From: an uncultured Methanobrevibacter sp.
Lineage (GTDB): Archaea; Methanobacteriota; Methanobacteria; Methanobacteriales; Methanobacteriaceae
DNA: 64,000 nt
NCBI GenBank assembly: GCA_902774685.1
Contig: CACYJH010000003.1
Span: forward strand, 1 to 64,000
Direction: 5' to 3'
Notes under the pieces: model-generated
Database searches by the model: none
What the model saw: the letters and a program-made list of their open reading frames with translations, nothing else
Told to the model about the DNA's origin: nothing
Shown: positions 1-64,000 of the stretch, piece after piece
How the letters are laid out: each line of letters begins with the position of its first letter
Position numbering within the stretch: the stretch's first letter is position 1
Translations under genes and position numbers: made by a program

Positions 1-163
1 CAACAAGAAAACATTTACAGCTAAAACCAACAAAAAAGGTGTAGCAACCTTCAAGATAACCAACTTGAAGAAAAAAGGCAAATTCACTGCAGTCATTAAA
101 TATGCAGGAAACAAATACTACAACAAATTAAGCAAAAAAGTAAAAATAACCGTTAAAAAGTAG
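1..163 (+). CDS. C-terminal end of an adhesin-like protein (partial)
   Basis: The reading frame is open from base 2 to the TAG at 161-163. It encodes the same lysine-rich tail that ends the next four genes (for example GVATFKITNLKKKGKF, then KYYNKLSKKVKITVKK). This makes it the last visible part of a fifth member of the tandem adhesin array, with the rest lying outside the window. The tail resembles the end of an Ig-like beta-sandwich domain. I infer that it is exported and surface-associated, like its neighbours. Confidence 0.85.
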   Translation, partial: NKKTFTAKTNKKGVATFKITNLKKKGKFTAVIKYAGNKYYNKLSKKVKITVKK

Positions 164-196
164 ATGAATAATCATCTACTACTTTTTCTTTTTTTT
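161..196 (+). terminator. Stop-codon-overlapping hairpin terminator
   Basis: TAGATGAATAATCATCTA forms a 7-bp stem with a 4-base loop, followed by CTACTTTTTC and eight T. The first three bases of the stem are the stop codon of the upstream adhesin. The same element recurs after three other adhesin genes. Confidence 0.75.
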
Positions 197-359
197 AAGC
201 AATTTTTTTATTAATTAATATCAACTATTTTTTTTAAGCAATTCTTTAATCACTTTTCCTTTTTTTAGTTTTTTTGCAAAATTTTCAATAAAATACTAAT
301 TTTATTATATGTTTTTTAATTTTTTTCTTAGTTTAATTAACATGTTTATAGACTCATTC

Positions 360-435
360 ATATGGATATAAATCTTATATATACCTATTTATAGATATAT
401 TAATATTCCAATTTTTATTAATTAGGATGATATTC
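360..435 (+). promoter_or_regulatory. Adhesin promoter and RBS
   Basis: A TATA-like run (CTTATATATACC, about 373-384) lies some 50 bases before the start. An AGGATGAT ribosome-binding site directly precedes the ATG at 436. Both are repeated almost unchanged before the genes at 3674 and 8697, which supports their being functional. Confidence 0.55.
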
Positions 436-3414
436 ATGAGGAATAATAAGTTTATATTTATGGCATTAATATTCCTTGTTAGCATTTTGTGCATTTCTGC
501 AGTAAGTGCTGCAGATGATTCAGCTGCAAGTGATATTGTTGCCGATACAAATGATGTAACTGTCTTGGAGGAAAGCATCGATGATGATGTAATCTCAGAC
601 AGTGATAGTGATGAGAATGTTTTAAGTGATGATGGAGGGGCTTCAGAACCAATAACTGAACCTGCTCTTCAAAAAAATTTCACATCATTACGTGAAGATA
701 TCAATAATGGAGGAGACACTGTTTATTTGGAAGCGGATTATCGCTTTGATAATGATACTGATGATGGCACTATTAGGCTTATTGGTATTAGTATCAATGG
801 TCCTGTAACCGTTTATGGTAATGGTCATACTATAGATGGAAATGGAATATCACGTATTTTCAATGCACGCGATTCCAGTGTAGTCTTCCATGACATTATT
901 TTTAAAAATGGATTTGAGGATTTTTCAACTGCTGAAGGTACAGCAATTAGAGGTCCTGGTATTGCAATTAACTGTACTTTCATAAACAATACTGTTGTAG
1001 GAAATCAGGCTATGGGAGGCGCTATGGCTGATGGAACTGCAATTAACTGTACTTTCATAAACAATAATGCAACATTTGGCGGTGCTATTTGTCGAACCAC
1101 CGCAGTTAACTGTACTTTCCTTGGCAATAAAGCAGAATATTGGGGAGGTGCAGCACATCAGTCCACTGCAATCGATTGTGTATTTATAGGCAACAATGCA
1201 GGCAGTTCTGGTGGAGCAACCTATGAAGGTTCTTCAAGAAACTGCATCTACGTCTCAAACTCAGCATCTTCAGGTAAAGACCAGTATTCAACTACAATCA
1301 CTGATTGTATTTTCAATGAATCTGCCACTTTAAGTGTTGCTGATTTCACCACTGTAACTAATTCCGGTGAAAAGCAAATGATCAATTTAACCGTAAATGA
1401 TGGAGTGGCTTTAAAGAATGTTCCTATAACCATTAAACTTACTAAAGATGGTGAGGATGCAGGAACTTATTCCGGTTTAAGCAGTGACGGTTGGGCTGTT
1501 AATTTAAGTGCTGGAAATTATAATGCTGAATTTAGTGTGGATAAAGCTAATGTTGAACCTGTAACTTGTGCTATATCCGTAGGTTCCGAAACATCCTTTA
1601 TGTATTTGAATTATCTGATTAACAATAAGTATTTGGACAACATTACCTTTTACTTGGATAATGATTATGAGTACATTGCAGATTCTGATTTAGGTCTTGG
1701 ATTAAATAATGGTATCTCTATTTATAGGAATTTAACTATTGAAGGAAATGGACATAAAATAGATGGATCTCAACTCGCACGTTTATTCTGGGTAAAACCT
1801 GATGCAGTAGTTACATTCAAGAACATGGTTTTAACTAATGGATTTGGTAATTTTAATGGAAATGGTGGTGCTATTTGGGCAGAAAATTCTACAGCAAAAG
1901 CCATAAAATGTAATTTCATAAATAACTCCGCTCGTAATGGTGGAGCGATAGCTTATTGTGATGCTGAAGATTGTAATTTCACCTCAAATCAAGCAAATGG
2001 ATATTTTCAATCTTGCGGTGGTGCTATATATGAGGGTAATGCTGTAAATTGTCTTTTCGAATCCAATGGAGCAATTTATCATGGTGGTGCCTTATATGAA
2101 AGTAATGCTACAAATTCTACTTTTATTGATAATAGCGCTGAAGTTGGTGGAGCGATAGCTGATGGAAATGCTGTAAATTCTACTTTTATTGGAAATAAGG
2201 CTGATGATGGTGGAGCGATAGCTTTTGGTAATGCAACAGGTTGTATTTTTGAAAGAAATGAAGCAGAGGATTCTGGTGGAGCAATGACTGCTTGGAAGGA
2301 TAATATTGCTGTAAATTGTACTTTCAATAATAACAGTGCAGGTGAAAATGGTGGAGCATTATATCGTGTTGATGCTGTAAACTGTTCTTTTAATGGAAAC
2401 AAAGTAACTGAAGGTGAAGGTTCTGCAATGTATGGTGATGAAGAGGATGAAGCACCTTGTCATGCAGTAAATTGTATTTTCACTAATAATAATGCTGGTG
2501 GTAAAAAAGCCATTTTCGGTGGTACTGCAGATTCCTGTATTTTCAATGGAGGAGATGCTCCTGATGAAGGTGTAGTTATTAAACAACCTGTTTTACCACT
2601 TTTTAATTTCATATACACTTACAATGACGGTTCAATTTTAGTAGTTAACTTAACATCAAGCAGTGGAATGGCAATTGCTAATGCAAAGATTAAGGCTGAC
2701 GTATACACAACTACAGGCACTTTTGTTGCTACTTACAATATTACAAGTGGCGGATGGAAAGTTCCTTTAAATGGTGGTACTTACTTAGTGACCTATAATG
2801 CAACAGATTTCGATATGGATGCTGTTCAAGGAATTATTGTAGTAAACAAGGATAAATCTGCAGTAAGCTCTAAAGCTGTAACTGCAGTTTACAACAACAA
2901 TAAATACTTGGTAATTACCTTAAAAGACAGCAAAGGAAAAGCAATAAGCGGTGCAAAAGTAACTGTTACATTAGCTAGCGCTAAAAAATACACAACTGAT
3001 AAGAATGGTCAAATCAAGATCAATATCGGTAAATTGGTTCCTAAAACCTACACTGCTAAAATAAGCTTTGCTGGAAACGCTAATTACTTGGCATCTTCAA
3101 CAACCGCTAAAGTAACTGTCAAAAAGGCAACTCCAAAAATGACTGCTAAAGCAAAGACCTTTAAAGTTAAAGTGAAAACCAAAAAGTACACCATTACTTT
3201 GAAAAACAATCTTGGTAAAGTGATGAAAAACACTAAAGTAACTTTAAAAGTCAACAAAAAGACCTTTACAGCTAAAACCAACAAAAAAGGTGTAGCAACC
3301 TTCAAGATCACTAACTTGAAGAAAAAAGGCAAATTCACTGCAGTCATTAAATATGCAGGAAGCAAATACTACAAAGCTTTAAGCAAAAAAGCAAAAATAA
3401 CCGTTAAAAAGTAG
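436..3414 (+). CDS. Adhesin-like surface protein with two beta-helix blocks
   Basis: A large secreted protein of 992 residues. Residues 1 to about 26 are a signal peptide (hydrophobic FIFMALIFLVSILCISAVSA). An acidic linker follows, then a block of short repeats of the form N/D-C-x-F-x-x-N-x-A-x-x-x-GGA, typical of right-handed parallel beta-helix and Chlamydia-PMP-like repeats. An Ig-like segment around residues 300-385 separates this from a second complete beta-helix block that begins with its own NGISIYRNLTIEGNGHKIDGS cap. The C-terminal 250 or so residues are Ig-like and very rich in lysine. The ATG at 436 is chosen over 427 because AGGATGAT makes a good RBS for it and all paralogues share it. 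The 'adhesin-like' name is by family; the ligand is unknown. No membrane anchor or sortase-type signal is visible at the C-terminus. Confidence 0.85.
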   Translation: MRNNKFIFMALIFLVSILCISAVSAADDSAASDIVADTNDVTVLEESIDDDVISDSDSDENVLSDDGGASEPITEPALQKNFTSLREDINNGGDTVYLEADYRFDNDTDDGTIRLIGISINGPVTVYGNGHTIDGNGISRIFNARDSSVVFHDIIFKNGFEDFSTAEGTAIRGPGIAINCTFINNTVVGNQAMGGAMADGTAINCTFINNNATFGGAICRTTAVNCTFLGNKAEYWGGAAHQSTAIDCVFIGNNAGSSGGATYEGSSRNCIYVSNSASSGKDQYSTTITDCIFNESATLSVADFTTVTNSGEKQMINLTVNDGVALKNVPITIKLTKDGEDAGTYSGLSSDGWAVNLSAGNYNAEFSVDKANVEPVTCAISVGSETSFMYLNYLINNKYLDNITFYLDNDYEYIADSDLGLGLNNGISIYRNLTIEGNGHKIDGSQLARLFWVKPDAVVTFKNMVLTNGFGNFNGNGGAIWAENSTAKAIKCNFINNSARNGGAIAYCDAEDCNFTSNQANGYFQSCGGAIYEGNAVNCLFESNGAIYHGGALYESNATNSTFIDNSAEVGGAIADGNAVNSTFIGNKADDGGAIAFGNATGCIFERNEAEDSGGAMTAWKDNIAVNCTFNNNSAGENGGALYRVDAVNCSFNGNKVTEGEGSAMYGDEEDEAPCHAVNCIFTNNNAGGKKAIFGGTADSCIFNGGDAPDEGVVIKQPVLPLFNFIYTYNDGSILVVNLTSSSGMAIANAKIKADVYTTTGTFVATYNITSGGWKVPLNGGTYLVTYNATDFDMDAVQGIIVVNKDKSAVSSKAVTAVYNNNKYLVITLKDSKGKAISGAKVTVTLASAKKYTTDKNGQIKINIGKLVPKTYTAKISFAGNANYLASSTTAKVTVKKATPKMTAKAKTFKVKVKTKKYTITLKNNLGKVMKNTKVTLKVNKKTFTAKTNKKGVATFKITNLKKKGKFTAVIKYAGSKYYKALSKKAKITVKK

Positions 3415-3447
3415 ATGAATTATCATCTACTACTTTTTCTTTTTTTT
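3412..3447 (+). terminator. Stop-codon-overlapping hairpin terminator
   Basis: TAGATGAATTATCATCTA (7-bp stem, 4-base loop) begins exactly at the stop codon and is followed by a T-tract. It is the same element as at 161. Confidence 0.75.
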
Positions 3448-3673
3448 AAGCAATTTTTCATCATAGTTTATCTTTTATTTATTCATCATTCATCTTTTAT
3501 ATTAATGCTTTTTTTCTGTATAATTTTTAATAAGATATAATTTTATTGCATATTTTTCAATTTTTTATTAATTTAATTAACAATTTTATATACTTGTTAT
3601 ATGGATATAAATTTTATATATGCCCATTTACAAATATATTAATGTTCTAATCTTTTTATTTAGGATGATATTC
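3415..3673 (+). promoter_or_regulatory. Repeated intergenic cassette: terminator and promoter
   Basis: After the terminator, this segment is nearly identical to 8458-8696. It contains a TATA-like AATTTTATATATGCC (about 3609-3623) and ends with the AGGATGAT RBS before the ATG at 3674. An upstream in-frame GTG-type extension of the adhesin (from 3620) falls inside the promoter and is judged not to be coding. Confidence 0.6.
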
Positions 3674-5623
3674 ATGAGGAATAATAAGTTAATATTTATG
3701 GCATTAGTAATCCTTGTAAGTTTACTGTGCGTTTCTGCTGTAAGCGCTGCAGATGATGCTGCAAGTGATGTTATTGCCGATACAGATACTAATGATGTAA
3801 CTGTCTTGGAGGAAAGCATCGATGATGTAAGCCTTGCAGACAGTCAAAGTGGGGAGAACGTTTTAACAGATAATTCTTCTCAATCTGTACATACTTTTAC
3901 AGATTTGGAGGAAAAAATCGTAAATGCTGAAAAAACTATTGAATTAACATCTGATTTTAATAATACTGAGGATAATTACAATGATGGTAATGGTATTATT
4001 ATTAATCATGATTTAACCATTAATGGAAATGGCCATACAATAGATGGTAATAATAAGGGACGTATTTTCAATGTACAATCTGGTGCTGTAGTTACATTCA
4101 ATGATATAACTTTTGTTAATGCGAATCCAGGTACTTGGAGTTATGGTGGAGCTATTTCTAATGATGGTCAAGCAAAAGCCAATAACTGTACTTTCATAGA
4201 TAACAAAGCATGCTATGGTTCTGCTGTTGCTCATGTTGATTGTGAAAATTGTATTTTCATTAATAACTCTGCTGATTATTATGGTACAATGTTTATGGGT
4301 ACTGCAAATAACTGTAAATTCATAGACAACTATGCTGATGCTTATGCTGCTGGAATTGATCAGGGTACTGCAATCAACTCTACTTTCATTAATTGTCATC
4401 TTTATAATGGTACTGATCATGGTGCAAGACGTGGTGCTGCAATGACTAATAGTACTGCTATCAATTGTAGCTTCATAGGTAATGTTGCATTGGATGAGGG
4501 TGGAGCAATCTATAAGTCAAATGCAACTAACTGTACATTCACTAACAACTATGCTAAAGATGGTGGAGCAATGTATATGGGTAATGCTACCAACTGTAAC
4601 TTCACTGGCAATAATGCACAATGGGGTGGAGCAATATATAAAGTTGATGCTACCAATTGTCTCTTCACTGGAAACTCTGCAAATCAAACTGGTGGAGCAA
4701 TGTTTGAGGGTATTGCTACTAATTGTACTTTCCAATTTAATGATGCTGCTGAAGATAAGGATATGCATGATGTAACTTATGATATTTATAGGATTATTAT
4801 CCCTGCATTCTCTGCATCTGACCTTAAGACCTACTATGATTATGGAGATAAGTTCAATTTCACTTTAGAGGGCAATCAAGTCTTAAATGGTGTAAATACT
4901 ACTGTCAGCATTTACAAAGATGGTGAATTTGTAGCTAATTATACTGCATTGTCTGGTGAAGGTTGGGCAGTTGATTTGCCTGTAGGTACTTATACTGCTG
5001 AATTGAGCCTTCCTGGGTCCAATGTGGCTCCGACAAATAGGACTATCACTGTAGCTAAAAACCCAACCAAGATAACTGCAAGTGCTGTTACCGCAACTTA
5101 CAATGTTAACAAAAACCTTGTTATCACTTTAACTGATGGCAAAGGCAATAAGTTAAGTGGAGTTAAGGTCACTGTCACTTTAGCTACTGCTAAAACTTAC
5201 ACTACCGATAAGAACGGCCAGATCAAGATCAATGTTGCTAATTTGGTGCCTAAAACTTACACTGCTAAAATAAGCTTTGCTGGAAATGCCACTTCTGCCG
5301 CTGTCAGCAAGAACGTTAATGTTGTAGTGAAAAAGGCAAGTCCTAAAATGACTGCAAAAGCAAAGACCTTTAAAGTTAGTGTAAAAACCAAAAAGTACAC
5401 AATAACCCTTAAAAACAATTTAGGTAAAGTGATGAAGAACACTAAAGTGACTTTAACTGTCAACAAGAAGACTTTCACTGTAAAAACAAACAGTAAAGGT
5501 GTTGCTACCTTCAAGATCACTAACTTGAAGAAAAAAGGCAAATTCACTGCAACCATAAAATACGCAGGTAGCAAATATTACAATGCCTTAAGCAAAAAAG
5601 TAAAAATAACCGTTAAAAAGTAG
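3674..5623 (+). CDS. Adhesin-like beta-helix surface protein
   Basis: A secreted protein of 649 residues. It has a signal peptide at 1 to about 26, an acidic linker, the beta-helix cap INHDLTINGNGHTIDGN around residue 115, and then about ten NCxFxxN...GGA repeats to about residue 350. An Ig-like domain (about 370-465) and two further Ig-like segments follow, with the shared lysine-rich end. It is shorter than its neighbours because it has fewer helix coils. It lies 62 bases before the next adhesin with neither the usual terminator nor the promoter cassette between them, so the two are probably co-transcribed. Start chosen at 3674 from the RBS and the paralogues. The ligand is unknown. Confidence 0.85.
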   Translation: MRNNKLIFMALVILVSLLCVSAVSAADDAASDVIADTDTNDVTVLEESIDDVSLADSQSGENVLTDNSSQSVHTFTDLEEKIVNAEKTIELTSDFNNTEDNYNDGNGIIINHDLTINGNGHTIDGNNKGRIFNVQSGAVVTFNDITFVNANPGTWSYGGAISNDGQAKANNCTFIDNKACYGSAVAHVDCENCIFINNSADYYGTMFMGTANNCKFIDNYADAYAAGIDQGTAINSTFINCHLYNGTDHGARRGAAMTNSTAINCSFIGNVALDEGGAIYKSNATNCTFTNNYAKDGGAMYMGNATNCNFTGNNAQWGGAIYKVDATNCLFTGNSANQTGGAMFEGIATNCTFQFNDAAEDKDMHDVTYDIYRIIIPAFSASDLKTYYDYGDKFNFTLEGNQVLNGVNTTVSIYKDGEFVANYTALSGEGWAVDLPVGTYTAELSLPGSNVAPTNRTITVAKNPTKITASAVTATYNVNKNLVITLTDGKGNKLSGVKVTVTLATAKTYTTDKNGQIKINVANLVPKTYTAKISFAGNATSAAVSKNVNVVVKKASPKMTAKAKTFKVSVKTKKYTITLKNNLGKVMKNTKVTLTVNKKTFTVKTNSKGVATFKITNLKKKGKFTATIKYAGSKYYNALSKKVKITVKK

Positions 5624-5685
5624 ATGTCTCATATCTGCTAGATTCTTTATAGGTGATATTAAATTCTTATATTTGGATGATTTTT
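5624..5685 (+). other. Short intergenic gap lacking the usual cassette
   Basis: Only 62 bases separate the two adhesin genes. The stop region reads TAGATGTCTCATATCTGCTA, a decayed form of the terminator hairpin, and no T-tract or TATA box follows. This supports a two-gene transcript. Confidence 0.5.
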
Positions 5686-8457
5686 ATGAAATATAATAAT
5701 CTATTATTTATTGCAATGATATTCCTTGTAAGTTTGCTGTGCGTTTCTGCTGTAAGCGCTGCAGATGATGCTGCAAATGATATTATTGCTGATACAGATA
5801 CAAATGATGTAGCTGTCTTGGAGGAAAGCATCGATGATGCAAGCCTTGCAGACAGCCAAAATGAGGGGAACGTTTTAAAAGAAAGTGATGATGAAGAGAG
5901 ACAGTTAGGTGACACTGAAGAACCTACATTATTTTATTACTTAAATCAGGACGTGAATAATGGAAATGCGGTTGTCGACTTAACTCGTGATTATAGATGG
6001 TTTGATGGGGAAGTAGATTATCCTTATCAGCATGGTGTCAGTATTAATCATAATGTAACCATTAATGGAAATGGGCATACAATAGATGGAAATAATCAGG
6101 CACGTATTTTCCAAATAACTGATAATGCAGTAGTCACATTCAATGATATTAATTTTATTAATGCTAACGCAGCTTCTACTAGTTGGGGTGGTGCTATTTG
6201 GGCAAATAATGGTTGTACAGTAAAAGCCATAAATTGTAACTTCACTAAAAATCAAGCAGCGTATGGTTCTGCTGTAGCTGGTGTGGACTGTGAGAATTGT
6301 ATTTTCAAACAGAACCGTGCTAGAGATTATGCTGCATTGATCAATGGTATCGCAATCAACTGTCAATTCATAGACAATTGGGCTTATAATTATGGTGCTG
6401 GAATAGATCAAGGTACTGCTACCAATTGTACTTTCATCAATAATCGTCTTCATGATGTTCAAGGTCAAGGTTACGGTCGTGGTGCTGCAATGACTAACAG
6501 TACTGCTATAGATTGTAACTTTACAGGTAATATTGCAAAAACTGATGGTGGGGCTCTCTTTAATTCTAATGCAACTAACTGTATTTTCATTAATAACTCT
6601 GCAAATGGAACTGGTGGTGCAATGGCTAATGGTACTGCTACTGGCTGTACCTTTACTCAAAATACTGCAGTAACTGATGGTGGTGCAATGGCTAATGGTA
6701 CTGCTACTGGCTGTACTTTTACAGATAATACTGCAGGTGCTCATGGTGGAGCAATGGTTAATGGTACTGCTTTAGATTGTAAGTTTACAGGTAATATTGC
6801 AAAAGAGAATGGTGGAGCTCTCTATAATGCTAATGCAACTGGCTGTGTTTTCACTGAAAACTCTGCAAATAATGCTGGTGCAATAGCTTATGGTGAAGCT
6901 AAGAACTGTACCTTTACTGGAAATACTGCAAGAGTTGGTGGTGGAGCAATGTTTACTGGTGTTGCTACTGACTGTAATTTCACTCAGAACAGTGCCAGTG
7001 GCCTAGGTGGAGCAATAACTGATGTTGCTGCAAACAGTTGTACATTTACAGGAAATACTGCAGGAACTGATGGTGGAGCAATGTATTTAGGTAATGCTGA
7101 CAATTGTATTTTTACTGAAAACTCTGCAAATAAAACTGGTGGTGCAATGGTTTTAGGTACTGCTACTGCTTGTACATTCACTGATAACTCTGCATATAGT
7201 GGTGGTGCATTAGTTGGTGTTACTGCCACCAATTGTGTCTTCACAGGTAACAAAGCTGAATTTATTGGTGGTGCAATAGTTAATGGTTCTGCTGCTGATT
7301 CTAATTTCACTGGCAATTATGCAGATTTCGGTGGTGCATTATATAATTCTAATGCTATCAATTGTACATTTACAGGAAATACTGCAGGAACTGATGGTGG
7401 TGCTATGAGTGGTGGTGTTGCTACCGATTCTACCTTCACTAAAAATGATGCAAATGAAACTGGTGGAGCTATCTATAATGGTAATGCTACCAATTGTACC
7501 TTTACTGGAAACTCTGCAATTAAAACTGGTGGTGCAATGCATTTGGGAACTGCAAAAAATTGTACTTTCCAACTAAATACTGCTGCAAATGATAACGATA
7601 TGGATGGAACTAATGAAAATTGTATATTCATCATCCCTTCATTCTCTGCATCTGACCTTAAGACCTATTATAATTATGGTGATAAGTTCAATTTCACCAT
7701 AGCTGGCTATCAAGTCTTCAATGGTGTAAATGCTACTGTCAGCATTTACAAAGATGGTAAATTTGTAGCTAATTATACTGCATTGTCTGGTGAAGGTTGG
7801 ACAGTCAATTTGCCTGTAGGTACTTATACTGCTGAATTGAGCCTTCCTGGATCCAATGTGGCTCCAACAAATAGGACTATCACTGTAGCTAAAAACCCAA
7901 CCAAGATCACTGCAAGTGCTGTTACCGCAACTTACAATGTTAACAAAAACCTTGTTATCACTTTAACTGACGGCAAAGGCAAAAAGTTAAGTGGAGTTAA
8001 GGTCACAGTTACTTTAGGCAGCGCTAAAACATACACAACTGACAAAAACGGTCAAATTAAAATAAATGTGGCTAAGATAGTTCCGAAAACATACACTGCT
8101 AAAATCGCTTTCGCTGGAAATGCAAATTATACTGCATCCTCTAAAAGCGTAAAAGTTGTAGTTAAGAAAGCAACTCCTAAAATGACTGCTAAGGCAAAGA
8201 CCTTTAAAGTTAAAGTTAAAACCAAAAAGTACACCATTACTCTTAAAAACAATTTAAATAAAGTAATGAAAAACACTAAAGTAACTTTAAAAGTAAACAA
8301 GAAAACCTTTACAGCTAAAACAAACAGCAAAGGTGTAGCTACCTTCAAGATAACCAACTTGAAGAAAAAAGGCAAATTCACTGCAGTCATTAAATATGCA
8401 GGTAGCAAATACTACAAAGCCTTAAGCAAAAAAGCAAAAATAACCGTTAAAAAGTAG
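5686..8457 (+). CDS. Adhesin-like protein with long beta-helix
   Basis: A secreted protein of 923 residues, and the clearest beta-helix in the array. After a signal peptide (MKYNNLLFIAMIFLVSLLCVSAVSA) and an acidic linker comes the cap VSINHNVTINGNGHTIDGN. About twenty successive coils of roughly 21-23 residues follow, each with C-x-F, N and GGA/GGG positions, to about residue 645. In a few coils serine replaces the cysteine (SNF, STF). Then come an Ig-like domain similar to that of the preceding gene and the lysine-rich C-terminal Ig-like segments. The ATG at 5686 is chosen over an upstream GTG because TTGGATGAT precedes it and the signal peptide then aligns with the paralogues. The near-identical neighbouring coils suggest growth by unequal recombination (inference). 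Confidence 0.85.
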   Translation: MKYNNLLFIAMIFLVSLLCVSAVSAADDAANDIIADTDTNDVAVLEESIDDASLADSQNEGNVLKESDDEERQLGDTEEPTLFYYLNQDVNNGNAVVDLTRDYRWFDGEVDYPYQHGVSINHNVTINGNGHTIDGNNQARIFQITDNAVVTFNDINFINANAASTSWGGAIWANNGCTVKAINCNFTKNQAAYGSAVAGVDCENCIFKQNRARDYAALINGIAINCQFIDNWAYNYGAGIDQGTATNCTFINNRLHDVQGQGYGRGAAMTNSTAIDCNFTGNIAKTDGGALFNSNATNCIFINNSANGTGGAMANGTATGCTFTQNTAVTDGGAMANGTATGCTFTDNTAGAHGGAMVNGTALDCKFTGNIAKENGGALYNANATGCVFTENSANNAGAIAYGEAKNCTFTGNTARVGGGAMFTGVATDCNFTQNSASGLGGAITDVAANSCTFTGNTAGTDGGAMYLGNADNCIFTENSANKTGGAMVLGTATACTFTDNSAYSGGALVGVTATNCVFTGNKAEFIGGAIVNGSAADSNFTGNYADFGGALYNSNAINCTFTGNTAGTDGGAMSGGVATDSTFTKNDANETGGAIYNGNATNCTFTGNSAIKTGGAMHLGTAKNCTFQLNTAANDNDMDGTNENCIFIIPSFSASDLKTYYNYGDKFNFTIAGYQVFNGVNATVSIYKDGKFVANYTALSGEGWTVNLPVGTYTAELSLPGSNVAPTNRTITVAKNPTKITASAVTATYNVNKNLVITLTDGKGKKLSGVKVTVTLGSAKTYTTDKNGQIKINVAKIVPKTYTAKIAFAGNANYTASSKSVKVVVKKATPKMTAKAKTFKVKVKTKKYTITLKNNLNKVMKNTKVTLKVNKKTFTAKTNSKGVATFKITNLKKKGKFTAVIKYAGSKYYKALSKKAKITVKK

Positions 8458-8491
8458 ATGAATAATCATCTACTACTTTTTCTTTTTTTTT
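8455..8491 (+). terminator. Stop-codon-overlapping hairpin terminator
   Basis: TAGATGAATAATCATCTA is followed by a T-tract; identical in stem and loop to the element at 161. Confidence 0.75.
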
Positions 8492-8696
8492 AAGCATTTT
8501 TTATCATATTTCATCTTTTATATTGATGCTTTTTTTCTGTATAATTTTTAATAAGATATAATTTTATTGCATATTTTTTCAATTTTTTATTAATTTAATT
8601 AACAATTTTATATACTTGTTTATATGGATATAAATTTTATATATGCCCATTTACAAATATATTAATGTTCTAATCTTTTTATTTAGGATGATATTC
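8492..8696 (+). promoter_or_regulatory. Repeated adhesin promoter cassette
   Basis: Nearly identical to 3460-3673. It contains TATA-like AATTTTATATATGCC (about 8632-8646) and AGGATGAT just before the ATG at 8697. Confidence 0.6.
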
Positions 8697-11321
8697 ATGA
8701 GGAATAATAAGTTTATATTTATGGCAATGATAATCCTTGTAAGTTTGCTGTGCGTTTCTGCTGTAAGCGCTGCAGATGATGCTGCAAGTGATGTAATTGC
8801 CGATACAGATACTAATGATGTAACTGTCTTGGAGGAAAGCATCGATGATGCAAGCCTTGCAGACAGTCAAAGTGATGAGAACGTTTTAACAGATGATTCC
8901 AATCAACATACTTTTACAGATTTGCAGGAAAAAGTCTCAAATGCTGATAATGTGCTTGAATTGGCGTCAAATTTTACTTTTGATAAAGATGAAGATGAGT
9001 ATGATCTTAGAAATGGTGTTACCATTGACCATGATTTAACCATTAATGGAAATGGATATACAATAAATGCAATTAAGTATGCACGTATTTTCAAAGTAAC
9101 TGGAAATTCAAAAGTCACATTTAATAACATTAATTTTATTAATGGATGGACTGATGTTGGTGGTCGTGGTGGTGCTATTTGGTCAGTAAATTCTCCTAAT
9201 GTAAAAGCAATAAACTGTAATTTCACAAATAACGGAGCTGACATAGGAGGTGCTGTTTCAGCAGTTACTGTCGAAAATTGTATTTTCACAGGTAACAAAG
9301 CTTTTGTTAATGGTGGAGCTATTGATAAGAGTAATGCTACCAACTGTACTTTCATAAATAATGGTGATTGCTATTATGGTGGCGCAATATACTCTGAGGA
9401 AGTACCTAATTGCTTTGCTATAAATTGTACTTTTATTGGCAATTATGCTAAACAGGGTGGTGCAATAGCTTATGTTACAGCTATAAATTCTACTTTCACT
9501 AGCAACCGTGCTGAAGGTGCTGGTGGTGGAGCAATATATGAAGGTAATGCTACCAATTGTAACTTCACACAAAATAAGGCCGTACGTGGAGGGGCAATTT
9601 ATGATGGTAATGCTACCAATTGTAGATTCGATCAAAACGAAGCAAGCATTGATGGTGGAGCTTTATATGTTGGAAATGCAAATGACTGTATTTTCACTGA
9701 TAACAAAGCAGAGTATGGTGCTGGAATGCACACTGGTATTGCTACCAACTGTACATTCACTAATAATGCTGCAGAGAATATTGGTGGAGCAGCATTAAAA
9801 GTAACTGCAAATGATTGTATTTTCATTAATAACACTGCTAAAAATAATGGTGGTGCAATATATGAATCTGATGCCATCAATTGTAACTTTACACAAAACT
9901 ATGCACAAAATGGTGGTGCAATATATGATGGTGATGCTACCGATTGTAACTTCATAGACAACAAAGCTGAAGTGAAAGGTGGTGCAATATATGATGGTGG
10001 TGCTGTCAATTGTAATTTCACTGGAAACTTTGGACAAAGCGGTGGAGCAATTTTCAATACTTCTGCTCAAAAATGTAACTTCTTGGAAAATGTAGCAATT
10101 CTTGGAGGAGCAGTTAATAATGATGATAATAAGGAGAAAACACTAGATAATTGTAGCTTCACTAAAAATTCTGCAATTAATAATGGTGGAGCAGTCTGGA
10201 AAGGATATGCAAACAACTGTACTTTTACACAAAACTCTGCTGATGAAGAAGGTGGAGCAATGTACTTTTCTAGTGCTGTAGATTGTAACTTCACACAAAA
10301 TTCTGCACAACGTGGTGGAGGAGCATTGTACTATAGTTATGCTACCAATTGTAACTTCGCACAAAACTCTGGACTAAGTGGTGGAGCAATGAGCTGGGCT
10401 AAGGCAATTAACTGTAGTTTTATTTTAAACACTGCTGAAGAGGAAGGTACTAATGATTTGAACTATGTAACTAATGAGGATTGTACATTCATCATTCCTG
10501 TCTTAAATGCATCTGACCTCAACACAACATTCAATTATGGTGGCAAGTTCAATTTCAACTTAAGCACTGAAGATGAAGTGTTTGATGGTTTAAAAGCTAC
10601 TATCAGCATTTATAAGAATGGCACTTTTGTAAATAATTATACTGCATTAACTGGAAGCGCATGGACAGTCAATTTGCCAGGAGGTACATATAAAGCTGTA
10701 TTAAGCATTCCTGGATCCAATGTGGAACCTCTTACAAAAACAATCAAAGTAGCTAAGGATTCCACTCAGATCACTGCAAGTGCTGTTACCGCAACATACA
10801 ATGTGAACAAATACTTAACAATTAAATTGTTAAACAGTAAAGGCAAAGCATTAAGTGGAGTTAAGGTCACTGTAACATTAGGGTCTGCTAAAACATACAA
10901 AACTGATAAGAACGGTCAAATCAAGATTAATGTTGCTAAATTAGTTCCGAAAACATACACTGCTAAAATCAGTTTTGCTGGAAATGCAAATTATACTGCA
11001 TCCTCTAAAAGTGTAAAAGTAACTGTCAAAAAGGCTACTCCAAAATTTACTGCTAAGGCTAAGACATTTAAGGTTAAAGTTAAAACCAAAAAGTACAAAG
11101 TAACCCTTAAAAACAACAAGGGCAAAGTGATGAAAAAGGTCAAATTAACTTTAAAAGTCAACAAGAAAACCTTTAAGGCAACAACCAACAGCAAAGGTGT
11201 AGCTACCTTCAAGATCACCAACTTGAAGAAAAAAGGCAAATTCACTGCAGTCATTAAGTATGCAGGAAGCAAATACTACAACAAATTAAGCAAAAAAGCA
11301 AAAATAACTGTTAAAAAGTAG
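8697..11321 (+). CDS. Adhesin-like beta-helix surface protein
   Basis: A secreted protein of 874 residues with the array's standard plan: signal peptide, acidic linker, beta-helix cap (VTIDHDLTINGNGYTINAI), around twenty NCxFxxN...GGA coils to about residue 595, an Ig-like domain (ASDLNTTFNYGGKFNFNL onward), then two Ig-like segments with a basic end. The last segment has diverged from its paralogues (KGKVMKKVKLTLKVNKKTFKATT). The first 70 or so codons are almost identical in DNA to the gene at 3674. Start by RBS and paralogues. Function presumed adhesion or surface coat; not shown. Confidence 0.85.
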   Translation: MRNNKFIFMAMIILVSLLCVSAVSAADDAASDVIADTDTNDVTVLEESIDDASLADSQSDENVLTDDSNQHTFTDLQEKVSNADNVLELASNFTFDKDEDEYDLRNGVTIDHDLTINGNGYTINAIKYARIFKVTGNSKVTFNNINFINGWTDVGGRGGAIWSVNSPNVKAINCNFTNNGADIGGAVSAVTVENCIFTGNKAFVNGGAIDKSNATNCTFINNGDCYYGGAIYSEEVPNCFAINCTFIGNYAKQGGAIAYVTAINSTFTSNRAEGAGGGAIYEGNATNCNFTQNKAVRGGAIYDGNATNCRFDQNEASIDGGALYVGNANDCIFTDNKAEYGAGMHTGIATNCTFTNNAAENIGGAALKVTANDCIFINNTAKNNGGAIYESDAINCNFTQNYAQNGGAIYDGDATDCNFIDNKAEVKGGAIYDGGAVNCNFTGNFGQSGGAIFNTSAQKCNFLENVAILGGAVNNDDNKEKTLDNCSFTKNSAINNGGAVWKGYANNCTFTQNSADEEGGAMYFSSAVDCNFTQNSAQRGGGALYYSYATNCNFAQNSGLSGGAMSWAKAINCSFILNTAEEEGTNDLNYVTNEDCTFIIPVLNASDLNTTFNYGGKFNFNLSTEDEVFDGLKATISIYKNGTFVNNYTALTGSAWTVNLPGGTYKAVLSIPGSNVEPLTKTIKVAKDSTQITASAVTATYNVNKYLTIKLLNSKGKALSGVKVTVTLGSAKTYKTDKNGQIKINVAKLVPKTYTAKISFAGNANYTASSKSVKVTVKKATPKFTAKAKTFKVKVKTKKYKVTLKNNKGKVMKKVKLTLKVNKKTFKATTNSKGVATFKITNLKKKGKFTAVIKYAGSKYYNKLSKKAKITVKK

Positions 11322-11353
11322 ATGAAAAATCATCTACTACCTTTTCTTTTTTT
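11319..11353 (+). terminator. Stop-codon-overlapping hairpin terminator
   Basis: TAGATGAAAAATCATCTA (7-bp stem) begins at the stop codon, followed by CTACCTTTTCTTTTTTT. Confidence 0.75.
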
Positions 11354-11561
11354 AAACCTTATTTATAAGAATTCTTAGCTATTTTTTAAATTCTTGATTG
11401 TTCATTCTCTAAATTCTTTTAAAAAAATAATTAAACCAAATATTTAATTGATTAGGATATTCTAGAAAAATTTGGGAATTTTTAATAAATTATTTTTATA
11501 ATACATAAAATTTTAAATGATAAAATACTATTAATTATTATAAAAAAATTAAGTGTGAATT

Positions 11562-12125
11562 ATGTTTGAAGAATTGCATGAACTGTTAAAGGATAAAAAG
11601 ATTTCAAAGAATGAGCTGTTGGCTATCTTAAAGGAAAAAGCTCAAAAGATATCTGTTTTTGACTTGATGGATGCCCATAAGTATATACTTCAGGATGTGG
11701 AGTTTGTACAGGACAAATATCAGGATGACTTCCGTCAAGCTTATGTTAAGCAATTCATTGGCCATATAAACAATATTAAAAAGGACAATACAGATTATGA
11801 CAGCAGAGGCAAAAAGAAGAGAATTGATAAAAAACAGTTTGAAGAGTCATTAGATGCTTTACATAATGTTTATGATGGTGTTGATTTTGATAAGGATAAG
11901 GTGCAGCTTATTTACTGTTTAGTTTCTCTATATGCTACATTTATATTGAATGAACCTATTCATTCACTGGACACTCCTTTCCCTGGCAATTTGAAGATTA
12001 AAAAGTTAGGAAAGTTTTATTATTGTCCTGTTAAGGCAACTCAAAAGAATACTGAAGGAGCAGTTTGCAATATCTGCATTTCACGTGAGATCGATTATGA
12101 TCCGAAATTAAATGCCAGCAGTTAA
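11562..12125 (+). CDS. DUF2115 (UPF0305) family protein, copy 1
   Basis: A protein of 187 residues of unknown function. The C-terminal part carries the family pattern as I know it: HSLDTPFPGNLKI, then FYYCPVK, then CNICI, so three cysteines could bind a metal (inference). The N-terminal half is helical and acidic/basic mixed. A second copy follows after 58 bases. The ATG at 11562 is preceded by a weak GTGTGAATT site. Family assignment is from remembered motifs in methanogen proteins; no reaction is known to me. Confidence 0.7.
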   Translation: MFEELHELLKDKKISKNELLAILKEKAQKISVFDLMDAHKYILQDVEFVQDKYQDDFRQAYVKQFIGHINNIKKDNTDYDSRGKKKRIDKKQFEESLDALHNVYDGVDFDKDKVQLIYCLVSLYATFILNEPIHSLDTPFPGNLKIKKLGKFYYCPVKATQKNTEGAVCNICISREIDYDPKLNASS

Positions 12126-12183
12126 TGATTATTTTTTTAAAAAAAGTATTTTACAATCATATATAATAACAGTTTGTGATAGG

Positions 12184-12714
12184 ATGTTTGAAAAGTTTGA
12201 TGCATTGGTAGGTGAAGATGATAAGATATCAAAGGATGATCTTATGGTTGTCTTAAAGGAAGAGCTTGCTGATGTATCTGTTTTTGATATGATGATCATA
12301 TCTGCTGAAATCATTGAAAACAACAAATATGTTCAGGAATCCTATCAGGAAAAAAGCAAAAAGATTTATATAGACTTTTTCTTAAACAGAGTAAAGGAAA
12401 TAAGAAGCAATGATACTGTTTATAAGGATTATTTCGATAGAGATGACTTTGTAGAAAAATTAAACTATTTGAAGGATATTTACAAAATTGGTTCTATAGA
12501 TAGAAAAAATAAAAGCCCACTAATTAATTTGGTGGTGTCCCTTTACACTACATTTGTGCTTGATGAGCCTATTCATCCTATAGGAACTCCTTTCCCAGGT
12601 TCTTTAGAGGTTATAAGGGAAAATGGAGTTTATTATTGTCCGGTTAAAGAGGCTAATATGGATACTCCAAATTCTGTATGCAGACTTTGCATAGCGGAAC
12701 AGTTGGATTTTTAA
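12184..12714 (+). CDS. DUF2115 (UPF0305) family protein, copy 2
   Basis: A protein of 176 residues, clearly paralogous to the preceding gene: MFEKFDALVGEDDKIS aligns with MFEELHELLKDKKIS, and IHPIGTPFPGSLEV ... YYCPVK ... CRLCI aligns at the C-terminus. I choose the ATG at 12184 because GTGATAGG lies immediately upstream and the N-terminus then matches copy 1. A longer open frame from 12112 would overlap the previous gene. The shared cysteines suggest metal or cluster binding (inference). Function unknown. Confidence 0.7.
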   Translation: MFEKFDALVGEDDKISKDDLMVVLKEELADVSVFDMMIISAEIIENNKYVQESYQEKSKKIYIDFFLNRVKEIRSNDTVYKDYFDRDDFVEKLNYLKDIYKIGSIDRKNKSPLINLVVSLYTTFVLDEPIHPIGTPFPGSLEVIRENGVYYCPVKEANMDTPNSVCRLCIAEQLDF

Positions 12715-12769
12715 AATAAACACTAAATTTTTTATGTGGGTTGAGGATTTTAAATAATTAGGTGATATT

Positions 12770-13675
12770 GTGATAGATGGAAAAACAAAGATATTGGGAG
12801 TTATTGGAGACCCTATTGAACACACTTTCTCTCCAGCAATGCATAATGCTGGACTTGATGCTTTAAAATTAAATTACATTTATCTTCCATTTCATGTCAA
12901 ACCAGACCGATTGAAGGAATGCATCGAAGGTGCAAAGGCTATGGGAATACAAGGTTTGAATGTTACAATACCACATAAAACCAATGTCATGAAACACCTT
13001 GATGAAATCGATCAAGTAGCTTCAATGATTGGTGCAGTAAATACTATTCAATTCTCTTATGTTCAAGATAATGAATCATCCAATCAAGATAATGAAATCA
13101 ATGTTACAACAAGAGGTTTTAACACTGATGGATATGGATGTGTCCGTGCAATTGAAGAAAAAACTTCAATTAATGATAAGAAAGTTACCATCACAGGTGC
13201 TGGTGGAGCGGCAAGGGCAGTTGCATTTCAGATTGCAAATAGTGGAATTGATGAATTGTCAATATTGAATCGTAATGCAAGCAAAGCTGAATCTCTTGCA
13301 GGTGATTTGAGAACTAATTTAGAGACAATCGGCATTGACATTGGCATTCATGCATATGGAATCGATGATTTGAAAAGAGAACTGTCAGATTCTGATATAT
13401 TCATTGATACAACACCTATTGGAATGTATCCTAATGTAGATGATAAGCCAATAGCAAGTGCAGATATGCTTCATGAAGATCTTCTTGTCAATGATATTGT
13501 TTACACTCCAATGGAAACAAGCTTGATAAAGGAAGCCAAATTGGCAAATGCAACTGTTGTTCCAGGTTATAAGATGTTACTCTATCAAGGAATCAGAAGC
13601 TTTGAGATTTGGTTAGGTCATGAAGCTCCAGTGGATGTTATGGAAAAGGCATTATTGGATGTTTTAGGTATTTAA
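12770..13675 (+). CDS. aroE: Shikimate dehydrogenase
   Basis: Reduces 3-dehydroshikimate to shikimate with NADPH in aromatic amino-acid synthesis. Visible motifs in order: GDPIEHTFSPAMHN (substrate site, residues 10-24), NVTIPHKTNV with the catalytic lysine (about residue 69), GAVNTI, NTDGYG, the nucleotide-binding loop GAGGAARA (about residue 144), TTPIGMYP and GYKMLLYQG near the end. The protein has 301 residues, slightly long because of an insert of about 15-20 polar residues after GAVNTI (residues 89-110). It starts at GTG with a perfect GGTGAT RBS three bases upstream. aroD, the preceding step in the pathway, is encoded separately at 41192. Confidence 0.95.
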   Translation: MIDGKTKILGVIGDPIEHTFSPAMHNAGLDALKLNYIYLPFHVKPDRLKECIEGAKAMGIQGLNVTIPHKTNVMKHLDEIDQVASMIGAVNTIQFSYVQDNESSNQDNEINVTTRGFNTDGYGCVRAIEEKTSINDKKVTITGAGGAARAVAFQIANSGIDELSILNRNASKAESLAGDLRTNLETIGIDIGIHAYGIDDLKRELSDSDIFIDTTPIGMYPNVDDKPIASADMLHEDLLVNDIVYTPMETSLIKEAKLANATVVPGYKMLLYQGIRSFEIWLGHEAPVDVMEKALLDVLGI

Positions 13676-13764
13676 TTTATAATTAAGATAATGTAATTAT
13701 AACAACTAATTAAAAATTTTTATAATAATTCAATTTTTTATTTCATTCTATTATAAGTGATTAT

Positions 13765-14556
13765 ATGGATTTAGACTTTTTATCAAATTTTGTTGTGGAA
13801 AACAAAGAGGAAGAGAAGGTGGAAACCAAAAAGGACTTGTTGAAGTTCCTAAAGCAGATTGGTGTAGACACCCGTTTCGTCAGTTTCTATCAAAAAGGCA
13901 AATTGTCAGATGATTCCATCATTGATGATTCTGTAAAGTTATATATAGAAAATCTAAGGTTTTCCAAGTTTTCCAGAAAAAGAAGAGACCTTTTCAACAA
14001 ATACTATCCGGATATGGAAGTTGTAATGTCTACCCTTTTTCAAAAGATATGCTCAAGGGCTTCTAAAACCTTGGCAAATTCCCTAAATCCTCAGGATACT
14101 GTAGTGATTCCTAAGATTGACAATGATTATGATGAGCTTTTGTATATTGTTTTGGAACCTTATTCAAGGAAGTATGGCATTGAATTCATTGAATATGATG
14201 AAAATATTGATTTAGATGACTTTGATTCAGTCATTTCTCCATTGAATCTTAACCAAGAGGTAAATCATATCTTAAATGACATATTTGAAGGAAAAGGAAT
14301 AGAATGGGATAAGAAATATGATTTATCTGATATTTTTGATTTGAATCTTGAATGCAAAGACATTATTTTTCCATTCATAAATGTTCCTCAGGAATGGATC
14401 AATGACTTTTTAGGCATTGAAAGTGAATATAAGGTTGATTATGAAAACGAAGACATTGCAGAATCATTCATGGGATTTTTAACAGAGATTAATCCACAAT
14501 TCAAGGAGAATGTATTGGCGGCGTCTTCATTTTTGGAAACTCATCAAAAAAATTAA
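13765..14556 (+). CDS. Conserved hypothetical protein
   Basis: A soluble, acidic protein of 263 residues with no signal peptide or membrane segment. I do not recognise the family. A basic patch (RFSKFSRKRRDLFNKYY, about residues 71-87) stands out in an otherwise acidic sequence. The gene is preceded by AAGTGATTAT as RBS and lies alone between aroE and a coiled-coil gene. Confidence 0.6.
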   Translation: MDLDFLSNFVVENKEEEKVETKKDLLKFLKQIGVDTRFVSFYQKGKLSDDSIIDDSVKLYIENLRFSKFSRKRRDLFNKYYPDMEVVMSTLFQKICSRASKTLANSLNPQDTVVIPKIDNDYDELLYIVLEPYSRKYGIEFIEYDENIDLDDFDSVISPLNLNQEVNHILNDIFEGKGIEWDKKYDLSDIFDLNLECKDIIFPFINVPQEWINDFLGIESEYKVDYENEDIAESFMGFLTEINPQFKENVLAASSFLETHQKN

Positions 14557-14573
14557 ATGTTTTTTAATTTTTG
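14546..14573 (+). terminator. Hairpin around the stop codon
   Basis: AAAAATTAAA and TTTAATTTTT flank a short loop just at the TAA of the upstream gene. The structure is made only of A-T pairs, so it is a weak call. Confidence 0.35.
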
Positions 14574-14659
14574 CAAAAAAATATTATACATAGTTAAATA
14601 ATATAAAAAATATATACATATTTAATTATTGAATAAATTAATAATTAAGAGGTTGCATT

Positions 14660-15082
14660 ATGGCTAATGAAATTACAGTTGAATTAAATGATGAACAATT
14701 TAAAAAATATCAAATCATGCAAGAAAACAAAATGACCGTCGGTGAACTCATAGATTTAGTTTTTTATTTACGTGATCATTATGGGGCTCGTAATAATCAG
14801 CTTCTTGAAGACAGGCTTGAAGAATTAACCAATAAAAAACAAGCTTTAGAAGAGAAAATGAAAAATTCCGATGAAGATGTGTCTGATGAATTAGATAGAA
14901 TTAATCGTGAAATTGATGTTGTAGAAAAAATTACTGATAACTCATTAGACTATGACTCAAAAATGAAAATCTTAGAAAAGGAATATGCTGCTATCGATGA
15001 TTCCTATGAAATGAAGGTTCAAACCCATAAACACGGAATCAAATGGGGTAAATTCTTCGAAGGTTTAAAAGGTGACAAATAA
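14660..15082 (+). CDS. Small coiled-coil protein
   Basis: A protein of 140 residues with high charge and heptad-like leucines from about residue 25 to 120 (LLEDRLEELTNKKQALEEKM onward), predicting a long coiled coil. The N-terminus (EITVELNDEQFKKYQIMQENKMTVGELIDLVFYLRDHYG) looks like a compact helical cap. No enzyme motif is seen. A TATA-like AAAAATATATACATA lies about 50-60 bases upstream and AAGAGGTTGC is the RBS. Function unknown; an oligomeric structural or regulatory protein is plausible. Confidence 0.6.
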   Translation: MANEITVELNDEQFKKYQIMQENKMTVGELIDLVFYLRDHYGARNNQLLEDRLEELTNKKQALEEKMKNSDEDVSDELDRINREIDVVEKITDNSLDYDSKMKILEKEYAAIDDSYEMKVQTHKHGIKWGKFFEGLKGDK

Positions 15083-15100
15083 CCTTTATTTTTTCTTTTT
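15068..15100 (+). terminator. Hairpin-T terminator containing the stop codon
   Basis: AAAGGT and ACCTTT pair around a loop that includes the TAA stop at 15080-15082. A pyrimidine-rich T-tract follows, running into CT-rich low-complexity sequence to about 15170. Confidence 0.55.
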
Positions 15101-15219
15101 CTTTTTTTATTTTCTTCATTTCTTATTTTCTTATTTTCATTCTTATTTTCATTCTTATTTCCTATTTTTTCCTTAAAATTTTAAAGAAAATTTTTAAAAA
15201 TTTTCATGCTTTTTAAATC

Positions 15220-15358
15220 ATAAGACAAATTTTATATATAAAATTAAACTAATATTTTAATGAGTATTCATAATGAATTTTTTTATAAAAAAATTAAGGA
15301 ATTCATTATTAAAAAACAATAAAAATCAATTTATTAAATTAATTAGGAGTGGATTTGT
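15220..15358 (+). promoter_or_regulatory. pyrG promoter and RBS
   Basis: AATTTTATATATAAAA at about 15228-15243 is a strong archaeal TATA-like element. GGAGTGGAT at 15346-15354 is a good match to GGAGGTGAT, four bases before the proposed CTG start. Confidence 0.5.
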
Positions 15359-16984
15359 CTGACTAAATATATTATAATAACTGGTGGAGTAGTTAGTTCC
15401 ATTGGAAAAGGAATTACATCTGCATCCATTGGCCGTATATTACGTTCTTACGGCTTGAAAGTTGCAGCGATTAAGATTGACCCATATTTAAACTGGGATT
15501 CTGGTACCTTAAACCCATACCAACACGGTGAAGTGTTTGTAACTTATGATGGTATGGAAACTGATCTTGATTTAGGTCACTATGAAAGGTTCCTTGATGT
15601 GGAGCTTCCTGGAATATCTAACATCACTACTGGTAAGGTCTATCAATCAGTTATTTCCAAAGAAAGAAAAGGTGATTTCTTAGGAGCATGTGTACAGATT
15701 ATCCCTCATATCACAAATGAGATAAAAGAAATGGTTCGTGAAATCTCTGCTAAAGATGATTACGACGTTGTTCTTGTTGAATTAGGTGGTACTGTGGGGG
15801 ATATCGAAAGTCAACCATTCTTAGAGGCTTTAAGACAATTGAGAAATGAGGAAGGCTCTGAAAATGTCATGTTTGTTCATGTAACATTCGTTCCTTACTT
15901 AGATGCTGCCGGTGAATTCAAGACAAAACCAACTCAACACTCTTCAAAAGAACTTAGAAGTATGGGTATCAACCCTAACATGATCGTTTTAAGAAGTCAA
16001 AAACCTATAGATGATGACTTGAAAAGAAAAATCGCTCACTTCTGTGACGTTGAATTTGATGCTGTTGTAAACACTCCTGATGCTCAATCAATTTATGAAG
16101 TTCCTTTAGTATTGGATAGGGAAAATGCTGGCCAATACATTTCAAATAGGATTAATTTAGGAATTGATTTTGAAAATGATAAGAATACTCTCAATGAATG
16201 GGCAGAAATCGTAGACTCCTTGAAAATACAAAGTCCTGTTGTAACAATTGGTATTGTAGGTAAATATGTGGAATTGGAAGATGCATATATCAGTATAAGA
16301 GAATCCCTACACCATGCAGCAGCTAAAATCGGAGCTAAAATGAATATTGAATACCTTAGTTCTGATGTTGATGTGGAAAATGAGGAAGAATTGAAGGCTT
16401 TCCAAGAAGAGCTTTCCAAACTTGACGGTATCCTTATTCCTGGAGGATTTGGAGACCGTGGTGTAGAAGGTAAGCTACAAGCTGTTGATTATGCAATAGA
16501 GAATGAAGTTCCTATTTTTGGTATTTGCTTAGGTATGCAATGTATGGTCATTCAGTTTGCAAGAAGAATCGGTATGGAAGGTGCAAACAGCAGTGAATTC
16601 AAGACTGACCTTAAATACCCTGTTATTGATATGATGGAAGAGCAAAAGAAAATCAAGAATATGGGTGGAACAATGCGTTTAGGTGCTTATGACTGTAAAT
16701 TGATCGATGGCACCAAAACCAAAGAGGCATACGGAGAGGACCTCATTCAAGAAAGACACCGACACAGATTTGAATATAACAATGAATATAGGGATGTTCT
16801 TACTGAAAATGGACTTGTCATTGCAGGAACAACTCCAGATGATTTCTTAGTTGAAATCGTAGAGTTACCTGATCATCCTTGGTTTATTGGATGTCAATTC
16901 CATCCAGAATTCAAATCAAGACCAAACAATGCACATCCATTGTTCGCTTCATTTGTAAAGGCATCCTTTGATAATGCAAAATAA
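15359..16984 (+). CDS. pyrG: CTP synthase, apparent CTG start
   Basis: Makes CTP from UTP, ATP and glutamine; 541 residues. The N-terminal amidoligase domain shows [23 protein letters not shown] (P-loop), then [21 protein letters not shown] and LDLGHYERF. The C-terminal class I glutamine amidotransferase domain shows [16 protein letters not shown] with the nucleophile cysteine, and HPEFKSRP. No ATG, GTG or TTG exists in frame between the upstream TAG (15344-15346) and the conserved TKYIIITGG. The only near-cognate start that fits the RBS and the family N-terminus is CTG at 15359. An ATG-based start at 15455 would delete the P-loop. A sequencing error is the alternative explanation. Confidence 0.93.
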
Positions 16985-17004
16985 ATAATTTTATTTATTT
17001 TTTT
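16979..17004 (+). terminator. pyrG terminator overlapping the stop codon
   Basis: AAATAAAT pairs with ATTTATTT around a 6-base loop; the stem includes the TAA stop (16982-16984). T-runs follow. Confidence 0.55.
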
Positions 17005-17029
17005 ATCATTTTTATTTTACTTTTTAACT

Positions 17030-17120
17030 TATTTTTTCTATTTTTAACTATTTTTTACTATTTTTTAACTATTTTTAACTATTTTTCAATATTTTTATCG
17101 TATTTTAGCTATTTTTCTTT
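17030..17120 (+). repeat. Low-complexity TTTTTAACTA repeats
   Basis: Several imperfect copies of TTTTTAACTA lie between pyrG and the RHH regulator. No gene is visible in them. Confidence 0.5.
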
Positions 17121-17143
17121 GTTTATTATTATTGGTGATTTTA

Positions 17144-17169
17144 CACAATTGTGATTTAGTGCAATTGTG
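17144..17169 (+). promoter_or_regulatory. Candidate tandem operator of the RHH regulator
   Basis: The perfect palindrome CACAATTGTG (17144-17153) is followed by TGCAATTGTG (17160-17169), which shares CAATTGTG with it. The two cores are 16 bases apart. The pair lies about 100 bases before the regulator's start and about 40 bases upstream of a TATA-like TTTTATATTAAA. Ribbon-helix-helix proteins commonly bind such repeated half-sites; binding here is inference. Confidence 0.5.
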
Positions 17170-17267
17170 CATTTAAGATTTTTATTTTTTTCGCATTTCA
17201 AATCATTTTATATTAAATCAAACCCTATGTATTAACATATTAAAATCTAAATTAAAAGAGGGGTAAT

Positions 17268-17846
17268 ATGACAGAAATAAATAAAAACAATAAGGAAATC
17301 GGCAAGACAATTGCTACAAAAGTTCCAATTAACATACATAATCAATTGATAAATCTAATCGAAAAAGGGGATTATTTAAGTATTTCAGACTTTTTAAGAG
17401 AAGCAATACGGGAACAATTGAAGAATTATAAGGTTGCTAATTTTAGGCAAGTCAATTATTTTGAGGCAAAAAAGGAAATCTTAAGTTATTTTATTAAGTA
17501 TAATGATTGCTTTTTGGATGAAATAGCTATTGATTTGGAATTGGACTTTGAATTGGTTTTCAATATAATCAATGATCTTGTTTTAGAAGGTAGAATTGAA
17601 AAAATTTCAAATGATGAACTGATTGAAAAAAGAGGGCTAAATAATCAAGATTCTGATAATTCTAAAGGCAATGCAAATATCTTGAAATTTAAAGGTAAGC
17701 GATTGATTGTCGAATCAAGGTCTAAGGATTATGAATTTATTAGCATAAGGCATAATGCAGATTATAAGGCCATCTTAAAGAACAATGGGGTTGTAGTAGA
17801 TAATGCTACAGTCATCCTCTCTGAGGCATATTCATTTATCGAATAA
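17268..17846 (+). CDS. RHH-type transcriptional regulator with C-terminal winged-helix-like part
   Basis: A protein of 192 residues. Residues about 12-50 look like a ribbon-helix-helix DNA-binding domain (TIATKVPINIHNQLINLIEKGDYLSISDFLREAIREQL, with the typical S-x-S-x-FLREAIR second helix). Residues about 65-105 resemble a small winged helix (ILSYFIKYNDCFLDEIAIDLELDFELVFNIINDLVLEGRIEKI). It is not NikR, which lacks this second part and has metal-binding histidines. The RBS GAGGGGTAAT is strong. The candidate operator upstream suggests autoregulation. The next genes encode a prepilin peptidase and a pilin-like protein, possible targets (inference). Confidence 0.7.
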   Translation: MTEINKNNKEIGKTIATKVPINIHNQLINLIEKGDYLSISDFLREAIREQLKNYKVANFRQVNYFEAKKEILSYFIKYNDCFLDEIAIDLELDFELVFNIINDLVLEGRIEKISNDELIEKRGLNNQDSDNSKGNANILKFKGKRLIVESRSKDYEFISIRHNADYKAILKNNGVVVDNATVILSEAYSFIE

Positions 17847-18232
17847 TCTTATTTTATAAAATTTTTCAATCTATTTTATTTTTTTTTAAAAAATTATCAT
17901 TTCTATTTTTATTATAATATTTTATTTTTGCTAAAATATTGTAATTTGCTTTATTTTTTCAATTTAATATTAATTTTTCACTTTAAAATTAATTTAACAA
18001 TCTAATTATGCCCTATTACCTATAAAAAAGGTTAAATTTAAATATAATAAAAATTTAATATTCAATTGTCTTTTAAAGGCAATTTAATTATCTTAAATTA
18101 GTTTTTTTAAGACGATCTCCATTACAATAATTCTGTTTATAGTATTTCTAATTTCTATTTATTCATAGAAAATAGGGTCCAAATGGAATTATTACTGTCT
18201 AGTTAATTAGTTCTATCTTTGGAGGTTTCCTC
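17847..18232 (+). other. Non-coding gap before the prepilin peptidase
   Basis: 386 bases of AT-rich DNA with no credible gene. It holds a 7-bp imperfect hairpin (AATTGTC/GGCAATT, near 18064-18085) and ends in a strong GGAGGT RBS at 18221-18226. Confidence 0.5.
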
Positions 18233-19228
18233 TTGTATAGTTGTATTTTTATTAGGATTATTCTGGATTTCTATATGAATTATATTCTCAGCAATCTTTA
18301 TTTGCATATCAGATCACTATTAGTTGTCAAATCATTAATATTAATGAATTTTTCCATAATATTCTTATTTCTATTAATTGCTGATTATTATGATTTGAAG
18401 TTTGGAATAATCCCTAATAAACTAAGCTTGATTCTATTGGTTTATGGATTTGTTTTTAATATAGCATTGGCATCATCATTCAATGATTCTTCAATATTCT
18501 TATTTTCATTGGCTTTAACTGCCATAATCATGCTAATTTCCTTCAGTTTATGGTATATGGGATTTTGGGGAGGTGGAGATTTCAAACTATTTGTTGCTCT
18601 ATCCTTTCCATTATCCATTCTTGATTTAAATCATTTGAATTTAGAAAACATTTATTTTAATGAAGCTTTGGATAGTCTGAATTTGGCTATTTCAAATCAG
18701 ATGGTTTTCTATCCTAAAGTCTTTTCAATAGTTTTCAATTCAATTCTAATGGCATTTTTATTTATTTTCATAAGCATTCTATATAGAATTATTAAAGATA
18801 AGAAGCTACGGCATTACTCTCTATTGGCACTATTCAATTTCAATTCAGTCTTTGGTCAATTAACTACTAAATCAGTGGATATTGATGATTTATCGGAAGG
18901 CATGGTCTTGAAGGAATATTATTTTAAAGATAATGGTGTCATCAGTAAAATAAATCATGAAAAGGATAAAGAGAATTCTAATATTAATCTAAAGACATTC
19001 AAAGGAGCTGATCTTTATCATTTATCTTCTATGAATATGATGGGATTGACTGAAGAAGACATAATATTAATAAAGGAATTATATGAAAATGAATTGATCG
19101 AAAATCCTAATTTCAAAATCAAGATAGGGATTCCTTTCATGCCATTTATAACAGCAGGATATCTTTGCTTTTTAATATTTGGGGATTTAATAGCTATTGT
19201 TTCAAGTTATATAAAAATATTATTTTAA
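18233..19228 (+). CDS. Prepilin peptidase, A24 family (EppA-like)
   Basis: A membrane aspartic protease that removes the positively charged leader of pilin-like proteins. The two catalytic aspartates sit in DYYDLKFGIIPNKLS (about residue 50) and in GFWGGGDFKLF (GxGD motif, about residue 117). There are about six hydrophobic segments. A long soluble insert at residues about 190-290 precedes a last segment with GIPFMPFITAGYLCFL, typical of archaeal A24 enzymes. The 331 residues start at TTG, supported by GGAGGT seven bases upstream. The next gene, 19 bases away, encodes a likely substrate with a class III signal peptide, so EppA is the best match rather than the archaellin peptidase FlaK. Confidence 0.85.
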   Translation: MYSCIFIRIILDFYMNYILSNLYLHIRSLLVVKSLILMNFSIIFLFLLIADYYDLKFGIIPNKLSLILLVYGFVFNIALASSFNDSSIFLFSLALTAIIMLISFSLWYMGFWGGGDFKLFVALSFPLSILDLNHLNLENIYFNEALDSLNLAISNQMVFYPKVFSIVFNSILMAFLFIFISILYRIIKDKKLRHYSLLALFNFNSVFGQLTTKSVDIDDLSEGMVLKEYYFKDNGVISKINHEKDKENSNINLKTFKGADLYHLSSMNMMGLTEEDIILIKELYENELIENPNFKIKIGIPFMPFITAGYLCFLIFGDLIAIVSSYIKILF

Positions 19229-19247
19229 TCGAAAATAGGGGATAATT

Positions 19248-19694
19248 ATGGATTTAGATGTGGATGATAAAGGTCAATTGTCACTTGAATATGTTCTTCT
19301 TTCCATGATGGCAATCTTAATAATCAGTTTGGTTTCAGTTCCTATTTTATTGACAACAATAGATTATTCCCTGGATATTATCGATTCTATTAATTCTAAA
19401 GAGGAATTAAGCAAAATAACAGATGCAATTGATTATTGCTACAGTTCAGGAAAAGGATCCAAAAGGCTTGTTTATGTTGACTTCAATCGGGATGTTGATG
19501 TAAAGTTATCAAATAACGGCAAAAAGGGATTGGCATCAATAAATTTGAGTTTATCAGACAATGCAAAGGAAATTAAAAGTTCTTTTGACTATGTTGGTTT
19601 AAATGAAAACATTCATTTATCTAAGGGATTCAATAAAATTCTAGTAAAATGGGACGAGGAATCCAACAGGATTGAAGTCAATAGGGCAATTTAA
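19248..19694 (+). CDS. Class III signal-peptide pilin-like protein
   Basis: A protein of 148 residues with a charged leader (MDLDVDDKGQ) followed by QLSLEYVLLSMMAILIISLVSV. The KGQ-x-S-x-E-Y pattern is the archaeal class III prepilin signature, in which EppA cuts before the glutamine and the hydrophobic segment then packs in the pilus core. The rest is a small hydrophilic domain with one cysteine. GGGGAT is the RBS. Probably co-transcribed with the peptidase. It could be a minor pilin or a membrane-anchored pseudopilin; no other pilin gene or assembly ATPase is in the window. Confidence 0.8.
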   Translation: MDLDVDDKGQLSLEYVLLSMMAILIISLVSVPILLTTIDYSLDIIDSINSKEELSKITDAIDYCYSSGKGSKRLVYVDFNRDVDVKLSNNGKKGLASINLSLSDNAKEIKSSFDYVGLNENIHLSKGFNKILVKWDEESNRIEVNRAI

Positions 19695-19979
19695 TGGTTT
19701 TCAGGTTTTGATTATTTTCTCCAAGTGAACAATTTTCCATAAATTCTCTTTTCATAAAATATATAAATTAAATATTTTAAATATAATAATAGAATAATAA
19801 TTCTTAATTTTAAAATATTTAAATTCAAAATGTTTAAAAACTTAAATAAATTATTCATTTTATTTTTATTTTAAAAATTGGGATTTATTTTTTATTGAAA
19901 ACAGTTTATAAATTTATTTTATTGGTTATTTGTAAAAATAAGATAAATTAAATAAATAATGGTGAAAAGAGTTGATTAT

Positions 19980-20792
19980 ATGGATTTAATTACTGGAATT
20001 ATATTTCTTATCCTGTTCCTTATAATTATGGTATTTGCTTTCTCAATGGGAATCTTATCTCCCTATGTAGGTAGAAGGGAAATCTTATCCATAATTTTAA
20101 TAGGTTTTGTTCTTGGGGCTATTGGCGGATATTTCTTTATCGACCCAATTTATGATGAAAGTCCTTATGTAATAGGCAATATCCAGGGAATGTTTTCAAT
20201 GGATAGCGAAGTAATTAATCTTAATATCCCATCAACTTCTAACATCAGCGACATAACAAATAAGATCAATAATTTGACTGGAGTTAATTCTGTCACTACA
20301 AATGGTTTTGAGCTGAAAACAGGGTTTATAAAGAACACTACGAAAATATATGTTGAAGATTACTTGAGAAGCGACCCTGAAATTGAGTCTTTCAAGGTAA
20401 CAAATAATTCAGTTACTGTAGATTTGAAAAATGACGCAAGCTCTACAACTACATTAGGTTCTCTAGTTAATTGGCTTTCAAATAAGGCAGGAGTAGGTTC
20501 CGAATTTGCTTTCGTTCATATTCAAGTACATGTGGATGCGAATGAAGTGACTGAAGTAAGGGATTACTTAAAGGATAACGATTATAATATCATATCCATT
20601 GAAGGGCCTGTTCAAAGCACTATTCACTATTTATATGATCATTTGCTCCCTACTTATGCTGTAATGATTATTACCGGTTTGATAGGTGTAGGTGTAGCAA
20701 TTGCAGGAATCTTCGTAGAACCTTTAACCAAATTCACTAGAAGATTTAAAAAGAATAGGATTGAAGGAAGAGGAAGAAGACGAAGACCTTGA
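19980..20792 (+). CDS. Conserved membrane protein
   Basis: About 270 residues. There are two membrane segments at the N-terminus (LITGIIFLILFLIIMVFAFSMG and ILSIILIGFVLGAIGGYFF), a soluble domain of about 170 residues, one further segment (YAVMIITGLIGVGVAIAGIFV), and a strongly basic tail ending in RGRRRRP. The family is not recognised. An alternative ATG at 19959 would add seven residues; the later start is preferred because GTTGATTAT precedes it and the hydrophobic segment then begins immediately. The next gene follows after 24 bases, suggesting an operon. Confidence 0.65.
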   Translation: MDLITGIIFLILFLIIMVFAFSMGILSPYVGRREILSIILIGFVLGAIGGYFFIDPIYDESPYVIGNIQGMFSMDSEVINLNIPSTSNISDITNKINNLTGVNSVTTNGFELKTGFIKNTTKIYVEDYLRSDPEIESFKVTNNSVTVDLKNDASSTTTLGSLVNWLSNKAGVGSEFAFVHIQVHVDANEVTEVRDYLKDNDYNIISIEGPVQSTIHYLYDHLLPTYAVMIITGLIGVGVAIAGIFVEPLTKFTRRFKKNRIEGRGRRRRP

Positions 20793-20816
20793 TTAGTTTA
20801 ATTGAAGGGGGATAAT

Positions 20817-21365
20817 ATGACTAAGTTCTGTCCAGAATGCGGCACTCAACAACGTGATGATAACGTTAGATTTTGTTCAAACTGTGGTTTTGACTTTTCT
20901 AAAATAGAAAATAAAGAGGATAGTAAAGGAATTGGTCCAGAGACAGTTAAGATTGACATAACTGGCTCTGATGATTCCAATAAGTCTTCACCATCTAGTG
21001 TTCAAAGTGCTGGGGTGAACAGTTCCAATAAGTCTTCACCTAAAGTGTCTATGCCAAGGACTAATAATTCATCATCTTCTGGTCAAATTAATAAGAATGC
21101 TAGTTCTAATGGTTTATTATCCAATTTATCCTTTAATAAATGCTTTTTTGCATTTGCAGCATTGCTGATTTTCCTGGTAATAATTGGGATGATAAGTGAG
21201 GCTACACGAACAGAACCTACATCCGATTATGGTTTGACTTCATTTATGGAAAGTTCTGGCGGTTATTCCATTGATAATTCATATTATTATGATGATTCAG
21301 ATTCCAATTCCAATTATTTGAGTTATAGTATTCTTTCTTTTAAGAAAATCACTGATTTCGTTTAA
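20817..21365 (+). CDS. Zinc-ribbon membrane protein
   Basis: A protein of 182 residues. An N-terminal zinc ribbon (FCPECGTQQRDDNVRFCSNCGFDF) is followed by a serine/asparagine-rich linker of about 80 residues, one membrane segment (CFFAFAALLIFLVIIGMI, about residues 108-125) and a short external tail rich in S, D, Y and N. The GGGGGATAAT site directly precedes the ATG at 20817, so an in-frame TTG at 20802 is rejected. Function unknown; such proteins are common in Methanobrevibacter. Confidence 0.7.
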   Translation: MTKFCPECGTQQRDDNVRFCSNCGFDFSKIENKEDSKGIGPETVKIDITGSDDSNKSSPSSVQSAGVNSSNKSSPKVSMPRTNNSSSSGQINKNASSNGLLSNLSFNKCFFAFAALLIFLVIIGMISEATRTEPTSDYGLTSFMESSGGYSIDNSYYYDDSDSNSNYLSYSILSFKKITDFV

Positions 21366-21431
21366 TTAATTAGAGATAATGACTACTTTTTTTATTTTAT
21401 ATTTATTATTTTATTAAATTTAGGTGTTAAA

Positions 21432-22115
21432 ATGAATTCTGCAGTTTTATTTTCCGGTGGAAAAGATAGTGTTATGGCTTTAAATTATGCTATAAACAAT
21501 GGAGATGATGTTAAATATCTTCTTTCCATCAAATCGGAAAATGATGAGTCCTATATGTTCCATGTTCCTAATATCCATTTGACTGATTTGATCTCCCAAG
21601 CGGTAGGGATTCCAATCATTGAAGTGAAGACATCTGGAGTAAAGGAAGAGGAACTGATGGACCTAAAGGAAGGTTTCAAACAACTTAAATCCCTTGGCAT
21701 TGAAGCTATCTACACAGGAGCATTGTTTTCAACCTATCAAAAATCAAGAATAGAAAAGCTGGCAGATGAAATTGGCATTGAGGCCATTTCTCCATATTGG
21801 CATAAAGATCCAAAGGAATACATGGAATTGGTAATAGATTCAGGTTTTAAGGTTATCATCAGCGGCGTTTTCGCAGAAGGTCTTGATGAGTCATGGTTAG
21901 GTCGGCTAATCGATGAAGATGCATTAAGGGAATTGGAGAAAATAAGCGAAAAAACCTATCTCCATCTTGCTTTTGAAGGTGGTGAAGCTGAAACATTAGT
22001 TATCGATGGACCTATCTTTAAAAAGAGAATAGAAATCATAGAAGCTGATGTGAATTGGCATCGAGATAGTGGAACATATAATGTGATTGATGCAAAATTG
22101 GTGGATAAGGACTGA
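21432..22115 (+). CDS. dph6: Diphthine--ammonia ligase
   Basis: Catalyses the ATP-dependent amidation of diphthine to diphthamide on elongation factor 2. The N-terminal PP-loop FSGGKDSVMAL (residues 7-17) is the ATP pyrophosphatase signature. Family motifs follow: YTGALFSTYQKSRIE, SPYWHKDP, GVFAEGLDESWLGR and FEGGEAETLVIDGP. The 227 residues match the archaeal family's length. AGGTGTTAAA serves as RBS. Confidence 0.9.
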   Translation: MNSAVLFSGGKDSVMALNYAINNGDDVKYLLSIKSENDESYMFHVPNIHLTDLISQAVGIPIIEVKTSGVKEEELMDLKEGFKQLKSLGIEAIYTGALFSTYQKSRIEKLADEIGIEAISPYWHKDPKEYMELVIDSGFKVIISGVFAEGLDESWLGRLIDEDALRELEKISEKTYLHLAFEGGEAETLVIDGPIFKKRIEIIEADVNWHRDSGTYNVIDAKLVDKD

Positions 22116-22197
22116 TTTTTTTATTGTTTGCTTATCTCATTTAGAAAGTTTTATATTAAACGATTTCTAATTATTTTATAAATAAAGGGGAATCATC

Positions 22198-22800
22198 ATG
22201 AAAAATAAAGGTTTTAAAAGAAGCATTATAGCTATTTTTATTATTATAACTATTCTTTTGTCTGCAATTATTGTGGTTGATTCAGTTTCAGCAGAGGATA
22301 ATGCACCTAAAGGATATGAAACTTATTATATGAGAGGATATGGATTCAATGTCCCGACTTCCTATAAATTGGTTGATGAAGGATGGGATGAGGTAAATCG
22401 CTTGAACTATATGAATTTCCAAAAGGGAAAAAATTATGTTAACATCAGTTTGGAAAGACATTCAAACAGCTTCAATAAGAATGTTATGGATGGATTCAGT
22501 TCATTTAAGTTAAATGATGAAAAATTGTATAAGACATCCATATCTGGAATTACAGGATTCTACAATAAAAGAAATAAGGTCAAGACTTTTGTATTCGCAT
22601 CTGAAGACGATATGGTCTATTTGCATGTTAAAGGGCCAAAGGTTTCAAAAGTAGTTTCTTCCATCACTCAGAGGGATTACAAGCCATACCATAGCAATGA
22701 ATATGATTTTGATGATGATGCATATTATGAAAGCGATGCATATGATGACTCTTTTGATGATTCATTCGATGATGCGTCCTATTACAATTATCGTTGGTAA
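22198..22800 (+). CDS. Small secreted protein
   Basis: A protein of 200 residues with a clear signal peptide (basic start, then SIIAIFIIITILLSAIIVVDSVSA). The mature part has GFNVPTSY near its start, ISGITGFYNK in the middle and VYLHVKG, then an acidic, aspartate- and tyrosine-rich tail. The same order of short motifs occurs in the secreted protein at 24924, so the two may be distant paralogues. No function is recognised. The RBS AAGGGGAATC is good. Confidence 0.65.
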   Translation: MKNKGFKRSIIAIFIIITILLSAIIVVDSVSAEDNAPKGYETYYMRGYGFNVPTSYKLVDEGWDEVNRLNYMNFQKGKNYVNISLERHSNSFNKNVMDGFSSFKLNDEKLYKTSISGITGFYNKRNKVKTFVFASEDDMVYLHVKGPKVSKVVSSITQRDYKPYHSNEYDFDDDAYYESDAYDDSFDDSFDDASYYNYRW

Positions 22801-22854
22801 ATACTAATTCATTTTTTATTTTTTTATTTTTTTTTAAGTAGGAATATTTTAAAA

Positions 22855-23436
22855 TTAAATAACCATCTTTAACTTTTTCTTATCTTTTTCTCTTTTTTCA
22901 GAATCCATTTTGATTAAGTCAAATATCAATTTATCTTCAATCAATCTTTTCCACATTTTATATACCTTTTTTATGAAATCTTCATCTAAATCAAGTTTTT
23001 GGCTAATGATAGGGCATTGGTATGTCATATCATCCTCATCATAAATCAGATGCAGGTTGTCATCCTTATCCAAATGAGGGCTCAGAGGAAAAGATCTGCA
23101 TTGAATAGGTCTTAATCTCCTATTGCAATATGGTGGATTGGTGCATTTTATGTAATATACTTCACCATCCCATGAATCCGGATATCTGTATTCATCTGTA
23201 GTTTCGTAATACATTTCAAACCAATCAGATTCATTCTCCAGCATCTCTTCTTCACCTGGAAGCATATACAAGACCATTTCAGAGTAAATGTCCTCCTTGT
23301 TCTTGCTTTCTACTGTACAGCAAATGGAATCACATAGCTCTCCACAATTGAATTCGCCTAAAGGAGATGCATTGTTGGTCATATTATAAATTTTGATATA
23401 ATCTTTTTTTCTAATGGAAGACTTCATTTTATTCAC
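22855..23436 (-). CDS. YkgJ-type cysteine-cluster protein
   Basis: A soluble protein of 193 residues with eight or more cysteines in the arrangement of the YkgJ/UPF0153 family: FNCGELCDSICC near residue 32, then CTNPPYCNRRLRPIQCRSFPLSP around residues 108-130, and CPI. Members are thought to bind zinc or an iron-sulfur cluster, though the role is unclear. The gene is convergent with the preceding secreted-protein gene and divergent from the DUF1002 gene. Confidence 0.7.
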   Translation of the reverse strand: MNKMKSSIRKKDYIKIYNMTNNASPLGEFNCGELCDSICCTVESKNKEDIYSEMVLYMLPGEEEMLENESDWFEMYYETTDEYRYPDSWDGEVYYIKCTNPPYCNRRLRPIQCRSFPLSPHLDKDDNLHLIYDEDDMTYQCPIISQKLDLDEDFIKKVYKMWKRLIEDKLIFDLIKMDSEKREKDKKKLKMVI

Positions 23437-23539
23437 AGTTTCTTTTCATTTTTGTTAATATTTATGTATCTATTTATTAAAAACTTATTGATTTTTTAAA
23501 AAGGGATTAGATCTCATGTTTTTTTAAAATAAACTTTTT

Positions 23540-23598
23540 CAAGGATTTTTCTTGGAAAAAATATGCACCGTCAACTTAACGGAAATCCTTGTTTTTTT
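23540..23598 (+). promoter_or_regulatory. Nested inverted repeat with T-tract
   Basis: CAAGGATTT (23540-23548) and AAATCCTTG (23583-23591) form a perfect 9-bp inverted repeat. Just inside the second arm is CCGTCAACTTAACGG (23568-23582), nearly palindromic itself. Seven T follow. It lies between two divergent genes and about 60 bases upstream of the TATA-like ATTTATATACTA of the DUF1002 gene. It could be an operator pair, or the terminator of a small untranslated RNA. Confidence 0.45.
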
Positions 23599-23708
23599 AA
23601 CAGAAAACGATAAATTTGCTTATAAAAGTTTCGATTATGTAAAAAATACATTACATTTATATACTAGTTCGACAAAATAAAGTTTAGAAATGTGTAAGAG
23701 GTGATAAA

Positions 23709-24578
23709 ATGCATAGAAAAATTCTAGCTATATGTTTAGTAACTATACTTTTAGCTGTAGCTCTTGTTCCAACTGGCTTTGCTGCTAGTGACAAGCAAGT
23801 TGTAATAACCTATGGTGAAACTACATATAACAGTCAGCAATACAAGTCAATTGTTGACAATTACTTTGCTGGCAAAACAAATTATGACATTAATGCTATA
23901 GAATCAAAAGTGATCACTGCTGGTGATGTAAATGAAATTTCCAGCGGTTTCTCAGGAAAGACCTATAATTCCAACCAAATCTTTTCCTCTGCTTTGCTTG
24001 ATTTAGATCAAAATGGGGAAATTACAGTGGAAGTGGATAATTCAATCAATACCATCACTCCTAAAATGTATATGTCTGCACTTAAATCTGCAGGTATTCA
24101 AGGAGGACATGTATACGTAACAAGCCCAGTTTCCGCTACTGGTGAATCCGCTCTTGCAGGTATTATGGATTGTTATGAAGAAGCTACCGATGTTGAAATT
24201 CCTGATAATGTTAAAGAAGCAGCTAGTCAAGAGATTTCCACTCAAGCTGAAATCATAAACAACTCTAATGTAAGCGCTGATGACTTATCCAATTTGGTGG
24301 ATGACGTTAAGGAAAAAGTAAGCGAAGAAAACATTACAGATCATGATACAATTGTAACCATAATCAATGATTACAGTACAAACTACAATATCAATATTTC
24401 TGATAGTGATATAGAAAATCTTGCAGATACCATTGAGCAAGTTCAATTGGCTCAAGATGATGCGAATGCCTACAAAGAACAAATCAGTGATTTTGTAGAC
24501 AGCACAGCTTCTGATTCAGGATTTTCTTTAGATAGTCTATTCAACAGTTTATTTGATATTTTCAATATAAAAAGTTAA
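23709..24578 (+). CDS. Secreted DUF1002 family protein
   Basis: A protein of 289 residues with a signal peptide (ILAICLVTILLAVALVPTGFAA). The following 150 residues match the DUF1002 pattern as I know it: VVITYGETTYNSQQ, then ISSGFSGKTYNSNQIFSSALL, ITPKMYMSALKSAGI and VTSPVSATGESALAGIM. The C-terminal third is acidic and helical. The family is known mainly from Firmicutes and gut methanogens, so transfer from gut bacteria is possible (inference). Function unknown. TATA-like ATTTATATACTA and GAGGTGATAAA RBS are clear. Confidence 0.75.
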   Translation: MHRKILAICLVTILLAVALVPTGFAASDKQVVITYGETTYNSQQYKSIVDNYFAGKTNYDINAIESKVITAGDVNEISSGFSGKTYNSNQIFSSALLDLDQNGEITVEVDNSINTITPKMYMSALKSAGIQGGHVYVTSPVSATGESALAGIMDCYEEATDVEIPDNVKEAASQEISTQAEIINNSNVSADDLSNLVDDVKEKVSEENITDHDTIVTIINDYSTNYNINISDSDIENLADTIEQVQLAQDDANAYKEQISDFVDSTASDSGFSLDSLFNSLFDIFNIKS

Positions 24579-24923
24579 ATTTAAACTTTAATTTTAAACT
24601 TTAATTTTAAATTAAAATTTAATAAATTTGATAATTATTGTAGTTTTAAGCTACTTTAATTATCCAAAATTATTTTTTGTTTTCTATTTTTTTCTATTTT
24701 TTCATATTTTTAAATTCTTAAGATTTTAACTTATTTTAATTTTTATTCATTTATTCCAATCAGATTATAGGATTTCTTTAAGATAAAACTACTTTACTAA
24801 AATAATATCAAAAATTATTTATTTATAATTGAATAAAATATCAATTAATTAGTCTTAAATAGATTAATATTTTATAGTATTTTTTGTTTTTTAGTATTTT
24901 TTGTTAAATTAAGGAGGAAAAAT
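24579..24923 (+). other. AT-rich gap
   Basis: 345 bases with no gene. It begins with tandem AAACTTTAATTTT units (24584-24610) that could form the upstream gene's terminator. It ends with the strong RBS AAGGAGGAAA of the next gene. Confidence 0.5.
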
Positions 24924-25472
24924 ATGAAAATTAATAGGATTGCAATCATAGCTGTTTTAGCTATTTTAACTGTTGTCTTAGCAGGTTCTGCATCTGCTTT
25001 TGATTTAAGTTTCTTAACTGGATCTGATGACGCTGCTCAAGACGTAAACATTGGAGGTATTGACTTTACAATCCCTGCAGGTTTCACTGAAAATGAAGAC
25101 TATAAAATAGATAATGAAACCAGTTCTTCAAGCAATGATTTCCACATGAGTGCTGCAGGTTTTGAAGATGATTCAAAGAAAAATGCTGTTTATATTATGG
25201 TCGCTGATTACGGTGGATACAATGTAACTAATGAAGTTATTGAAAATGTTTTAGACTCTGAAGATGCTGTAAAGAAAACAATCAATGGTCATGACGGTTA
25301 TTTCATGGAAGTAAGCAATGATCAAGCATCAGAAGTTAACGACCAAACTGAAATATTGAATATGGAAACCATGACTTCAGATAAAGTTTACATGTTCATT
25401 TATGAAGAAAACGGTGATTTAGTATACATTGGTGTAACTGATGAATCATACTTAAATGAAGTCATTCACTAA
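24924..25472 (+). CDS. Small secreted protein
   Basis: A protein of 182 residues with a signal peptide (IAIIAVLAILTVVLAGSASA). The mature, acidic domain has DFTIPAGF near its start, INGHDGYFMEV in the middle and LVYIGVTDESYLNEV at the end, an order of motifs similar to the protein at 22198. The strong RBS GGAGG suggests good expression. Function unknown; surface or pseudoperiplasmic location inferred from the signal. Confidence 0.65.
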   Translation: MKINRIAIIAVLAILTVVLAGSASAFDLSFLTGSDDAAQDVNIGGIDFTIPAGFTENEDYKIDNETSSSSNDFHMSAAGFEDDSKKNAVYIMVADYGGYNVTNEVIENVLDSEDAVKKTINGHDGYFMEVSNDQASEVNDQTEILNMETMTSDKVYMFIYEENGDLVYIGVTDESYLNEVIH

Positions 25473-25771
25473 TTAATTTAATTTTCGTTAATTCTTTTTT
25501 TCTATTTTTTTTATTTTTCTAATTCCTTTTTACTTTTCTAGATTATTCTGTTATTTATACTAATTTTTAATTTTTTATAAAAATTTATAATATAGTTTTA
25601 ATAAAAATAATAGTTAATTAAGTTTAATATTTGTAAAAAATTCTAATTATTCAAATAAAATTATGTTTATTTAAATTAAAATATTGATTAATTATTTTTA
25701 TAGTTTAATGATTACTATATGATTTAATTAACTAAATTTGTAATTATATTAATTGTCTGTGAGATGTTAGG

Positions 25772-26368
25772 ATGAAGAGGTTTATTGCTATAGATGGGCT
25801 TGATGGTTCTGGCAAAGATACACAAGCTAGACTTATCAAGGAAAAATATGAAAAGGAAGGAACTGTCATAATTCGTTCACATCCAACATCAGACAACTTT
25901 TTTGGCCGAAATTCAAAGGCCGCTTTGGAAAGGGGCGGAAAGCTTAATAAAATAATTGCAACATTATGCTATGGTGCAGATGCTATCAGATCCGTTATTA
26001 AATATTATGGAAAGGCAGATACAGTTATCTTTGTAAGGTATACATTAGCGGTTTCCTACTTAAGCAAATCAATTTCTGTACCCGTCTATAAACTTGTATG
26101 TTTTGCATTGCCTGTCTCTGAATATTTCTTCTATTTGGATGTTTCTCCTGAGAAATTGGTGGAACGTGTAAAGAATCGAAATGAGAAAGAGGAAATGTTT
26201 GAAAATTATGATGCATTTGTAAAAGTCAGACAAAAGGCAGAACCTGTTTTATATAATTGGCATGTCATACCTGCAGATGATTCTCCAGAAGAGATATTTA
26301 CAAGAATCGAAGTTATTTTAGATGATTTGGACTCCAAATTATTGGATGAGCCTAAAAAATTAGAATAA
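25772..26368 (+). CDS. Thymidylate kinase-like protein
   Basis: A P-loop nucleotide kinase of 198 residues. The N-terminus FIAIDGLDGSGKDTQARLIKEKY is the dTMP kinase Walker A region, and RVKNRNEKEEMFE resembles the lid. The usual DRY/DRF substrate motif is VRYTLAVSYLS here, so the aspartate is missing. It is therefore a divergent paralogue rather than a safe tmk call; the substrate may differ. The RBS is weak (GATGTTAGG). Confidence 0.7.
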   Translation: MKRFIAIDGLDGSGKDTQARLIKEKYEKEGTVIIRSHPTSDNFFGRNSKAALERGGKLNKIIATLCYGADAIRSVIKYYGKADTVIFVRYTLAVSYLSKSISVPVYKLVCFALPVSEYFFYLDVSPEKLVERVKNRNEKEEMFENYDAFVKVRQKAEPVLYNWHVIPADDSPEEIFTRIEVILDDLDSKLLDEPKKLE

Positions 26369-26426
26369 TATTAGAATAAAAAATAAAAACTATTTTTAAA
26401 AATTAGTATTTTGCCTTTAGTAAGAC

Positions 26427-26470
26427 AATAAAAAAAGCTAATAAAAAGCTAATAAAAAGCTAATAAAAAG
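26427..26470 (+). repeat. 11-bp tandem repeat AATAAAAAGCT
   Basis: Four consecutive copies (the first with two extra A, the last partial) lie between two convergent genes. Confidence 0.7.
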
Positions 26471-26504
26471 TAAATAAAAAAAGTAAAAAAAGTAAAAAAT
26501 GGAT

Positions 26505-27047
26505 TTAATCCATTTCTTTTTCTATAAATTCAGCAACTTTCTGTTTGAATTCTTCAAGAGAGCACTCATTTTCAATTAAATAATCGGTAGTTGATACCAC
26601 ATCACCAATACCGAAACCTAATTCTCTGTTTTCTCTCACCATAAACTCATCAAAATTAGTTGTATCGTCTTCTCTTCCTCTTAAGGAAATTCTTTTGAAT
26701 CTGGTTTGAGGGCTTGCATAAATTGAAACAGAGATGAAATTATCAAAGTTTTCTTTAAAAAGTTCAATTTCATATGGGCTTCTTATTCCATCAATCAATA
26801 CGGTTTTAATATCCTTATCTTGTTCAAAAAGATCTTTTATTTTTTGTACAGTCAATTCAGCTACAATATATTGTCCAAATTCTTCTCTTAAAGTTCTGGC
26901 AGTTGTACCTGTGTCTTCCCCTCTTTCTGCAGCTTTTTCTCTAATTATGTCACCCATACTAACTACAAGTGCGCCTTTTTCCATTGCAGTGTCGAAAAAA
27001 ATACTTTTTCCGGAACCTTGTAAACCAGTTACGCCTATTACTTTCAT
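26505..27047 (-). CDS. UPF0200 family P-loop kinase-like protein
   Basis: A protein of 180 residues with Walker A GVTGLQGSGKS at residues 5-15, resembling dephospho-CoA kinase and adenylate kinase folds. SMGDIIREKA, LIDGIRSPYEIELF and RFKRISLRGREDD are family-specific motifs that I know from archaeal UPF0200 proteins. The RBS GGGATTATA precedes the ATG. The substrate has not been established to my knowledge. The CoA-pathway ligase next door on the same strand makes a role in CoA synthesis tempting but unproven. Confidence 0.75.
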   Translation of the reverse strand: MKVIGVTGLQGSGKSIFFDTAMEKGALVVSMGDIIREKAAERGEDTGTTARTLREEFGQYIVAELTVQKIKDLFEQDKDIKTVLIDGIRSPYEIELFKENFDNFISVSIYASPQTRFKRISLRGREDDTTNFDEFMVRENRELGFGIGDVVSTTDYLIENECSLEEFKQKVAEFIEKEMD

Positions 27048-27210
27048 TATAATCCCATTTAAAATATTATTTATATAAATCGTTATTTTGTTAAAATATT
27101 ACATATTGAAAAGTATATTTATATTTTTAATTGTTATTAAGTTTATCTTAAAATTGTAATAAAAAAATAAACCAATAAAAATTAACCAATAAAAATAAAG
27201 AATAATTCTA

Positions 27211-27957
27211 TTATTTCAATTTAATTGCGGCTAAGGCATCTTTAAGATTTTGTTCATTGGAGAAATTCTCAACAATATTTTCTAAAAATTCCCTATCCTT
27301 ATCCTTTCCGGATTCCTTAAATTCATTTGCTATTTTTGTCATTAACGGCACTGCCCTTACAACATTATCTACAATTGATATTGTAGACATTTTAGCTGTT
27401 CTTGAAAGGGGATTTAGATCTATGCATATGATTTTCTTACCATTTTGGACTAAGACTTCAGCCCTATCTCCATCTTCAAGAGGCACTAACATCACATCAG
27501 CTATGTAGCTTCCTTCACGACTTGCAGTAGCTCTTGGGCTGTTTAAGTTGTCGATATAAGCTAATTCCTCGTCATTTGTACCGAGAATGTCTTCCCAACC
27601 TCTTTCCTTGAACATTCTTGTAATTATTTCTACACGTTCTGGTGTTCTGTAGAATAAGTTGATTTCAATTTTGGAATCGGTTGCCTTTGCAAGTTCGATT
27701 ATTTCATCTATAGCAAGTGCAGTTGTGTTTCCGTTCACTGATAAAACAGGATTTTCAGCAAGCAATATGGTTGCAACTGCAGCTTCACAAGCTTTTTTAG
27801 CAGTTTCTGTAGTTTTTTCCCCAATCAAATAGTCAAAAGTTTCTCCTCTGCCATGGGCAATCATACCTGAATCTGCCAAATATCCTTCCTTAAAAGCGTT
27901 TTTTACTTTATCTCTCAATAATAATGATTGATAACGTGGATGAGTTTTTGGTATCAT
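27211..27957 (-). CDS. 4-phosphopantoate--beta-alanine ligase
   Basis: The archaeal enzyme (formerly DUF137) that joins phosphopantoate and beta-alanine to give 4-phosphopantothenate in CoA synthesis, replacing bacterial PanC. Of 248 residues, the N-terminus [17 protein letters not shown], then [41 protein letters not shown] and [13 protein letters not shown] are characteristic. No ribosome-binding site is evident before the ATG, so the transcript may be leaderless (inference). Confidence 0.9.
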
Positions 27958-27989
27958 AAGTTATAATATAGTTAAATTGATTAATAAAA

Positions 27990-28047
27990 TTAATTAAAAA
28001 AATGATTAAATATTAATTAAAAAAATGATTAAATTTTAATTAAAATG
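27990..28047 (+). repeat. 23-bp direct repeat in a divergent promoter region
   Basis: Two adjacent copies of a 23-base unit beginning TTAATTAAAAAAATGATTAA (27990 and 28013), plus a partial third, lie between the divergent ligase and SseB-like genes. Confidence 0.65.
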
Positions 28048-28115
28048 TATTGTATTTATATGATAACTTATAAACTATTATTTAATTAAAAAACTTTTTT
28101 AAAAGGAGATTTTTT

Positions 28116-28610
28116 ATGGATGAAAGAATTGAAAATCCAGAATTAAAAGAAATTATGAAAACTGCACCTGAAGACATGACTGAAGAGCAATTAGAAGATT
28201 TTGTAGATGCATTTATGGAAGCTACATTCATCATTCCAGCTGAATTGAACTCTGACAGTGAAGCTCTTGAAGGTAAAACAGATGAGGAAATAGCTCTTGA
28301 TGAGGAAATTGACCTTGAAATCATGAAACTTGAGGATGAAGACGGAGAAGTCTTATTCCCAATTTATACCGATGATGATGAGCTTGAAAAATTAGCTGCT
28401 GAAGAGGACACCAACATATATGGTTTAGTTATTCAAGCTGAAGATTTAGCTCAGTTCCTCCATGAAATCGTTGATGATGAGTTTGATGCAGTTATTGTAA
28501 ATCCATTCCATGAAAATGCAGTGGAACTTCCAATAGAATCAATTTTGGACCTTTTTGACATAGAAGTATGTGATGATCCAAACTGTACAGATCCAACTCA
28601 TAATCATTAA
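28116..28610 (+). CDS. SseB N-terminal domain-like protein
   Basis: A very acidic soluble protein of 164 residues. The central part (ATFIIPAELN ... LFPIYTDDDELEKL ... IQAEDLAQFLHE ... VIVNPFHENAVELP) resembles the SseB N-terminal domain found in many bacteria and methanogens. The C-terminus CDDPNCTDPTHNH holds two cysteines and two histidines that might bind metal (inference). RBS AAAAGGAGAT is strong. Confidence 0.65.
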   Translation: MDERIENPELKEIMKTAPEDMTEEQLEDFVDAFMEATFIIPAELNSDSEALEGKTDEEIALDEEIDLEIMKLEDEDGEVLFPIYTDDDELEKLAAEEDTNIYGLVIQAEDLAQFLHEIVDDEFDAVIVNPFHENAVELPIESILDLFDIEVCDDPNCTDPTHNH

Positions 28611-28706
28611 AAAAATTATTATTTATTATAAAAATTAAATAATCGAAATTAATTAAATGTTTAAATTTAATTAATTTTCTTTTTTTATTAAAGAAGGTCA
28701 AATCTA

Positions 28707-29177
28707 ATGTTTAGCAGATTAAGAAGAAAAAATAATGATTTAATGGTTAAAAGACCATCTGAAGAGGTTATAAAAGCCCATGACGATGCTGAAATAATCA
28801 TTAAAGAGAATAATGTTGATAGGTTTCTTTTAAACATGTTCTTAGACAAGAAAGGAATCAATCATTATCATACAAGCCCTGAACTTGTAAATGAATTCTT
28901 ATCTTCTGATTGGATATTAGGCATGGATTTGAAATGCCTTCTTCAAATAAACAATGAATCTAAAAGGCTTCGCACAAATGCCTATTTAACTAAAAAAGAG
29001 CTAATTTTTAAGGAAGCAATCAACAAAACAGATGTCATAATTAATTTAGACAATATAATAGATTGCGGAATAGATGGAAAAAAGGTTGATGTAATCTGTG
29101 ATGATGTGAAATATAAAGTCATGTTCATTAATAAAAATCTGGCTAAACTATTTTTTGATTACATAAATAAAGATTAA
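28707..29177 (+). CDS. Conserved hypothetical protein
   Basis: A protein of 156 residues with a basic N-terminus. The C-terminal 70 residues (KRLRTNAYLTKKELIFKEAINKTDVIINLDNIIDCGI ...) have the look of a PH-like or GRAM-like beta-barrel, but this is only an impression from the strand pattern. No membrane segment. RBS GAAGGTCAAATC. Confidence 0.5.
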   Translation: MFSRLRRKNNDLMVKRPSEEVIKAHDDAEIIIKENNVDRFLLNMFLDKKGINHYHTSPELVNEFLSSDWILGMDLKCLLQINNESKRLRTNAYLTKKELIFKEAINKTDVIINLDNIIDCGIDGKKVDVICDDVKYKVMFINKNLAKLFFDYINKD

Positions 29178-29202
29178 TAGATCTTTAATTTCATTAATGA
29201 AC
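29169..29202 (+). terminator. Bidirectional terminator region
   Basis: AAAGAT-TAATAG-ATCTTT encloses the TAA stop of the upstream gene. It is followed by the palindrome TTCATTAATGAA (29191-29202) before the convergent uvrC end. The gap is only 30 bases. Confidence 0.45.
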
Positions 29203-29207
29203 GTTAA

Positions 29208-31043
29208 TTATTCTTTATGGAAATATTCATAAATGTTATTCGCTACCTTTTCATTCATTCCTTTAACTTCTTTTATCTCATTTACACTTGCTTTCTTGAC
29301 TGATTCCAAATCTCCAAAGTGTTTTAGCAATTCTATTTTTCTCTTTTCACCTACACCTTCAATATTATCCAATGGAGACTCTTCAATCTTTTTGGATCTT
29401 AATTTTCTGTGATAGGTTACTGCAAATCTGTGGGATTCATCCCTAACCTGCTGAAGCAAATGAAGTGCCTCATTGTTTTGAGGAATTCTTATTGGAAAAC
29501 TGCTGTTAGGTATATAAATTTCTTCAAATTCCTTAGCAAGGCCGATTATAGGTATATGTGTTAACTTATATTCCTTCAAAACATCAACTGCCATGCCTAA
29601 TTGTCCTTTTCCCCCATCGATAACGATAAGGTTAGGTTCATCTCCTAATTTTAATGGCTTGACTATTTCAGTTTCTGCTTCGTTCTTTGATAGGTGTTCC
29701 TCATTGATCCTTAGCTTATCATAATGTTCTTTAAGAGGCTTGAGTCTTCTCTCCAATAATTCCTTCATCATGGCAAAATCGTTAGGTCCTGGAGTGTTCA
29801 TCCTAAACCTTTTATATTGCTTTTTGTTAGGCTTTCCATCCAAAAATGAGACTTTGGAACCTACAGCCAATTTTCCGGAAATGTTTGAAATGTCATAACC
29901 TTCAATGACCCTTGGCATCTTTTCCAATTTCAAATACTTTTTAAGTTCAATCATGGAGTTTTCCATTTTTTGCTTTTGATTTTTGATGATGTCAGCATTT
30001 TTACTTGCCATACGGACTAATCTGAGCTTATTTCCTTTCTGTGGAACTTTAATGGATACTTTATTTCCTCTTAAATCACCTAACCATTCTTCAATCAATT
30101 TGCTGTCAGGTATATCCTCTTCAATTAAAATCTCCTTAGGAACATGCCTGTTTATTCCATAGAACTGTTTTATGAATGCTGATATGACTTCATCAGAGGT
30201 TGTATGCTGTGAGCCATCCATAAGGAAATCGTCCTTTCCTATGATCTTGCCGTTTCTGATGTTCATTACAACCACAACTGCATTTTGAGTGGTGTATGCA
30301 ATTGCAATGATGTCTTGGTCGAGTTCATTGTTAAGCTCTACAAATTGCTTCTTCATCACTTCGTCAATGGAATTGATTTGATCTCTTATGACTGCTGCCT
30401 TTTCAAATTCCTGATTTTTAGCAGCTTCCTTCATTTCAATTTCCAAATCCTTTATGATCTTGTTGTATTTTCCTTGGAAGAAGAGGTCTATCTTTTTGAT
30501 GTGTTCCTGATATTCCTCCTTGCTTATTCTCCCATCACATGGAGCATAACAAAGGTCAATTTGGCTGTTTAGACATGGCCCATCCATTCTTTTGCAGGTT
30601 CTAATTCTAAATAGCTGCTTCAGGAACTTAACTGTTTGACGTACAGCGGTTACATCGGTAAAAGGACCATAGTATGTACCATTCTTTCCAATATCCCTTG
30701 TAATGACTATCTTTGGATAATCCTCTTCTGTAATTTTAACGTAAGGGTATCTTTTATCATCCTTCAGGTTAATATTGTATCTAGGCTTATGCTTTTTAAT
30801 CAGGTTAGCCTCTAAAATAAGTGCCTCTTTTTCTGTATTTGTTACAATATACTCGAGGCTGTTGAAATGACTCATTAAAATTTGAGTTTTAGGTCTATCA
30901 AGGTTTTTTTGAAAATAGGATTTCACTCTATTCTTAAGAGATTTTGATTTTCCCACATAGATGATTTCCTCATTCATATCCTTCATTATGTATATTCCTG
31001 GCTTTTGAGGAAGTTCATCTGGTGAGTTTACTTTAGTTGACAT
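29208..31043 (-). CDS. uvrC: Excinuclease ABC subunit C
   Basis: The nuclease of nucleotide excision repair, making both incisions around a UvrB-bound lesion. The 611 residues match the family. Domains: GIY-YIG nuclease (PGIYIMKDMNEEIIYVGKSKSLKNR, residues 15-39), a cysteine-containing region (CKRMDGPCL ... CYAPC), a UVR/UvrB-binding motif (EKAAVIRDQINSI, about 215-228), the RNase H-like endonuclease with EGYDISNISG, and C-terminal helix-hairpin-helix motifs (IEGVGEKRKIELLKHF). uvrB lies 5 kb away on the same strand; uvrA is not in the window. The system in methanogens is generally regarded as acquired from bacteria. Confidence 0.96.
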   Translation of the reverse strand: MSTKVNSPDELPQKPGIYIMKDMNEEIIYVGKSKSLKNRVKSYFQKNLDRPKTQILMSHFNSLEYIVTNTEKEALILEANLIKKHKPRYNINLKDDKRYPYVKITEEDYPKIVITRDIGKNGTYYGPFTDVTAVRQTVKFLKQLFRIRTCKRMDGPCLNSQIDLCYAPCDGRISKEEYQEHIKKIDLFFQGKYNKIIKDLEIEMKEAAKNQEFEKAAVIRDQINSIDEVMKKQFVELNNELDQDIIAIAYTTQNAVVVVMNIRNGKIIGKDDFLMDGSQHTTSDEVISAFIKQFYGINRHVPKEILIEEDIPDSKLIEEWLGDLRGNKVSIKVPQKGNKLRLVRMASKNADIIKNQKQKMENSMIELKKYLKLEKMPRVIEGYDISNISGKLAVGSKVSFLDGKPNKKQYKRFRMNTPGPNDFAMMKELLERRLKPLKEHYDKLRINEEHLSKNEAETEIVKPLKLGDEPNLIVIDGGKGQLGMAVDVLKEYKLTHIPIIGLAKEFEEIYIPNSSFPIRIPQNNEALHLLQQVRDESHRFAVTYHRKLRSKKIEESPLDNIEGVGEKRKIELLKHFGDLESVKKASVNEIKEVKGMNEKVANNIYEYFHKE

Positions 31044-31257
31044 TTTATTACCTTGATATCTGATTATTGATTTTTGTATTTTATAAATTAATTTTAATTT
31101 TTACAAATATTATTTTAATTTTTATTAATTATAATAATTTTCATATTTTATAAATCTTTCATATAAAATATTAAACATAAAAATTTAAACATAAAAAATT
31201 TTATAATTGAAAAACATATATGATATTAGATATTTTTAAAATTTGAGGGGGAATAAT

Positions 31258-32334
31258 ATGGAAAAAACATATTTCAATTCAGCAGAAAAACTTTGGTTAA
31301 TATTAATAGCTTTTATTCCTTTAATCAATGGATTAGGTTTTGTTTATATAGGTGCAAAAAAATCCAATAAGAACTGGATAAAAGAAGGTTTAATTTATGA
31401 AATTCCATGGATTTTACTATTTTTAAGTTTATATCATGACGATATCGCTGTTAATTTTGTATTTCTTGGATTTATTGGCATATTGATATGTTTCATTAGG
31501 ACATTAATGGTTTTTTCAAAGTTGAATGAACCTGTTGGAGCTGATTTGGAACATAGCATTTTAGGAAGAAAGACTTCAAGCTCCTATTGGGTGATCTTTT
31601 CAATAATCCTATTCTTGAATGGTGTAGGTTTAATGCTTGTTGGTACTAAAAGAAATGTGCAACGATGGGTTAGAGCAGGTGCAGCATTTGAAATCCTATG
31701 GGTATTATACATACTATTATTCAATGCAGGTGAAGGCATAAGGAATTTCATTATTTCATTGGCATTCATTGGTTGGCTTTTATCAATTGCTTTAACAATC
31801 ATAGTATACTTTGAAGAGAAAAGAATGGATAACGGAGGCACATTAGTTTTCGATAGTCCAATTGAAGAATCTCCGATTAATGCTGAACCGGAACCTGTTA
31901 AAAATATTATTAAGGAATCTCCTAATCCTGAAATCATTCCACAATTCAGACCTTATAATACTCAAATAAATGATTTGAAGAATGAATTTAATCATAAAGA
32001 GGAGAATATCACCAATTTAATCAATAATCGCTTCAACAAGGAAGAATTAAGCTATGATAGATTCATGACAGTCATTGATAACTGCCATAAGATATTTTAT
32101 CATCAAGCGGATTCCGCTTCAAGCATAATTCAATTGGCTCCTGAATTTAGTGAAAGGCTAGATGAAAGCGTCAAAGGTAAAATAAGCATTATGGAATCTA
32201 TAAATGATGAGATGAATAATCTTTTAGAAGAGCTTATCCTTCATGATGGTGATGAAAAGCAGTCAGATGAAGATTTAAAGGAATTGTTCTCCAATATGGA
32301 CAATCTTATAAATTCAGTAAAGGATTATAGATAA
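31258..32334 (+). CDS. Membrane protein with two internal repeats (paralogue A)
   Basis: A protein of 358 residues. The N-terminal half holds two copies of a membrane module: LWLILIAFIPLINGLGFVYIGAKKSNKNWIKEGLIYE..., then YWVIFSIILFLNGVGLMLVGTKRNVQRWVRAGAAFE... A proline/glutamate linker follows, then a soluble helical domain of about 130 residues. The protein at 33643 has the same plan and recognisable identity in both halves. A K+ channel gene lies between them. The ATG at 31258 is preceded by GAGGGGGAATAAT; a TTG at 31243 is rejected. Family unknown. The C-terminal domain recalls XpaC-like helical proteins, weakly. Confidence 0.7.
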   Translation: MEKTYFNSAEKLWLILIAFIPLINGLGFVYIGAKKSNKNWIKEGLIYEIPWILLFLSLYHDDIAVNFVFLGFIGILICFIRTLMVFSKLNEPVGADLEHSILGRKTSSSYWVIFSIILFLNGVGLMLVGTKRNVQRWVRAGAAFEILWVLYILLFNAGEGIRNFIISLAFIGWLLSIALTIIVYFEEKRMDNGGTLVFDSPIEESPINAEPEPVKNIIKESPNPEIIPQFRPYNTQINDLKNEFNHKEENITNLINNRFNKEELSYDRFMTVIDNCHKIFYHQADSASSIIQLAPEFSERLDESVKGKISIMESINDEMNNLLEELILHDGDEKQSDEDLKELFSNMDNLINSVKDYR

Positions 32335-32494
32335 TAATCCTTTCATCTTTTTTTTTAAAAAATATATGAAAAATATAATTATATTCTCTTAAATAGTCTC
32401 TTTTTTAAAATTTTTAAATAAATTTATAATAAATAAAATTATAATTTTAATTATAAATAAAAAACTTTTCAAATTCAAATATCAGAGGCAAATT

Positions 32495-33349
32495 ATGAGC
32501 TTTTATCAAAACAACAAGTTTAATTTCTTTTTATCAGTGCTGATTATAATCGATTTGATCTTGATAACATTGACATTGATTTCAGAAGTGGATGCGAACC
32601 TATATTTCGGCATAGTTGTCTTTGATACCGTTTTATGTATTATTTTGATTATTGAATTCATTACAAGACTAATGGATTCAGACAATAAAAAGCGATTTTT
32701 ATTAAAGAACTGGACAGAATTGATAGCTGCAATACCATTTGATTTGATAATGTTGCCATTTGCCTTGAATAATGCCCATTTAAGGATTTTTAAGATATTG
32801 AAATTCATTAAGGTAATTGCTCTCTTTTCACAATTCTTTGAAACTATTGATGTTTTCTTGAAAAAGACCCATTTGGATGAGATTTTTGGTGTGACCCTTT
32901 TGGTTGTGCTTGCTTCGACACTTGCATTATATCTATTTGATCCAAGCATAAACAGTTTATTTGACAGCCTATGGTTTGTGCTTTCCACCATTACAACAGT
33001 TGGTTATGGTGATGTCCTGCCACAATCAGGTCCTGGAAAAATAATAGGATTGATCACTTTAATCGTAGGAGTATTGATTTTCAGTACAGTCACTGGTGCT
33101 ATAGCTTCTTATTTTGCAAGAAGAGTGTTGATGAATGAAGACTTCAACATCACTGAACACGATGACAACATCGAACTTTTGAAAGAAAATTTAAGCTTCA
33201 ACAAGAAAAATCTAAGTGAAGTTCATTCCAAAGTATATAAGATAGACAATGATGTTGAATCTCTCAAAAAGGAAGTAAGTGAACTGAAAGAGATTAATAA
33301 AGAATTGACTGAAGAGATAAAAAATCTCAATGAAAAATTAAATAATTAA
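32495..33349 (+). CDS. Voltage-gated-type potassium channel
   Basis: An ion channel subunit of 284 residues. S1-S4-like segments occupy residues about 8-125, with an S4 containing few positive charges (RIFKILKFIKVIALF). The pore helix and filter STITTVGYGDVLP are at about 163-175 and S6 at about 182-205. The TVGYGD filter indicates K+ selectivity. In place of an RCK/TrkA domain, the C-terminus (about 215-284) is a charged coiled coil likely to assist tetramer assembly. Lying between two paralogous membrane-protein genes on the same strand, it may function with them (inference). RBS AGAGGCAAAT. Confidence 0.88.
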   Translation: MSFYQNNKFNFFLSVLIIIDLILITLTLISEVDANLYFGIVVFDTVLCIILIIEFITRLMDSDNKKRFLLKNWTELIAAIPFDLIMLPFALNNAHLRIFKILKFIKVIALFSQFFETIDVFLKKTHLDEIFGVTLLVVLASTLALYLFDPSINSLFDSLWFVLSTITTVGYGDVLPQSGPGKIIGLITLIVGVLIFSTVTGAIASYFARRVLMNEDFNITEHDDNIELLKENLSFNKKNLSEVHSKVYKIDNDVESLKKEVSELKEINKELTEEIKNLNEKLNN

Positions 33350-33642
33350 ATTATAATTTTTAAATAAATTAAATAAATCATCCAAAAATTAATAATTTTA
33401 ATCCCTATTTTTTTTTAAAAGTATACATTTTGGAATAATTGATGCTATTTTTTATGATTTTTTAAAAAAAGTATACATTTTTGAAAAATAAATACAAAAC
33501 CTTATATACTAAAAATATTATAGTAACTTTAGGATATAAAAATGTCCTAACAAATACATTAGAAAACTAAAAAATGAATTAATTATATAATTAATTAGAA
33601 TGTTAAATTTAGAATTTGAAAAAAAGTTGTAAGGTGGGGGTT

Positions 33643-34743
33643 ATGACACGAACTATTTTTCAAAAGATTACAAGCTCTTTATGGGTTTTGTGTTCCTTTA
33701 TTCCATTTTTTAGTGGTTTGGGATTAATTTATGTAGGAAACAAGTATGCAAATGCCAAATGGTTTATGGAAGGGATAGCATATGAACTGCCTTCTATAAT
33801 CGGAGTATTGGCTATTCAAAGAATTGAAGTGGCAACAGTATTTTTTGTAATAGGATCCTTAGTGCCATATGTTGCTTTTATCAGAAGCATCATGGTGGAT
33901 TTCACTCTTCAAAAGCAGCTTGATAAAACTGAAATGGTTAGCACAAGCTTTGAAGAAAAAATTGATTCAATTATAGATTCCCTGTGGGTTTTGATTTCAT
34001 TCATTCCTGTTTTCAACGGTTTTGGACTTATCTATAAGGGAAAAACAAATCCTAATAAATCCTTGTTGACAGAAGGGATTGTCTATGAAATCCCTTGGGC
34101 TTTAGGAATTTTATCCTTAGCTGTTCCTCCATTGAGATTCATATCATTAAAATTGGCAATTGTTTTCTATTTCGCATCTGTCATCAGATCAGTAATGGTG
34201 GCTAATGAACCAAAACCATTGTATGCGAATAAGGATATAAACGCTAAAGAAGCTGATTTTAAACTTAAATCTAATGGATGCAAAGAAGAAAAAATTAATC
34301 TTAAAAAAGAGTCTGTTGATGTAAAAAGTGAAGATGGAGTTGTTCCAGCATTCCAATTTTACAAGAAACAGTTCAAGGAATTGGAAGAAATCTATCCTCA
34401 AAAAGAGAAGAATGCAATGGAGTTAATTGAAAAAAGATTTGCTCCTCCTCAATTGACTTATAATAGGTTCAAGAGGGTTGTTGATGATTCTCATGAAACA
34501 TTCTACAGTCAATTGAATGCAGGATACAATATTCTCGAAATGAGTAATGAATACAGTACAAAAGTAGAAGATGAATTAAAGAATAAGTTATTGGTCTTGA
34601 ATTCAATAATCAAAGGTTTGGATAAGCTATCTGAAGAATTGATTCTTAACATAACCAAAATAGAAACAGAATCTGAAGATGAATTGGATAACTTATTTGA
34701 AGAGGTTTCAAGAGCAACAGGTTCTGTGAAAGCTTATAATTAA
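33643..34743 (+). CDS. Membrane protein with two internal repeats (paralogue B)
   Basis: A protein of 366 residues. Two repeated modules: LWVLCSFIPFFSGLGLIYVGNKYANAKWFMEGIAYELP..., then LWVLISFIPVFNGFGLIYKGKTNPNKSLLTEGIVYEIP..., each followed by further hydrophobic segments. After a charged linker comes the helical C-terminal domain (KEKNAMELIEKRFAPPQLTYNRFKRVVDDSHETFYSQL ... SEELIL). The start at 33643 follows the strong RBS AAGGTGGGGG; an upstream TTG at 33616 is rejected. A TATA-like CCTTATATACTAAA about 130 bases upstream suggests its own promoter. Paralogue of the protein at 31258; function unknown. Confidence 0.7.
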   Translation: MTRTIFQKITSSLWVLCSFIPFFSGLGLIYVGNKYANAKWFMEGIAYELPSIIGVLAIQRIEVATVFFVIGSLVPYVAFIRSIMVDFTLQKQLDKTEMVSTSFEEKIDSIIDSLWVLISFIPVFNGFGLIYKGKTNPNKSLLTEGIVYEIPWALGILSLAVPPLRFISLKLAIVFYFASVIRSVMVANEPKPLYANKDINAKEADFKLKSNGCKEEKINLKKESVDVKSEDGVVPAFQFYKKQFKELEEIYPQKEKNAMELIEKRFAPPQLTYNRFKRVVDDSHETFYSQLNAGYNILEMSNEYSTKVEDELKNKLLVLNSIIKGLDKLSEELILNITKIETESEDELDNLFEEVSRATGSVKAYN

Positions 34744-34931
34744 TTTTCTTTTATTTTTTACTTTTACTTTTTTTATTTTTTTATTATTTTATTATTTTTA
34801 TCATATTCTATCTTATTCTATCTTATTTAACCTATTTTTAATTAACTCCTATTCTCTAGTCAATATGTAAATTGTAAAGATATATTAAATATTGGCAATA
34901 TATATTCTATTGAATTAATGTAAGTGATAAT

Positions 34932-35288
34932 ATGACTATGAAAACAGGCAGCAATTTAAAATTCAATGATGAATATGAATATCTCACTTTTGATTTAGAC
35001 CAGGAATTCCTATTAGGTGAACTTCAAGGGGAAGAGATAAGGGATAAAATGATTTCAGCACAGGAAATATTGGACAATCATTTGAAAAACAACTATTCTC
35101 CTGGTGATGTTATAGAAATTGACAATCCTTTTGAAGATCCTATACTTAAGAAATTCATTAAGGTCAATGATGTAACTGATGAAATGTTGGATATAATCTA
35201 TTATCAGCATCAAATCAATAAGGATGTCTATAAGTTTGTTACAATGACAGAACCTCCTGTAAGAGGCCGTATTTTAATTCCTAAATAA
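34932..35288 (+). CDS. Small conserved hypothetical protein
   Basis: An acidic soluble protein of 118 residues, with no recognised motif apart from a C-terminal basic end (PPVRGRILIPK). AAGTGATAAT is the RBS and a TATA-like CAATATATATTC lies about 35 bases upstream. Not recognised. Confidence 0.55.
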   Translation: MTMKTGSNLKFNDEYEYLTFDLDQEFLLGELQGEEIRDKMISAQEILDNHLKNNYSPGDVIEIDNPFEDPILKKFIKVNDVTDEMLDIIYYQHQINKDVYKFVTMTEPPVRGRILIPK

Positions 35289-35338
35289 TTTGTTTTCATT
35301 AGAAAATTAAAAATATTACGCCGTTATCATAAATTTTA

Positions 35339-35352
35339 TTAACACGTGTTAA
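35339..35352 (+). promoter_or_regulatory. 14-bp palindrome, candidate operator
   Basis: TTAACACGTGTTAA is a perfect palindrome 67-80 bases before the TPR gene and upstream of its probable TATA box (about 35387-35397). A dimeric regulator site is likely by form; no regulator is identified. Confidence 0.5.
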
Positions 35353-35418
35353 CATAATAAAAAACAACTAAGGTTATGTAATAAATATTTTATTTATAAT
35401 TCTTATCCAGGTGATTCT

Positions 35419-35895
35419 ATGGATTTCGATGAATTGATGGAGAAAGGAAATCAATTAAGAAAAGAAAACAAGTATGAAGAGGCATTGGATGTTTATCAAG
35501 CTGCATTAAAAGTTGATAAAAGACGTCCTGAAGCTTGGAATATGAAAGCAAGCACTCTTGGTTTATTGAATAAAACAGATGAAGCAATTGAATGCTTTGA
35601 TAGGTCATTGGAGCTTGACTTTGAAAATGAACAGACTTGGTTTTTAAAAGGAATGACTTTATTTGCCATTAATCGTTTTAATGAGGCAGATTCCTGTTTT
35701 GATAAGGCGGTGAATGCAGACCCTCATAATCCTGTTTATTGGAAATATAAAGGTATGGTTTTAAGTCAATTGAATCACAACGCAGATGCCTTAAAATGTT
35801 TGGATAATGCTTTAGAACTAGATCCGGATGATGAAGCGGTTCTTGTATTCAGACATACAGTAGTTGAGGCTTTAGAAAAAGAAGAAAATATTTAA
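35419..35895 (+). CDS. TPR-repeat protein
   Basis: A protein of 158 residues made of about four tetratricopeptide repeats (for example GNQLRKENKYEEALDVYQAA and AWNMKASTLGLLNKTDEAIE). These form a helical scaffold for protein-protein contact. No other domain or signal peptide. RBS AGGTGATTCT is excellent. The partner is unknown. Confidence 0.85.
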   Translation: MDFDELMEKGNQLRKENKYEEALDVYQAALKVDKRRPEAWNMKASTLGLLNKTDEAIECFDRSLELDFENEQTWFLKGMTLFAINRFNEADSCFDKAVNADPHNPVYWKYKGMVLSQLNHNADALKCLDNALELDPDDEAVLVFRHTVVEALEKEENI

Positions 35896-35930
35896 GTCGT
35901 AGGATTAATCCTACAACTCTTTTTTATTAT
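35896..35930 (+). terminator. Hairpin-T terminator of the TPR gene
   Basis: GTAGGATTAATCCTAC (35899-35914) is a perfect 16-bp palindrome starting four bases after the stop codon, followed by a T-run. Confidence 0.7.
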
Positions 35931-36034
35931 TTTTATAATTTTTATAATTGCTTTTTTTTAAATATCAAATATTATTATCTAATTTTTAACTAATTTATCT
36001 CTAAATTAAGCTAATTTACTAAATAATTCGTTAT

Positions 36035-37999
36035 CTAATATTTCTTATTAATACTCTTTAAAGCAACTATTTGATCTCTTAAGACAGCAGCCCTTTCAAA
36101 GTCCAAATCGTTGGCGGCTTCTTTCATTTCTGCTTCCAAGTCTTTGATCAATAACTTAAGCTCATCCTTAGGCATGCCTTTGAGATCATCTCTGGATGGA
36201 GTCTTTTTAGTGGACATCTTCTTGTCCTTAAGGGTTCTGTAAGTTGATTGCGGAGTAATGTTGTATTTCTCATTGTATGCCATTTGAAGCTTTCTTCTCT
36301 TGTTTGTAATGTCTACAGCATTCCTTACAGAATCGGTCATGTCATCAACATACATAAGAACTTCTCCGTCTACATTCCTTGCAGCTCTTCCTATTGTCTG
36401 AATAAGAGAAGTTTCACTACGTAGGAATCCTTCCTTATCAGCATCTAAAATGGCTACAAGTCCTACTTCAGGTAGGTCGAGACCTTCTCTCAATAGGTTT
36501 ACTCCTACAAGAACATCAAACTCTCCACGCCTTAAATCGTCAATGATTTCCACTCTTTCCAATGTATCGATTTCTGAGTGGAGATATCTTACCTTGATTC
36601 CTATTTTAGCGTAGTAATCTGTTAAGTCTTCAGCCATCCTTTTGGTAAGTGTTGTAACAAGAATCCTTTGGTCTTTTGCCACTTTCTTTCTGACTTCAGC
36701 AAGAAGGTCTTCAACTTGCCCTTGAACTGGCCTAATTGTAATTTTAGGGTCTACCAGTCCAGTTGGCCTTATGATCTGTTCTACAACATTCTGGCTTCTT
36801 GACATTTCATAAGGTCCTGGAGTAGCTGAAACGTAAAGGACCTGATTTTGAATCGCTTCAAATTCATCAAATCTCAATGGCCTGTTTTCCTTAGCGGAAG
36901 GCAATCTGAATCCATATTCTACAAGGGTTTCCTTTCTTGCTCGGTCTCCATTGTACATTCCCCTAATCTGTGGAACGGTTACATGTGATTCGTCAATGAT
37001 TGTCAAATAGTCATCTGGGAAATATTTTATCAATGAATAAGGCATGTCTCCCCAATTTCTTCCTGACAAATGCATGGAATAGTTCTCGATTCCTGGACAA
37101 TAACCCATTTCCTGAAGCATTTCTATGTCAAAACGGGTTCTTTGTTCCAATCTTTGAGCTTCAACATATTTTCCATTTAGATTCAACTCTCTAAGTCTGC
37201 TTTCAAGCTCTTCATTGATGTCTTTTAATGCTTGGTCCATTCTGTCAGCACCTACAACGAAGTGCTTTGCTGGAAATATCATGTATCTTTGCAAGGATTC
37301 TTCCTTTTTGCCTGTTACAGGGTCAATCAGACTGATTGCATCAATTTCATCACCAAACAATTCAATTCTTATTGGAGGTGTTCCATGAACCGGATTGATT
37401 TCAATGACATCACCCCTTACCCTGAACTGACCTCTTTCAAATGCAACATCATTTCTTTCATATTGCATAAAAATGAGTTTTCTAAGAATGTCGCTGCGTT
37501 CGTAAATATCACCTACAGCAATGGAAAATGCGAATTCACCATAATCTTCAGGTGAACCGATACCGTAGATGCAGCTTACACTGCTCACTACAATGACATC
37601 ATCACGGGATAGGAGAGATTGGGTGGCGGAATGTCTCATTATGTCTATCTCTTCGTTGATTGAAGCTTCCTTGTCAATGAATGTATCAGTTCTTGGAACA
37701 TAAGCTTCAGGTTGGTAATAATCATAATAGCTGACAAAATATTCTACCGCATTGTCAGGGAAAAACACCTTGAATTCCTCGTATAATTGTGCAGCCAATG
37801 TTTTATTGTGTGATATGATTAAGGTTGGCTTCTGAACCTTTTCAATAATGTTTGCCATTGTGTATGTCTTACCTGAACCGGTAACACCTAATAGTGTCTG
37901 TTCATGCAATCCCTTATTTATTCCATTAACTAAGGATTCAATGGCTTGTGGTTGGTCACCAAGTGGCTTATATGGAGATTTGAGTTTAAATTCTTTCAA
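36035..37999 (-). CDS. uvrB: Excinuclease ABC subunit B
   Basis: The damage-verifying helicase-like subunit of nucleotide excision repair; 654 residues. Motifs: [12 protein letters not shown] (Walker A, about residue 39), the beta-hairpin [55 protein letters not shown] and [11 protein letters not shown]-terminal UVR motif ([16 protein letters not shown]) contacts UvrC. The start is TTG at 37999 with a perfect AGGTGAT RBS. It acts with uvrC at 29208. Confidence 0.97.
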
Positions 38000-38377
38000 T
38001 TTATCACCTAATAAAAAAATTTTTTCTGTTAATTTTTTATTAAATCAATAATTCTTTAGTATATAGTACTTTGAGCATTGTTTAATATAATAGTATCTAT
38101 TGCGATTATTTTTATTAAAATAATCAAAATTTGTCCTTAAATAGGCTAAAAAATAATTTAGGTAAACTTAAATTTAGAAAAGTTAAAGCAAAAATGATAT
38201 ATATTAGTATTTTATAAAAATATATTACATATTATAATAGTGAAATATTTTTAAAATATTTAATATAAGGGGTAAATATGTTTATTTTCACTAATTTTAA
38301 TATATTCTAAATTCTATGTTTGTTAATTCATATAGAATTTATTGGAAACTAGAAATTATATGAGGAGGACTTAAATT
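38000..38377 (+). other. Divergent promoter region between uvrB and a surface-protein gene
   Basis: About 379 AT-rich bases. A TATA-like AAAAATATATTACATATTA lies near 38215-38233. A ten-codon open frame with a good RBS lies at 38278-38310. The RBS of the surface-protein gene, GAGGAGGACTT, ends the region. Nothing else is seen. Confidence 0.5.
38278..38310 (+). other. Possible leader micro-ORF
   Basis: AAGGGGTAAAT precedes an ATG that opens ten codons (MFIFTNFNIF) and then TAA, 68 bases before the surface-protein start. It could be a leader peptide affecting translation, or chance. Confidence 0.25.
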
Positions 38378-38378
38378 T

Positions 38379-41021
38379 ATGAAATTAAAGAGATCATATG
38401 TCTTCTTGATTTCATTAATATCCATATTTTTATTGTTAAGTTTAAGTGCTGTATCAGCAGCCAGCGATATGGATAATCAAATATCTGATATTTCTGCTTC
38501 AGATGTTGTTGATGATGTTGATGAAATTGGAGACACTAATGATAATATTTTATCTAATTCTAATATTTTAACTGATGGAGACTCTGATGAACTTGGAGAA
38601 GATTCTGTAACAGATCCAACTCCTACAACTGTCGAATCAGAGGATAAAACTTATAAGTTCGGGGACAATATCACTGTTCCTGTAAGCGTTAAGGACAATG
38701 AAGGTCAAGAAATAACTTATACACAAGAAAATCTTGTCGTATCAAATGATAGTGATTATAATAATACTTACAATTTTACTGTAAATGGATCAAGCATTAC
38801 TGTTAAAAACACTTTTGTCGTTGGAGAGTATACCCTTCACATTAAATTCTTAGGAAATGCTACCTACAGCGCTAACGAGACTACCGTTGCTTTAACAATT
38901 GACAAAACAGAAACTATTATGGAAGCAAGCAATGGAACTGGAAGAGTAGGCGGCAACGTCACTATTCCTCTTGTTATTAAGGTAGAATCCGGAAGGACCT
39001 ATAATTTCAATGCGAACAATATCACTGTTTCATATGGTGATGAAGTATACAATGTGACTAAAGTTGATGGCGGTATAGCATTAGTTAATTTTACCAAAGA
39101 ACCTGGTGAATATCCTATTACAATCCGTTTCAATGGAAGCCAAAGCTGTTATCCATCTGAGGCACAGGTTACAGTAAGAATTCTTGCTAACAATACCATA
39201 AAGGCTAATAACACCATTAAGGTGAATAAGAATGATGGTCATAATGTTGTAATCCCTATTGTCATAACATACTCAAATGGTACTGAAATTACTAATTTGA
39301 CTGTAACTAAAGATGATTTGAAATTATATCTCAAATTTAATAATGGAACTGAAAATATTACCATTCCAATTGAAGAATTTGTCTTGGATGGTCAACCTGG
39401 TAACTATACCATTAGTTTCGTTAACGAAAATATTGATAACAGTCAATTGACTATTGTCTATAAAGAAGGAAGCATAGATGAAACAAATAAGACAATTAAT
39501 ATAACTGAATTCATCAATGCAAAGATTGAAGTGGTAAATGCAGTTGCTGATTACCAAACCGGTAACTTTACTTTTGTATTGAAAGATGCAGACACCAACC
39601 AAACTTTGGCTAATACAACAGTTACAGTTAGTGGAGTATATTTCTTCTCTAATGTAAATGGAAGTTCTGCAAGACCATCTTTACAATTCACTTCAGATGA
39701 AAACGGTTTAATTTTCATTAATAACGTTAATATGAATAAGGACCTTGACTTTTCATTCTTTGTTTACAATTTCACAGCTTTAAAAGCAGGCAATTATAAC
39801 TTAACCTTTAAAGGAAACAGTTCAATTGACTTAAATCAAATTGTTGGAATTACTGTAAAAGCTGTAAAAGTGAAAATTGTTGCAGACAATTATAAAGAAT
39901 ATGTTGGAAGCACCAAGAAATTCACATTCAAATTGGTAAATGCTGCTACTGGTGAAGTATTGAAATTAGTCTCAATGCAATTCAAAGTAAAAACAGGTAA
40001 CAAAACAACTACATATAATGCTACTACCAATTTAACTGGAGAAGCATCATTCAATGTTAAGTTATTGGCAGGAACTTATCCAGTAACTCTTTTAACTAAC
40101 AGTGCTGATGTAGTTAAAACAACATTAAACAGAACAATTACTATTATTAAAAAACCTGGTGTATTGACTGCAAGCAACAGAACCATCAAATACGGTACTG
40201 ATCCAACTGCAATTATCAAATTTACTGATAAGAAAACAGGCAAAGCTGTTGTTGATGGAATTGTAAAAGTAAGACTTTACACTACTTCCAAAAAATATGT
40301 TGATTTAGCATTCAGAACCAATAAAACCGGTTATGTCAAATTCAGTGCTGCTTTATCTGTAGGTAAACATAAGATGATTATCAGCAGTTTAGACAATAAT
40401 TACACTGCATCAAGCATAACCAGATATGTAACCGTTAAGAAGACAACTGCTAAGTTCAGCGCTTCTAAAGTAACCACTTATTACAGATCCGGCAAATTAT
40501 ACAAAGTTAAATTAATCAATACCAAAAACAACAAAGCCATGTACGGCGCAAAAATGATCATTAAGGTATTTACCAGCAAAACCAGATACTACAGATATGA
40601 TGGTACTACCGCTGGAAATGGTATTGTTCAATTTAAGATCAATTATAAGCCAGGTACCTATAAAGTTGTAATAAGTGCAAATGACAAAGGTTACACTGCT
40701 AAATCTGTAACTAAACAGATTAAAGTAACTAAATCTCCTATTAAAATGACACCTACCAGCTTAAAAGTCAAAAAAGGTAAAGCTTTCAAAGTGAAAGTGA
40801 CTAGCACCAAATCCAAAAAAGTCATTTCTGGCGTAAAGGTTAAAGTAAGAGTTTACACTGGTAAAAAGTATTCTACTTACACTATTAAAACCAATAAAAA
40901 AGGAATTGCTAGTTTAACCATCAAACAAAAAGTTGGTAAGCATAAAATAGTTCTTTCACCTGGAAGTCCTAAGCTTTATTCCGCTAAAGCACTTACCAAA
41001 ACTTTAGTGGTAACCAAATAA
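38379..41021 (+). CDS. Ig-repeat adhesin-like surface protein
   Basis: A secreted protein of 880 residues. Signal peptide at 1 to about 28 (YVFLISLISIFLLLSLSAVSAAS), an acidic linker to about residue 80, then eight or so Ig-like beta-sandwich modules. Repeated signatures are GNATYSANETTVALTI, GTYPVTL, GKHKMIISSLDNNYTASSITRYVTVKK and GTYKVVISANDKGYTAKSVTKQIKVTK. It has no NCxF beta-helix coils, unlike the array at 1-11 kb, but shares the acidic-to-basic gradient, with the last 300 residues very rich in lysine. Many NxT/NxS sites could be N-glycosylated. RBS GAGGAGGACTT. Confidence 0.82.
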   Translation: MKLKRSYVFLISLISIFLLLSLSAVSAASDMDNQISDISASDVVDDVDEIGDTNDNILSNSNILTDGDSDELGEDSVTDPTPTTVESEDKTYKFGDNITVPVSVKDNEGQEITYTQENLVVSNDSDYNNTYNFTVNGSSITVKNTFVVGEYTLHIKFLGNATYSANETTVALTIDKTETIMEASNGTGRVGGNVTIPLVIKVESGRTYNFNANNITVSYGDEVYNVTKVDGGIALVNFTKEPGEYPITIRFNGSQSCYPSEAQVTVRILANNTIKANNTIKVNKNDGHNVVIPIVITYSNGTEITNLTVTKDDLKLYLKFNNGTENITIPIEEFVLDGQPGNYTISFVNENIDNSQLTIVYKEGSIDETNKTINITEFINAKIEVVNAVADYQTGNFTFVLKDADTNQTLANTTVTVSGVYFFSNVNGSSARPSLQFTSDENGLIFINNVNMNKDLDFSFFVYNFTALKAGNYNLTFKGNSSIDLNQIVGITVKAVKVKIVADNYKEYVGSTKKFTFKLVNAATGEVLKLVSMQFKVKTGNKTTTYNATTNLTGEASFNVKLLAGTYPVTLLTNSADVVKTTLNRTITIIKKPGVLTASNRTIKYGTDPTAIIKFTDKKTGKAVVDGIVKVRLYTTSKKYVDLAFRTNKTGYVKFSAALSVGKHKMIISSLDNNYTASSITRYVTVKKTTAKFSASKVTTYYRSGKLYKVKLINTKNNKAMYGAKMIIKVFTSKTRYYRYDGTTAGNGIVQFKINYKPGTYKVVISANDKGYTAKSVTKQIKVTKSPIKMTPTSLKVKKGKAFKVKVTSTKSKKVISGVKVKVRVYTGKKYSTYTIKTNKKGIASLTIKQKVGKHKIVLSPGSPKLYSAKALTKTLVVTK

Positions 41022-41050
41022 TAGGATTAGTTTAAATCAAAATTAGTTTA

Positions 41051-41085
41051 AATTAAGAGATAATTTCTCTTAATTCTTTTTTTTA
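41051..41085 (+). terminator. Hairpin-T terminator of the surface-protein gene
   Basis: AATTAAGAGA and TCTCTTAATT form a 10-bp stem with loop TAATT, followed directly by a T-run. Confidence 0.75.
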
Positions 41086-41191
41086 TTTTTTTAAAACAAT
41101 TAATGAATAATATTGAAATCTATTTTTTTACAAATAATATTTTTATATGATCAATTTTATAAAATGATTATTTATTTAAAAAAAGCTTATT

Positions 41192-41875
41192 TTATTGCAA
41201 ATCATCTGTATTGATCAAGTCACTATTCATTAATGATTTCATTGTGTCAATATCAATTTGTCCTGGTGCAGTATTGTCATTAACCACTGCAAAGGTAAAA
41301 GGAGCATTGAATTTTGCTGCAATAACTCTTGTATAGCTTCCTAATTCACCCATTGAAATAGCTACAACGTTATCGAAGTGAGATAAGATAGGGAGAATTG
41401 TCAAGGTATCCTCAAGAGTGTTTGGCATAACAGCTATCTTTGCTATGTCTCCAAGCTGTTTTTCTTGAATAACAATATCCATTAATATGTCAAGCTCCGG
41501 TGTTTGCTTGAAGTTATGATAGGAAATGATGGATTTTACACCAGTTTCAGTAATTGATTCAATGAGCTTATTATCTGTTTGAAGCTCAACATCAACATAA
41601 TCCGCTACATCACAGCATTCTCTAAGAATTGCTATTCTATCTTCATCGCTACCTCTAAATGATCCTCCTTCTTTCATGGACCTGTTTGTAGCTATTGTTG
41701 GAAAATTGATCTCTTCTATAATCTCTTTTACGATTTTAGGATTTGGGTTTTCCATACCATCAATTCTAAGTTCGAGAATATCTGCACCTTTTATAATACA
41801 TTCATTAGCTACCCTTAAGATATCTTCTTTATCTTTTTGAAATATAGGAATAGCTATTTTTGTTTCACTGTACAC
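41192..41875 (-). CDS. aroD: 3-dehydroquinate dehydratase, type I
   Basis: Dehydrates 3-dehydroquinate to 3-dehydroshikimate through a Schiff base; 227 residues. Visible are LELRIDGMENPN (about 33-44), the EGGSFRGSDEDR loop, DYVDVELQ, SYHNFKQTPE with the catalytic histidine, DIAKIAVMPNT with the Schiff-base lysine, and ISMGELGSYTRV near the end. aroE, the next step, is at 12770. In Methanothermobacter aroD likewise lies close to sucD and hmgA, as I recall, suggesting conserved order. Confidence 0.94.
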   Translation of the reverse strand: MYSETKIAIPIFQKDKEDILRVANECIIKGADILELRIDGMENPNPKIVKEIIEEINFPTIATNRSMKEGGSFRGSDEDRIAILRECCDVADYVDVELQTDNKLIESITETGVKSIISYHNFKQTPELDILMDIVIQEKQLGDIAKIAVMPNTLEDTLTILPILSHFDNVVAISMGELGSYTRVIAAKFNAPFTFAVVNDNTAPGQIDIDTMKSLMNSDLINTDDLQ

Positions 41876-42093
41876 GCTGTAACCTCTTCATAAAAATTAA
41901 ATGGATTTTGTCAAATGTTTTTTTAATCTTATATAATATATTTTATTTAGTTCATTAAATACTTAATTGATTTAAAGCTTTATTTTAAGGTATTTTTTTA
42001 TTTTTTTCACAGTTCAAGACTTGTATTAGTCTATGTATCTAAAAATAATAATTAAAATTATTAACTATAAAATCAAAAGATATAATTGATATT

Positions 42094-42819
42094 ATGAAAG
42101 TGGTAGCTATTGGTGCAGATATTTCAAGCAATGATGTTTCTGTTTCTGATTCATTAGTTAAAAATATTGAAGAGGATATTCCTAAACTTTTGGAATTGGG
42201 AGCTAGAAAAGCGGCTTTAACAAATATTACAGGGGATGATGTTGTCATCACTGCTTTTGTTGAAGATGATCTTTTAGAAACAATCAATGCAGGTATTGTA
42301 GAAATATTAAGAGATAATGCAGAGCATACTGGTGACTTGGATGGAATATCACAAGATCCGGATGAAGGTGGAGAAGGAATCTCCTATGCGGAAGCAAATC
42401 TTGAAGATGGATTCTACCAAGATGCAATAGTCATGGCATTTGACACTTATGGTGGGGAAGGATTTGTTGCTGAAGTAGCAAATTCTGCCATTGATGCGGC
42501 AAGTGGTATGAAAGCAGTAACTGGAATAAGTGATAAGATAGGCACTAGAAAAGATATTCCTGGAGTAGGATATGTATCTACAAGTGCTACAGATGATCCT
42601 GTTGTTGTGGTTTCCGTCAATGAATTGGAACAGATTGCTGTAGTTGCAAGCGCAATGATTGGCGCAGCTTTAGGTAATAAAAACACTTATCTTGTAAGAA
42701 AACACACCCCTTGCAATGTGCTTCCAGGTAGTGTATTGGTATCTGTAACTGCAATAATGAATGGAAATATGATTGACTTATCTATACCATTTGAAAACAA
42801 AACAAGAATTTTAGGTTAA
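42094..42819 (+). CDS. Conserved methanogen protein of unknown function
   Basis: A soluble acidic protein of 241 residues. Recognisable blocks are DTYGGEGFVAEVANSAIDAASGMKAVTG (about 128-155) and IGAALGNKNTYLVRKHTPCNVLPGSVLVSVTAIMNG (about 190-225), which look conserved and may form a ligand site. I do not recognise the family. It lies between aroD and sucD. The RBS is weak (AATTGATATT). Confidence 0.6.
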   Translation: MKVVAIGADISSNDVSVSDSLVKNIEEDIPKLLELGARKAALTNITGDDVVITAFVEDDLLETINAGIVEILRDNAEHTGDLDGISQDPDEGGEGISYAEANLEDGFYQDAIVMAFDTYGGEGFVAEVANSAIDAASGMKAVTGISDKIGTRKDIPGVGYVSTSATDDPVVVVSVNELEQIAVVASAMIGAALGNKNTYLVRKHTPCNVLPGSVLVSVTAIMNGNMIDLSIPFENKTRILG

Positions 42820-43115
42820 GTGTTATTTTAATTAATTTTAGATGCAATTATTTTAAAATTTTTTAATAAAGTATTATTTTAATAACATCTCTATTAGAGT
42901 ATTCTTTATTAAAATTTTTTTCTATTTTTTCTTATTTTTCATACTTTTTTTTATAAATAAATGATTAACTATTTAATATTTAAAAACTATATATAATATT
43001 GATTAATAATTTTTTAGATTATTATCCATTTAAAATTAATTTCAAATAATTATCAATTAAAAATTATTAAAAATAATTAAAAATAATTAAATTATTAAAA
43101 ATCGATTGTGATAAA

Positions 43116-43982
43116 ATGATAATATTAAATGAAAATACAAAATGTTTGGTACAAGGAATCACTGGTAAACAAGGACAATTCCATACCGAACAAATGATGA
43201 AATACAACACAAAGATTGTAGCAGGTGTAACTCCAGGTAAAGGTGGTCAAGAAGTTTGTGGAGTTCCTGTTTTTGATTCTATTGAAGAAGCTAAAGAAAA
43301 TGTTGATGTAAATGCATCAATCATATTTGTACCGGCTCCTTTTGCAAAGGATGCTGCATTTGAATCCATTGAGCATTTGGATTTGGTAATTATTATTACA
43401 GAACACATACCTATTCATGACACTATGGAAATCATGGCTTATGCAAAGGAAAAGGGAGTAACTGTAATTGGACCTAACACTCCCGGAGTAATCTCTCCTA
43501 AAGTTGGAAAACTTGGTATTATGCCTACCCACATCTTTTCTGAAGGAAGTGTTGGTGTAATCTCCAGAAGCGGTACCTTAACCTATGAAATTGCAAGCCA
43601 ATTGACTCGTGCAGAAATTGGACAAAGCACTTGTGTAGGTATTGGGGGAGATCCTGTAATCGGAACTCCTTATATTGAAGTCCTAAAGATGTTTGAAGAA
43701 GACCCTGAAACAACTGAAATCGTATTGATCGGGGAAATCGGTGGAGGAGCTGAAGAAGCTGCAGCAGAATATATTAAGGACAACATAACAAAACCTGTTG
43801 TTGCTTACATTGCTGGACTTTCTGCACCACCTGGAAAAAGAATGGGTCACGCAGGTGCTATCATTGCAGGTAATTCAGGTACTGCAAAAAGTAAAATGGA
43901 AGCTTTAGCTGCTGCTGGCGTTAAAGTAGCTAGCAAACCTTCTGAAATTGTAGAGTTTATTAAGGAAGCTCGTGGAGAATAA
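43116..43982 (+). CDS. sucD: Succinate--CoA ligase, alpha subunit
   Basis: Part of the ADP/GDP-forming succinyl-CoA synthetase, used by methanogens in the incomplete reductive citrate pathway. The 288 residues show [16 protein letters not shown] (CoA site), [68 protein letters not shown] and GHAGAIIAG with the phosphorylated histidine. The beta subunit gene (sucC) is not in the window. TATA-like AAACTATATATAAT lies about 120 bases upstream. Confidence 0.95.
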
Positions 43983-44008
43983 ATTTCTCCTTTCTTTTTT
44001 TATTTTTT
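43974..44008 (+). terminator. sucD terminator with stop codon in the loop
   Basis: GGAGAA-TAAAT-TTCTCC: the TAA stop forms the start of the loop, and a T-tract follows. Confidence 0.65.
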
Positions 44009-44109
44009 TAATTTTATTTTTATTTAGAATCAATACTTTAAATTAATGAGAATCAAAACTATTTGTTTAAATGCTGTTTTTATAAATAAACTATTTCTAG
44101 AGTGATATT

Positions 44110-45312
44110 ATGGATAAGGAAGAAATCATTGAAAAATTATTGGCTGGTGAAATGAAACTTTATCAGATAGATAAGTATACTCAAACAGCTACCGAAGCTT
44201 TAGATATTAGAAGAGAGTTTATAGAAAGATATTCCGATTGCAAGCTTGATCAAATATCCAACTATACATTGGACATGGAACTTGCATTTGCTAAAAATAT
44301 TGAAAATCCTATAGGAACCATACAAGTGCCTATTGGTGTTGCAGGACCTGTAACAATCAATGGGGAACATGCAAAAGACGATTTCTTCATACCTCTTGCA
44401 ACATCAGAAGGTGCATTGCTTGCATCTGTCAACAGAGGTTGTTCTGCGATTACTGCAGCTGGAGGAGTTAATGCAAGAGTCATCGGGGATAAGATGACAA
44501 GAGCTCCTGTAATAAAAACAGAATCTGTAGTCGAAGCAGTTAAAGTCAAGCAGTGGTTTGAAGAAAAGTTTGATGAGCTAAAACAAATCGCTGAATCAAC
44601 TACCAGTCATGGAAAATTAATCAAGATTGATCCAATTATCATCGTAGGAAATTATGTTTATCCACGTTTCTGCTACTCAACTGGAGACAGTATGGGTATG
44701 AATATGGTAACAATAGCTACTGAAAAGGTTTTAGAGAAATTATATGAAGATTTAGGTGTTCATGCCATTGCATTAAGCGGAAACCTTTGTGTAGATAAGA
44801 AACCAGCAGCAATCAATGTTGTTGAAGGCAGAGGTAAAACAGTTGTTGCAGATATATTGATTCCTGAAGCTATTGTAAGAACAAAGCTTAAGACAACTGC
44901 AAAAGCTATTGAAGAGGTAAATACAGCCAAAAACCTAATCGGCTCTGCAGCAGCAGGAAGCATGGCTTATAATGCTCATTTTGCCAATATGATTGGTGCT
45001 CTTTTCCTTGCTACAGGTCAGGATGCTGCTCATGTGGTGGAAGGTTCCCTTGGTATAACAACTGCTGAAGACAGGGATGGAGACTTATATTTCTCTGTAA
45101 ATATGCCTGATTTGCCTATTGCAACCATTGGTGGTGGAACAAGACTTGAAACCGCTAATGAAGGATTGCAGATTCTTGGATGTGCCGGAAGCGGCAATGT
45201 AAACAAATTTGCTGAAATTGTTATTTCAACTGTTTTAGCAGGTGAATTGTCATTGGTTGGTGCATTAGCTGCTGGCCATTTAGCAAAAGCTCACCAAGAA
45301 CTAGGAAGATAA
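44110..45312 (+). CDS. hmgA: HMG-CoA reductase, class I
   Basis: Reduces HMG-CoA to mevalonate with NADPH, the committed step towards archaeal isoprenoid lipids. The 400 residues show IPLATSEGALLASVNRG (catalytic glutamate), GDSMGMNMVTIATE, LCVDKKPAAINVVEGRGK (catalytic lysine), ATGQDAAHVVEGS (aspartate) and GHLAKAHQELGR with the terminal histidine typical of class I. RBS AGTGATATT. It is 127 bases after sucD, with a terminator between. Confidence 0.96.
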   Translation: MDKEEIIEKLLAGEMKLYQIDKYTQTATEALDIRREFIERYSDCKLDQISNYTLDMELAFAKNIENPIGTIQVPIGVAGPVTINGEHAKDDFFIPLATSEGALLASVNRGCSAITAAGGVNARVIGDKMTRAPVIKTESVVEAVKVKQWFEEKFDELKQIAESTTSHGKLIKIDPIIIVGNYVYPRFCYSTGDSMGMNMVTIATEKVLEKLYEDLGVHAIALSGNLCVDKKPAAINVVEGRGKTVVADILIPEAIVRTKLKTTAKAIEEVNTAKNLIGSAAAGSMAYNAHFANMIGALFLATGQDAAHVVEGSLGITTAEDRDGDLYFSVNMPDLPIATIGGGTRLETANEGLQILGCAGSGNVNKFAEIVISTVLAGELSLVGALAAGHLAKAHQELGR

Positions 45313-45337
45313 TTAAATTTTAATTATTATCTTTTTT
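45306..45337 (+). terminator. hmgA terminator overlapping the stop codon
   Basis: AAGATAAT (45306-45313) pairs with ATTATCTT (45326-45333); the TAA stop at 45310-45312 is inside the stem. Six T follow. Confidence 0.6.
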
Positions 45338-45411
45338 ATTTTATTTTTCTATTTCATTTTTTTTATTTACCCTTTTATAATTTATTTAACTGATTTTAAC
45401 TTATGATTATT

Positions 45412-45819
45412 ATGTCTGAAGAAGAGTATATTGATTTTAAGAAGGAATTTGAAGATTTTAAGAAAGAATTGGAAAATAGCAGACCTATTTTTGATGATGA
45501 TTCAATAGAATTCAATGATTTTGATAACTTAATTTCTTCTTCTGAAGATTCTAATGATTTGGATGATTTAATCAATTATAATAATTCTAATTTTAATAAC
45601 TCTGATTTTAATAATTCCAATAATAAATTAAATGATTATCCCAACTTAGCTCTTGAAACAGACGATATATTATTAAATTTGATTATTAAGAAAGATTATT
45701 CAAAGATTGAAGATTTCGACGAAAGAAAAAAGGAATTTTTCAATGATTTAAGAGAATTCATTGATGAATTTGAATCAACTGAAGAGTCTAATCAATTGAT
45801 GAAATACTATGAAAAATAG
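45412..45819 (+). CDS. Acidic low-complexity hypothetical protein
   Basis: About 135 residues, rich in Asp, Glu, Asn and Ser. The middle third is an asparagine/serine/aspartate stretch (NSNFNNSDFNNSNNKLND) likely to be disordered. The ends are helical and charged. The ATG at 45412 is preferred over 45403 because TTATGATTATT resembles the local RBS. Not recognised. Confidence 0.5.
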   Translation: MSEEEYIDFKKEFEDFKKELENSRPIFDDDSIEFNDFDNLISSSEDSNDLDDLINYNNSNFNNSDFNNSNNKLNDYPNLALETDDILLNLIIKKDYSKIEDFDERKKEFFNDLREFIDEFESTEESNQLMKYYEK

Positions 45820-45930
45820 AATTCTTGCATATTTTTAAGAATAAATTATAATAATATAAATACTAAAATGAACATAATTACAATTACATAAAAACAATAG
45901 TTATATTTTTACAACTATTGAGGTGATATT

Positions 45931-46086
45931 ATGTGTAGTTCTGGAGGCCCAATGGCTGAACTTTCAATGAAAAAATTGAAAACAAAAAAATATAAATGCT
46001 TGGATTGTGGAAATGACTTTAAAGGATTAGGTAAAAAGGTTATCTGTCCTTCATGTCAAAGTGACAATGTAGAAGCACAAGAATAA
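45931..46086 (+). CDS. Zinc-ribbon microprotein
   Basis: A 51-residue open frame: MCSSGGPMAELSMKKLK, then YKCLDCGNDFKG, then VICPSCQSD. The two CxxC pairs 16 residues apart form a zinc ribbon of rubredoxin or transcription-factor type. A perfect AGGTGATATT RBS precedes the ATG, and a TATA-like AAATTATAATAATATAAATA lies about 70-90 bases upstream. It is well supported despite its size. The role is unknown; it may bind nucleic acid or a protein partner. Confidence 0.8.
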   Translation: MCSSGGPMAELSMKKLKTKKYKCLDCGNDFKGLGKKVICPSCQSDNVEAQE

Positions 46087-46111
46087 GTATATTGCTATTT
46101 TAAATTGTTTT

Positions 46112-46150
46112 AGAGTAAATTCATATTTACTCTTTTAAACTTTTTTTATT
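46112..46150 (+). terminator. Hairpin-T terminator of the microprotein gene
   Basis: AGAGTAAAT-TCAT-ATTTACTCT is a perfect 9-bp stem, followed by TTTTAAAC and seven T. Confidence 0.7.
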
Positions 46151-46245
46151 AATTTTATTTTTAGCTAATAGTTATTTAGCTATTTTAGCTATTTTAGATT
46201 ATTTTTTAGAATTTTATTCACAATTTTTATCATTTAGGCGATATT

Positions 46246-46710
46246 ATGCAAACGGAAATAAAATTTACTAAAGATGAAATACTGTTTTTGATTGGTGAAA
46301 GCGGTATGGTAGGAATCGCTAAGGCTGGAGAAGATAAGATGCTTTTTATAGGAACTCCAGATAGTGATGAAATCGTTCAATATTTGGAAGAAGACGATTT
46401 GATAGCTGTTTCTTCATTTAATCTTGGTGAAAAATACGAAAAGGGAATAAGATCCTTAATTTATCTTACAAGGGATATAGAATCACCAATACTTGTTCTT
46501 CCAAAGGACCATCCATCTTCAAAAAGGCTTAAAATGGTATTGTCAGTAGGTGAAAATGTCAGATTGGATTGTGGAATAGTTCCTGGAACACACCCTGAAC
46601 AGGATATTTTATGCTCCTGTGACAGCTTATCCGGTTTGAATATCATCAAATCTGCTGATGGTGTTGTTATAGAAGGGGAAGTTAAGAATTACAAAATTGA
46701 ACCTTTTTAA
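46246..46710 (+). CDS. Conserved hypothetical protein
   Basis: A soluble protein of 154 residues with alternating strands and helices: EILFLIGESGMVGIAKAG near the start, then FIGTPDSDEIVQYL, IESPILVLPKDHPSSKRLKMVLSVGENVRLDCGIVPGTHPEQDILCSCD. The PGTHPEQDILC block looks like a conserved site with cysteines. I recall similar proteins in other methanogens but cannot name the family safely. RBS AGGCGATATT. Confidence 0.6.
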   Translation: MQTEIKFTKDEILFLIGESGMVGIAKAGEDKMLFIGTPDSDEIVQYLEEDDLIAVSSFNLGEKYEKGIRSLIYLTRDIESPILVLPKDHPSSKRLKMVLSVGENVRLDCGIVPGTHPEQDILCSCDSLSGLNIIKSADGVVIEGEVKNYKIEPF

Positions 46711-46875
46711 ATATTTATTTTAAAGATTTTTTAGATTATTTTTTATATTTTAAATATTTTTTTTGAAATATATTGATTTTTATTATTTTTATAAAAAATA
46801 TTATATATATAAAACAAATTATTAAATAATAGAAAATAATTATTTTGATTTTAAAAAACTACAGATTTGACAATT

Positions 46876-47595
46876 ATGTTATTGCATGAACAGGCATTCC
46901 AATTAATCGGAGAAGGACTTGTGCTATTAGTATTTATAATAGTGCTGATCTTAATTGTAGGCCTTATATTAGGGATTATCTTAATTAGGAGGAATAAACT
47001 ACTATTTCCATCATTGGTCATATTCATTGTAAATGTATTTTATTCTCCTCTGAAAAGTTTCGCAAACCTTTTAGGTCTCGATGATTCATTAGTAGATAAT
47101 ATTGGAATAGAAGTAAGAAATAAGGTAAATAAGTCTAAATTCGATGAGATTTCCCCGGAAGATAAGATTATAGTATTGCCTCATTGTCTTAGGTCAGCTC
47201 AATGTGAAGCAAGCCTAAAGGAAACTGGTATCAAATGTACCTATTGCGGCAAATGTGCTATAGGTGTTATTAAGCAAAAAGCCGAACCGATGGGTTATAG
47301 GGTGTTTATTGTACCTGGATCCAGTTTTGTCAAGAAGATAGTGCAGCAAAACAAGTTCAAGGGCGTTGTTGGAGTAGCTTGCCATGTGGACTTGAATCAA
47401 ACAATGATGGCTTTGGAAAAGTTTTCTCCACAGGGAGTTCTTTTATCCACTTCAGGCTGTTTTGAAACTAAAGTGGATGTTTCGAAAGTTCTTGAAACCA
47501 TCGGATATTATGAATTTAAGGAAAATCAAAATAATGAAAATGTGAATCTAAGTGAAGTTTCAAAAGATGATGTAATCATAGAACCAAGCAAATAA
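46876..47595 (+). CDS. DUF116 family membrane protein
   Basis: About 239 residues. One or two membrane segments at the N-terminus (GLVLLVFIIVLILIVGLILGIILI, then LVIFIVNVFYSPL) precede the DUF116 domain: LPHCLRSAQCEA, then CTYCGKCAIGVI, GYRVFIVPGSSFV, VGVACHVDLNQTMMAL and STSGCFETKVD. The seven cysteines of this domain suggest a metal or Fe-S centre (inference). The start is taken at the ATG 46876 rather than TTG 46867; neither has a good RBS. Function of the family is unknown. Confidence 0.8.
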   Translation: MLLHEQAFQLIGEGLVLLVFIIVLILIVGLILGIILIRRNKLLFPSLVIFIVNVFYSPLKSFANLLGLDDSLVDNIGIEVRNKVNKSKFDEISPEDKIIVLPHCLRSAQCEASLKETGIKCTYCGKCAIGVIKQKAEPMGYRVFIVPGSSFVKKIVQQNKFKGVVGVACHVDLNQTMMALEKFSPQGVLLSTSGCFETKVDVSKVLETIGYYEFKENQNNENVNLSEVSKDDVIIEPSK

Positions 47596-47631
47596 TGATT
47601 TTTAAGCAATAAATTATATGAGGTGAAAAAA

Positions 47632-48027
47632 ATGACTGATAGTGATATTAATCCATTCTTTATCTTAAAGAAGATTAGAGAAGGGGAAGAATTGAAAATG
47701 GACCAAAAGAACATTAAAATCAGAATGAATTCCGATAAAGTAATGGCTATCCACTATAAGGCACCTATGGAAAGAACAATTGAATTGGAAATGTTCTTTG
47801 ATAAGTTTAATCCAATTGATAGAATCAATTATAATATAGGCGGAACTGGATGGGTTGGCGCTAATTTCAGAGGCATAATTGATGGAAAGGATGCAGATTT
47901 GCCAATTGATTATGACTATAAGATCTTAATGCTTGAAGAGTATAAATGCCCTACAAAAGTAGAACTTAAAAACTTAAAAAGAAGTTCTAAATTTAGGCCT
48001 AATTATACTATAGCTGATTCAAAATAA
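47632..48027 (+). CDS. Small conserved hypothetical protein
   Basis: A soluble protein of 131 residues, with no recognised domain. The central NYNIGGTGWVGANFRGIIDG is glycine-rich. The ATG at 47632 follows GAGGTGA by five bases, so the upstream GTG at 47623 is rejected. It is 36 bases after the DUF116 gene and may be co-transcribed with it. Confidence 0.55.
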   Translation: MTDSDINPFFILKKIREGEELKMDQKNIKIRMNSDKVMAIHYKAPMERTIELEMFFDKFNPIDRINYNIGGTGWVGANFRGIIDGKDADLPIDYDYKILMLEEYKCPTKVELKNLKRSSKFRPNYTIADSK

Positions 48028-48048
48028 GTTTTAAACTTATTTTTATTT
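48023..48048 (+). terminator. Terminator overlapping the stop codon
   Basis: AATAAGTTT-T-AAACTTATT is a perfect inverted repeat (48023-48041) containing the TAA stop at 48025-48027, followed by TTTATTT. Confidence 0.6.
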
Positions 48049-48099
48049 AATATTCTTTTTAAATTAAAGATTTTTTCTATAATTTATAGGAGGAAAAGT

Positions 48100-48801
48100 A
48101 TGCTTAATAAAAAAATAACTATCATAGCTGTTGCTATCCTAGTGCTTATCATAGCTTCTATAGGATCTGTTTCAGCATTTGAATTATTCGGTATAGGCTT
48201 GTTTGGCGGTCCTACAACTGACTTTGACACCAATTTCATGTCAGGTACTTTTACTGGTGATTTAACTCAAAATGAGGTCGATGATAATGGTCCTGCTAAA
48301 GGATGGACTGCTTCTTATGAAAATAAGGAAAATAATATTACTTACAATATGTCTTGTGTAAAGGATGGAGACTTCATCACTGATGTTTATCAATTGCAGG
48401 GATTAAGCCAACCTGAAATAAGGAATTATAATGGTCAGCCTTGGAAAATCTTTTTCTCACAAGCTGTTCCTGATACAAATATCACTGATAATAAAACATC
48501 TTCAGATGATTCCAACAGCACTAATGACACCATAAACGTGTACATTTGTGAAGCAGATATCAATGGAACTGCATACACAATCAATGTAATGTCCTATGAC
48601 AATAAAACCGAATGTGACGGTACATTGTTCTGTCCATTATATAAGGACCATATAGAACCTTTAATCAAAAGCATTGAATTTAAAGATTCTAAAAAAGCTC
48701 CAGAGATGTATGAAATATTAAATATGTCTAAAGAGGAGTTTAAATTTAATCGAGAATATGTAGATAAAATATTTTCAGGTGAGATATCTTTAAATGGATA
48801 G
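48100..48801 (+). CDS. Secreted protein of unknown function
   Basis: A protein of 233 residues with a signal peptide (ITIIAVAILVLIIASIGSVSA). The mature domain (RNYNGQPWKIFFSQA ... VYICEADINGTAYTINVMSYD) resembles in order the small secreted proteins at 22198 and 24924, and several NxT/NxS sites are present. RBS AGGAGGAAAAG is very strong. Not recognised. Confidence 0.6.
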   Translation: MLNKKITIIAVAILVLIIASIGSVSAFELFGIGLFGGPTTDFDTNFMSGTFTGDLTQNEVDDNGPAKGWTASYENKENNITYNMSCVKDGDFITDVYQLQGLSQPEIRNYNGQPWKIFFSQAVPDTNITDNKTSSDDSNSTNDTINVYICEADINGTAYTINVMSYDNKTECDGTLFCPLYKDHIEPLIKSIEFKDSKKAPEMYEILNMSKEEFKFNREYVDKIFSGEISLNG

Positions 48802-48900
48802 ATTTTGCCTATTAAGGAGAATATAATTTATTTATTTAATTTATGAAAAATGATAAATTTATTCTCTTTTTACTTATTTTAGAGATTTGAAGTGATATTT

Positions 48901-49425
48901 ATGAGAGTTACTGTTTTTCATGCCAATGAATGTGATAAGAGGAAATGCACTGCATTTAAAATGGAAAAGCAAGGAAAATGCAAGATAGTTTATAAAATTC
49001 ATCAAATTCCTCGAGGTGCAGTTGTTTTAAATCCATTTTCTGAAAAGGCAGTTTCATATGAAGATAAGCCTCTTGTTGAATATAAGGGCATAGTTGGGCT
49101 TGATTGTTCATGGAATAAGGTATCAAGCTCTGCAAGTTTCTTTAGCTTATCCAAATATCATAGATCTCTTCCTTTTTTAATTGCAGCTAACCCAGTTAAT
49201 TTTGGAAAGCCTTGTATTTTATCAACAAATGAGGCAATTGCAGCAACATTTTATATAACTGGATTTAAGGAAGAAGCCCACCATATTATGGATGGATTCA
49301 AATGGGGTCATTCATTCATTGAAATGAATTATGACCTATTGGAAGCATATAGTTCAGTTAAAACAAGCGAAGAAGTTGTTAAAATACAAAATGAGTTCTT
49401 AGAATCTCATGAAAATAAAAAATAA
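48901..49425 (+). CDS. tsr3: rRNA aminocarboxypropyltransferase Tsr3
   Basis: Transfers the 3-amino-3-carboxypropyl group of SAM to a small-subunit rRNA base (family formerly DUF367). Of 174 residues, characteristic segments are DKRKCTAFKM near the start, IPRGAVVLNPFSEKA, GIVGLDCSWN, RSLPFLIAANPVNFGKPCILSTNEAIAATFYI and FKWGHSFIEMN. The ATG at 48901 follows GAAGTGATATT; an in-frame GTG at 48892 lies within that site. Confidence 0.9.
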   Translation: MRVTVFHANECDKRKCTAFKMEKQGKCKIVYKIHQIPRGAVVLNPFSEKAVSYEDKPLVEYKGIVGLDCSWNKVSSSASFFSLSKYHRSLPFLIAANPVNFGKPCILSTNEAIAATFYITGFKEEAHHIMDGFKWGHSFIEMNYDLLEAYSSVKTSEEVVKIQNEFLESHENKK

Positions 49426-49429
49426 TAAA

Positions 49430-49603
49430 CCTAACATTTATATACTATTAAAATCATATTTTATATTAATAGTTATGATTACATGCTTTGTAATTCATGA
49501 TTTATTCTTTTTAAAACTTTTATTATGAATTTTTGAATTTTTTCATAAATTTTTATTTAAGTTATATTGATCAATTAATTTAATAATTATGGAGGAATTT
49601 TTA
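49430..49603 (+). promoter_or_regulatory. Promoter and RBS of rpl40e
   Basis: ACATTTATATACTATTAAA (about 49434-49452) is a strong TATA-like element. The leader is about 140 bases and ends in TGGAGGAATT as RBS. Confidence 0.45.
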
Positions 49604-49750
49604 ATGGCAAGATTTGAAGAAGCAGAAAACAGAATGTTTAATGTAAAAATCTGTTTAAAATGTAATGCACGTAATCCTGCTGGAGCTACTACTTGTAGAA
49701 AATGTGGTTACAAAGGTTTAAGATTCAAAGCAAAAGAACCTAGAGGATAG
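49604..49750 (+). CDS. rpl40e: Ribosomal protein L40e
   Basis: A zinc-ribbon protein of the large ribosomal subunit, 48 residues: [20 protein letters not shown], then [20 protein letters not shown], matching the archaeal L40e length and its CxxC...CxxC pattern. Strong RBS GGAGGAATT and own promoter. The gene follows tsr3, an rRNA-modifying enzyme. Confidence 0.95.
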
Positions 49751-49797
49751 ATTCACTCTATCCCTTTAAACTTCAAAGGGAATTTTATATTCTCTTT
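49745..49797 (+). terminator. Chain of three overlapping hairpins after rpl40e
   Basis: First GGATAGA-TTCAC-TCTATCC, with the stop codon in the stem. Second, CCCTTT...AAAGGG (49762-49780), which shares two bases with the first. Third, AAAGGGAAT-TTTAT-ATTCTCTTT (49775-49797), which shares AAAGGG with the second. The hairpins are therefore partly exclusive. Confidence 0.6.
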
Positions 49798-50076
49798 AGA
49801 TTTTTACTATTTTTATTATAATATATATCTACTAATTTTACTAATTTTTACTAATTTTATCAATTTTTACTAATTTTTACTAATTTTATAATTTTATTTT
49901 ATATACATTTTAATCTATTTTTCTTAATTTAACTATTTTTCAATTTTCTCATCTATTTTCATTGGATTTTAATAAAAATTTTAAATACTAATAAGTAAAT
50001 AAATATAAATAATTAATAAATTTCAATAATTTAATAACATTAAAATACTAATTCAAGAAAATTATAGTGTGATTTT
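49798..50076 (+). other. Repetitive AT-rich gap before the GGGP synthase gene
   Basis: It contains about five copies of an ACTAATTTTT-like unit (49831-49888) and no gene. GTGTGATTTT just before 50077 is the next RBS. Confidence 0.5.
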
Positions 50077-50826
50077 ATGGAAAATGTAGAAGCTCATTTT
50101 AAAGAAATATTAAAAACTCGTAAAATTCATTTAACTTTAATCGATCCAGATGAACAAAGCCCAGAAGAAGCAGTAAAGATTGCTCAAGAGGCTATTGCTG
50201 GTGGCAGTGATGGTATAATGGTAGGAGGTTCCACTGTAGATACTGCAGCACTTGATGGAACTTGTAAGGCATTATCTGAAAATATTGACCTTCCTATTGT
50301 TTTATTCCCAGGAAACATCAATGGTGCAAGCAAATATGCAGATGCGATATTCTTTATGAGTTATTTAAATTCAAACAATCCATACTGGATTATCGGTGCA
50401 CAAGCATTGGCTGCACCAGCTGTTAACAAAACTGGAATTGAAAAGATTCCAATGGGTTATGTTGTTGCAGAACCTGGTGGAACTGTTGGTTGGGTTGGAG
50501 ATGCAAAATTAATTCCAAGAAACAAACCTAAAATTCCAGCAATCTATGCTATGGCAGCTGAAAACTTAGGAATGAGATACTTCTATATTGAAGCAGGTTC
50601 CGGTGCAGATCAACCTATTCCTCCTGAAATGGTTGCATATACTAAAAGAGCTACCCAAGACATTGTACTTGTTGTAGGTGGAGGAATCAGAGACGCTACA
50701 GCAGCTTATACTGCAGCAAAAGCAGGTGCAGACATTATTGTTACTGGTACTGTTGTAGAAGAAACCTCAGATGTTAAAGGTAAAATTCAAGAGATAGTAG
50801 CAGGAGTCCGCAAGGCTTCTGAATAA
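50077..50826 (+). CDS. Geranylgeranylglyceryl phosphate synthase
   Basis: Forms the first ether bond of archaeal membrane lipids from glycerol-1-phosphate and GGPP. A TIM-barrel of 249 residues with LIDPDEQSPEEA, GGSDGIMVGGST, LFPGNINGASKYADAIFFMSYLNS, PMGYVVAEPGGTVGWVGDA, YIEAGSGADQPIP and the phosphate-binding GGGIRDATAA and DIIVTGTVVE. It supplies the same lipid pathway as hmgA at 44110. Confidence 0.95.
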   Translation: MENVEAHFKEILKTRKIHLTLIDPDEQSPEEAVKIAQEAIAGGSDGIMVGGSTVDTAALDGTCKALSENIDLPIVLFPGNINGASKYADAIFFMSYLNSNNPYWIIGAQALAAPAVNKTGIEKIPMGYVVAEPGGTVGWVGDAKLIPRNKPKIPAIYAMAAENLGMRYFYIEAGSGADQPIPPEMVAYTKRATQDIVLVVGGGIRDATAAYTAAKAGADIIVTGTVVEETSDVKGKIQEIVAGVRKASE

Positions 50827-51126
50827 TTAAACTATTTCTTTTTCTTTTTTTATTTTAATTTACTTCTCATTAATCTTTTTTTATTTATTTCTAGTTTTAT
50901 CAATCTATTTTACTAATCTATTTTACTAATCTATTCTTACTAATCTATTTTTTTATCCTAATTTTATTGAAATATTAGTTTAATATCATATTATTCTTCA
51001 AATGCTCTTTCTAAAATTTAATTTATATATAAAAAATATATTTAATTATAAAATAATTTATAAGATTAAATTTATAGTTATTATATAAAAATATAAGAAA
51101 ATTATAGAAAAATTTCAGGTATTATC
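50827..51126 (+). other. Gap with 13-bp tandem repeats
   Basis: About 300 bases. Four copies of AATCTATTTTACT (50902-50954, 13-14 bp spacing) follow the upstream gene. A TATA-like TTTATATATAAAAAATATA near 51020 probably serves nurA. No gene is seen. Confidence 0.5.
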
Positions 51127-52215
51127 ATGTTAAATTCATTGTATACAGAAGCTATTAGAAAAAAAGGATTAATCAATGAACCTTTAGAGGAATATGCAGA
51201 ATCCAAGATTGATATTGAATCCAATTGGCATGAAGAGGAAATAATTCAATCAGATTCAAAATTCATACTTGCTGCAGGAGATGGAAGTTATAATAAAAAG
51301 AAGTATTTGAGCTTTAATTTCTATGCTGTAGCTGCACAGTCCCTCATTTATAATCCAAATGACACTGAATCTAAACTAAAAACAATTGAATCTGCAGAAT
51401 TGGATATAATTCCACATCAATCATTTTTAGAGGATAGGCTTCGTAATATGATGAGCATCTTTGAGATAAAGACTGCTATTAAGACATTCAAAGATTTTGA
51501 CATTGATTATTATATGGATGATGGATCCATTTTAGGAGACCTGATTCGTCCAATTCCTGTAGAGAAAACCATTTCTCCAGAATATAAAGCAAATATAATT
51601 TCTCAAGTTAAGGAAAAACTGGAAACTGAGATACAGTCAGATGAACTAAATCTGTCTTCATTTAACTTCAAAAAAGAGTTTAAAGACTTGTTTGAAGATG
51701 ACAATATTGATGAATATGCTTTGGTAACATTCTTGGAGAGCTTGGAAAACTTGATTGCCCTAAAATATCTTTTGGAAAACAAAAAGAAAATAATTGCAAT
51801 TTCCAAAACATCTTCAAGCAATGAGATTTTCCATGCAAATATTCCGGATATGGCTATTTTAGATGGAATGACTAAAAAACAAGGATTCAGCGAACCTTAT
51901 TATAGGAAAGTAACATATAAGACAAAGCATGACTTTCCTATAGAAAACGAATTCTTCAGAAATCTTTGGTTTACAATATTCTTTGCAAGATTGGATGACA
52001 ATAAGAACATAATTAAGATAGAATTGCCTTATTATACTGATGATTTAGATGAAATAAGAGAAATTTTAAAAATTCTTAAATCAAATTCAACAGAAGGATA
52101 TCCATTTTTACTTAAAAAAGCACATAAAGATGTTGTTATTTCAAATCAGGATATGAATAGCTTATCTAAGATTATTGGATTCTTAGATAAAAGTGGGCGT
52201 GAAATGTTAAATTAA
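51127..52215 (+). CDS. nurA: NurA nuclease
   Basis: A 5'-3' nuclease that works with HerA in resecting double-strand breaks. Of 362 residues, ILAAGDGSYNKKKYLSF (about 49-65) carries the catalytic aspartate of the NurA domain. DYYMDDGSILGDLI and AISKTSSSNEIF are further family motifs, and the C-terminal third has a PFLLKKAH...SNQDM block. First gene of nurA-herA-mre11-rad50. Confidence 0.88.
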   Translation: MLNSLYTEAIRKKGLINEPLEEYAESKIDIESNWHEEEIIQSDSKFILAAGDGSYNKKKYLSFNFYAVAAQSLIYNPNDTESKLKTIESAELDIIPHQSFLEDRLRNMMSIFEIKTAIKTFKDFDIDYYMDDGSILGDLIRPIPVEKTISPEYKANIISQVKEKLETEIQSDELNLSSFNFKKEFKDLFEDDNIDEYALVTFLESLENLIALKYLLENKKKIIAISKTSSSNEIFHANIPDMAILDGMTKKQGFSEPYYRKVTYKTKHDFPIENEFFRNLWFTIFFARLDDNKNIIKIELPYYTDDLDEIREILKILKSNSTEGYPFLLKKAHKDVVISNQDMNSLSKIIGFLDKSGREMLN

Positions 52216-52313
52216 ATTATGATATTAAATTTAAATTAAGGCAATGATTTAGATTAATAATATAATAATAATTATAAAAAATATAAAAATATTGAGTTTT
52301 AGAGGTTTAAACG

Positions 52314-53822
52314 ATGATTGGAAGATGTATAGGAGAGACATCTCTTATTGAAGTAAGTTTTATTTCAAAAGAAATGCCACAAGTAGGTGAATATGTCACA
52401 CTTGAATATGATGGAAAGATTATCCTTGGAATGATTGAAACAATGGTTCGTGGAAGCGTTTCATTGAATAATGAAATATACGACCCGGATACAATTGCAA
52501 AGATTAGGGAAATCGAAGGTGACGATTACTATATTAAAGGAAAGATAACAATTCTTGGAGACGTAAATGACAATCTGAAGTTACCGCGTACTCCAGCACC
52601 TCCTGGAACTCCTATTTATCTTGCTCCAAGTGATATACTTGAGAAGATATTCCATATTGAAAACTCTTTAAAACTTGGACACCTCATCAACAATGATGAT
52701 GTTGAAGTGGGTGTGGACATAAATAAGATGGTTTCACGCCATTTGGCGATTCTTGCTATGACTGGTGCAGGTAAATCAAACACTGTATCTGTTATCATTG
52801 ACGGTTTATTGGAGTATAACGGTTGCATGCTTATCTTTGATATGCATTCAGAATATGTTGATGCTGAATTTACCAATGGCAAAGTAAATGTTATAGAACC
52901 TATGATCAACCCGCAATATATGGAATTTTCTGAAATCAAGAAATTAGCAAGCATTCCTTCCAATGCTCCTTTGCAAGAGAGATACTTTAGAAGAGCTTTT
53001 AACGAAGCTAGAAGATTGGTGAAAGAGGGAACTGCAAGCACTGCTGATTTTATAGAATTATTATACAGAATCCTTGATAACTGGTATAATGATGAGGACT
53101 ATGATGCCAGCAACAAGAAAAACATTATGGATGTAATCAATAAGATAGAAGATCTGAACGTAAAATATGACAGATTATTGAATGTTAATATAGGTGACTT
53201 CCTAACTCAAATAAAACCTGGAATGGCTAATGTTCTTGATTTAGGACAAGTTGATGAGAATATGGCTGAAGTATTGGTTGCTCATGTGCTTAGAAGATCC
53301 CTTAGAAGCAGAAAACAATATGTAAGACATAATGATAGTGATGCATTATCCTATCCATTGTTCTTTGTAGTTGAAGAAGCACATATTTTAGCTCCTCAAA
53401 ACAGAAGCAGCAACAGCAAATACTGGATTACACGTATAGCTAGAGAAGGTCGTAAATTTGGTTTAGGCCTTTGTTTGGTTAGCCAATCCCCTAAATCCGT
53501 TGATGCTGAAACATTATCACAAGCCAACAATATGATAATTCTAAGACTTGTAGAGCCAAAAGACCAAAAGCACGTTCAAACTGCAAGCGAAAGCCTTAGT
53601 GAAGATCTAGTGAAACAACTGCCTTCCTTGAATATAGGTGAAGCTTTGGTTTTAGGGCTTATGACAAAGGTTCCAACACTTGTTAAAATCAATGAATTCA
53701 AAGGAAGACAACGGGGTGGAGACTTGGATATCATTGAACAATGGAAAGCAAATAAAGAAACAGAAGAGGAATCTTTACAATTGCAATTAAGCCAATTTAA
53801 AGATTTAGGCGGAGGATATTAG
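52314..53822 (+). CDS. herA: HerA bipolar DNA helicase/translocase
   Basis: A hexameric ATPase that drives DNA into the NurA nuclease. The 502 residues have an N-terminal HAS-barrel-like domain (RCIGETSLIEVSFI, PQVGEYVTLEYDGKIILG), Walker A MTGAGKSNT near residue 149, LIFDMHSEYVDAEF, and Walker B FFVVEEAHILAP. The arginine region ITRIAREGRKFGLGLCLVSQSP and the C-terminal brace follow. 98 bases after nurA. RBS AGAGGTTT. Confidence 0.94.
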   Translation: MIGRCIGETSLIEVSFISKEMPQVGEYVTLEYDGKIILGMIETMVRGSVSLNNEIYDPDTIAKIREIEGDDYYIKGKITILGDVNDNLKLPRTPAPPGTPIYLAPSDILEKIFHIENSLKLGHLINNDDVEVGVDINKMVSRHLAILAMTGAGKSNTVSVIIDGLLEYNGCMLIFDMHSEYVDAEFTNGKVNVIEPMINPQYMEFSEIKKLASIPSNAPLQERYFRRAFNEARRLVKEGTASTADFIELLYRILDNWYNDEDYDASNKKNIMDVINKIEDLNVKYDRLLNVNIGDFLTQIKPGMANVLDLGQVDENMAEVLVAHVLRRSLRSRKQYVRHNDSDALSYPLFFVVEEAHILAPQNRSSNSKYWITRIAREGRKFGLGLCLVSQSPKSVDAETLSQANNMIILRLVEPKDQKHVQTASESLSEDLVKQLPSLNIGEALVLGLMTKVPTLVKINEFKGRQRGGDLDIIEQWKANKETEEESLQLQLSQFKDLGGGY

Positions 53823-53944
53823 ATTTACAAAGATTTATAAATTACGATATCCTTATTACTTTTACTAAATAATTTAAAAATTAATTTAAAACTAATTAAT
53901 TTCAAAAAAAAAATAATTTAAAAAAAAAATATAGGGGGAAATAT

Positions 53945-55261
53945 ATGAGATTTGCACATTTATCAGATAGTCACTTAGGAACAAGACAATTTGGCCTAAT
54001 GGATCGTGAAACTGACTTTTATGATGTATTTGCTAAAAATATAGATAAAATAATAGAAAAAGATGTGGATTTTGTTATTCATAGTGGAGACTTATTTGAT
54101 AACAACAGACCATCAACAGAAGCTTTGCTTGCTTTCCAAAAAGCATTGCTCAGATTAAATGAAGAGAAAATACCTATTTATGCAATTGCAGGAAACCATG
54201 ATTCAATCTTAAGAAAAGGAGCAATGCCTCCATTGGTTTTGTTTAAAGACTTAGGTTTAAAAGTTCTTAGTCAAGATAATCCTGTCTATACAGAGGGACC
54301 TGTTTTAATCTGTGGTATTCCATATGTGGCTAGCTCTCAAGCTTTGGCTTTAAAAGATTTCTATGCCCAATTATCAAAGCTTGCAGATAAATATCTTAAA
54401 TCAATTTTAGTATCCCACCAAGGTATTGATAAATGGATGCATGAGGACACTCATGAAATTGAATTGTCTGAAATGCCTAAGAATTTTGACTATTACGCTA
54501 TGGGACATATTCATAATTATATTGAAGAGGACTTCGGTAAAGGCAAATTGGTTTATCCGGGGTCTATGGAAATATGGAGAACCAGTGAAAATAATGATAA
54601 TTATAGGGAATATGGTAAAGGATTCGTTGTAGTGGATTTAAGCTATGATACACCAGAAATAGAAAGGGTGAAGATAGACTTGCCAAGAGAGTTTTATAAT
54701 GAAATCATTGACTATAACAAATTTGAGGAAAGGTTACCTATTATTAAGAAGGAAATAGAATCTTTAGAGAATAAGCCTATGCTTGATTTGACTGTTGTTG
54801 GCGGTGACTTTGAAAGTTCTGAAGTTTATGAAATAATTAAGGAAACATTAGGCGATAGTGTTTTAAATTTAAGACCAAGTTTTAAGCCTGATAAGGTTTT
54901 AACTGAAGAAGAAAGCATTAATCCAGACAATATATTGGATCCAAGAACCTTATTGCATATGAAAGTCAATGACAAATACGGTAAAGATGCTGGAAATTTA
55001 TCCATTAACCTTTTGGATAATCTTTCTATTGGAAGAGTTGATGATGCTAAAATAATTTCTGATAGATATTATAGTGAACATTACCATGCTGTAGAAGAAA
55101 ATGATTCAGACTCAAATCAAGATAAAATAAAAGAGTCTGAGGAAATTAATGGATCTGACAGCTTAGATGATTATTTAGAAAAGAATTTAAATGCTGCTGA
55201 TGAGGAAATCAATGATGAAGATTCTTCAAAATCCAAGCAGATGAGTTTTGATGACTTTTAG
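53945..55261 (+). CDS. mre11: Mre11 DNA repair nuclease
   Basis: A manganese-dependent nuclease that senses and trims DNA ends with Rad50. The 438 residues carry all phosphodiesterase motifs: FAHLSDSHLGTRQF, VIHSGDLFDNNRPS, IAGNHDS, SHQGID and AMGHIHNY. The last 80 residues are acidic and low in complexity, ending in KSKQMSFDDF, an unusual tail that might be a protein-contact peptide (inference). RBS AGGGGGAAAT. Confidence 0.95.
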   Translation: MRFAHLSDSHLGTRQFGLMDRETDFYDVFAKNIDKIIEKDVDFVIHSGDLFDNNRPSTEALLAFQKALLRLNEEKIPIYAIAGNHDSILRKGAMPPLVLFKDLGLKVLSQDNPVYTEGPVLICGIPYVASSQALALKDFYAQLSKLADKYLKSILVSHQGIDKWMHEDTHEIELSEMPKNFDYYAMGHIHNYIEEDFGKGKLVYPGSMEIWRTSENNDNYREYGKGFVVVDLSYDTPEIERVKIDLPREFYNEIIDYNKFEERLPIIKKEIESLENKPMLDLTVVGGDFESSEVYEIIKETLGDSVLNLRPSFKPDKVLTEEESINPDNILDPRTLLHMKVNDKYGKDAGNLSINLLDNLSIGRVDDAKIISDRYYSEHYHAVEENDSDSNQDKIKESEEINGSDSLDDYLEKNLNAADEEINDEDSSKSKQMSFDDF

Positions 55262-55270
55262 GGGGATGAT

Positions 55271-58051
55271 ATGGTGATATTTAATAGATTAGAATTAAAA
55301 AACTTTAAATCTCATGCAAACACTACATTGGACTTTAATCCTGGCATCAGCTTAATAGTTGGAGAGAATGGTGCAGGAAAGTCTACAATATTTGAAGCAA
55401 TCACATTTGCATTATTTAAGGAATACAGCACCAAAACAATTACTGATTTGGTCAGATCAAACAAGAACATCAATGAAAAGATGGAAATGATGGTTAAACT
55501 CACCTTTTATTCAAATGGACATACTTATAGGGTGGAAAGAGGTGTTACCTTAAATAAGTCATCTTCCAAGTCAACATCTGACCTATATGAAATCACTAAT
55601 GAAAGGGATGTGATGCTTGCTTCTGGAAATAAGCAGGTTGACAATGAAATAGAAGATATCTTAAGTATGGATTCTTCCACATTCTTGAATGCAATTCACA
55701 TTAGGCAAGGGGAAATATCTGATTTGATTGATAAGACTCCTGCAACCCGTAAGAAGTTAATCGGTAAGCTTTTAAAACTTGAAGAGTTAGAAAAGGCTTA
55801 TGACAATCTTCCAAGAATCAGCGAAGAATACAAAACAAGAAAAGCGGTTTTGGAAGATAGGATACAACCTGAATCTGAGCTTAATTTTGAACTTAAAAAA
55901 GCTAAAGAAGAGCATTTTAATTTAAAAGAAAAGAATAATGGCCTTAAAGAAGAGTTTGAAGTTCTAAAAAAGGACATTGAAATAAAGAATCAGGAAAAAG
56001 AGAATTTGGACAAGCAAAAGTCAGAATATGAAACTCTGCAGATTAAGCTAAAGCATGAAGAAGAGAATCTGAATGGATTGAAGAAAACAAAAGAGGATTT
56101 GACTAAGAAATATGATGAAATCTTAAGAAATGAAAATGAGATGAATCTTTTAAAGCCATTCAGTGAAAAACTCCCAATCTATAAGGAGTTCAAAGAATCT
56201 TTAACCAATTTGAACAAGTTTAAAGAAGAAGAAACCAATAAAAAAGAGATTGTCACTAAAATTGGTGAATATAAATCAACAATTGAGTCTGAAAGAGAAA
56301 ATCATGAAAAGTACATCTCTTTAGAAGGGGAAATAAAGGCTTTGAACAATAAGAAAGTGGAATTATCTGCCGATTTAAAGCAAATCAATGAATTAGGATC
56401 CCAAAGAAACACTTTAGTAAGGGATATAGATAGGTATAATAAAGATTTGGATAATTTCTATAATGATTCAAAATTGGTTTTATCTGAGTTTGAAGTGGAT
56501 ATCAATCCAATTAAAACCAATGATGATTTGAATGAATTGGAAAGTACTGTTGAAGGTCTTAGGACAAGCCTTAGAAATGAGATTGATAAGATTAGTGATG
56601 AATTGGATACATTGAATAAGGAATCCATCAGTTTAAGCCAAGAGATCAAATCTTTGGATGAACCATTGTCTGACATTAAGAAAGTCGAAAACAAATGTCC
56701 TGTTTGTCAGTCTGATATTAGCGAAGATAAGAAAAATGAACTCATTCATATGTATGAGGAAACAATATCTACCAATACTAAAAAGATTAATGAAAATAAT
56801 GAAATTGTCACTAAATTAAATAAGGACAAATCATTAAAAGATACAAATTTATCAAAGCTCGATTCAATTAAAACAAAGATATATCAGAACAAACATTTGG
56901 TTGGAGATTTGGATAAGTTTAGCAAAAGTCTTGAGACAGTAGAAGAGAAAATTAATGATCTTATGGGTAAAAAAGAAGAGCTTATGCAATTGGATAAGAT
57001 TATTGAAACTAAAAATAATGAGTTCAATGACCTTGAATCCCATCATAAGAAGTATTTGGAAGCTAACACTCTTCTTAAATCCTCTCCAGATGAGTCAAAA
57101 ATCAAGGATGAACTATATTCCATCTCCGGCAATATCAAAAGTGAAGATGAAAAGATTAAATCTTTCATTGCCTCTGATTCCCAGCTTTCATTGGATTTAA
57201 GTGAAGGAGAAATCGATGAAATGATTAATGACTTGACTTTAAAGGATACCAAATATCATGTTCTTATGGGTTCAATTAAAGGTAAAGATGAATATGAAGG
57301 AAAATTAAAAGCCAATAAGGAAGAGATTGAGACTAAGGAAAAGGAAATTCTTGAAATCAATAAGGCAATTGAAACTTCAAGCTACAATGAGGAAAACTAT
57401 CGTAACATGACATTCCTGATTGATAGGCTCAACAATAAATTCAACCAATATTCCCAACTGATTGCTGTCAATGACAATAATTTAGAAATCTATGAAAAGT
57501 CAGTTGTTGATATTGAAGAGCGTATCGAAACCAACAGAAAAAATAAAAAGGAATACATTGATGTAAAAGAATATTACTCATTGCTTGAAGAGTTTAGAAC
57601 TCTCTATGGTAAAGATGGTATTCAAGGAGACTTAAGAAGCCAGTCAAGACCATTGATTCAAAAGTTCACTAGAGAATTCTTTGAAAAATTCAATTTCAAC
57701 TATTCTGACTTGATATTGGATAATGAGTACAACATTTCCATTTTCGGTCCTGAAGGTGAAGTGAATTTAGGAATGGTCAGTGGTGGAGAGAAGATTGCTA
57801 TCGCTCTTGCATTGAGATTGGGTATTACACAGGCAATGTCTAAAGGTAATATTGAAACCATTCTTTTGGATGAGCCTACAATTCATTTGGATAGTTTCAG
57901 AAGGCAGGAATTGATATCTGTTTTACGCAGCATGTCTGTAATTCCACAAATGCTTATAGTAACTCACGACAATGAATTGGAAAATGCTGCAGATACTCTA
58001 ATTAGAGTTACAAAAGAAGATGGCATTTCTAAAGTTGAAATAAACAGTTAA
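55271..58051 (+). CDS. rad50: Rad50 SMC-like ATPase
   Basis: Bridges DNA ends with Mre11. The 926 residues have an N-terminal Walker A VGENGAGKST (about 31-40) and the Q-loop IHIRQGEISDLID. A long coiled coil is broken by the zinc hook CPVC near residue 476. A second coil follows, then the C-terminal signature MVSGGEKIAIALALRLG, Walker B ETILLDEPTIHLD and VTHD. It begins nine bases after mre11 with a GGGGGATGAT RBS inside the junction, so the two are translationally close. Own terminator downstream. Confidence 0.96.
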   Translation: MVIFNRLELKNFKSHANTTLDFNPGISLIVGENGAGKSTIFEAITFALFKEYSTKTITDLVRSNKNINEKMEMMVKLTFYSNGHTYRVERGVTLNKSSSKSTSDLYEITNERDVMLASGNKQVDNEIEDILSMDSSTFLNAIHIRQGEISDLIDKTPATRKKLIGKLLKLEELEKAYDNLPRISEEYKTRKAVLEDRIQPESELNFELKKAKEEHFNLKEKNNGLKEEFEVLKKDIEIKNQEKENLDKQKSEYETLQIKLKHEEENLNGLKKTKEDLTKKYDEILRNENEMNLLKPFSEKLPIYKEFKESLTNLNKFKEEETNKKEIVTKIGEYKSTIESERENHEKYISLEGEIKALNNKKVELSADLKQINELGSQRNTLVRDIDRYNKDLDNFYNDSKLVLSEFEVDINPIKTNDDLNELESTVEGLRTSLRNEIDKISDELDTLNKESISLSQEIKSLDEPLSDIKKVENKCPVCQSDISEDKKNELIHMYEETISTNTKKINENNEIVTKLNKDKSLKDTNLSKLDSIKTKIYQNKHLVGDLDKFSKSLETVEEKINDLMGKKEELMQLDKIIETKNNEFNDLESHHKKYLEANTLLKSSPDESKIKDELYSISGNIKSEDEKIKSFIASDSQLSLDLSEGEIDEMINDLTLKDTKYHVLMGSIKGKDEYEGKLKANKEEIETKEKEILEINKAIETSSYNEENYRNMTFLIDRLNNKFNQYSQLIAVNDNNLEIYEKSVVDIEERIETNRKNKKEYIDVKEYYSLLEEFRTLYGKDGIQGDLRSQSRPLIQKFTREFFEKFNFNYSDLILDNEYNISIFGPEGEVNLGMVSGGEKIAIALALRLGITQAMSKGNIETILLDEPTIHLDSFRRQELISVLRSMSVIPQMLIVTHDNELENAADTLIRVTKEDGISKVEINS

Positions 58052-58062
58052 AAATAGCATTA

Positions 58063-58103
58063 TTCATTGATAAGTATTTATACTTATTAATGAACTTTTT
58101 TTA
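58063..58103 (+). terminator. rad50 terminator
   Basis: TTCATT...AATGAA outer arms (58063-58068 and 58089-58094) and TAAGTAT/ATACTTA inner arms form a long hairpin, followed by seven T. It ends the nurA-herA-mre11-rad50 unit. Confidence 0.75.
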
Positions 58104-58217
58104 TTATTCTTTTATTTTTTTATTATTATTCTTTTATTTTTTTATATTATTTTTTATTTTTTTATTTTTAATCTTTTAAAATTAGTATTTTTTAAAAAAA
58201 GAAGGATAGTGGATTAT

Positions 58218-58637
58218 TTAAAAATCATCACAGATTTCATCATAGTCTCCACTTACAATGGATCTTATATCTTCCACAATACAATTTGCATTCCATCCTA
58301 CAACAGAAGTTGCTTTAGCTTCAAGTTCTTCAGGCACGATTTCCATACCATAAGGACGTACTAAAAGTATAGGAATGTCAAACTCTTCTGCTTTTTTAAT
58401 TAAAATATCAATATACATTTGATTATAGTTGTAGATTCCAGATAAAATTACAATCACATCTACCTTTTTAAAGAAGTCTTCACCAAATGGAGCATAATCC
58501 TTTGCCATTGATTCAGTCCATAAGAAATCAGGTTTTGAATATAGTTTTTCAGTAAATTGCCCATATTCGTTTTCTTGATCAATTCCACGGGTTATGATGA
58601 GATTATAAATTTTATTGTCTTGCTCTTCTTCAAACAT
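58218..58637 (-). CDS. MTH538-type TIR-like domain protein
   Basis: A single-domain protein of 139 residues. NLIITRGIDQENEYGQFTEKL near the start, then FFKKVDVIVILSGIYNYNQMYIDILIKKAEEFDIPILLVRPYGME and VVGWNANCIVEDI match the order of the TIR-like/ThsB (DUF1863) family, whose archetype is the Methanothermobacter protein MTH538. That protein is, as I recall, also close to rad50. In Thoeris defence ThsB proteins make a nucleotide signal; whether this one is enzymatic is unknown. It is convergent with rad50. RBS AAGGAAGGATA. Confidence 0.75.
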   Translation of the reverse strand: MFEEEQDNKIYNLIITRGIDQENEYGQFTEKLYSKPDFLWTESMAKDYAPFGEDFFKKVDVIVILSGIYNYNQMYIDILIKKAEEFDIPILLVRPYGMEIVPEELEAKATSVVGWNANCIVEDIRSIVSGDYDEICDDF

Positions 58638-59252
58638 TTTATCCTTCCTTTTATTGAATTAATCATATATTTTATGCTTATGTTTAATAATTTTTTCTAA
58701 ATTGTAAAATTTTAATTTAAAAATACGGGAAAATTTTCTAATCAATCAAATAATTTTATTTGTAATTATTAGCCAAACAATCAATCCAAATTGAATTATG
58801 AAAAAATAGAAAATGCTATTTTGTAAAAAATAATTGAATAAAATTAGAAAAATAGTTTAAAAAAAGATAAAAATTAAGTATTTTTATTTGTTTTATATGG
58901 GATAACTTTTTTTTTAAAAATAACTTAATTTTTATTCTTTAACTTAGTGTAGAGTCTTACCTTAAAAGGTTATCTTCATATTTTATTTTATAATTCATTA
59001 TTTATAAATGTAATGTTTATTTAAAGTATTATTTCTTATTGATTTTGACATTTGAATTAAAATATTAATTATTATTTGGATTAAGGCAATGTTTAAAAGT
59101 TATATTATATTTAGGTAAATATAATTTTATTTAAAAAAACATTCTTACTCAAATGTATTTTATATTATAATAAAATGAGATTTATAAATTATTCCTTATT
59201 CCTGATCTGATTTAAAAGGATTCTTCATATTTTTTCTTATTCTGGATTTGAT
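58638..59252 (-). other. 615-base intergenic region
   Basis: No credible gene on either strand. It contains the probable promoter of the TIR-like gene, a weak palindrome ACCTTAAAAGGT (about 58959-58970), and at 59193-59229 a copy of the last bases of the neighbouring nuclease gene. Confidence 0.5.
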
Positions 59253-59270
59253 TTAAAAGGATTCCTCATA
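59193..59270 (-). repeat. Direct repeat of a gene's 3' end (41-bp period)
   Basis: TGATTTAAAAGGATTC at 59208 recurs at 59249, with further similarity on both sides. The second copy holds the last codons and stop of the YprB-like gene (minus strand); the first lies just beyond it. Confidence 0.65.
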
Positions 59271-60308
59271 AATCTTCATTAAAAAGTCAGCAAGGGAGAC
59301 TATATCCATACGATTGTGCTCAATGATTGGAATAAGTGGTCCTATGTTTTTAGTAGCCAAATAGCTTTCATAATAATCTGGAATGAATGCTCCTGGAACA
59401 TCGTCTTCACGTTTTATATTAAATATTTCTTCTTCTATGGTGGTTAACTTGCAATTTGGCAATATATCCTTCCATAAATTCCTTGCAGGATACATCAAAT
59501 CAAAATGGGTTTGATTCAAATTGCAATCCATTCTATATAATCTGGCTCTATTTTTTATGAAAGGAATATCAAAGCTTGCTCCATTATAAGTTACGTGAAC
59601 GCTTGCCTCATCTATATGGGATAGATAAGCCTCAATAAGTGCAGGTTCCTCTTCCTTATCTCTTAGCAAATATTGATTGGATTCAATGTATTTTCCCTTA
59701 ATTTCAGCTATGCCAAGCAATATTATTGGAGCGCTTGACAAACCAAGGGTTTCAATATCCATGAACTTAAGATTAAATGGATCAAGTGAATTCAATGATT
59801 TTAATGTGCTGTTTTTAAATCCAGGATATTTGGTAAGCTGCTTCAATAATTTGAATTCCTTAATGAAACAGTTTTTCTCTATCTTTTTAATCAGTTTCTC
59901 AGCCTTATAGGAGTATCTGTCATGTTCCAATAGATCATAAAGATTCTCGTATCCTTCTCTTTTGAGTCTCATTTCTGTTTCCAGCCCAACTCCGGGCATC
60001 AATTTAAAATTGGATAGCAATTCATTTTTAATGGATTCTTTTTTATCCTCTAAAGAGAAGTCAATTGCTTGTCTTCTTGTGATTTTCAATGTCTTGCCAT
60101 AGATATTTTCGATGACTTTGCTGCCTTCGATATCCATCAAATCCCAATCCTTATATTTGTTCATCAGAGCCATTTTTAAATTATTAAAATAAGTTGGAGA
60201 TTCTTTTTTAGCTCTTTCAAATGCTTCCTTAGATGGATTGGCTGAAGTTAATGAATTTGATAGGATACGCTCCAAATATGCTTCATGCTCTTCTCTACGG
60301 CTAGACAT
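59253..60308 (-). CDS. YprB/MrfB-like RNase H-fold exonuclease
   Basis: A protein of 351 residues. The C-terminal half is a DEDD-type RNase H-like 3' exonuclease: LKFMDIETLGLSSAPIILLG (first acidic pair), VHVTYNGASFDIPFIKNRA (second), then the EEEIFNIKREDDVPGAFIPDYYESYL block and HNRMDIVSLADFL (last aspartate). The N-terminal half has helix-hairpin-helix-like LMPGVGLETEMRLKREGYENLYDL. In Bacillus the relatives YprA and YprB (MrfA, MrfB) act in repair of mitomycin damage; here the YprA-like helicase gene lies just upstream. Confidence 0.82.
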   Translation of the reverse strand: MSSRREEHEAYLERILSNSLTSANPSKEAFERAKKESPTYFNNLKMALMNKYKDWDLMDIEGSKVIENIYGKTLKITRRQAIDFSLEDKKESIKNELLSNFKLMPGVGLETEMRLKREGYENLYDLLEHDRYSYKAEKLIKKIEKNCFIKEFKLLKQLTKYPGFKNSTLKSLNSLDPFNLKFMDIETLGLSSAPIILLGIAEIKGKYIESNQYLLRDKEEEPALIEAYLSHIDEASVHVTYNGASFDIPFIKNRARLYRMDCNLNQTHFDLMYPARNLWKDILPNCKLTTIEEEIFNIKREDDVPGAFIPDYYESYLATKNIGPLIPIIEHNRMDIVSLADFLMKIYEESF

Positions 60309-60395
60309 AATATCATAAATGATTAATTATTTCTAAATTATTTCTAAATTTATTCTATTTTTTCTAAATTACTTTTTAATTTATTAGAAAAAAAG

Positions 60396-60704
60396 TTATT
60401 CCTCTGTAAAATGAATATGGAAAGTAATGTATGTATATGGTAATTCACAGCAAGGAACAACATCCCTTGAGTTAATAACCACTTTTCCAAATTTGTCCAA
60501 ATAATCTTCAATCTCAGCTCGAACTGCCTTAACCTTATTTGGGTCATGAACTCTGACATTTCCTAAAAAGCTGGTTCCTTTAGAGGTTTTCATTACAGAT
60601 ATTCCATCCATTCTATAAGGCAATTCATGTTTTTCTAGAATATCGTTAATATCTGTATTGATCTGTTCCTTAATTTCATCTTTATTTTCATTAGTGATTT
60701 CCAT
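60396..60704 (-). CDS. Small conserved hypothetical protein
   Basis: A protein of 102 residues between the helicase and nuclease genes on the same strand. An N-terminal helix (EITNENKDEIKEQINTDINDIL) is followed by a small alpha/beta domain ending in NSRDVVPCCELPYTYITFHIHFTEE. AAGGGGATAGT is a strong RBS. It lies 42 bases after the helicase, so an accessory role in the helicase-nuclease pair is possible. Not recognised. Confidence 0.6.
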   Translation of the reverse strand: MEITNENKDEIKEQINTDINDILEKHELPYRMDGISVMKTSKGTSFLGNVRVHDPNKVKAVRAEIEDYLDKFGKVVINSRDVVPCCELPYTYITFHIHFTEE

Positions 60705-60746
60705 ACTATCCCCTTGATATTAAGTTAATTAATGTTTTTATTCTAA

Positions 60747-63464
60747 TTAATGTTTTAATTCCAATAAGAATTCATTAGCCTCTTCATGTCCACTATCAAT
60801 AGAAATGGCTTTTTTTACAAAAGATAATGCACCTAATTTATCATCTTGTTCATAAAGTATCTTTCCTATGAGATAATAAGCATCTGCACTATCTTCCTTG
60901 ATGATTATATTGGTTAAAATTTCCTTTGCAATACTATAATTTCCTTTATCATATTCTTCTAAAGCATCATTATAAGCTTCTTCCATTGGGTCTCTTTCAT
61001 TTTCTTCCATTACAATATCTGATTCATGATTTTCATTCAAGATATCTGATTCTTGATCTACTTCCTCTTTATCTTCTTTTTGATTATAATAAGTTTCATT
61101 ATAAGAAATATTTTCTTCTAAATCTTGATTTTCCAATTTTGAAAGCTCTTCTGGAGATAACTTATTCATCTCATCCCACATATAATCTAAAATGAACTCA
61201 GTTGCTTTTTTATGCAATGGCTTATTGTCATTTCCACATTTTGGAGAGTAAATGCAGGAAGGGCAACCATTTTCACATTCACAAGTCTTAAGAAGATTCC
61301 TTGTTGAATCTGTCAATTTGCTGAAAACATCAATTGCCTTTTCGCATATTCCTATTCCGCCTTCATATGCATCATAAATAAATATTGAAGCTTCCTGTGT
61401 ATCTTCATGATAATTGGTTGAAAGTCCCCCAATATCAAATCTGTCACACATTACATGAAGCGGGAACAATCCGATAAGTGCATGTTCGGCTCCATGAAGA
61501 CCTCCTGCGAAAACTTCGTGTTCATTCTTATATCTTTCTTCAACAGCCTCTTTGACACTGTCCGGAATGGTAAACCATAATCCTTTGGTTTTGAATTTTA
61601 AAGGTGGCAAATCAAGTATGAATGTGCCGATTGTTTTGGAGAATTCCATTCTTTTATATTTATAATAATCCTCTTCCACTTCCAATTCACCATAGTGAAC
61701 AGTAAAGTCTCCGATTTTAACCTTTTTGATCTTTTTGATGATTTTTGTCTGTGTTCTTTTAAGTGCAACTGTATGTGCATTCACATCTCTTTTTATGACA
61801 TTGATGAAATGTGTCTTGAAATTGACATCTGTTACAATATAAGTCTGACCTTTATTGATTAAAATAGCCCCTTCATGAGCTTCCCTATACATTTGTGACC
61901 TTTCTATCTTTTCTATCAACTGATTGCCGTTCATGACGCTGAATATCTCATTTGATATTTGGTCCAGTGAAAATTCAAATGCTGGATTGTCGTCATAAGG
62001 ATAAATATAGAATCCTGCACTCTTTTTGATATCCCTATTTTGAACGATGCCATAAATGAATTCCTCATCTACATTGAACACGTCCTTGATTTCCTCTAAG
62101 CTTAAAGGCAATTCATTAGCTGCACAAATGATGTGGTTGTTTAACAGCTTTTCATTATTCAAGTCAATTACCACATTTTCATGAGGCTTGTCAAAGAAGA
62201 ACTCTGGATTTTTCATAAAGTATTGGTCCAATTGATTCTCAAATGCAACCAAAATAACAAGAGACTTCTGGTTTCCTCTTCCTGATCTTCCTCCTTGCTG
62301 CCATGTGGATATCATAGAGCCTGGAAAACCTGAAATAATTACAGCATCGAGGCTACCTACATCTATACCTAATTCAAGTGCATTTGTTGAAGTGACACCT
62401 AAATATTTCTTTGATTTAAGGCCGTCTTCAATCTCTCTCCTATCTTCAGCCAAGTATCCTGCCCTGTATGCTGAAATCCTTTCCACATATCTCTTTTTCA
62501 TATGTTCCATATCTCTTTTTGCCCATAATGCAATCAGTTCAGCAATCTTTCTGCTGGATGTGAAACATAGAGTCTGTATGTCCTTTAAAAGTAAATACAA
62601 GAATATCTTTTCTGTTTCCTGGTGTATGGATAATCCTTCATCATCTGAAGTAATTTCCAATTTTTTATATGGGTTATATAGGATGAAATCCTTTTCACCG
62701 CTTGGAGAGCTGTCTTCATCAATAAGCTCAAATTCCTCTCCAGTTAATTTCTCTGCAAGTTCCAATGGATTTGCAAGTGTTGCAGAAGACAATATGAATT
62801 TAGGGTTTGATCCATAAAAATTAGCAATTCTTTTCAACCTTCTGATTAAAAAAGCAACATTTGAACCGAATATTCCCTTATAGTAATGGGCTTCATCAAT
62901 AACAATATACTTTAAATTGGAATAAAAGCGCTCCCATTGATGATGCCATTGCAATATCAAATGAATTTGGTAAGGGTTTGTAAGGATTACCCTTGATTCC
63001 TGACGAATCTTATATCTTTTGGCTTTTGGAGTATCTCCATCATAAGGATTTGCATTCAAATCAAGCTCAAGCTCTTCATCGAATTTCCTTAAAACCTTTA
63101 ATTGGTCATAGGATAATGCCTTTGCAGGATAAATGTATAATGCACATGCATCATTATCCTTGATGAGTTCTTCCAAAACCGGCAAATTGAAGGATAAGGT
63201 TTTTCCACTTGCGGTTGGAGTTGTAATAATAATGTTCTTGTCTTCTCTTGACTTTTCAATAGCTAATGCTTGGTGTTTGTATAGTTTTATATTATTTTCT
63301 TCAAGATAGTCCAATATCTTTTTCTCTAATTTATCGACCTTTTTATAGCTAGCTTCTTTAGATGGAATTGTTTCGACATGTTCAATCTTTTTCCTAAAAC
63401 GAATATCGTTTTTAAACTTGTCGATATTTTCCATTTCTTCCTTATCTTTAGCCATATTTGTCAT
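60747..63464 (-). CDS. YprA/MrfA-like DEAH-type helicase with TPR tail
   Basis: A superfamily 2 helicase of 905 residues. TPTASGKTLSFNLPVL (Walker A, about residue 83), VIDEAHYYKG, LSSATLANP, LGVTSTNALELGIDVG and QQGGRSGRGNQ are helicase motifs. The C-terminal part has EHALIGLFPLHVMCDR, DAYEGGIGICEKA and a four-cysteine cluster CECENGCPSCIYSPKCG (about 740-757), as in MrfA/DUF1998 proteins. Beyond this an acidic linker leads to two or so TPR units (residues about 830-905), not part of the usual family. ATG 63464 is preferred over TTG 63473. Confidence 0.85.
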   Translation of the reverse strand: MTNMAKDKEEMENIDKFKNDIRFRKKIEHVETIPSKEASYKKVDKLEKKILDYLEENNIKLYKHQALAIEKSREDKNIIITTPTASGKTLSFNLPVLEELIKDNDACALYIYPAKALSYDQLKVLRKFDEELELDLNANPYDGDTPKAKRYKIRQESRVILTNPYQIHLILQWHHQWERFYSNLKYIVIDEAHYYKGIFGSNVAFLIRRLKRIANFYGSNPKFILSSATLANPLELAEKLTGEEFELIDEDSSPSGEKDFILYNPYKKLEITSDDEGLSIHQETEKIFLYLLLKDIQTLCFTSSRKIAELIALWAKRDMEHMKKRYVERISAYRAGYLAEDRREIEDGLKSKKYLGVTSTNALELGIDVGSLDAVIISGFPGSMISTWQQGGRSGRGNQKSLVILVAFENQLDQYFMKNPEFFFDKPHENVVIDLNNEKLLNNHIICAANELPLSLEEIKDVFNVDEEFIYGIVQNRDIKKSAGFYIYPYDDNPAFEFSLDQISNEIFSVMNGNQLIEKIERSQMYREAHEGAILINKGQTYIVTDVNFKTHFINVIKRDVNAHTVALKRTQTKIIKKIKKVKIGDFTVHYGELEVEEDYYKYKRMEFSKTIGTFILDLPPLKFKTKGLWFTIPDSVKEAVEERYKNEHEVFAGGLHGAEHALIGLFPLHVMCDRFDIGGLSTNYHEDTQEASIFIYDAYEGGIGICEKAIDVFSKLTDSTRNLLKTCECENGCPSCIYSPKCGNDNKPLHKKATEFILDYMWDEMNKLSPEELSKLENQDLEENISYNETYYNQKEDKEEVDQESDILNENHESDIVMEENERDPMEEAYNDALEEYDKGNYSIAKEILTNIIIKEDSADAYYLIGKILYEQDDKLGALSFVKKAISIDSGHEEANEFLLELKH

Positions 63465-63859
63465 AATAATCAATATAAAATTTAATTTTAATTACTTAAT
63501 TTATATCCTGCTTAAATATAAATCTTTTTAAATGATGGTGTTTTAATTATATTAGAATATTTCAAAATTATAATTATTTCACTAATAAATATATATTTGC
63601 CAATTAAATTTAATAAAACTTATCATTAATTTATTTAAATAAAAAATAACAATATATAATTAATTGAATTTAAATTTAAAATATTATTTTTCATTTGCTC
63701 AGTGATAAGTTATATTTATATAAAAAAATAAAATATTTATAGATTATTAAATAATTTAAGATATTGTTCAATTTAATTAAGTATAATCAATTTAATAAGA
63801 TATAAATCAATTTAATTTAGATATTAATCAATTTATTAAAATGTAAGCGGGGTAAAAAA
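63465..63859 (+). promoter_or_regulatory. Divergent promoter region with four direct repeats
   Basis: About 395 bases between two divergent helicase genes. TATA-like TTATATTTATATAAAA is near 63710-63725. Four copies of CAATTTAAT/CAATTTATT start at 63769, 63788, 63808 and 63829. The RBS AAGCGGGGTAA precedes the TTG start. Confidence 0.55.
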
Positions 63860-64000
63860 TTGATAGATTATGAAGAATTTGAAGAAATCGTTGTAAACGT
63901 TTTGGAAAGGGATATTTCTTCAAATGAGGACCAAAAATTAGCCATATCTTCACCAAAAGACCAATCATTGTTTATTGTAGCAGGACCAGGTTCTGGAAAA
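63860..64000 (+). CDS. UvrD/Rep-type helicase (partial, N-terminus only)
   Basis: The first 47 codons are present before the window ends: an acidic start (IDYEEFEEIVVNVLER), then SSNEDQKLAISSPKDQSLFIVAGPGSGK. The spacing of the DQ (Q-motif) and the GPGSGK Walker A box is that of superfamily 1A helicases. The start is TTG, with GCGGGGTAA upstream as RBS. Confidence 0.78.
   Translation, partial: MIDYEEFEEIVVNVLERDISSNEDQKLAISSPKDQSLFIVAGPGSGK

Follow-up and report, generated by a model that had tools for sequence, protein, structure and literature searches.

In a 64,000-nucleotide stretch of DNA from an uncultured Methanobrevibacter sp., a methane-producing archaeon of the gut (contig CACYJH010000003.1, positions 1 to 64,000; here called the window), the gene for a potassium channel lies between the genes for two similar membrane proteins, P1 and P2, which raises the question of whether the three products work together or are only neighbors. 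A first-pass annotation of the window had proposed an undescribed channel complex in which the two paralogues act as sensors or auxiliary subunits. The elements of the locus are as follows, with the C-terminal domain of P1 and P2 referred to as the C-domain.

31258–32334, + strand: P1, with two tandem membrane modules (about aa 8–190), a linker and, at the C-terminus, a helical domain as putative adaptor (aa 230–358)
31945–32331, + strand: C-domain of P1 (TelA-associated adaptor domain)
32350–33470, no strand: segment inverted relative to six relatives (blastn), with the channel as the only gene carried
32495–33349, + strand: Kv-type K+ channel with an S1–S4 voltage sensor, a TVGYGD pore and a C-terminal coiled coil (Ion_trans/Ion_trans_2)
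33643–34743, + strand: P2, a paralogue of P1 with the same plan (modules about aa 8–195, C-domain aa 237–366)
34351–34740, + strand: C-domain of P2

All three open reading frames run from ATG to stop on the + strand in the order P1–channel–P2, with gaps of 160 bases between P1 and the channel and 293 bases between the channel and P2, and the sequence has a G-rich stretch upstream of each ATG (31258, 32495 and 33643). The annotated arrangement, two paralogues of one plan flanking a TVGYGD channel on one strand, is indeed present in the window. P1 and P2 align from end to end with 110 of 367 residues identical (30%, E 5e-51), which marks them as paralogues. A profile of the membrane module matches each protein twice, at residues 14–96 and 112–195 of P1 and 18–100 and 121–201 of P2 (counted from upstream TTG starts). 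Neither protein has a Pfam or NCBIfam family above cut-off, and the two are the sole members of their family found in the assembly of their own genome. The predicted model of P2 (pLDDT 72.9 and pTM 0.43 overall; pLDDT 82–93 for residues 241–330 and lower thereafter) shows membrane helices in two groups, then a disordered linker and, at the C-terminus, a helical bundle whose helices span residues 235–265, 271–300, 306–338 and 346–363. As modeled, the fold of the C-domain is a generic helical bundle. No named fold could be assigned to it by Foldseek (best E 0.33) or by VIA-align, where the best Z of 11.9, to a designed three-helix bundle, is in a range common for helical bundles; a sequence search of the PDB returned mainly designed coils and weak matches.

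Judged by its sequence, the gene between P1 and P2 encodes an ordinary KvAP-like voltage-gated K+ channel. It matches the Pfam families Ion_trans (5.9e-13) and Ion_trans_2 (1.5e-14), its TVGYGD selectivity filter starts at residue 168 within a six-segment plan, and its S4, HLRIFKILKFIKV (S4-like H-L-R-I-F-K-I-L-K-F-I-K), carries four basic residues, one at every third position. The closest solved structures are 6uwm (E 1.5e-21, residues 18–215), 2a0l and 1orq, all of which we take to be KvAP. Following S6, residues 212–284 have a heptad periodicity that was matched by none of 5000 shuffles, and no RCK or TrkA domain is among the 25 Pfam families listed of 26, in agreement with the first-pass annotation, which had described a coiled coil in place of an RCK domain. 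The channel thus does not appear to be an RCK-gated K+ channel of the MthK type, as it has the coiled coil where the C-terminal RCK domain would be.

If P1 and P2 were sensors or auxiliary subunits in a dedicated complex with this channel, the three genes could be expected to stay together. In our sample of 19 genomes of the genus, the own genome included, channel orthologues (at least 56% identity) occur in 12. A C-domain gene is found within 3 kb of the channel in nine of these, and in a tenth (G033), at the edge of a contig, the channel adjoins a terminal fragment of P1. For the other two, G028 and G034, the distance from the channel to a contig end is no more than 240 bases. The full order P1–channel–P2 recurs in six relatives (L075, L078, L079, L080, L087 and L088), where P1 is intact in three, cut by a contig end in L078, and disrupted in L075 (by an in-frame stop) and L087, being split into two frames in both while P2 and the channel stay open. 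Ratios of dN/dS between 0.04 and 0.26 indicate purifying selection on P1, the channel and P2. In two further genomes (G019 and G030) the channel adjoins a shorter, one-module P2-like protein (L077, L086). A 218-aa protein of MotA/TolQ/ExbB type also adjoins the channel in these two genomes (L077:4037-4693, L086:2637-3293).

The kept order and the adjoining C-domain gene or P1 end in 10 of 12 orthologues thus speak for a complex, and the expectation that the trio stays together across Methanobrevibacter is borne out to that extent; it fails in G017 (L074), where P2 lies between the usual flanking genes without P1 and without a channel orthologue, and in G033, which lacks the stretch 33350–34825 including P2. 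Obligate co-occurrence, as for a Kv auxiliary subunit, can therefore be dismissed, with P2 present without the channel in the former genome and the channel without P2 in the latter. Moreover, the flanking genes SseB, uvrC, 34932, TPR and uvrB are syntenic in most relatives with the trio, so that general synteny accounts in part for the kept order, which proves little by itself. The same synteny favors the simplest alternative, that the channel landed between tandem paralogues in one ancestor and that the order has persisted ever since together with the rest of the region. We regard this neutral explanation as unlikely, albeit a serious contender, as the channel has kept its place next to other forms of partner (G019, G030) and also through an inversion.

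The inversion is evident from the six relatives with the order P1–channel–P2, all of which encode P1 and P2 on one strand and the channel on the other. The reverse-matching segment in blastn comparisons starts at 32352–32484 and ends at 33345–33387 depending on the relative (outer limits 32352–33387), and the flanking DNA is colinear with the relatives up to 32364 and from 33434–33460. A perfect 14-nt inverted repeat of A/T is present at the ends of the inverted segment (32350–32363 and 33457–33470), which in such AT-rich DNA may be due to chance. G033 has the channel in the same orientation as the window, and we conclude that the same-strand layout is particular to these two genomes; what the first-pass annotation described holds in the window and not as a general feature. 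This rules out a three-gene operon for the genus and counts against a dedicated complex. An invertible switch was also considered, but the bracketing repeat is a run of A/T, and the inversion is fixed as far as seen.

Comparison of alleles among the relatives gives a further indication. L080 and L088 have UvrC proteins that are 99% identical and C-domains that are 90% (P1) and 93% (P2) identical, compared with 66% for the membrane part of P2 and 77% for the S1–S4 region of the channel. The nucleotide sequences follow the same pattern, with about 93% identity in uvrC and uvrB, 90–92% in the C-domains and 68–81% in the parts encoding membrane modules. The contrast between the two parts of P2 suggests variable modules attached to a constant adaptor. 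In L075, S1–S4 of the channel is 92% identical to L080 and 77% to L088, whereas the membrane part of P2 is 87% identical to L088 and 63% to L080. This mixture of an L080-like channel and an L088-like P2 indicates that, in a set of five relatives, the alleles have changed partners at least once. In these few genomes there appears to be no strict matching of channel and P2 partners, which would argue against tight lock-and-key pairing. The proposal of an undescribed channel complex thus retains a trio that is kept in part of the genus, and loses the same-strand order, the obligate co-occurrence and the matching of alleles; together with the many family members located away from channels (see below), this makes a dedicated complex quite unlikely in our estimate.

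The distribution of the C-domain points in another direction. A profile (A1) built from 38 C-domain sequences finds the domain in 92 of 151 genomes of the phylum, with every match inside the Methanobacteriaceae. Matches to P2, mostly via the C-domain, occur in 91 of the 138 genomes of this family, and TelA occurs in 84 of the 138, in the same six genera. The gene found repeatedly 3′ of the C-domain gene is TelA (PF05816, E 1.4e-62 to 4e-65 in the three tested). For at least 75 of 87 TelA loci, a C-domain is encoded no more than 3 kb away; among the 150 C-domain matches listed, 79 have TelA within this distance, 17 a channel and 54 neither. At one syntenic place in seven genomes of the genus (L179–L185), the partner of TelA is a zinc-ribbon C-domain protein. 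Methanosphaera sp. ISO3-F5 has a C-domain/TelA pair on a plasmid, pNP174 (L151).

The double-module plan of P1 and P2 is itself part of this association. It was found in 23 of 50 C-domain proteins from the fetched loci and the window, of which 8 are next to TelA, 11 next to a channel, 4 next to neither and none next to both. Three TelA gene runs (L083, L094 and L095) consist of a P1/P2-like double-module protein upstream, then a short C-domain protein, and TelA last; in five others (L097–L100 and L113) the upstream double-module proteins are fused to a zinc ribbon, and the membrane module adjoins TelA as a stand-alone copy in L105, L133, L136 and L140. P1/P2-type proteins are also often found without a channel, in G017 as described and away from any channel in G019 and G029 (L076, L083 and L084). 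With these cases and the 8 of 23 fetched double-module proteins that adjoin TelA instead, the outcome that the first-pass annotation had named as refuting its proposal, paralogues often located far from any channel gene, does occur.

The N-terminal parts of C-domain proteins that adjoin TelA differ, being a zinc ribbon, a membrane module or a UvrD/PD-(D/E)XK helicase-nuclease (L102), and C-domains in general have zinc ribbons, UvrD/PD-(D/E)XK helicases or paired membrane modules of a second kind as further front ends. The proteins of UvrD helicase and PD-(D/E)XK nuclease that end in a C-domain are encoded at L102:7265-11053, where the next gene is TelA, and at L106:5234-9607. A separate gene run at L107:1719-8112 comprises an AAA ATPase (AAA_lid_6), a zinc-ribbon/paired-module C-domain protein, a DinG-like helicase and SseB-domain proteins; genes of like size are present in L109 and L110, with the AAA gene confirmed in L109, and we found no family name for this type of run.

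P1 and P2 are not beside TelA in the window, and TelA was not found in the own genome, whose assembly is 87% complete. A gene that flanks TelA and is 94–98% conserved in three relatives is also missing from the assembly, and of the genes at the TelA flanks one of 427 aa has a 67% match elsewhere in the genome and one of 338 aa has no match (searches run without a positive control). The absence of such a conserved flanking gene and the incomplete assembly would fit an assembly gap as the reason why TelA was not found.

Outside the genus, association between the channel and the C-domain is rare. At least 10 of the 91 channel-like matches listed have a C-domain within 3 kb, nine of them in the genus and a single one (G051) outside it, and neither a C-domain nor a module gene was found near 20 other channel loci, mostly high-ranking matches outside the genus, in the stretches fetched (0/20). 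One pair among 65 matches listed compares with 0.44 channel/C-domain pairs within 3 kb expected outside the genus by chance, which is consistent with neutral neighbors. The G051 pair itself (L091/L188) is less easily reconciled with them: the channel gene starts about 7 bases after that of a C-domain membrane protein of the second kind, on the same strand, and about 0.003 pairs as close and on one strand are expected by chance, by a threshold that was picked after seeing G051. As an independent case, it also lends some support to a dedicated complex.

The surroundings of this pair suggest yet another possibility. In G051 a run on one strand (L188:6008-14760) encodes an McrB-like ATPase, McrC, SWIM, a zinc-ribbon membrane protein, the C-domain membrane protein, the Kv channel and an AAA_15 ATPase close to the PD-T4-4_A and AriA profiles. 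It is adjoined by a gene of DUF4062, named as an antiphage family in PMC13174449. The run is possibly a defense gene run with a channel. By extension, C-domain proteins and TelA could form an antiviral platform, with the channel as an effector that depolarizes the membrane or releases K+. The mosaic, fast-diverging membrane modules would fit such a role, as would matches of the UvrD helicases with a C-domain fusion to GajB profiles, except that UvrD/GajB profile matches are unspecific. A defense annotation of the trio finds no footing: P1, P2, the channel and likewise TelA have no PADLOC match, and no defense gene was noticed beside the trio in the parts of the neighborhood looked at. We therefore consider the antiviral explanation very unlikely.

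These results lead us to propose, with moderate confidence, that P1 and P2 belong, as subunits anchored in the membrane, to a TelA-type envelope-stress system of archaea, and that an ordinary Kv channel is lodged between them without being their obligate partner. The assignment follows from the strong genomic link of the family to TelA, and adjacency does not equal contact. The neighborhood is real, but its earlier reading wrongly put the channel at the center; an as yet unnamed family of archaeal adaptors linked to TelA is the better supported result. The two variable, fast-evolving membrane modules of P1 and P2 would serve as sensor or anchor, fused to the conserved cytoplasmic helical bundle, and the C-domain could act as an adaptor, bringing TelA and the different C-domain proteins together in a single assembly at the membrane. 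P1 and P2 may sense the state of the envelope, and the channel might act in the same response, to reset the membrane potential or K+ once the envelope has been damaged; a functional coupling of the channel with P1 and P2 is plausible. One may speculate further that the archaeal C-domain acts as a hitherto undescribed type of adaptor, connecting exchangeable front ends such as paired membrane modules, zinc ribbons and helicase-nucleases to a TelA-centered response, and that in two lineages a Kv channel was taken on as effector at the membrane; an attack on the envelope by a bacteriocin or virus, once sensed, would then open or relocate the channel and collapse or restore the membrane potential. 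This larger scenario strikes us as decidedly improbable.

TelA proteins are widespread and linked to tolerance of antimicrobials that act on the cell envelope, and to our knowledge their mechanism is not settled. In archaea, a compact version whose modular adaptor occurs in varied fusions provides TelA with candidate partners that can be tested, and the association with a Kv channel hints at what a TelA-type response might act on. It also offers a first hint at the function of a domain frequent in methanogens of the rumen and gut, for which we found no matching family entry. Searches of open-licence PMC papers listed no description of TelA or of this channel locus in Methanobrevibacter.

Three known systems invite comparison. 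McrBC runs with accessory genes, such as the CoCoNuTs (PMC11090510), resemble the G051 run, in which the channel/C-domain pair accompanies McrB-like, McrC and SWIM genes; the main text of that paper does not contain the terms potassium, SWIM or TelA, and the trio in the window has no McrBC neighbor. A second parallel is the TelA/YaaN–XpaC pair of Gram-positive bacteria. Bacterial TelA gene runs with xpaC are described as being under envelope-stress control in PMC3498285, PMC3139573 and PMC12791056; the first gives xpaC-yaaN of B. subtilis as a core sigma-W operon, and the second reports induction of the xpaC-like/telA1 genes of L. lactis in membrane-protein stress. The relatives of our genome likewise encode a helical C-domain protein next to TelA, although TelA is not adjacent in the window and the archaeal C-domain is fused to membrane modules and zinc ribbons. 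The C-domain is not recognizable as XpaC (PF10112): the own genome has no match to the profile, the 25 families most often matched by the 38 C-domains do not include PF10112, and nothing in the 151 genomes of the phylum scored above cut-off, with a positive Lactococcus control. By analogy, the C-domain would take the place of XpaC beside TelA without matching it. Finally, the channel shares six segments, a basic S4 and the TVGYGD filter with archaeal channels of the KvAP type, and differs from them in having a coiled coil of some 70 residues at its C-terminus and in the position of its gene between membrane proteins of the TelA type.
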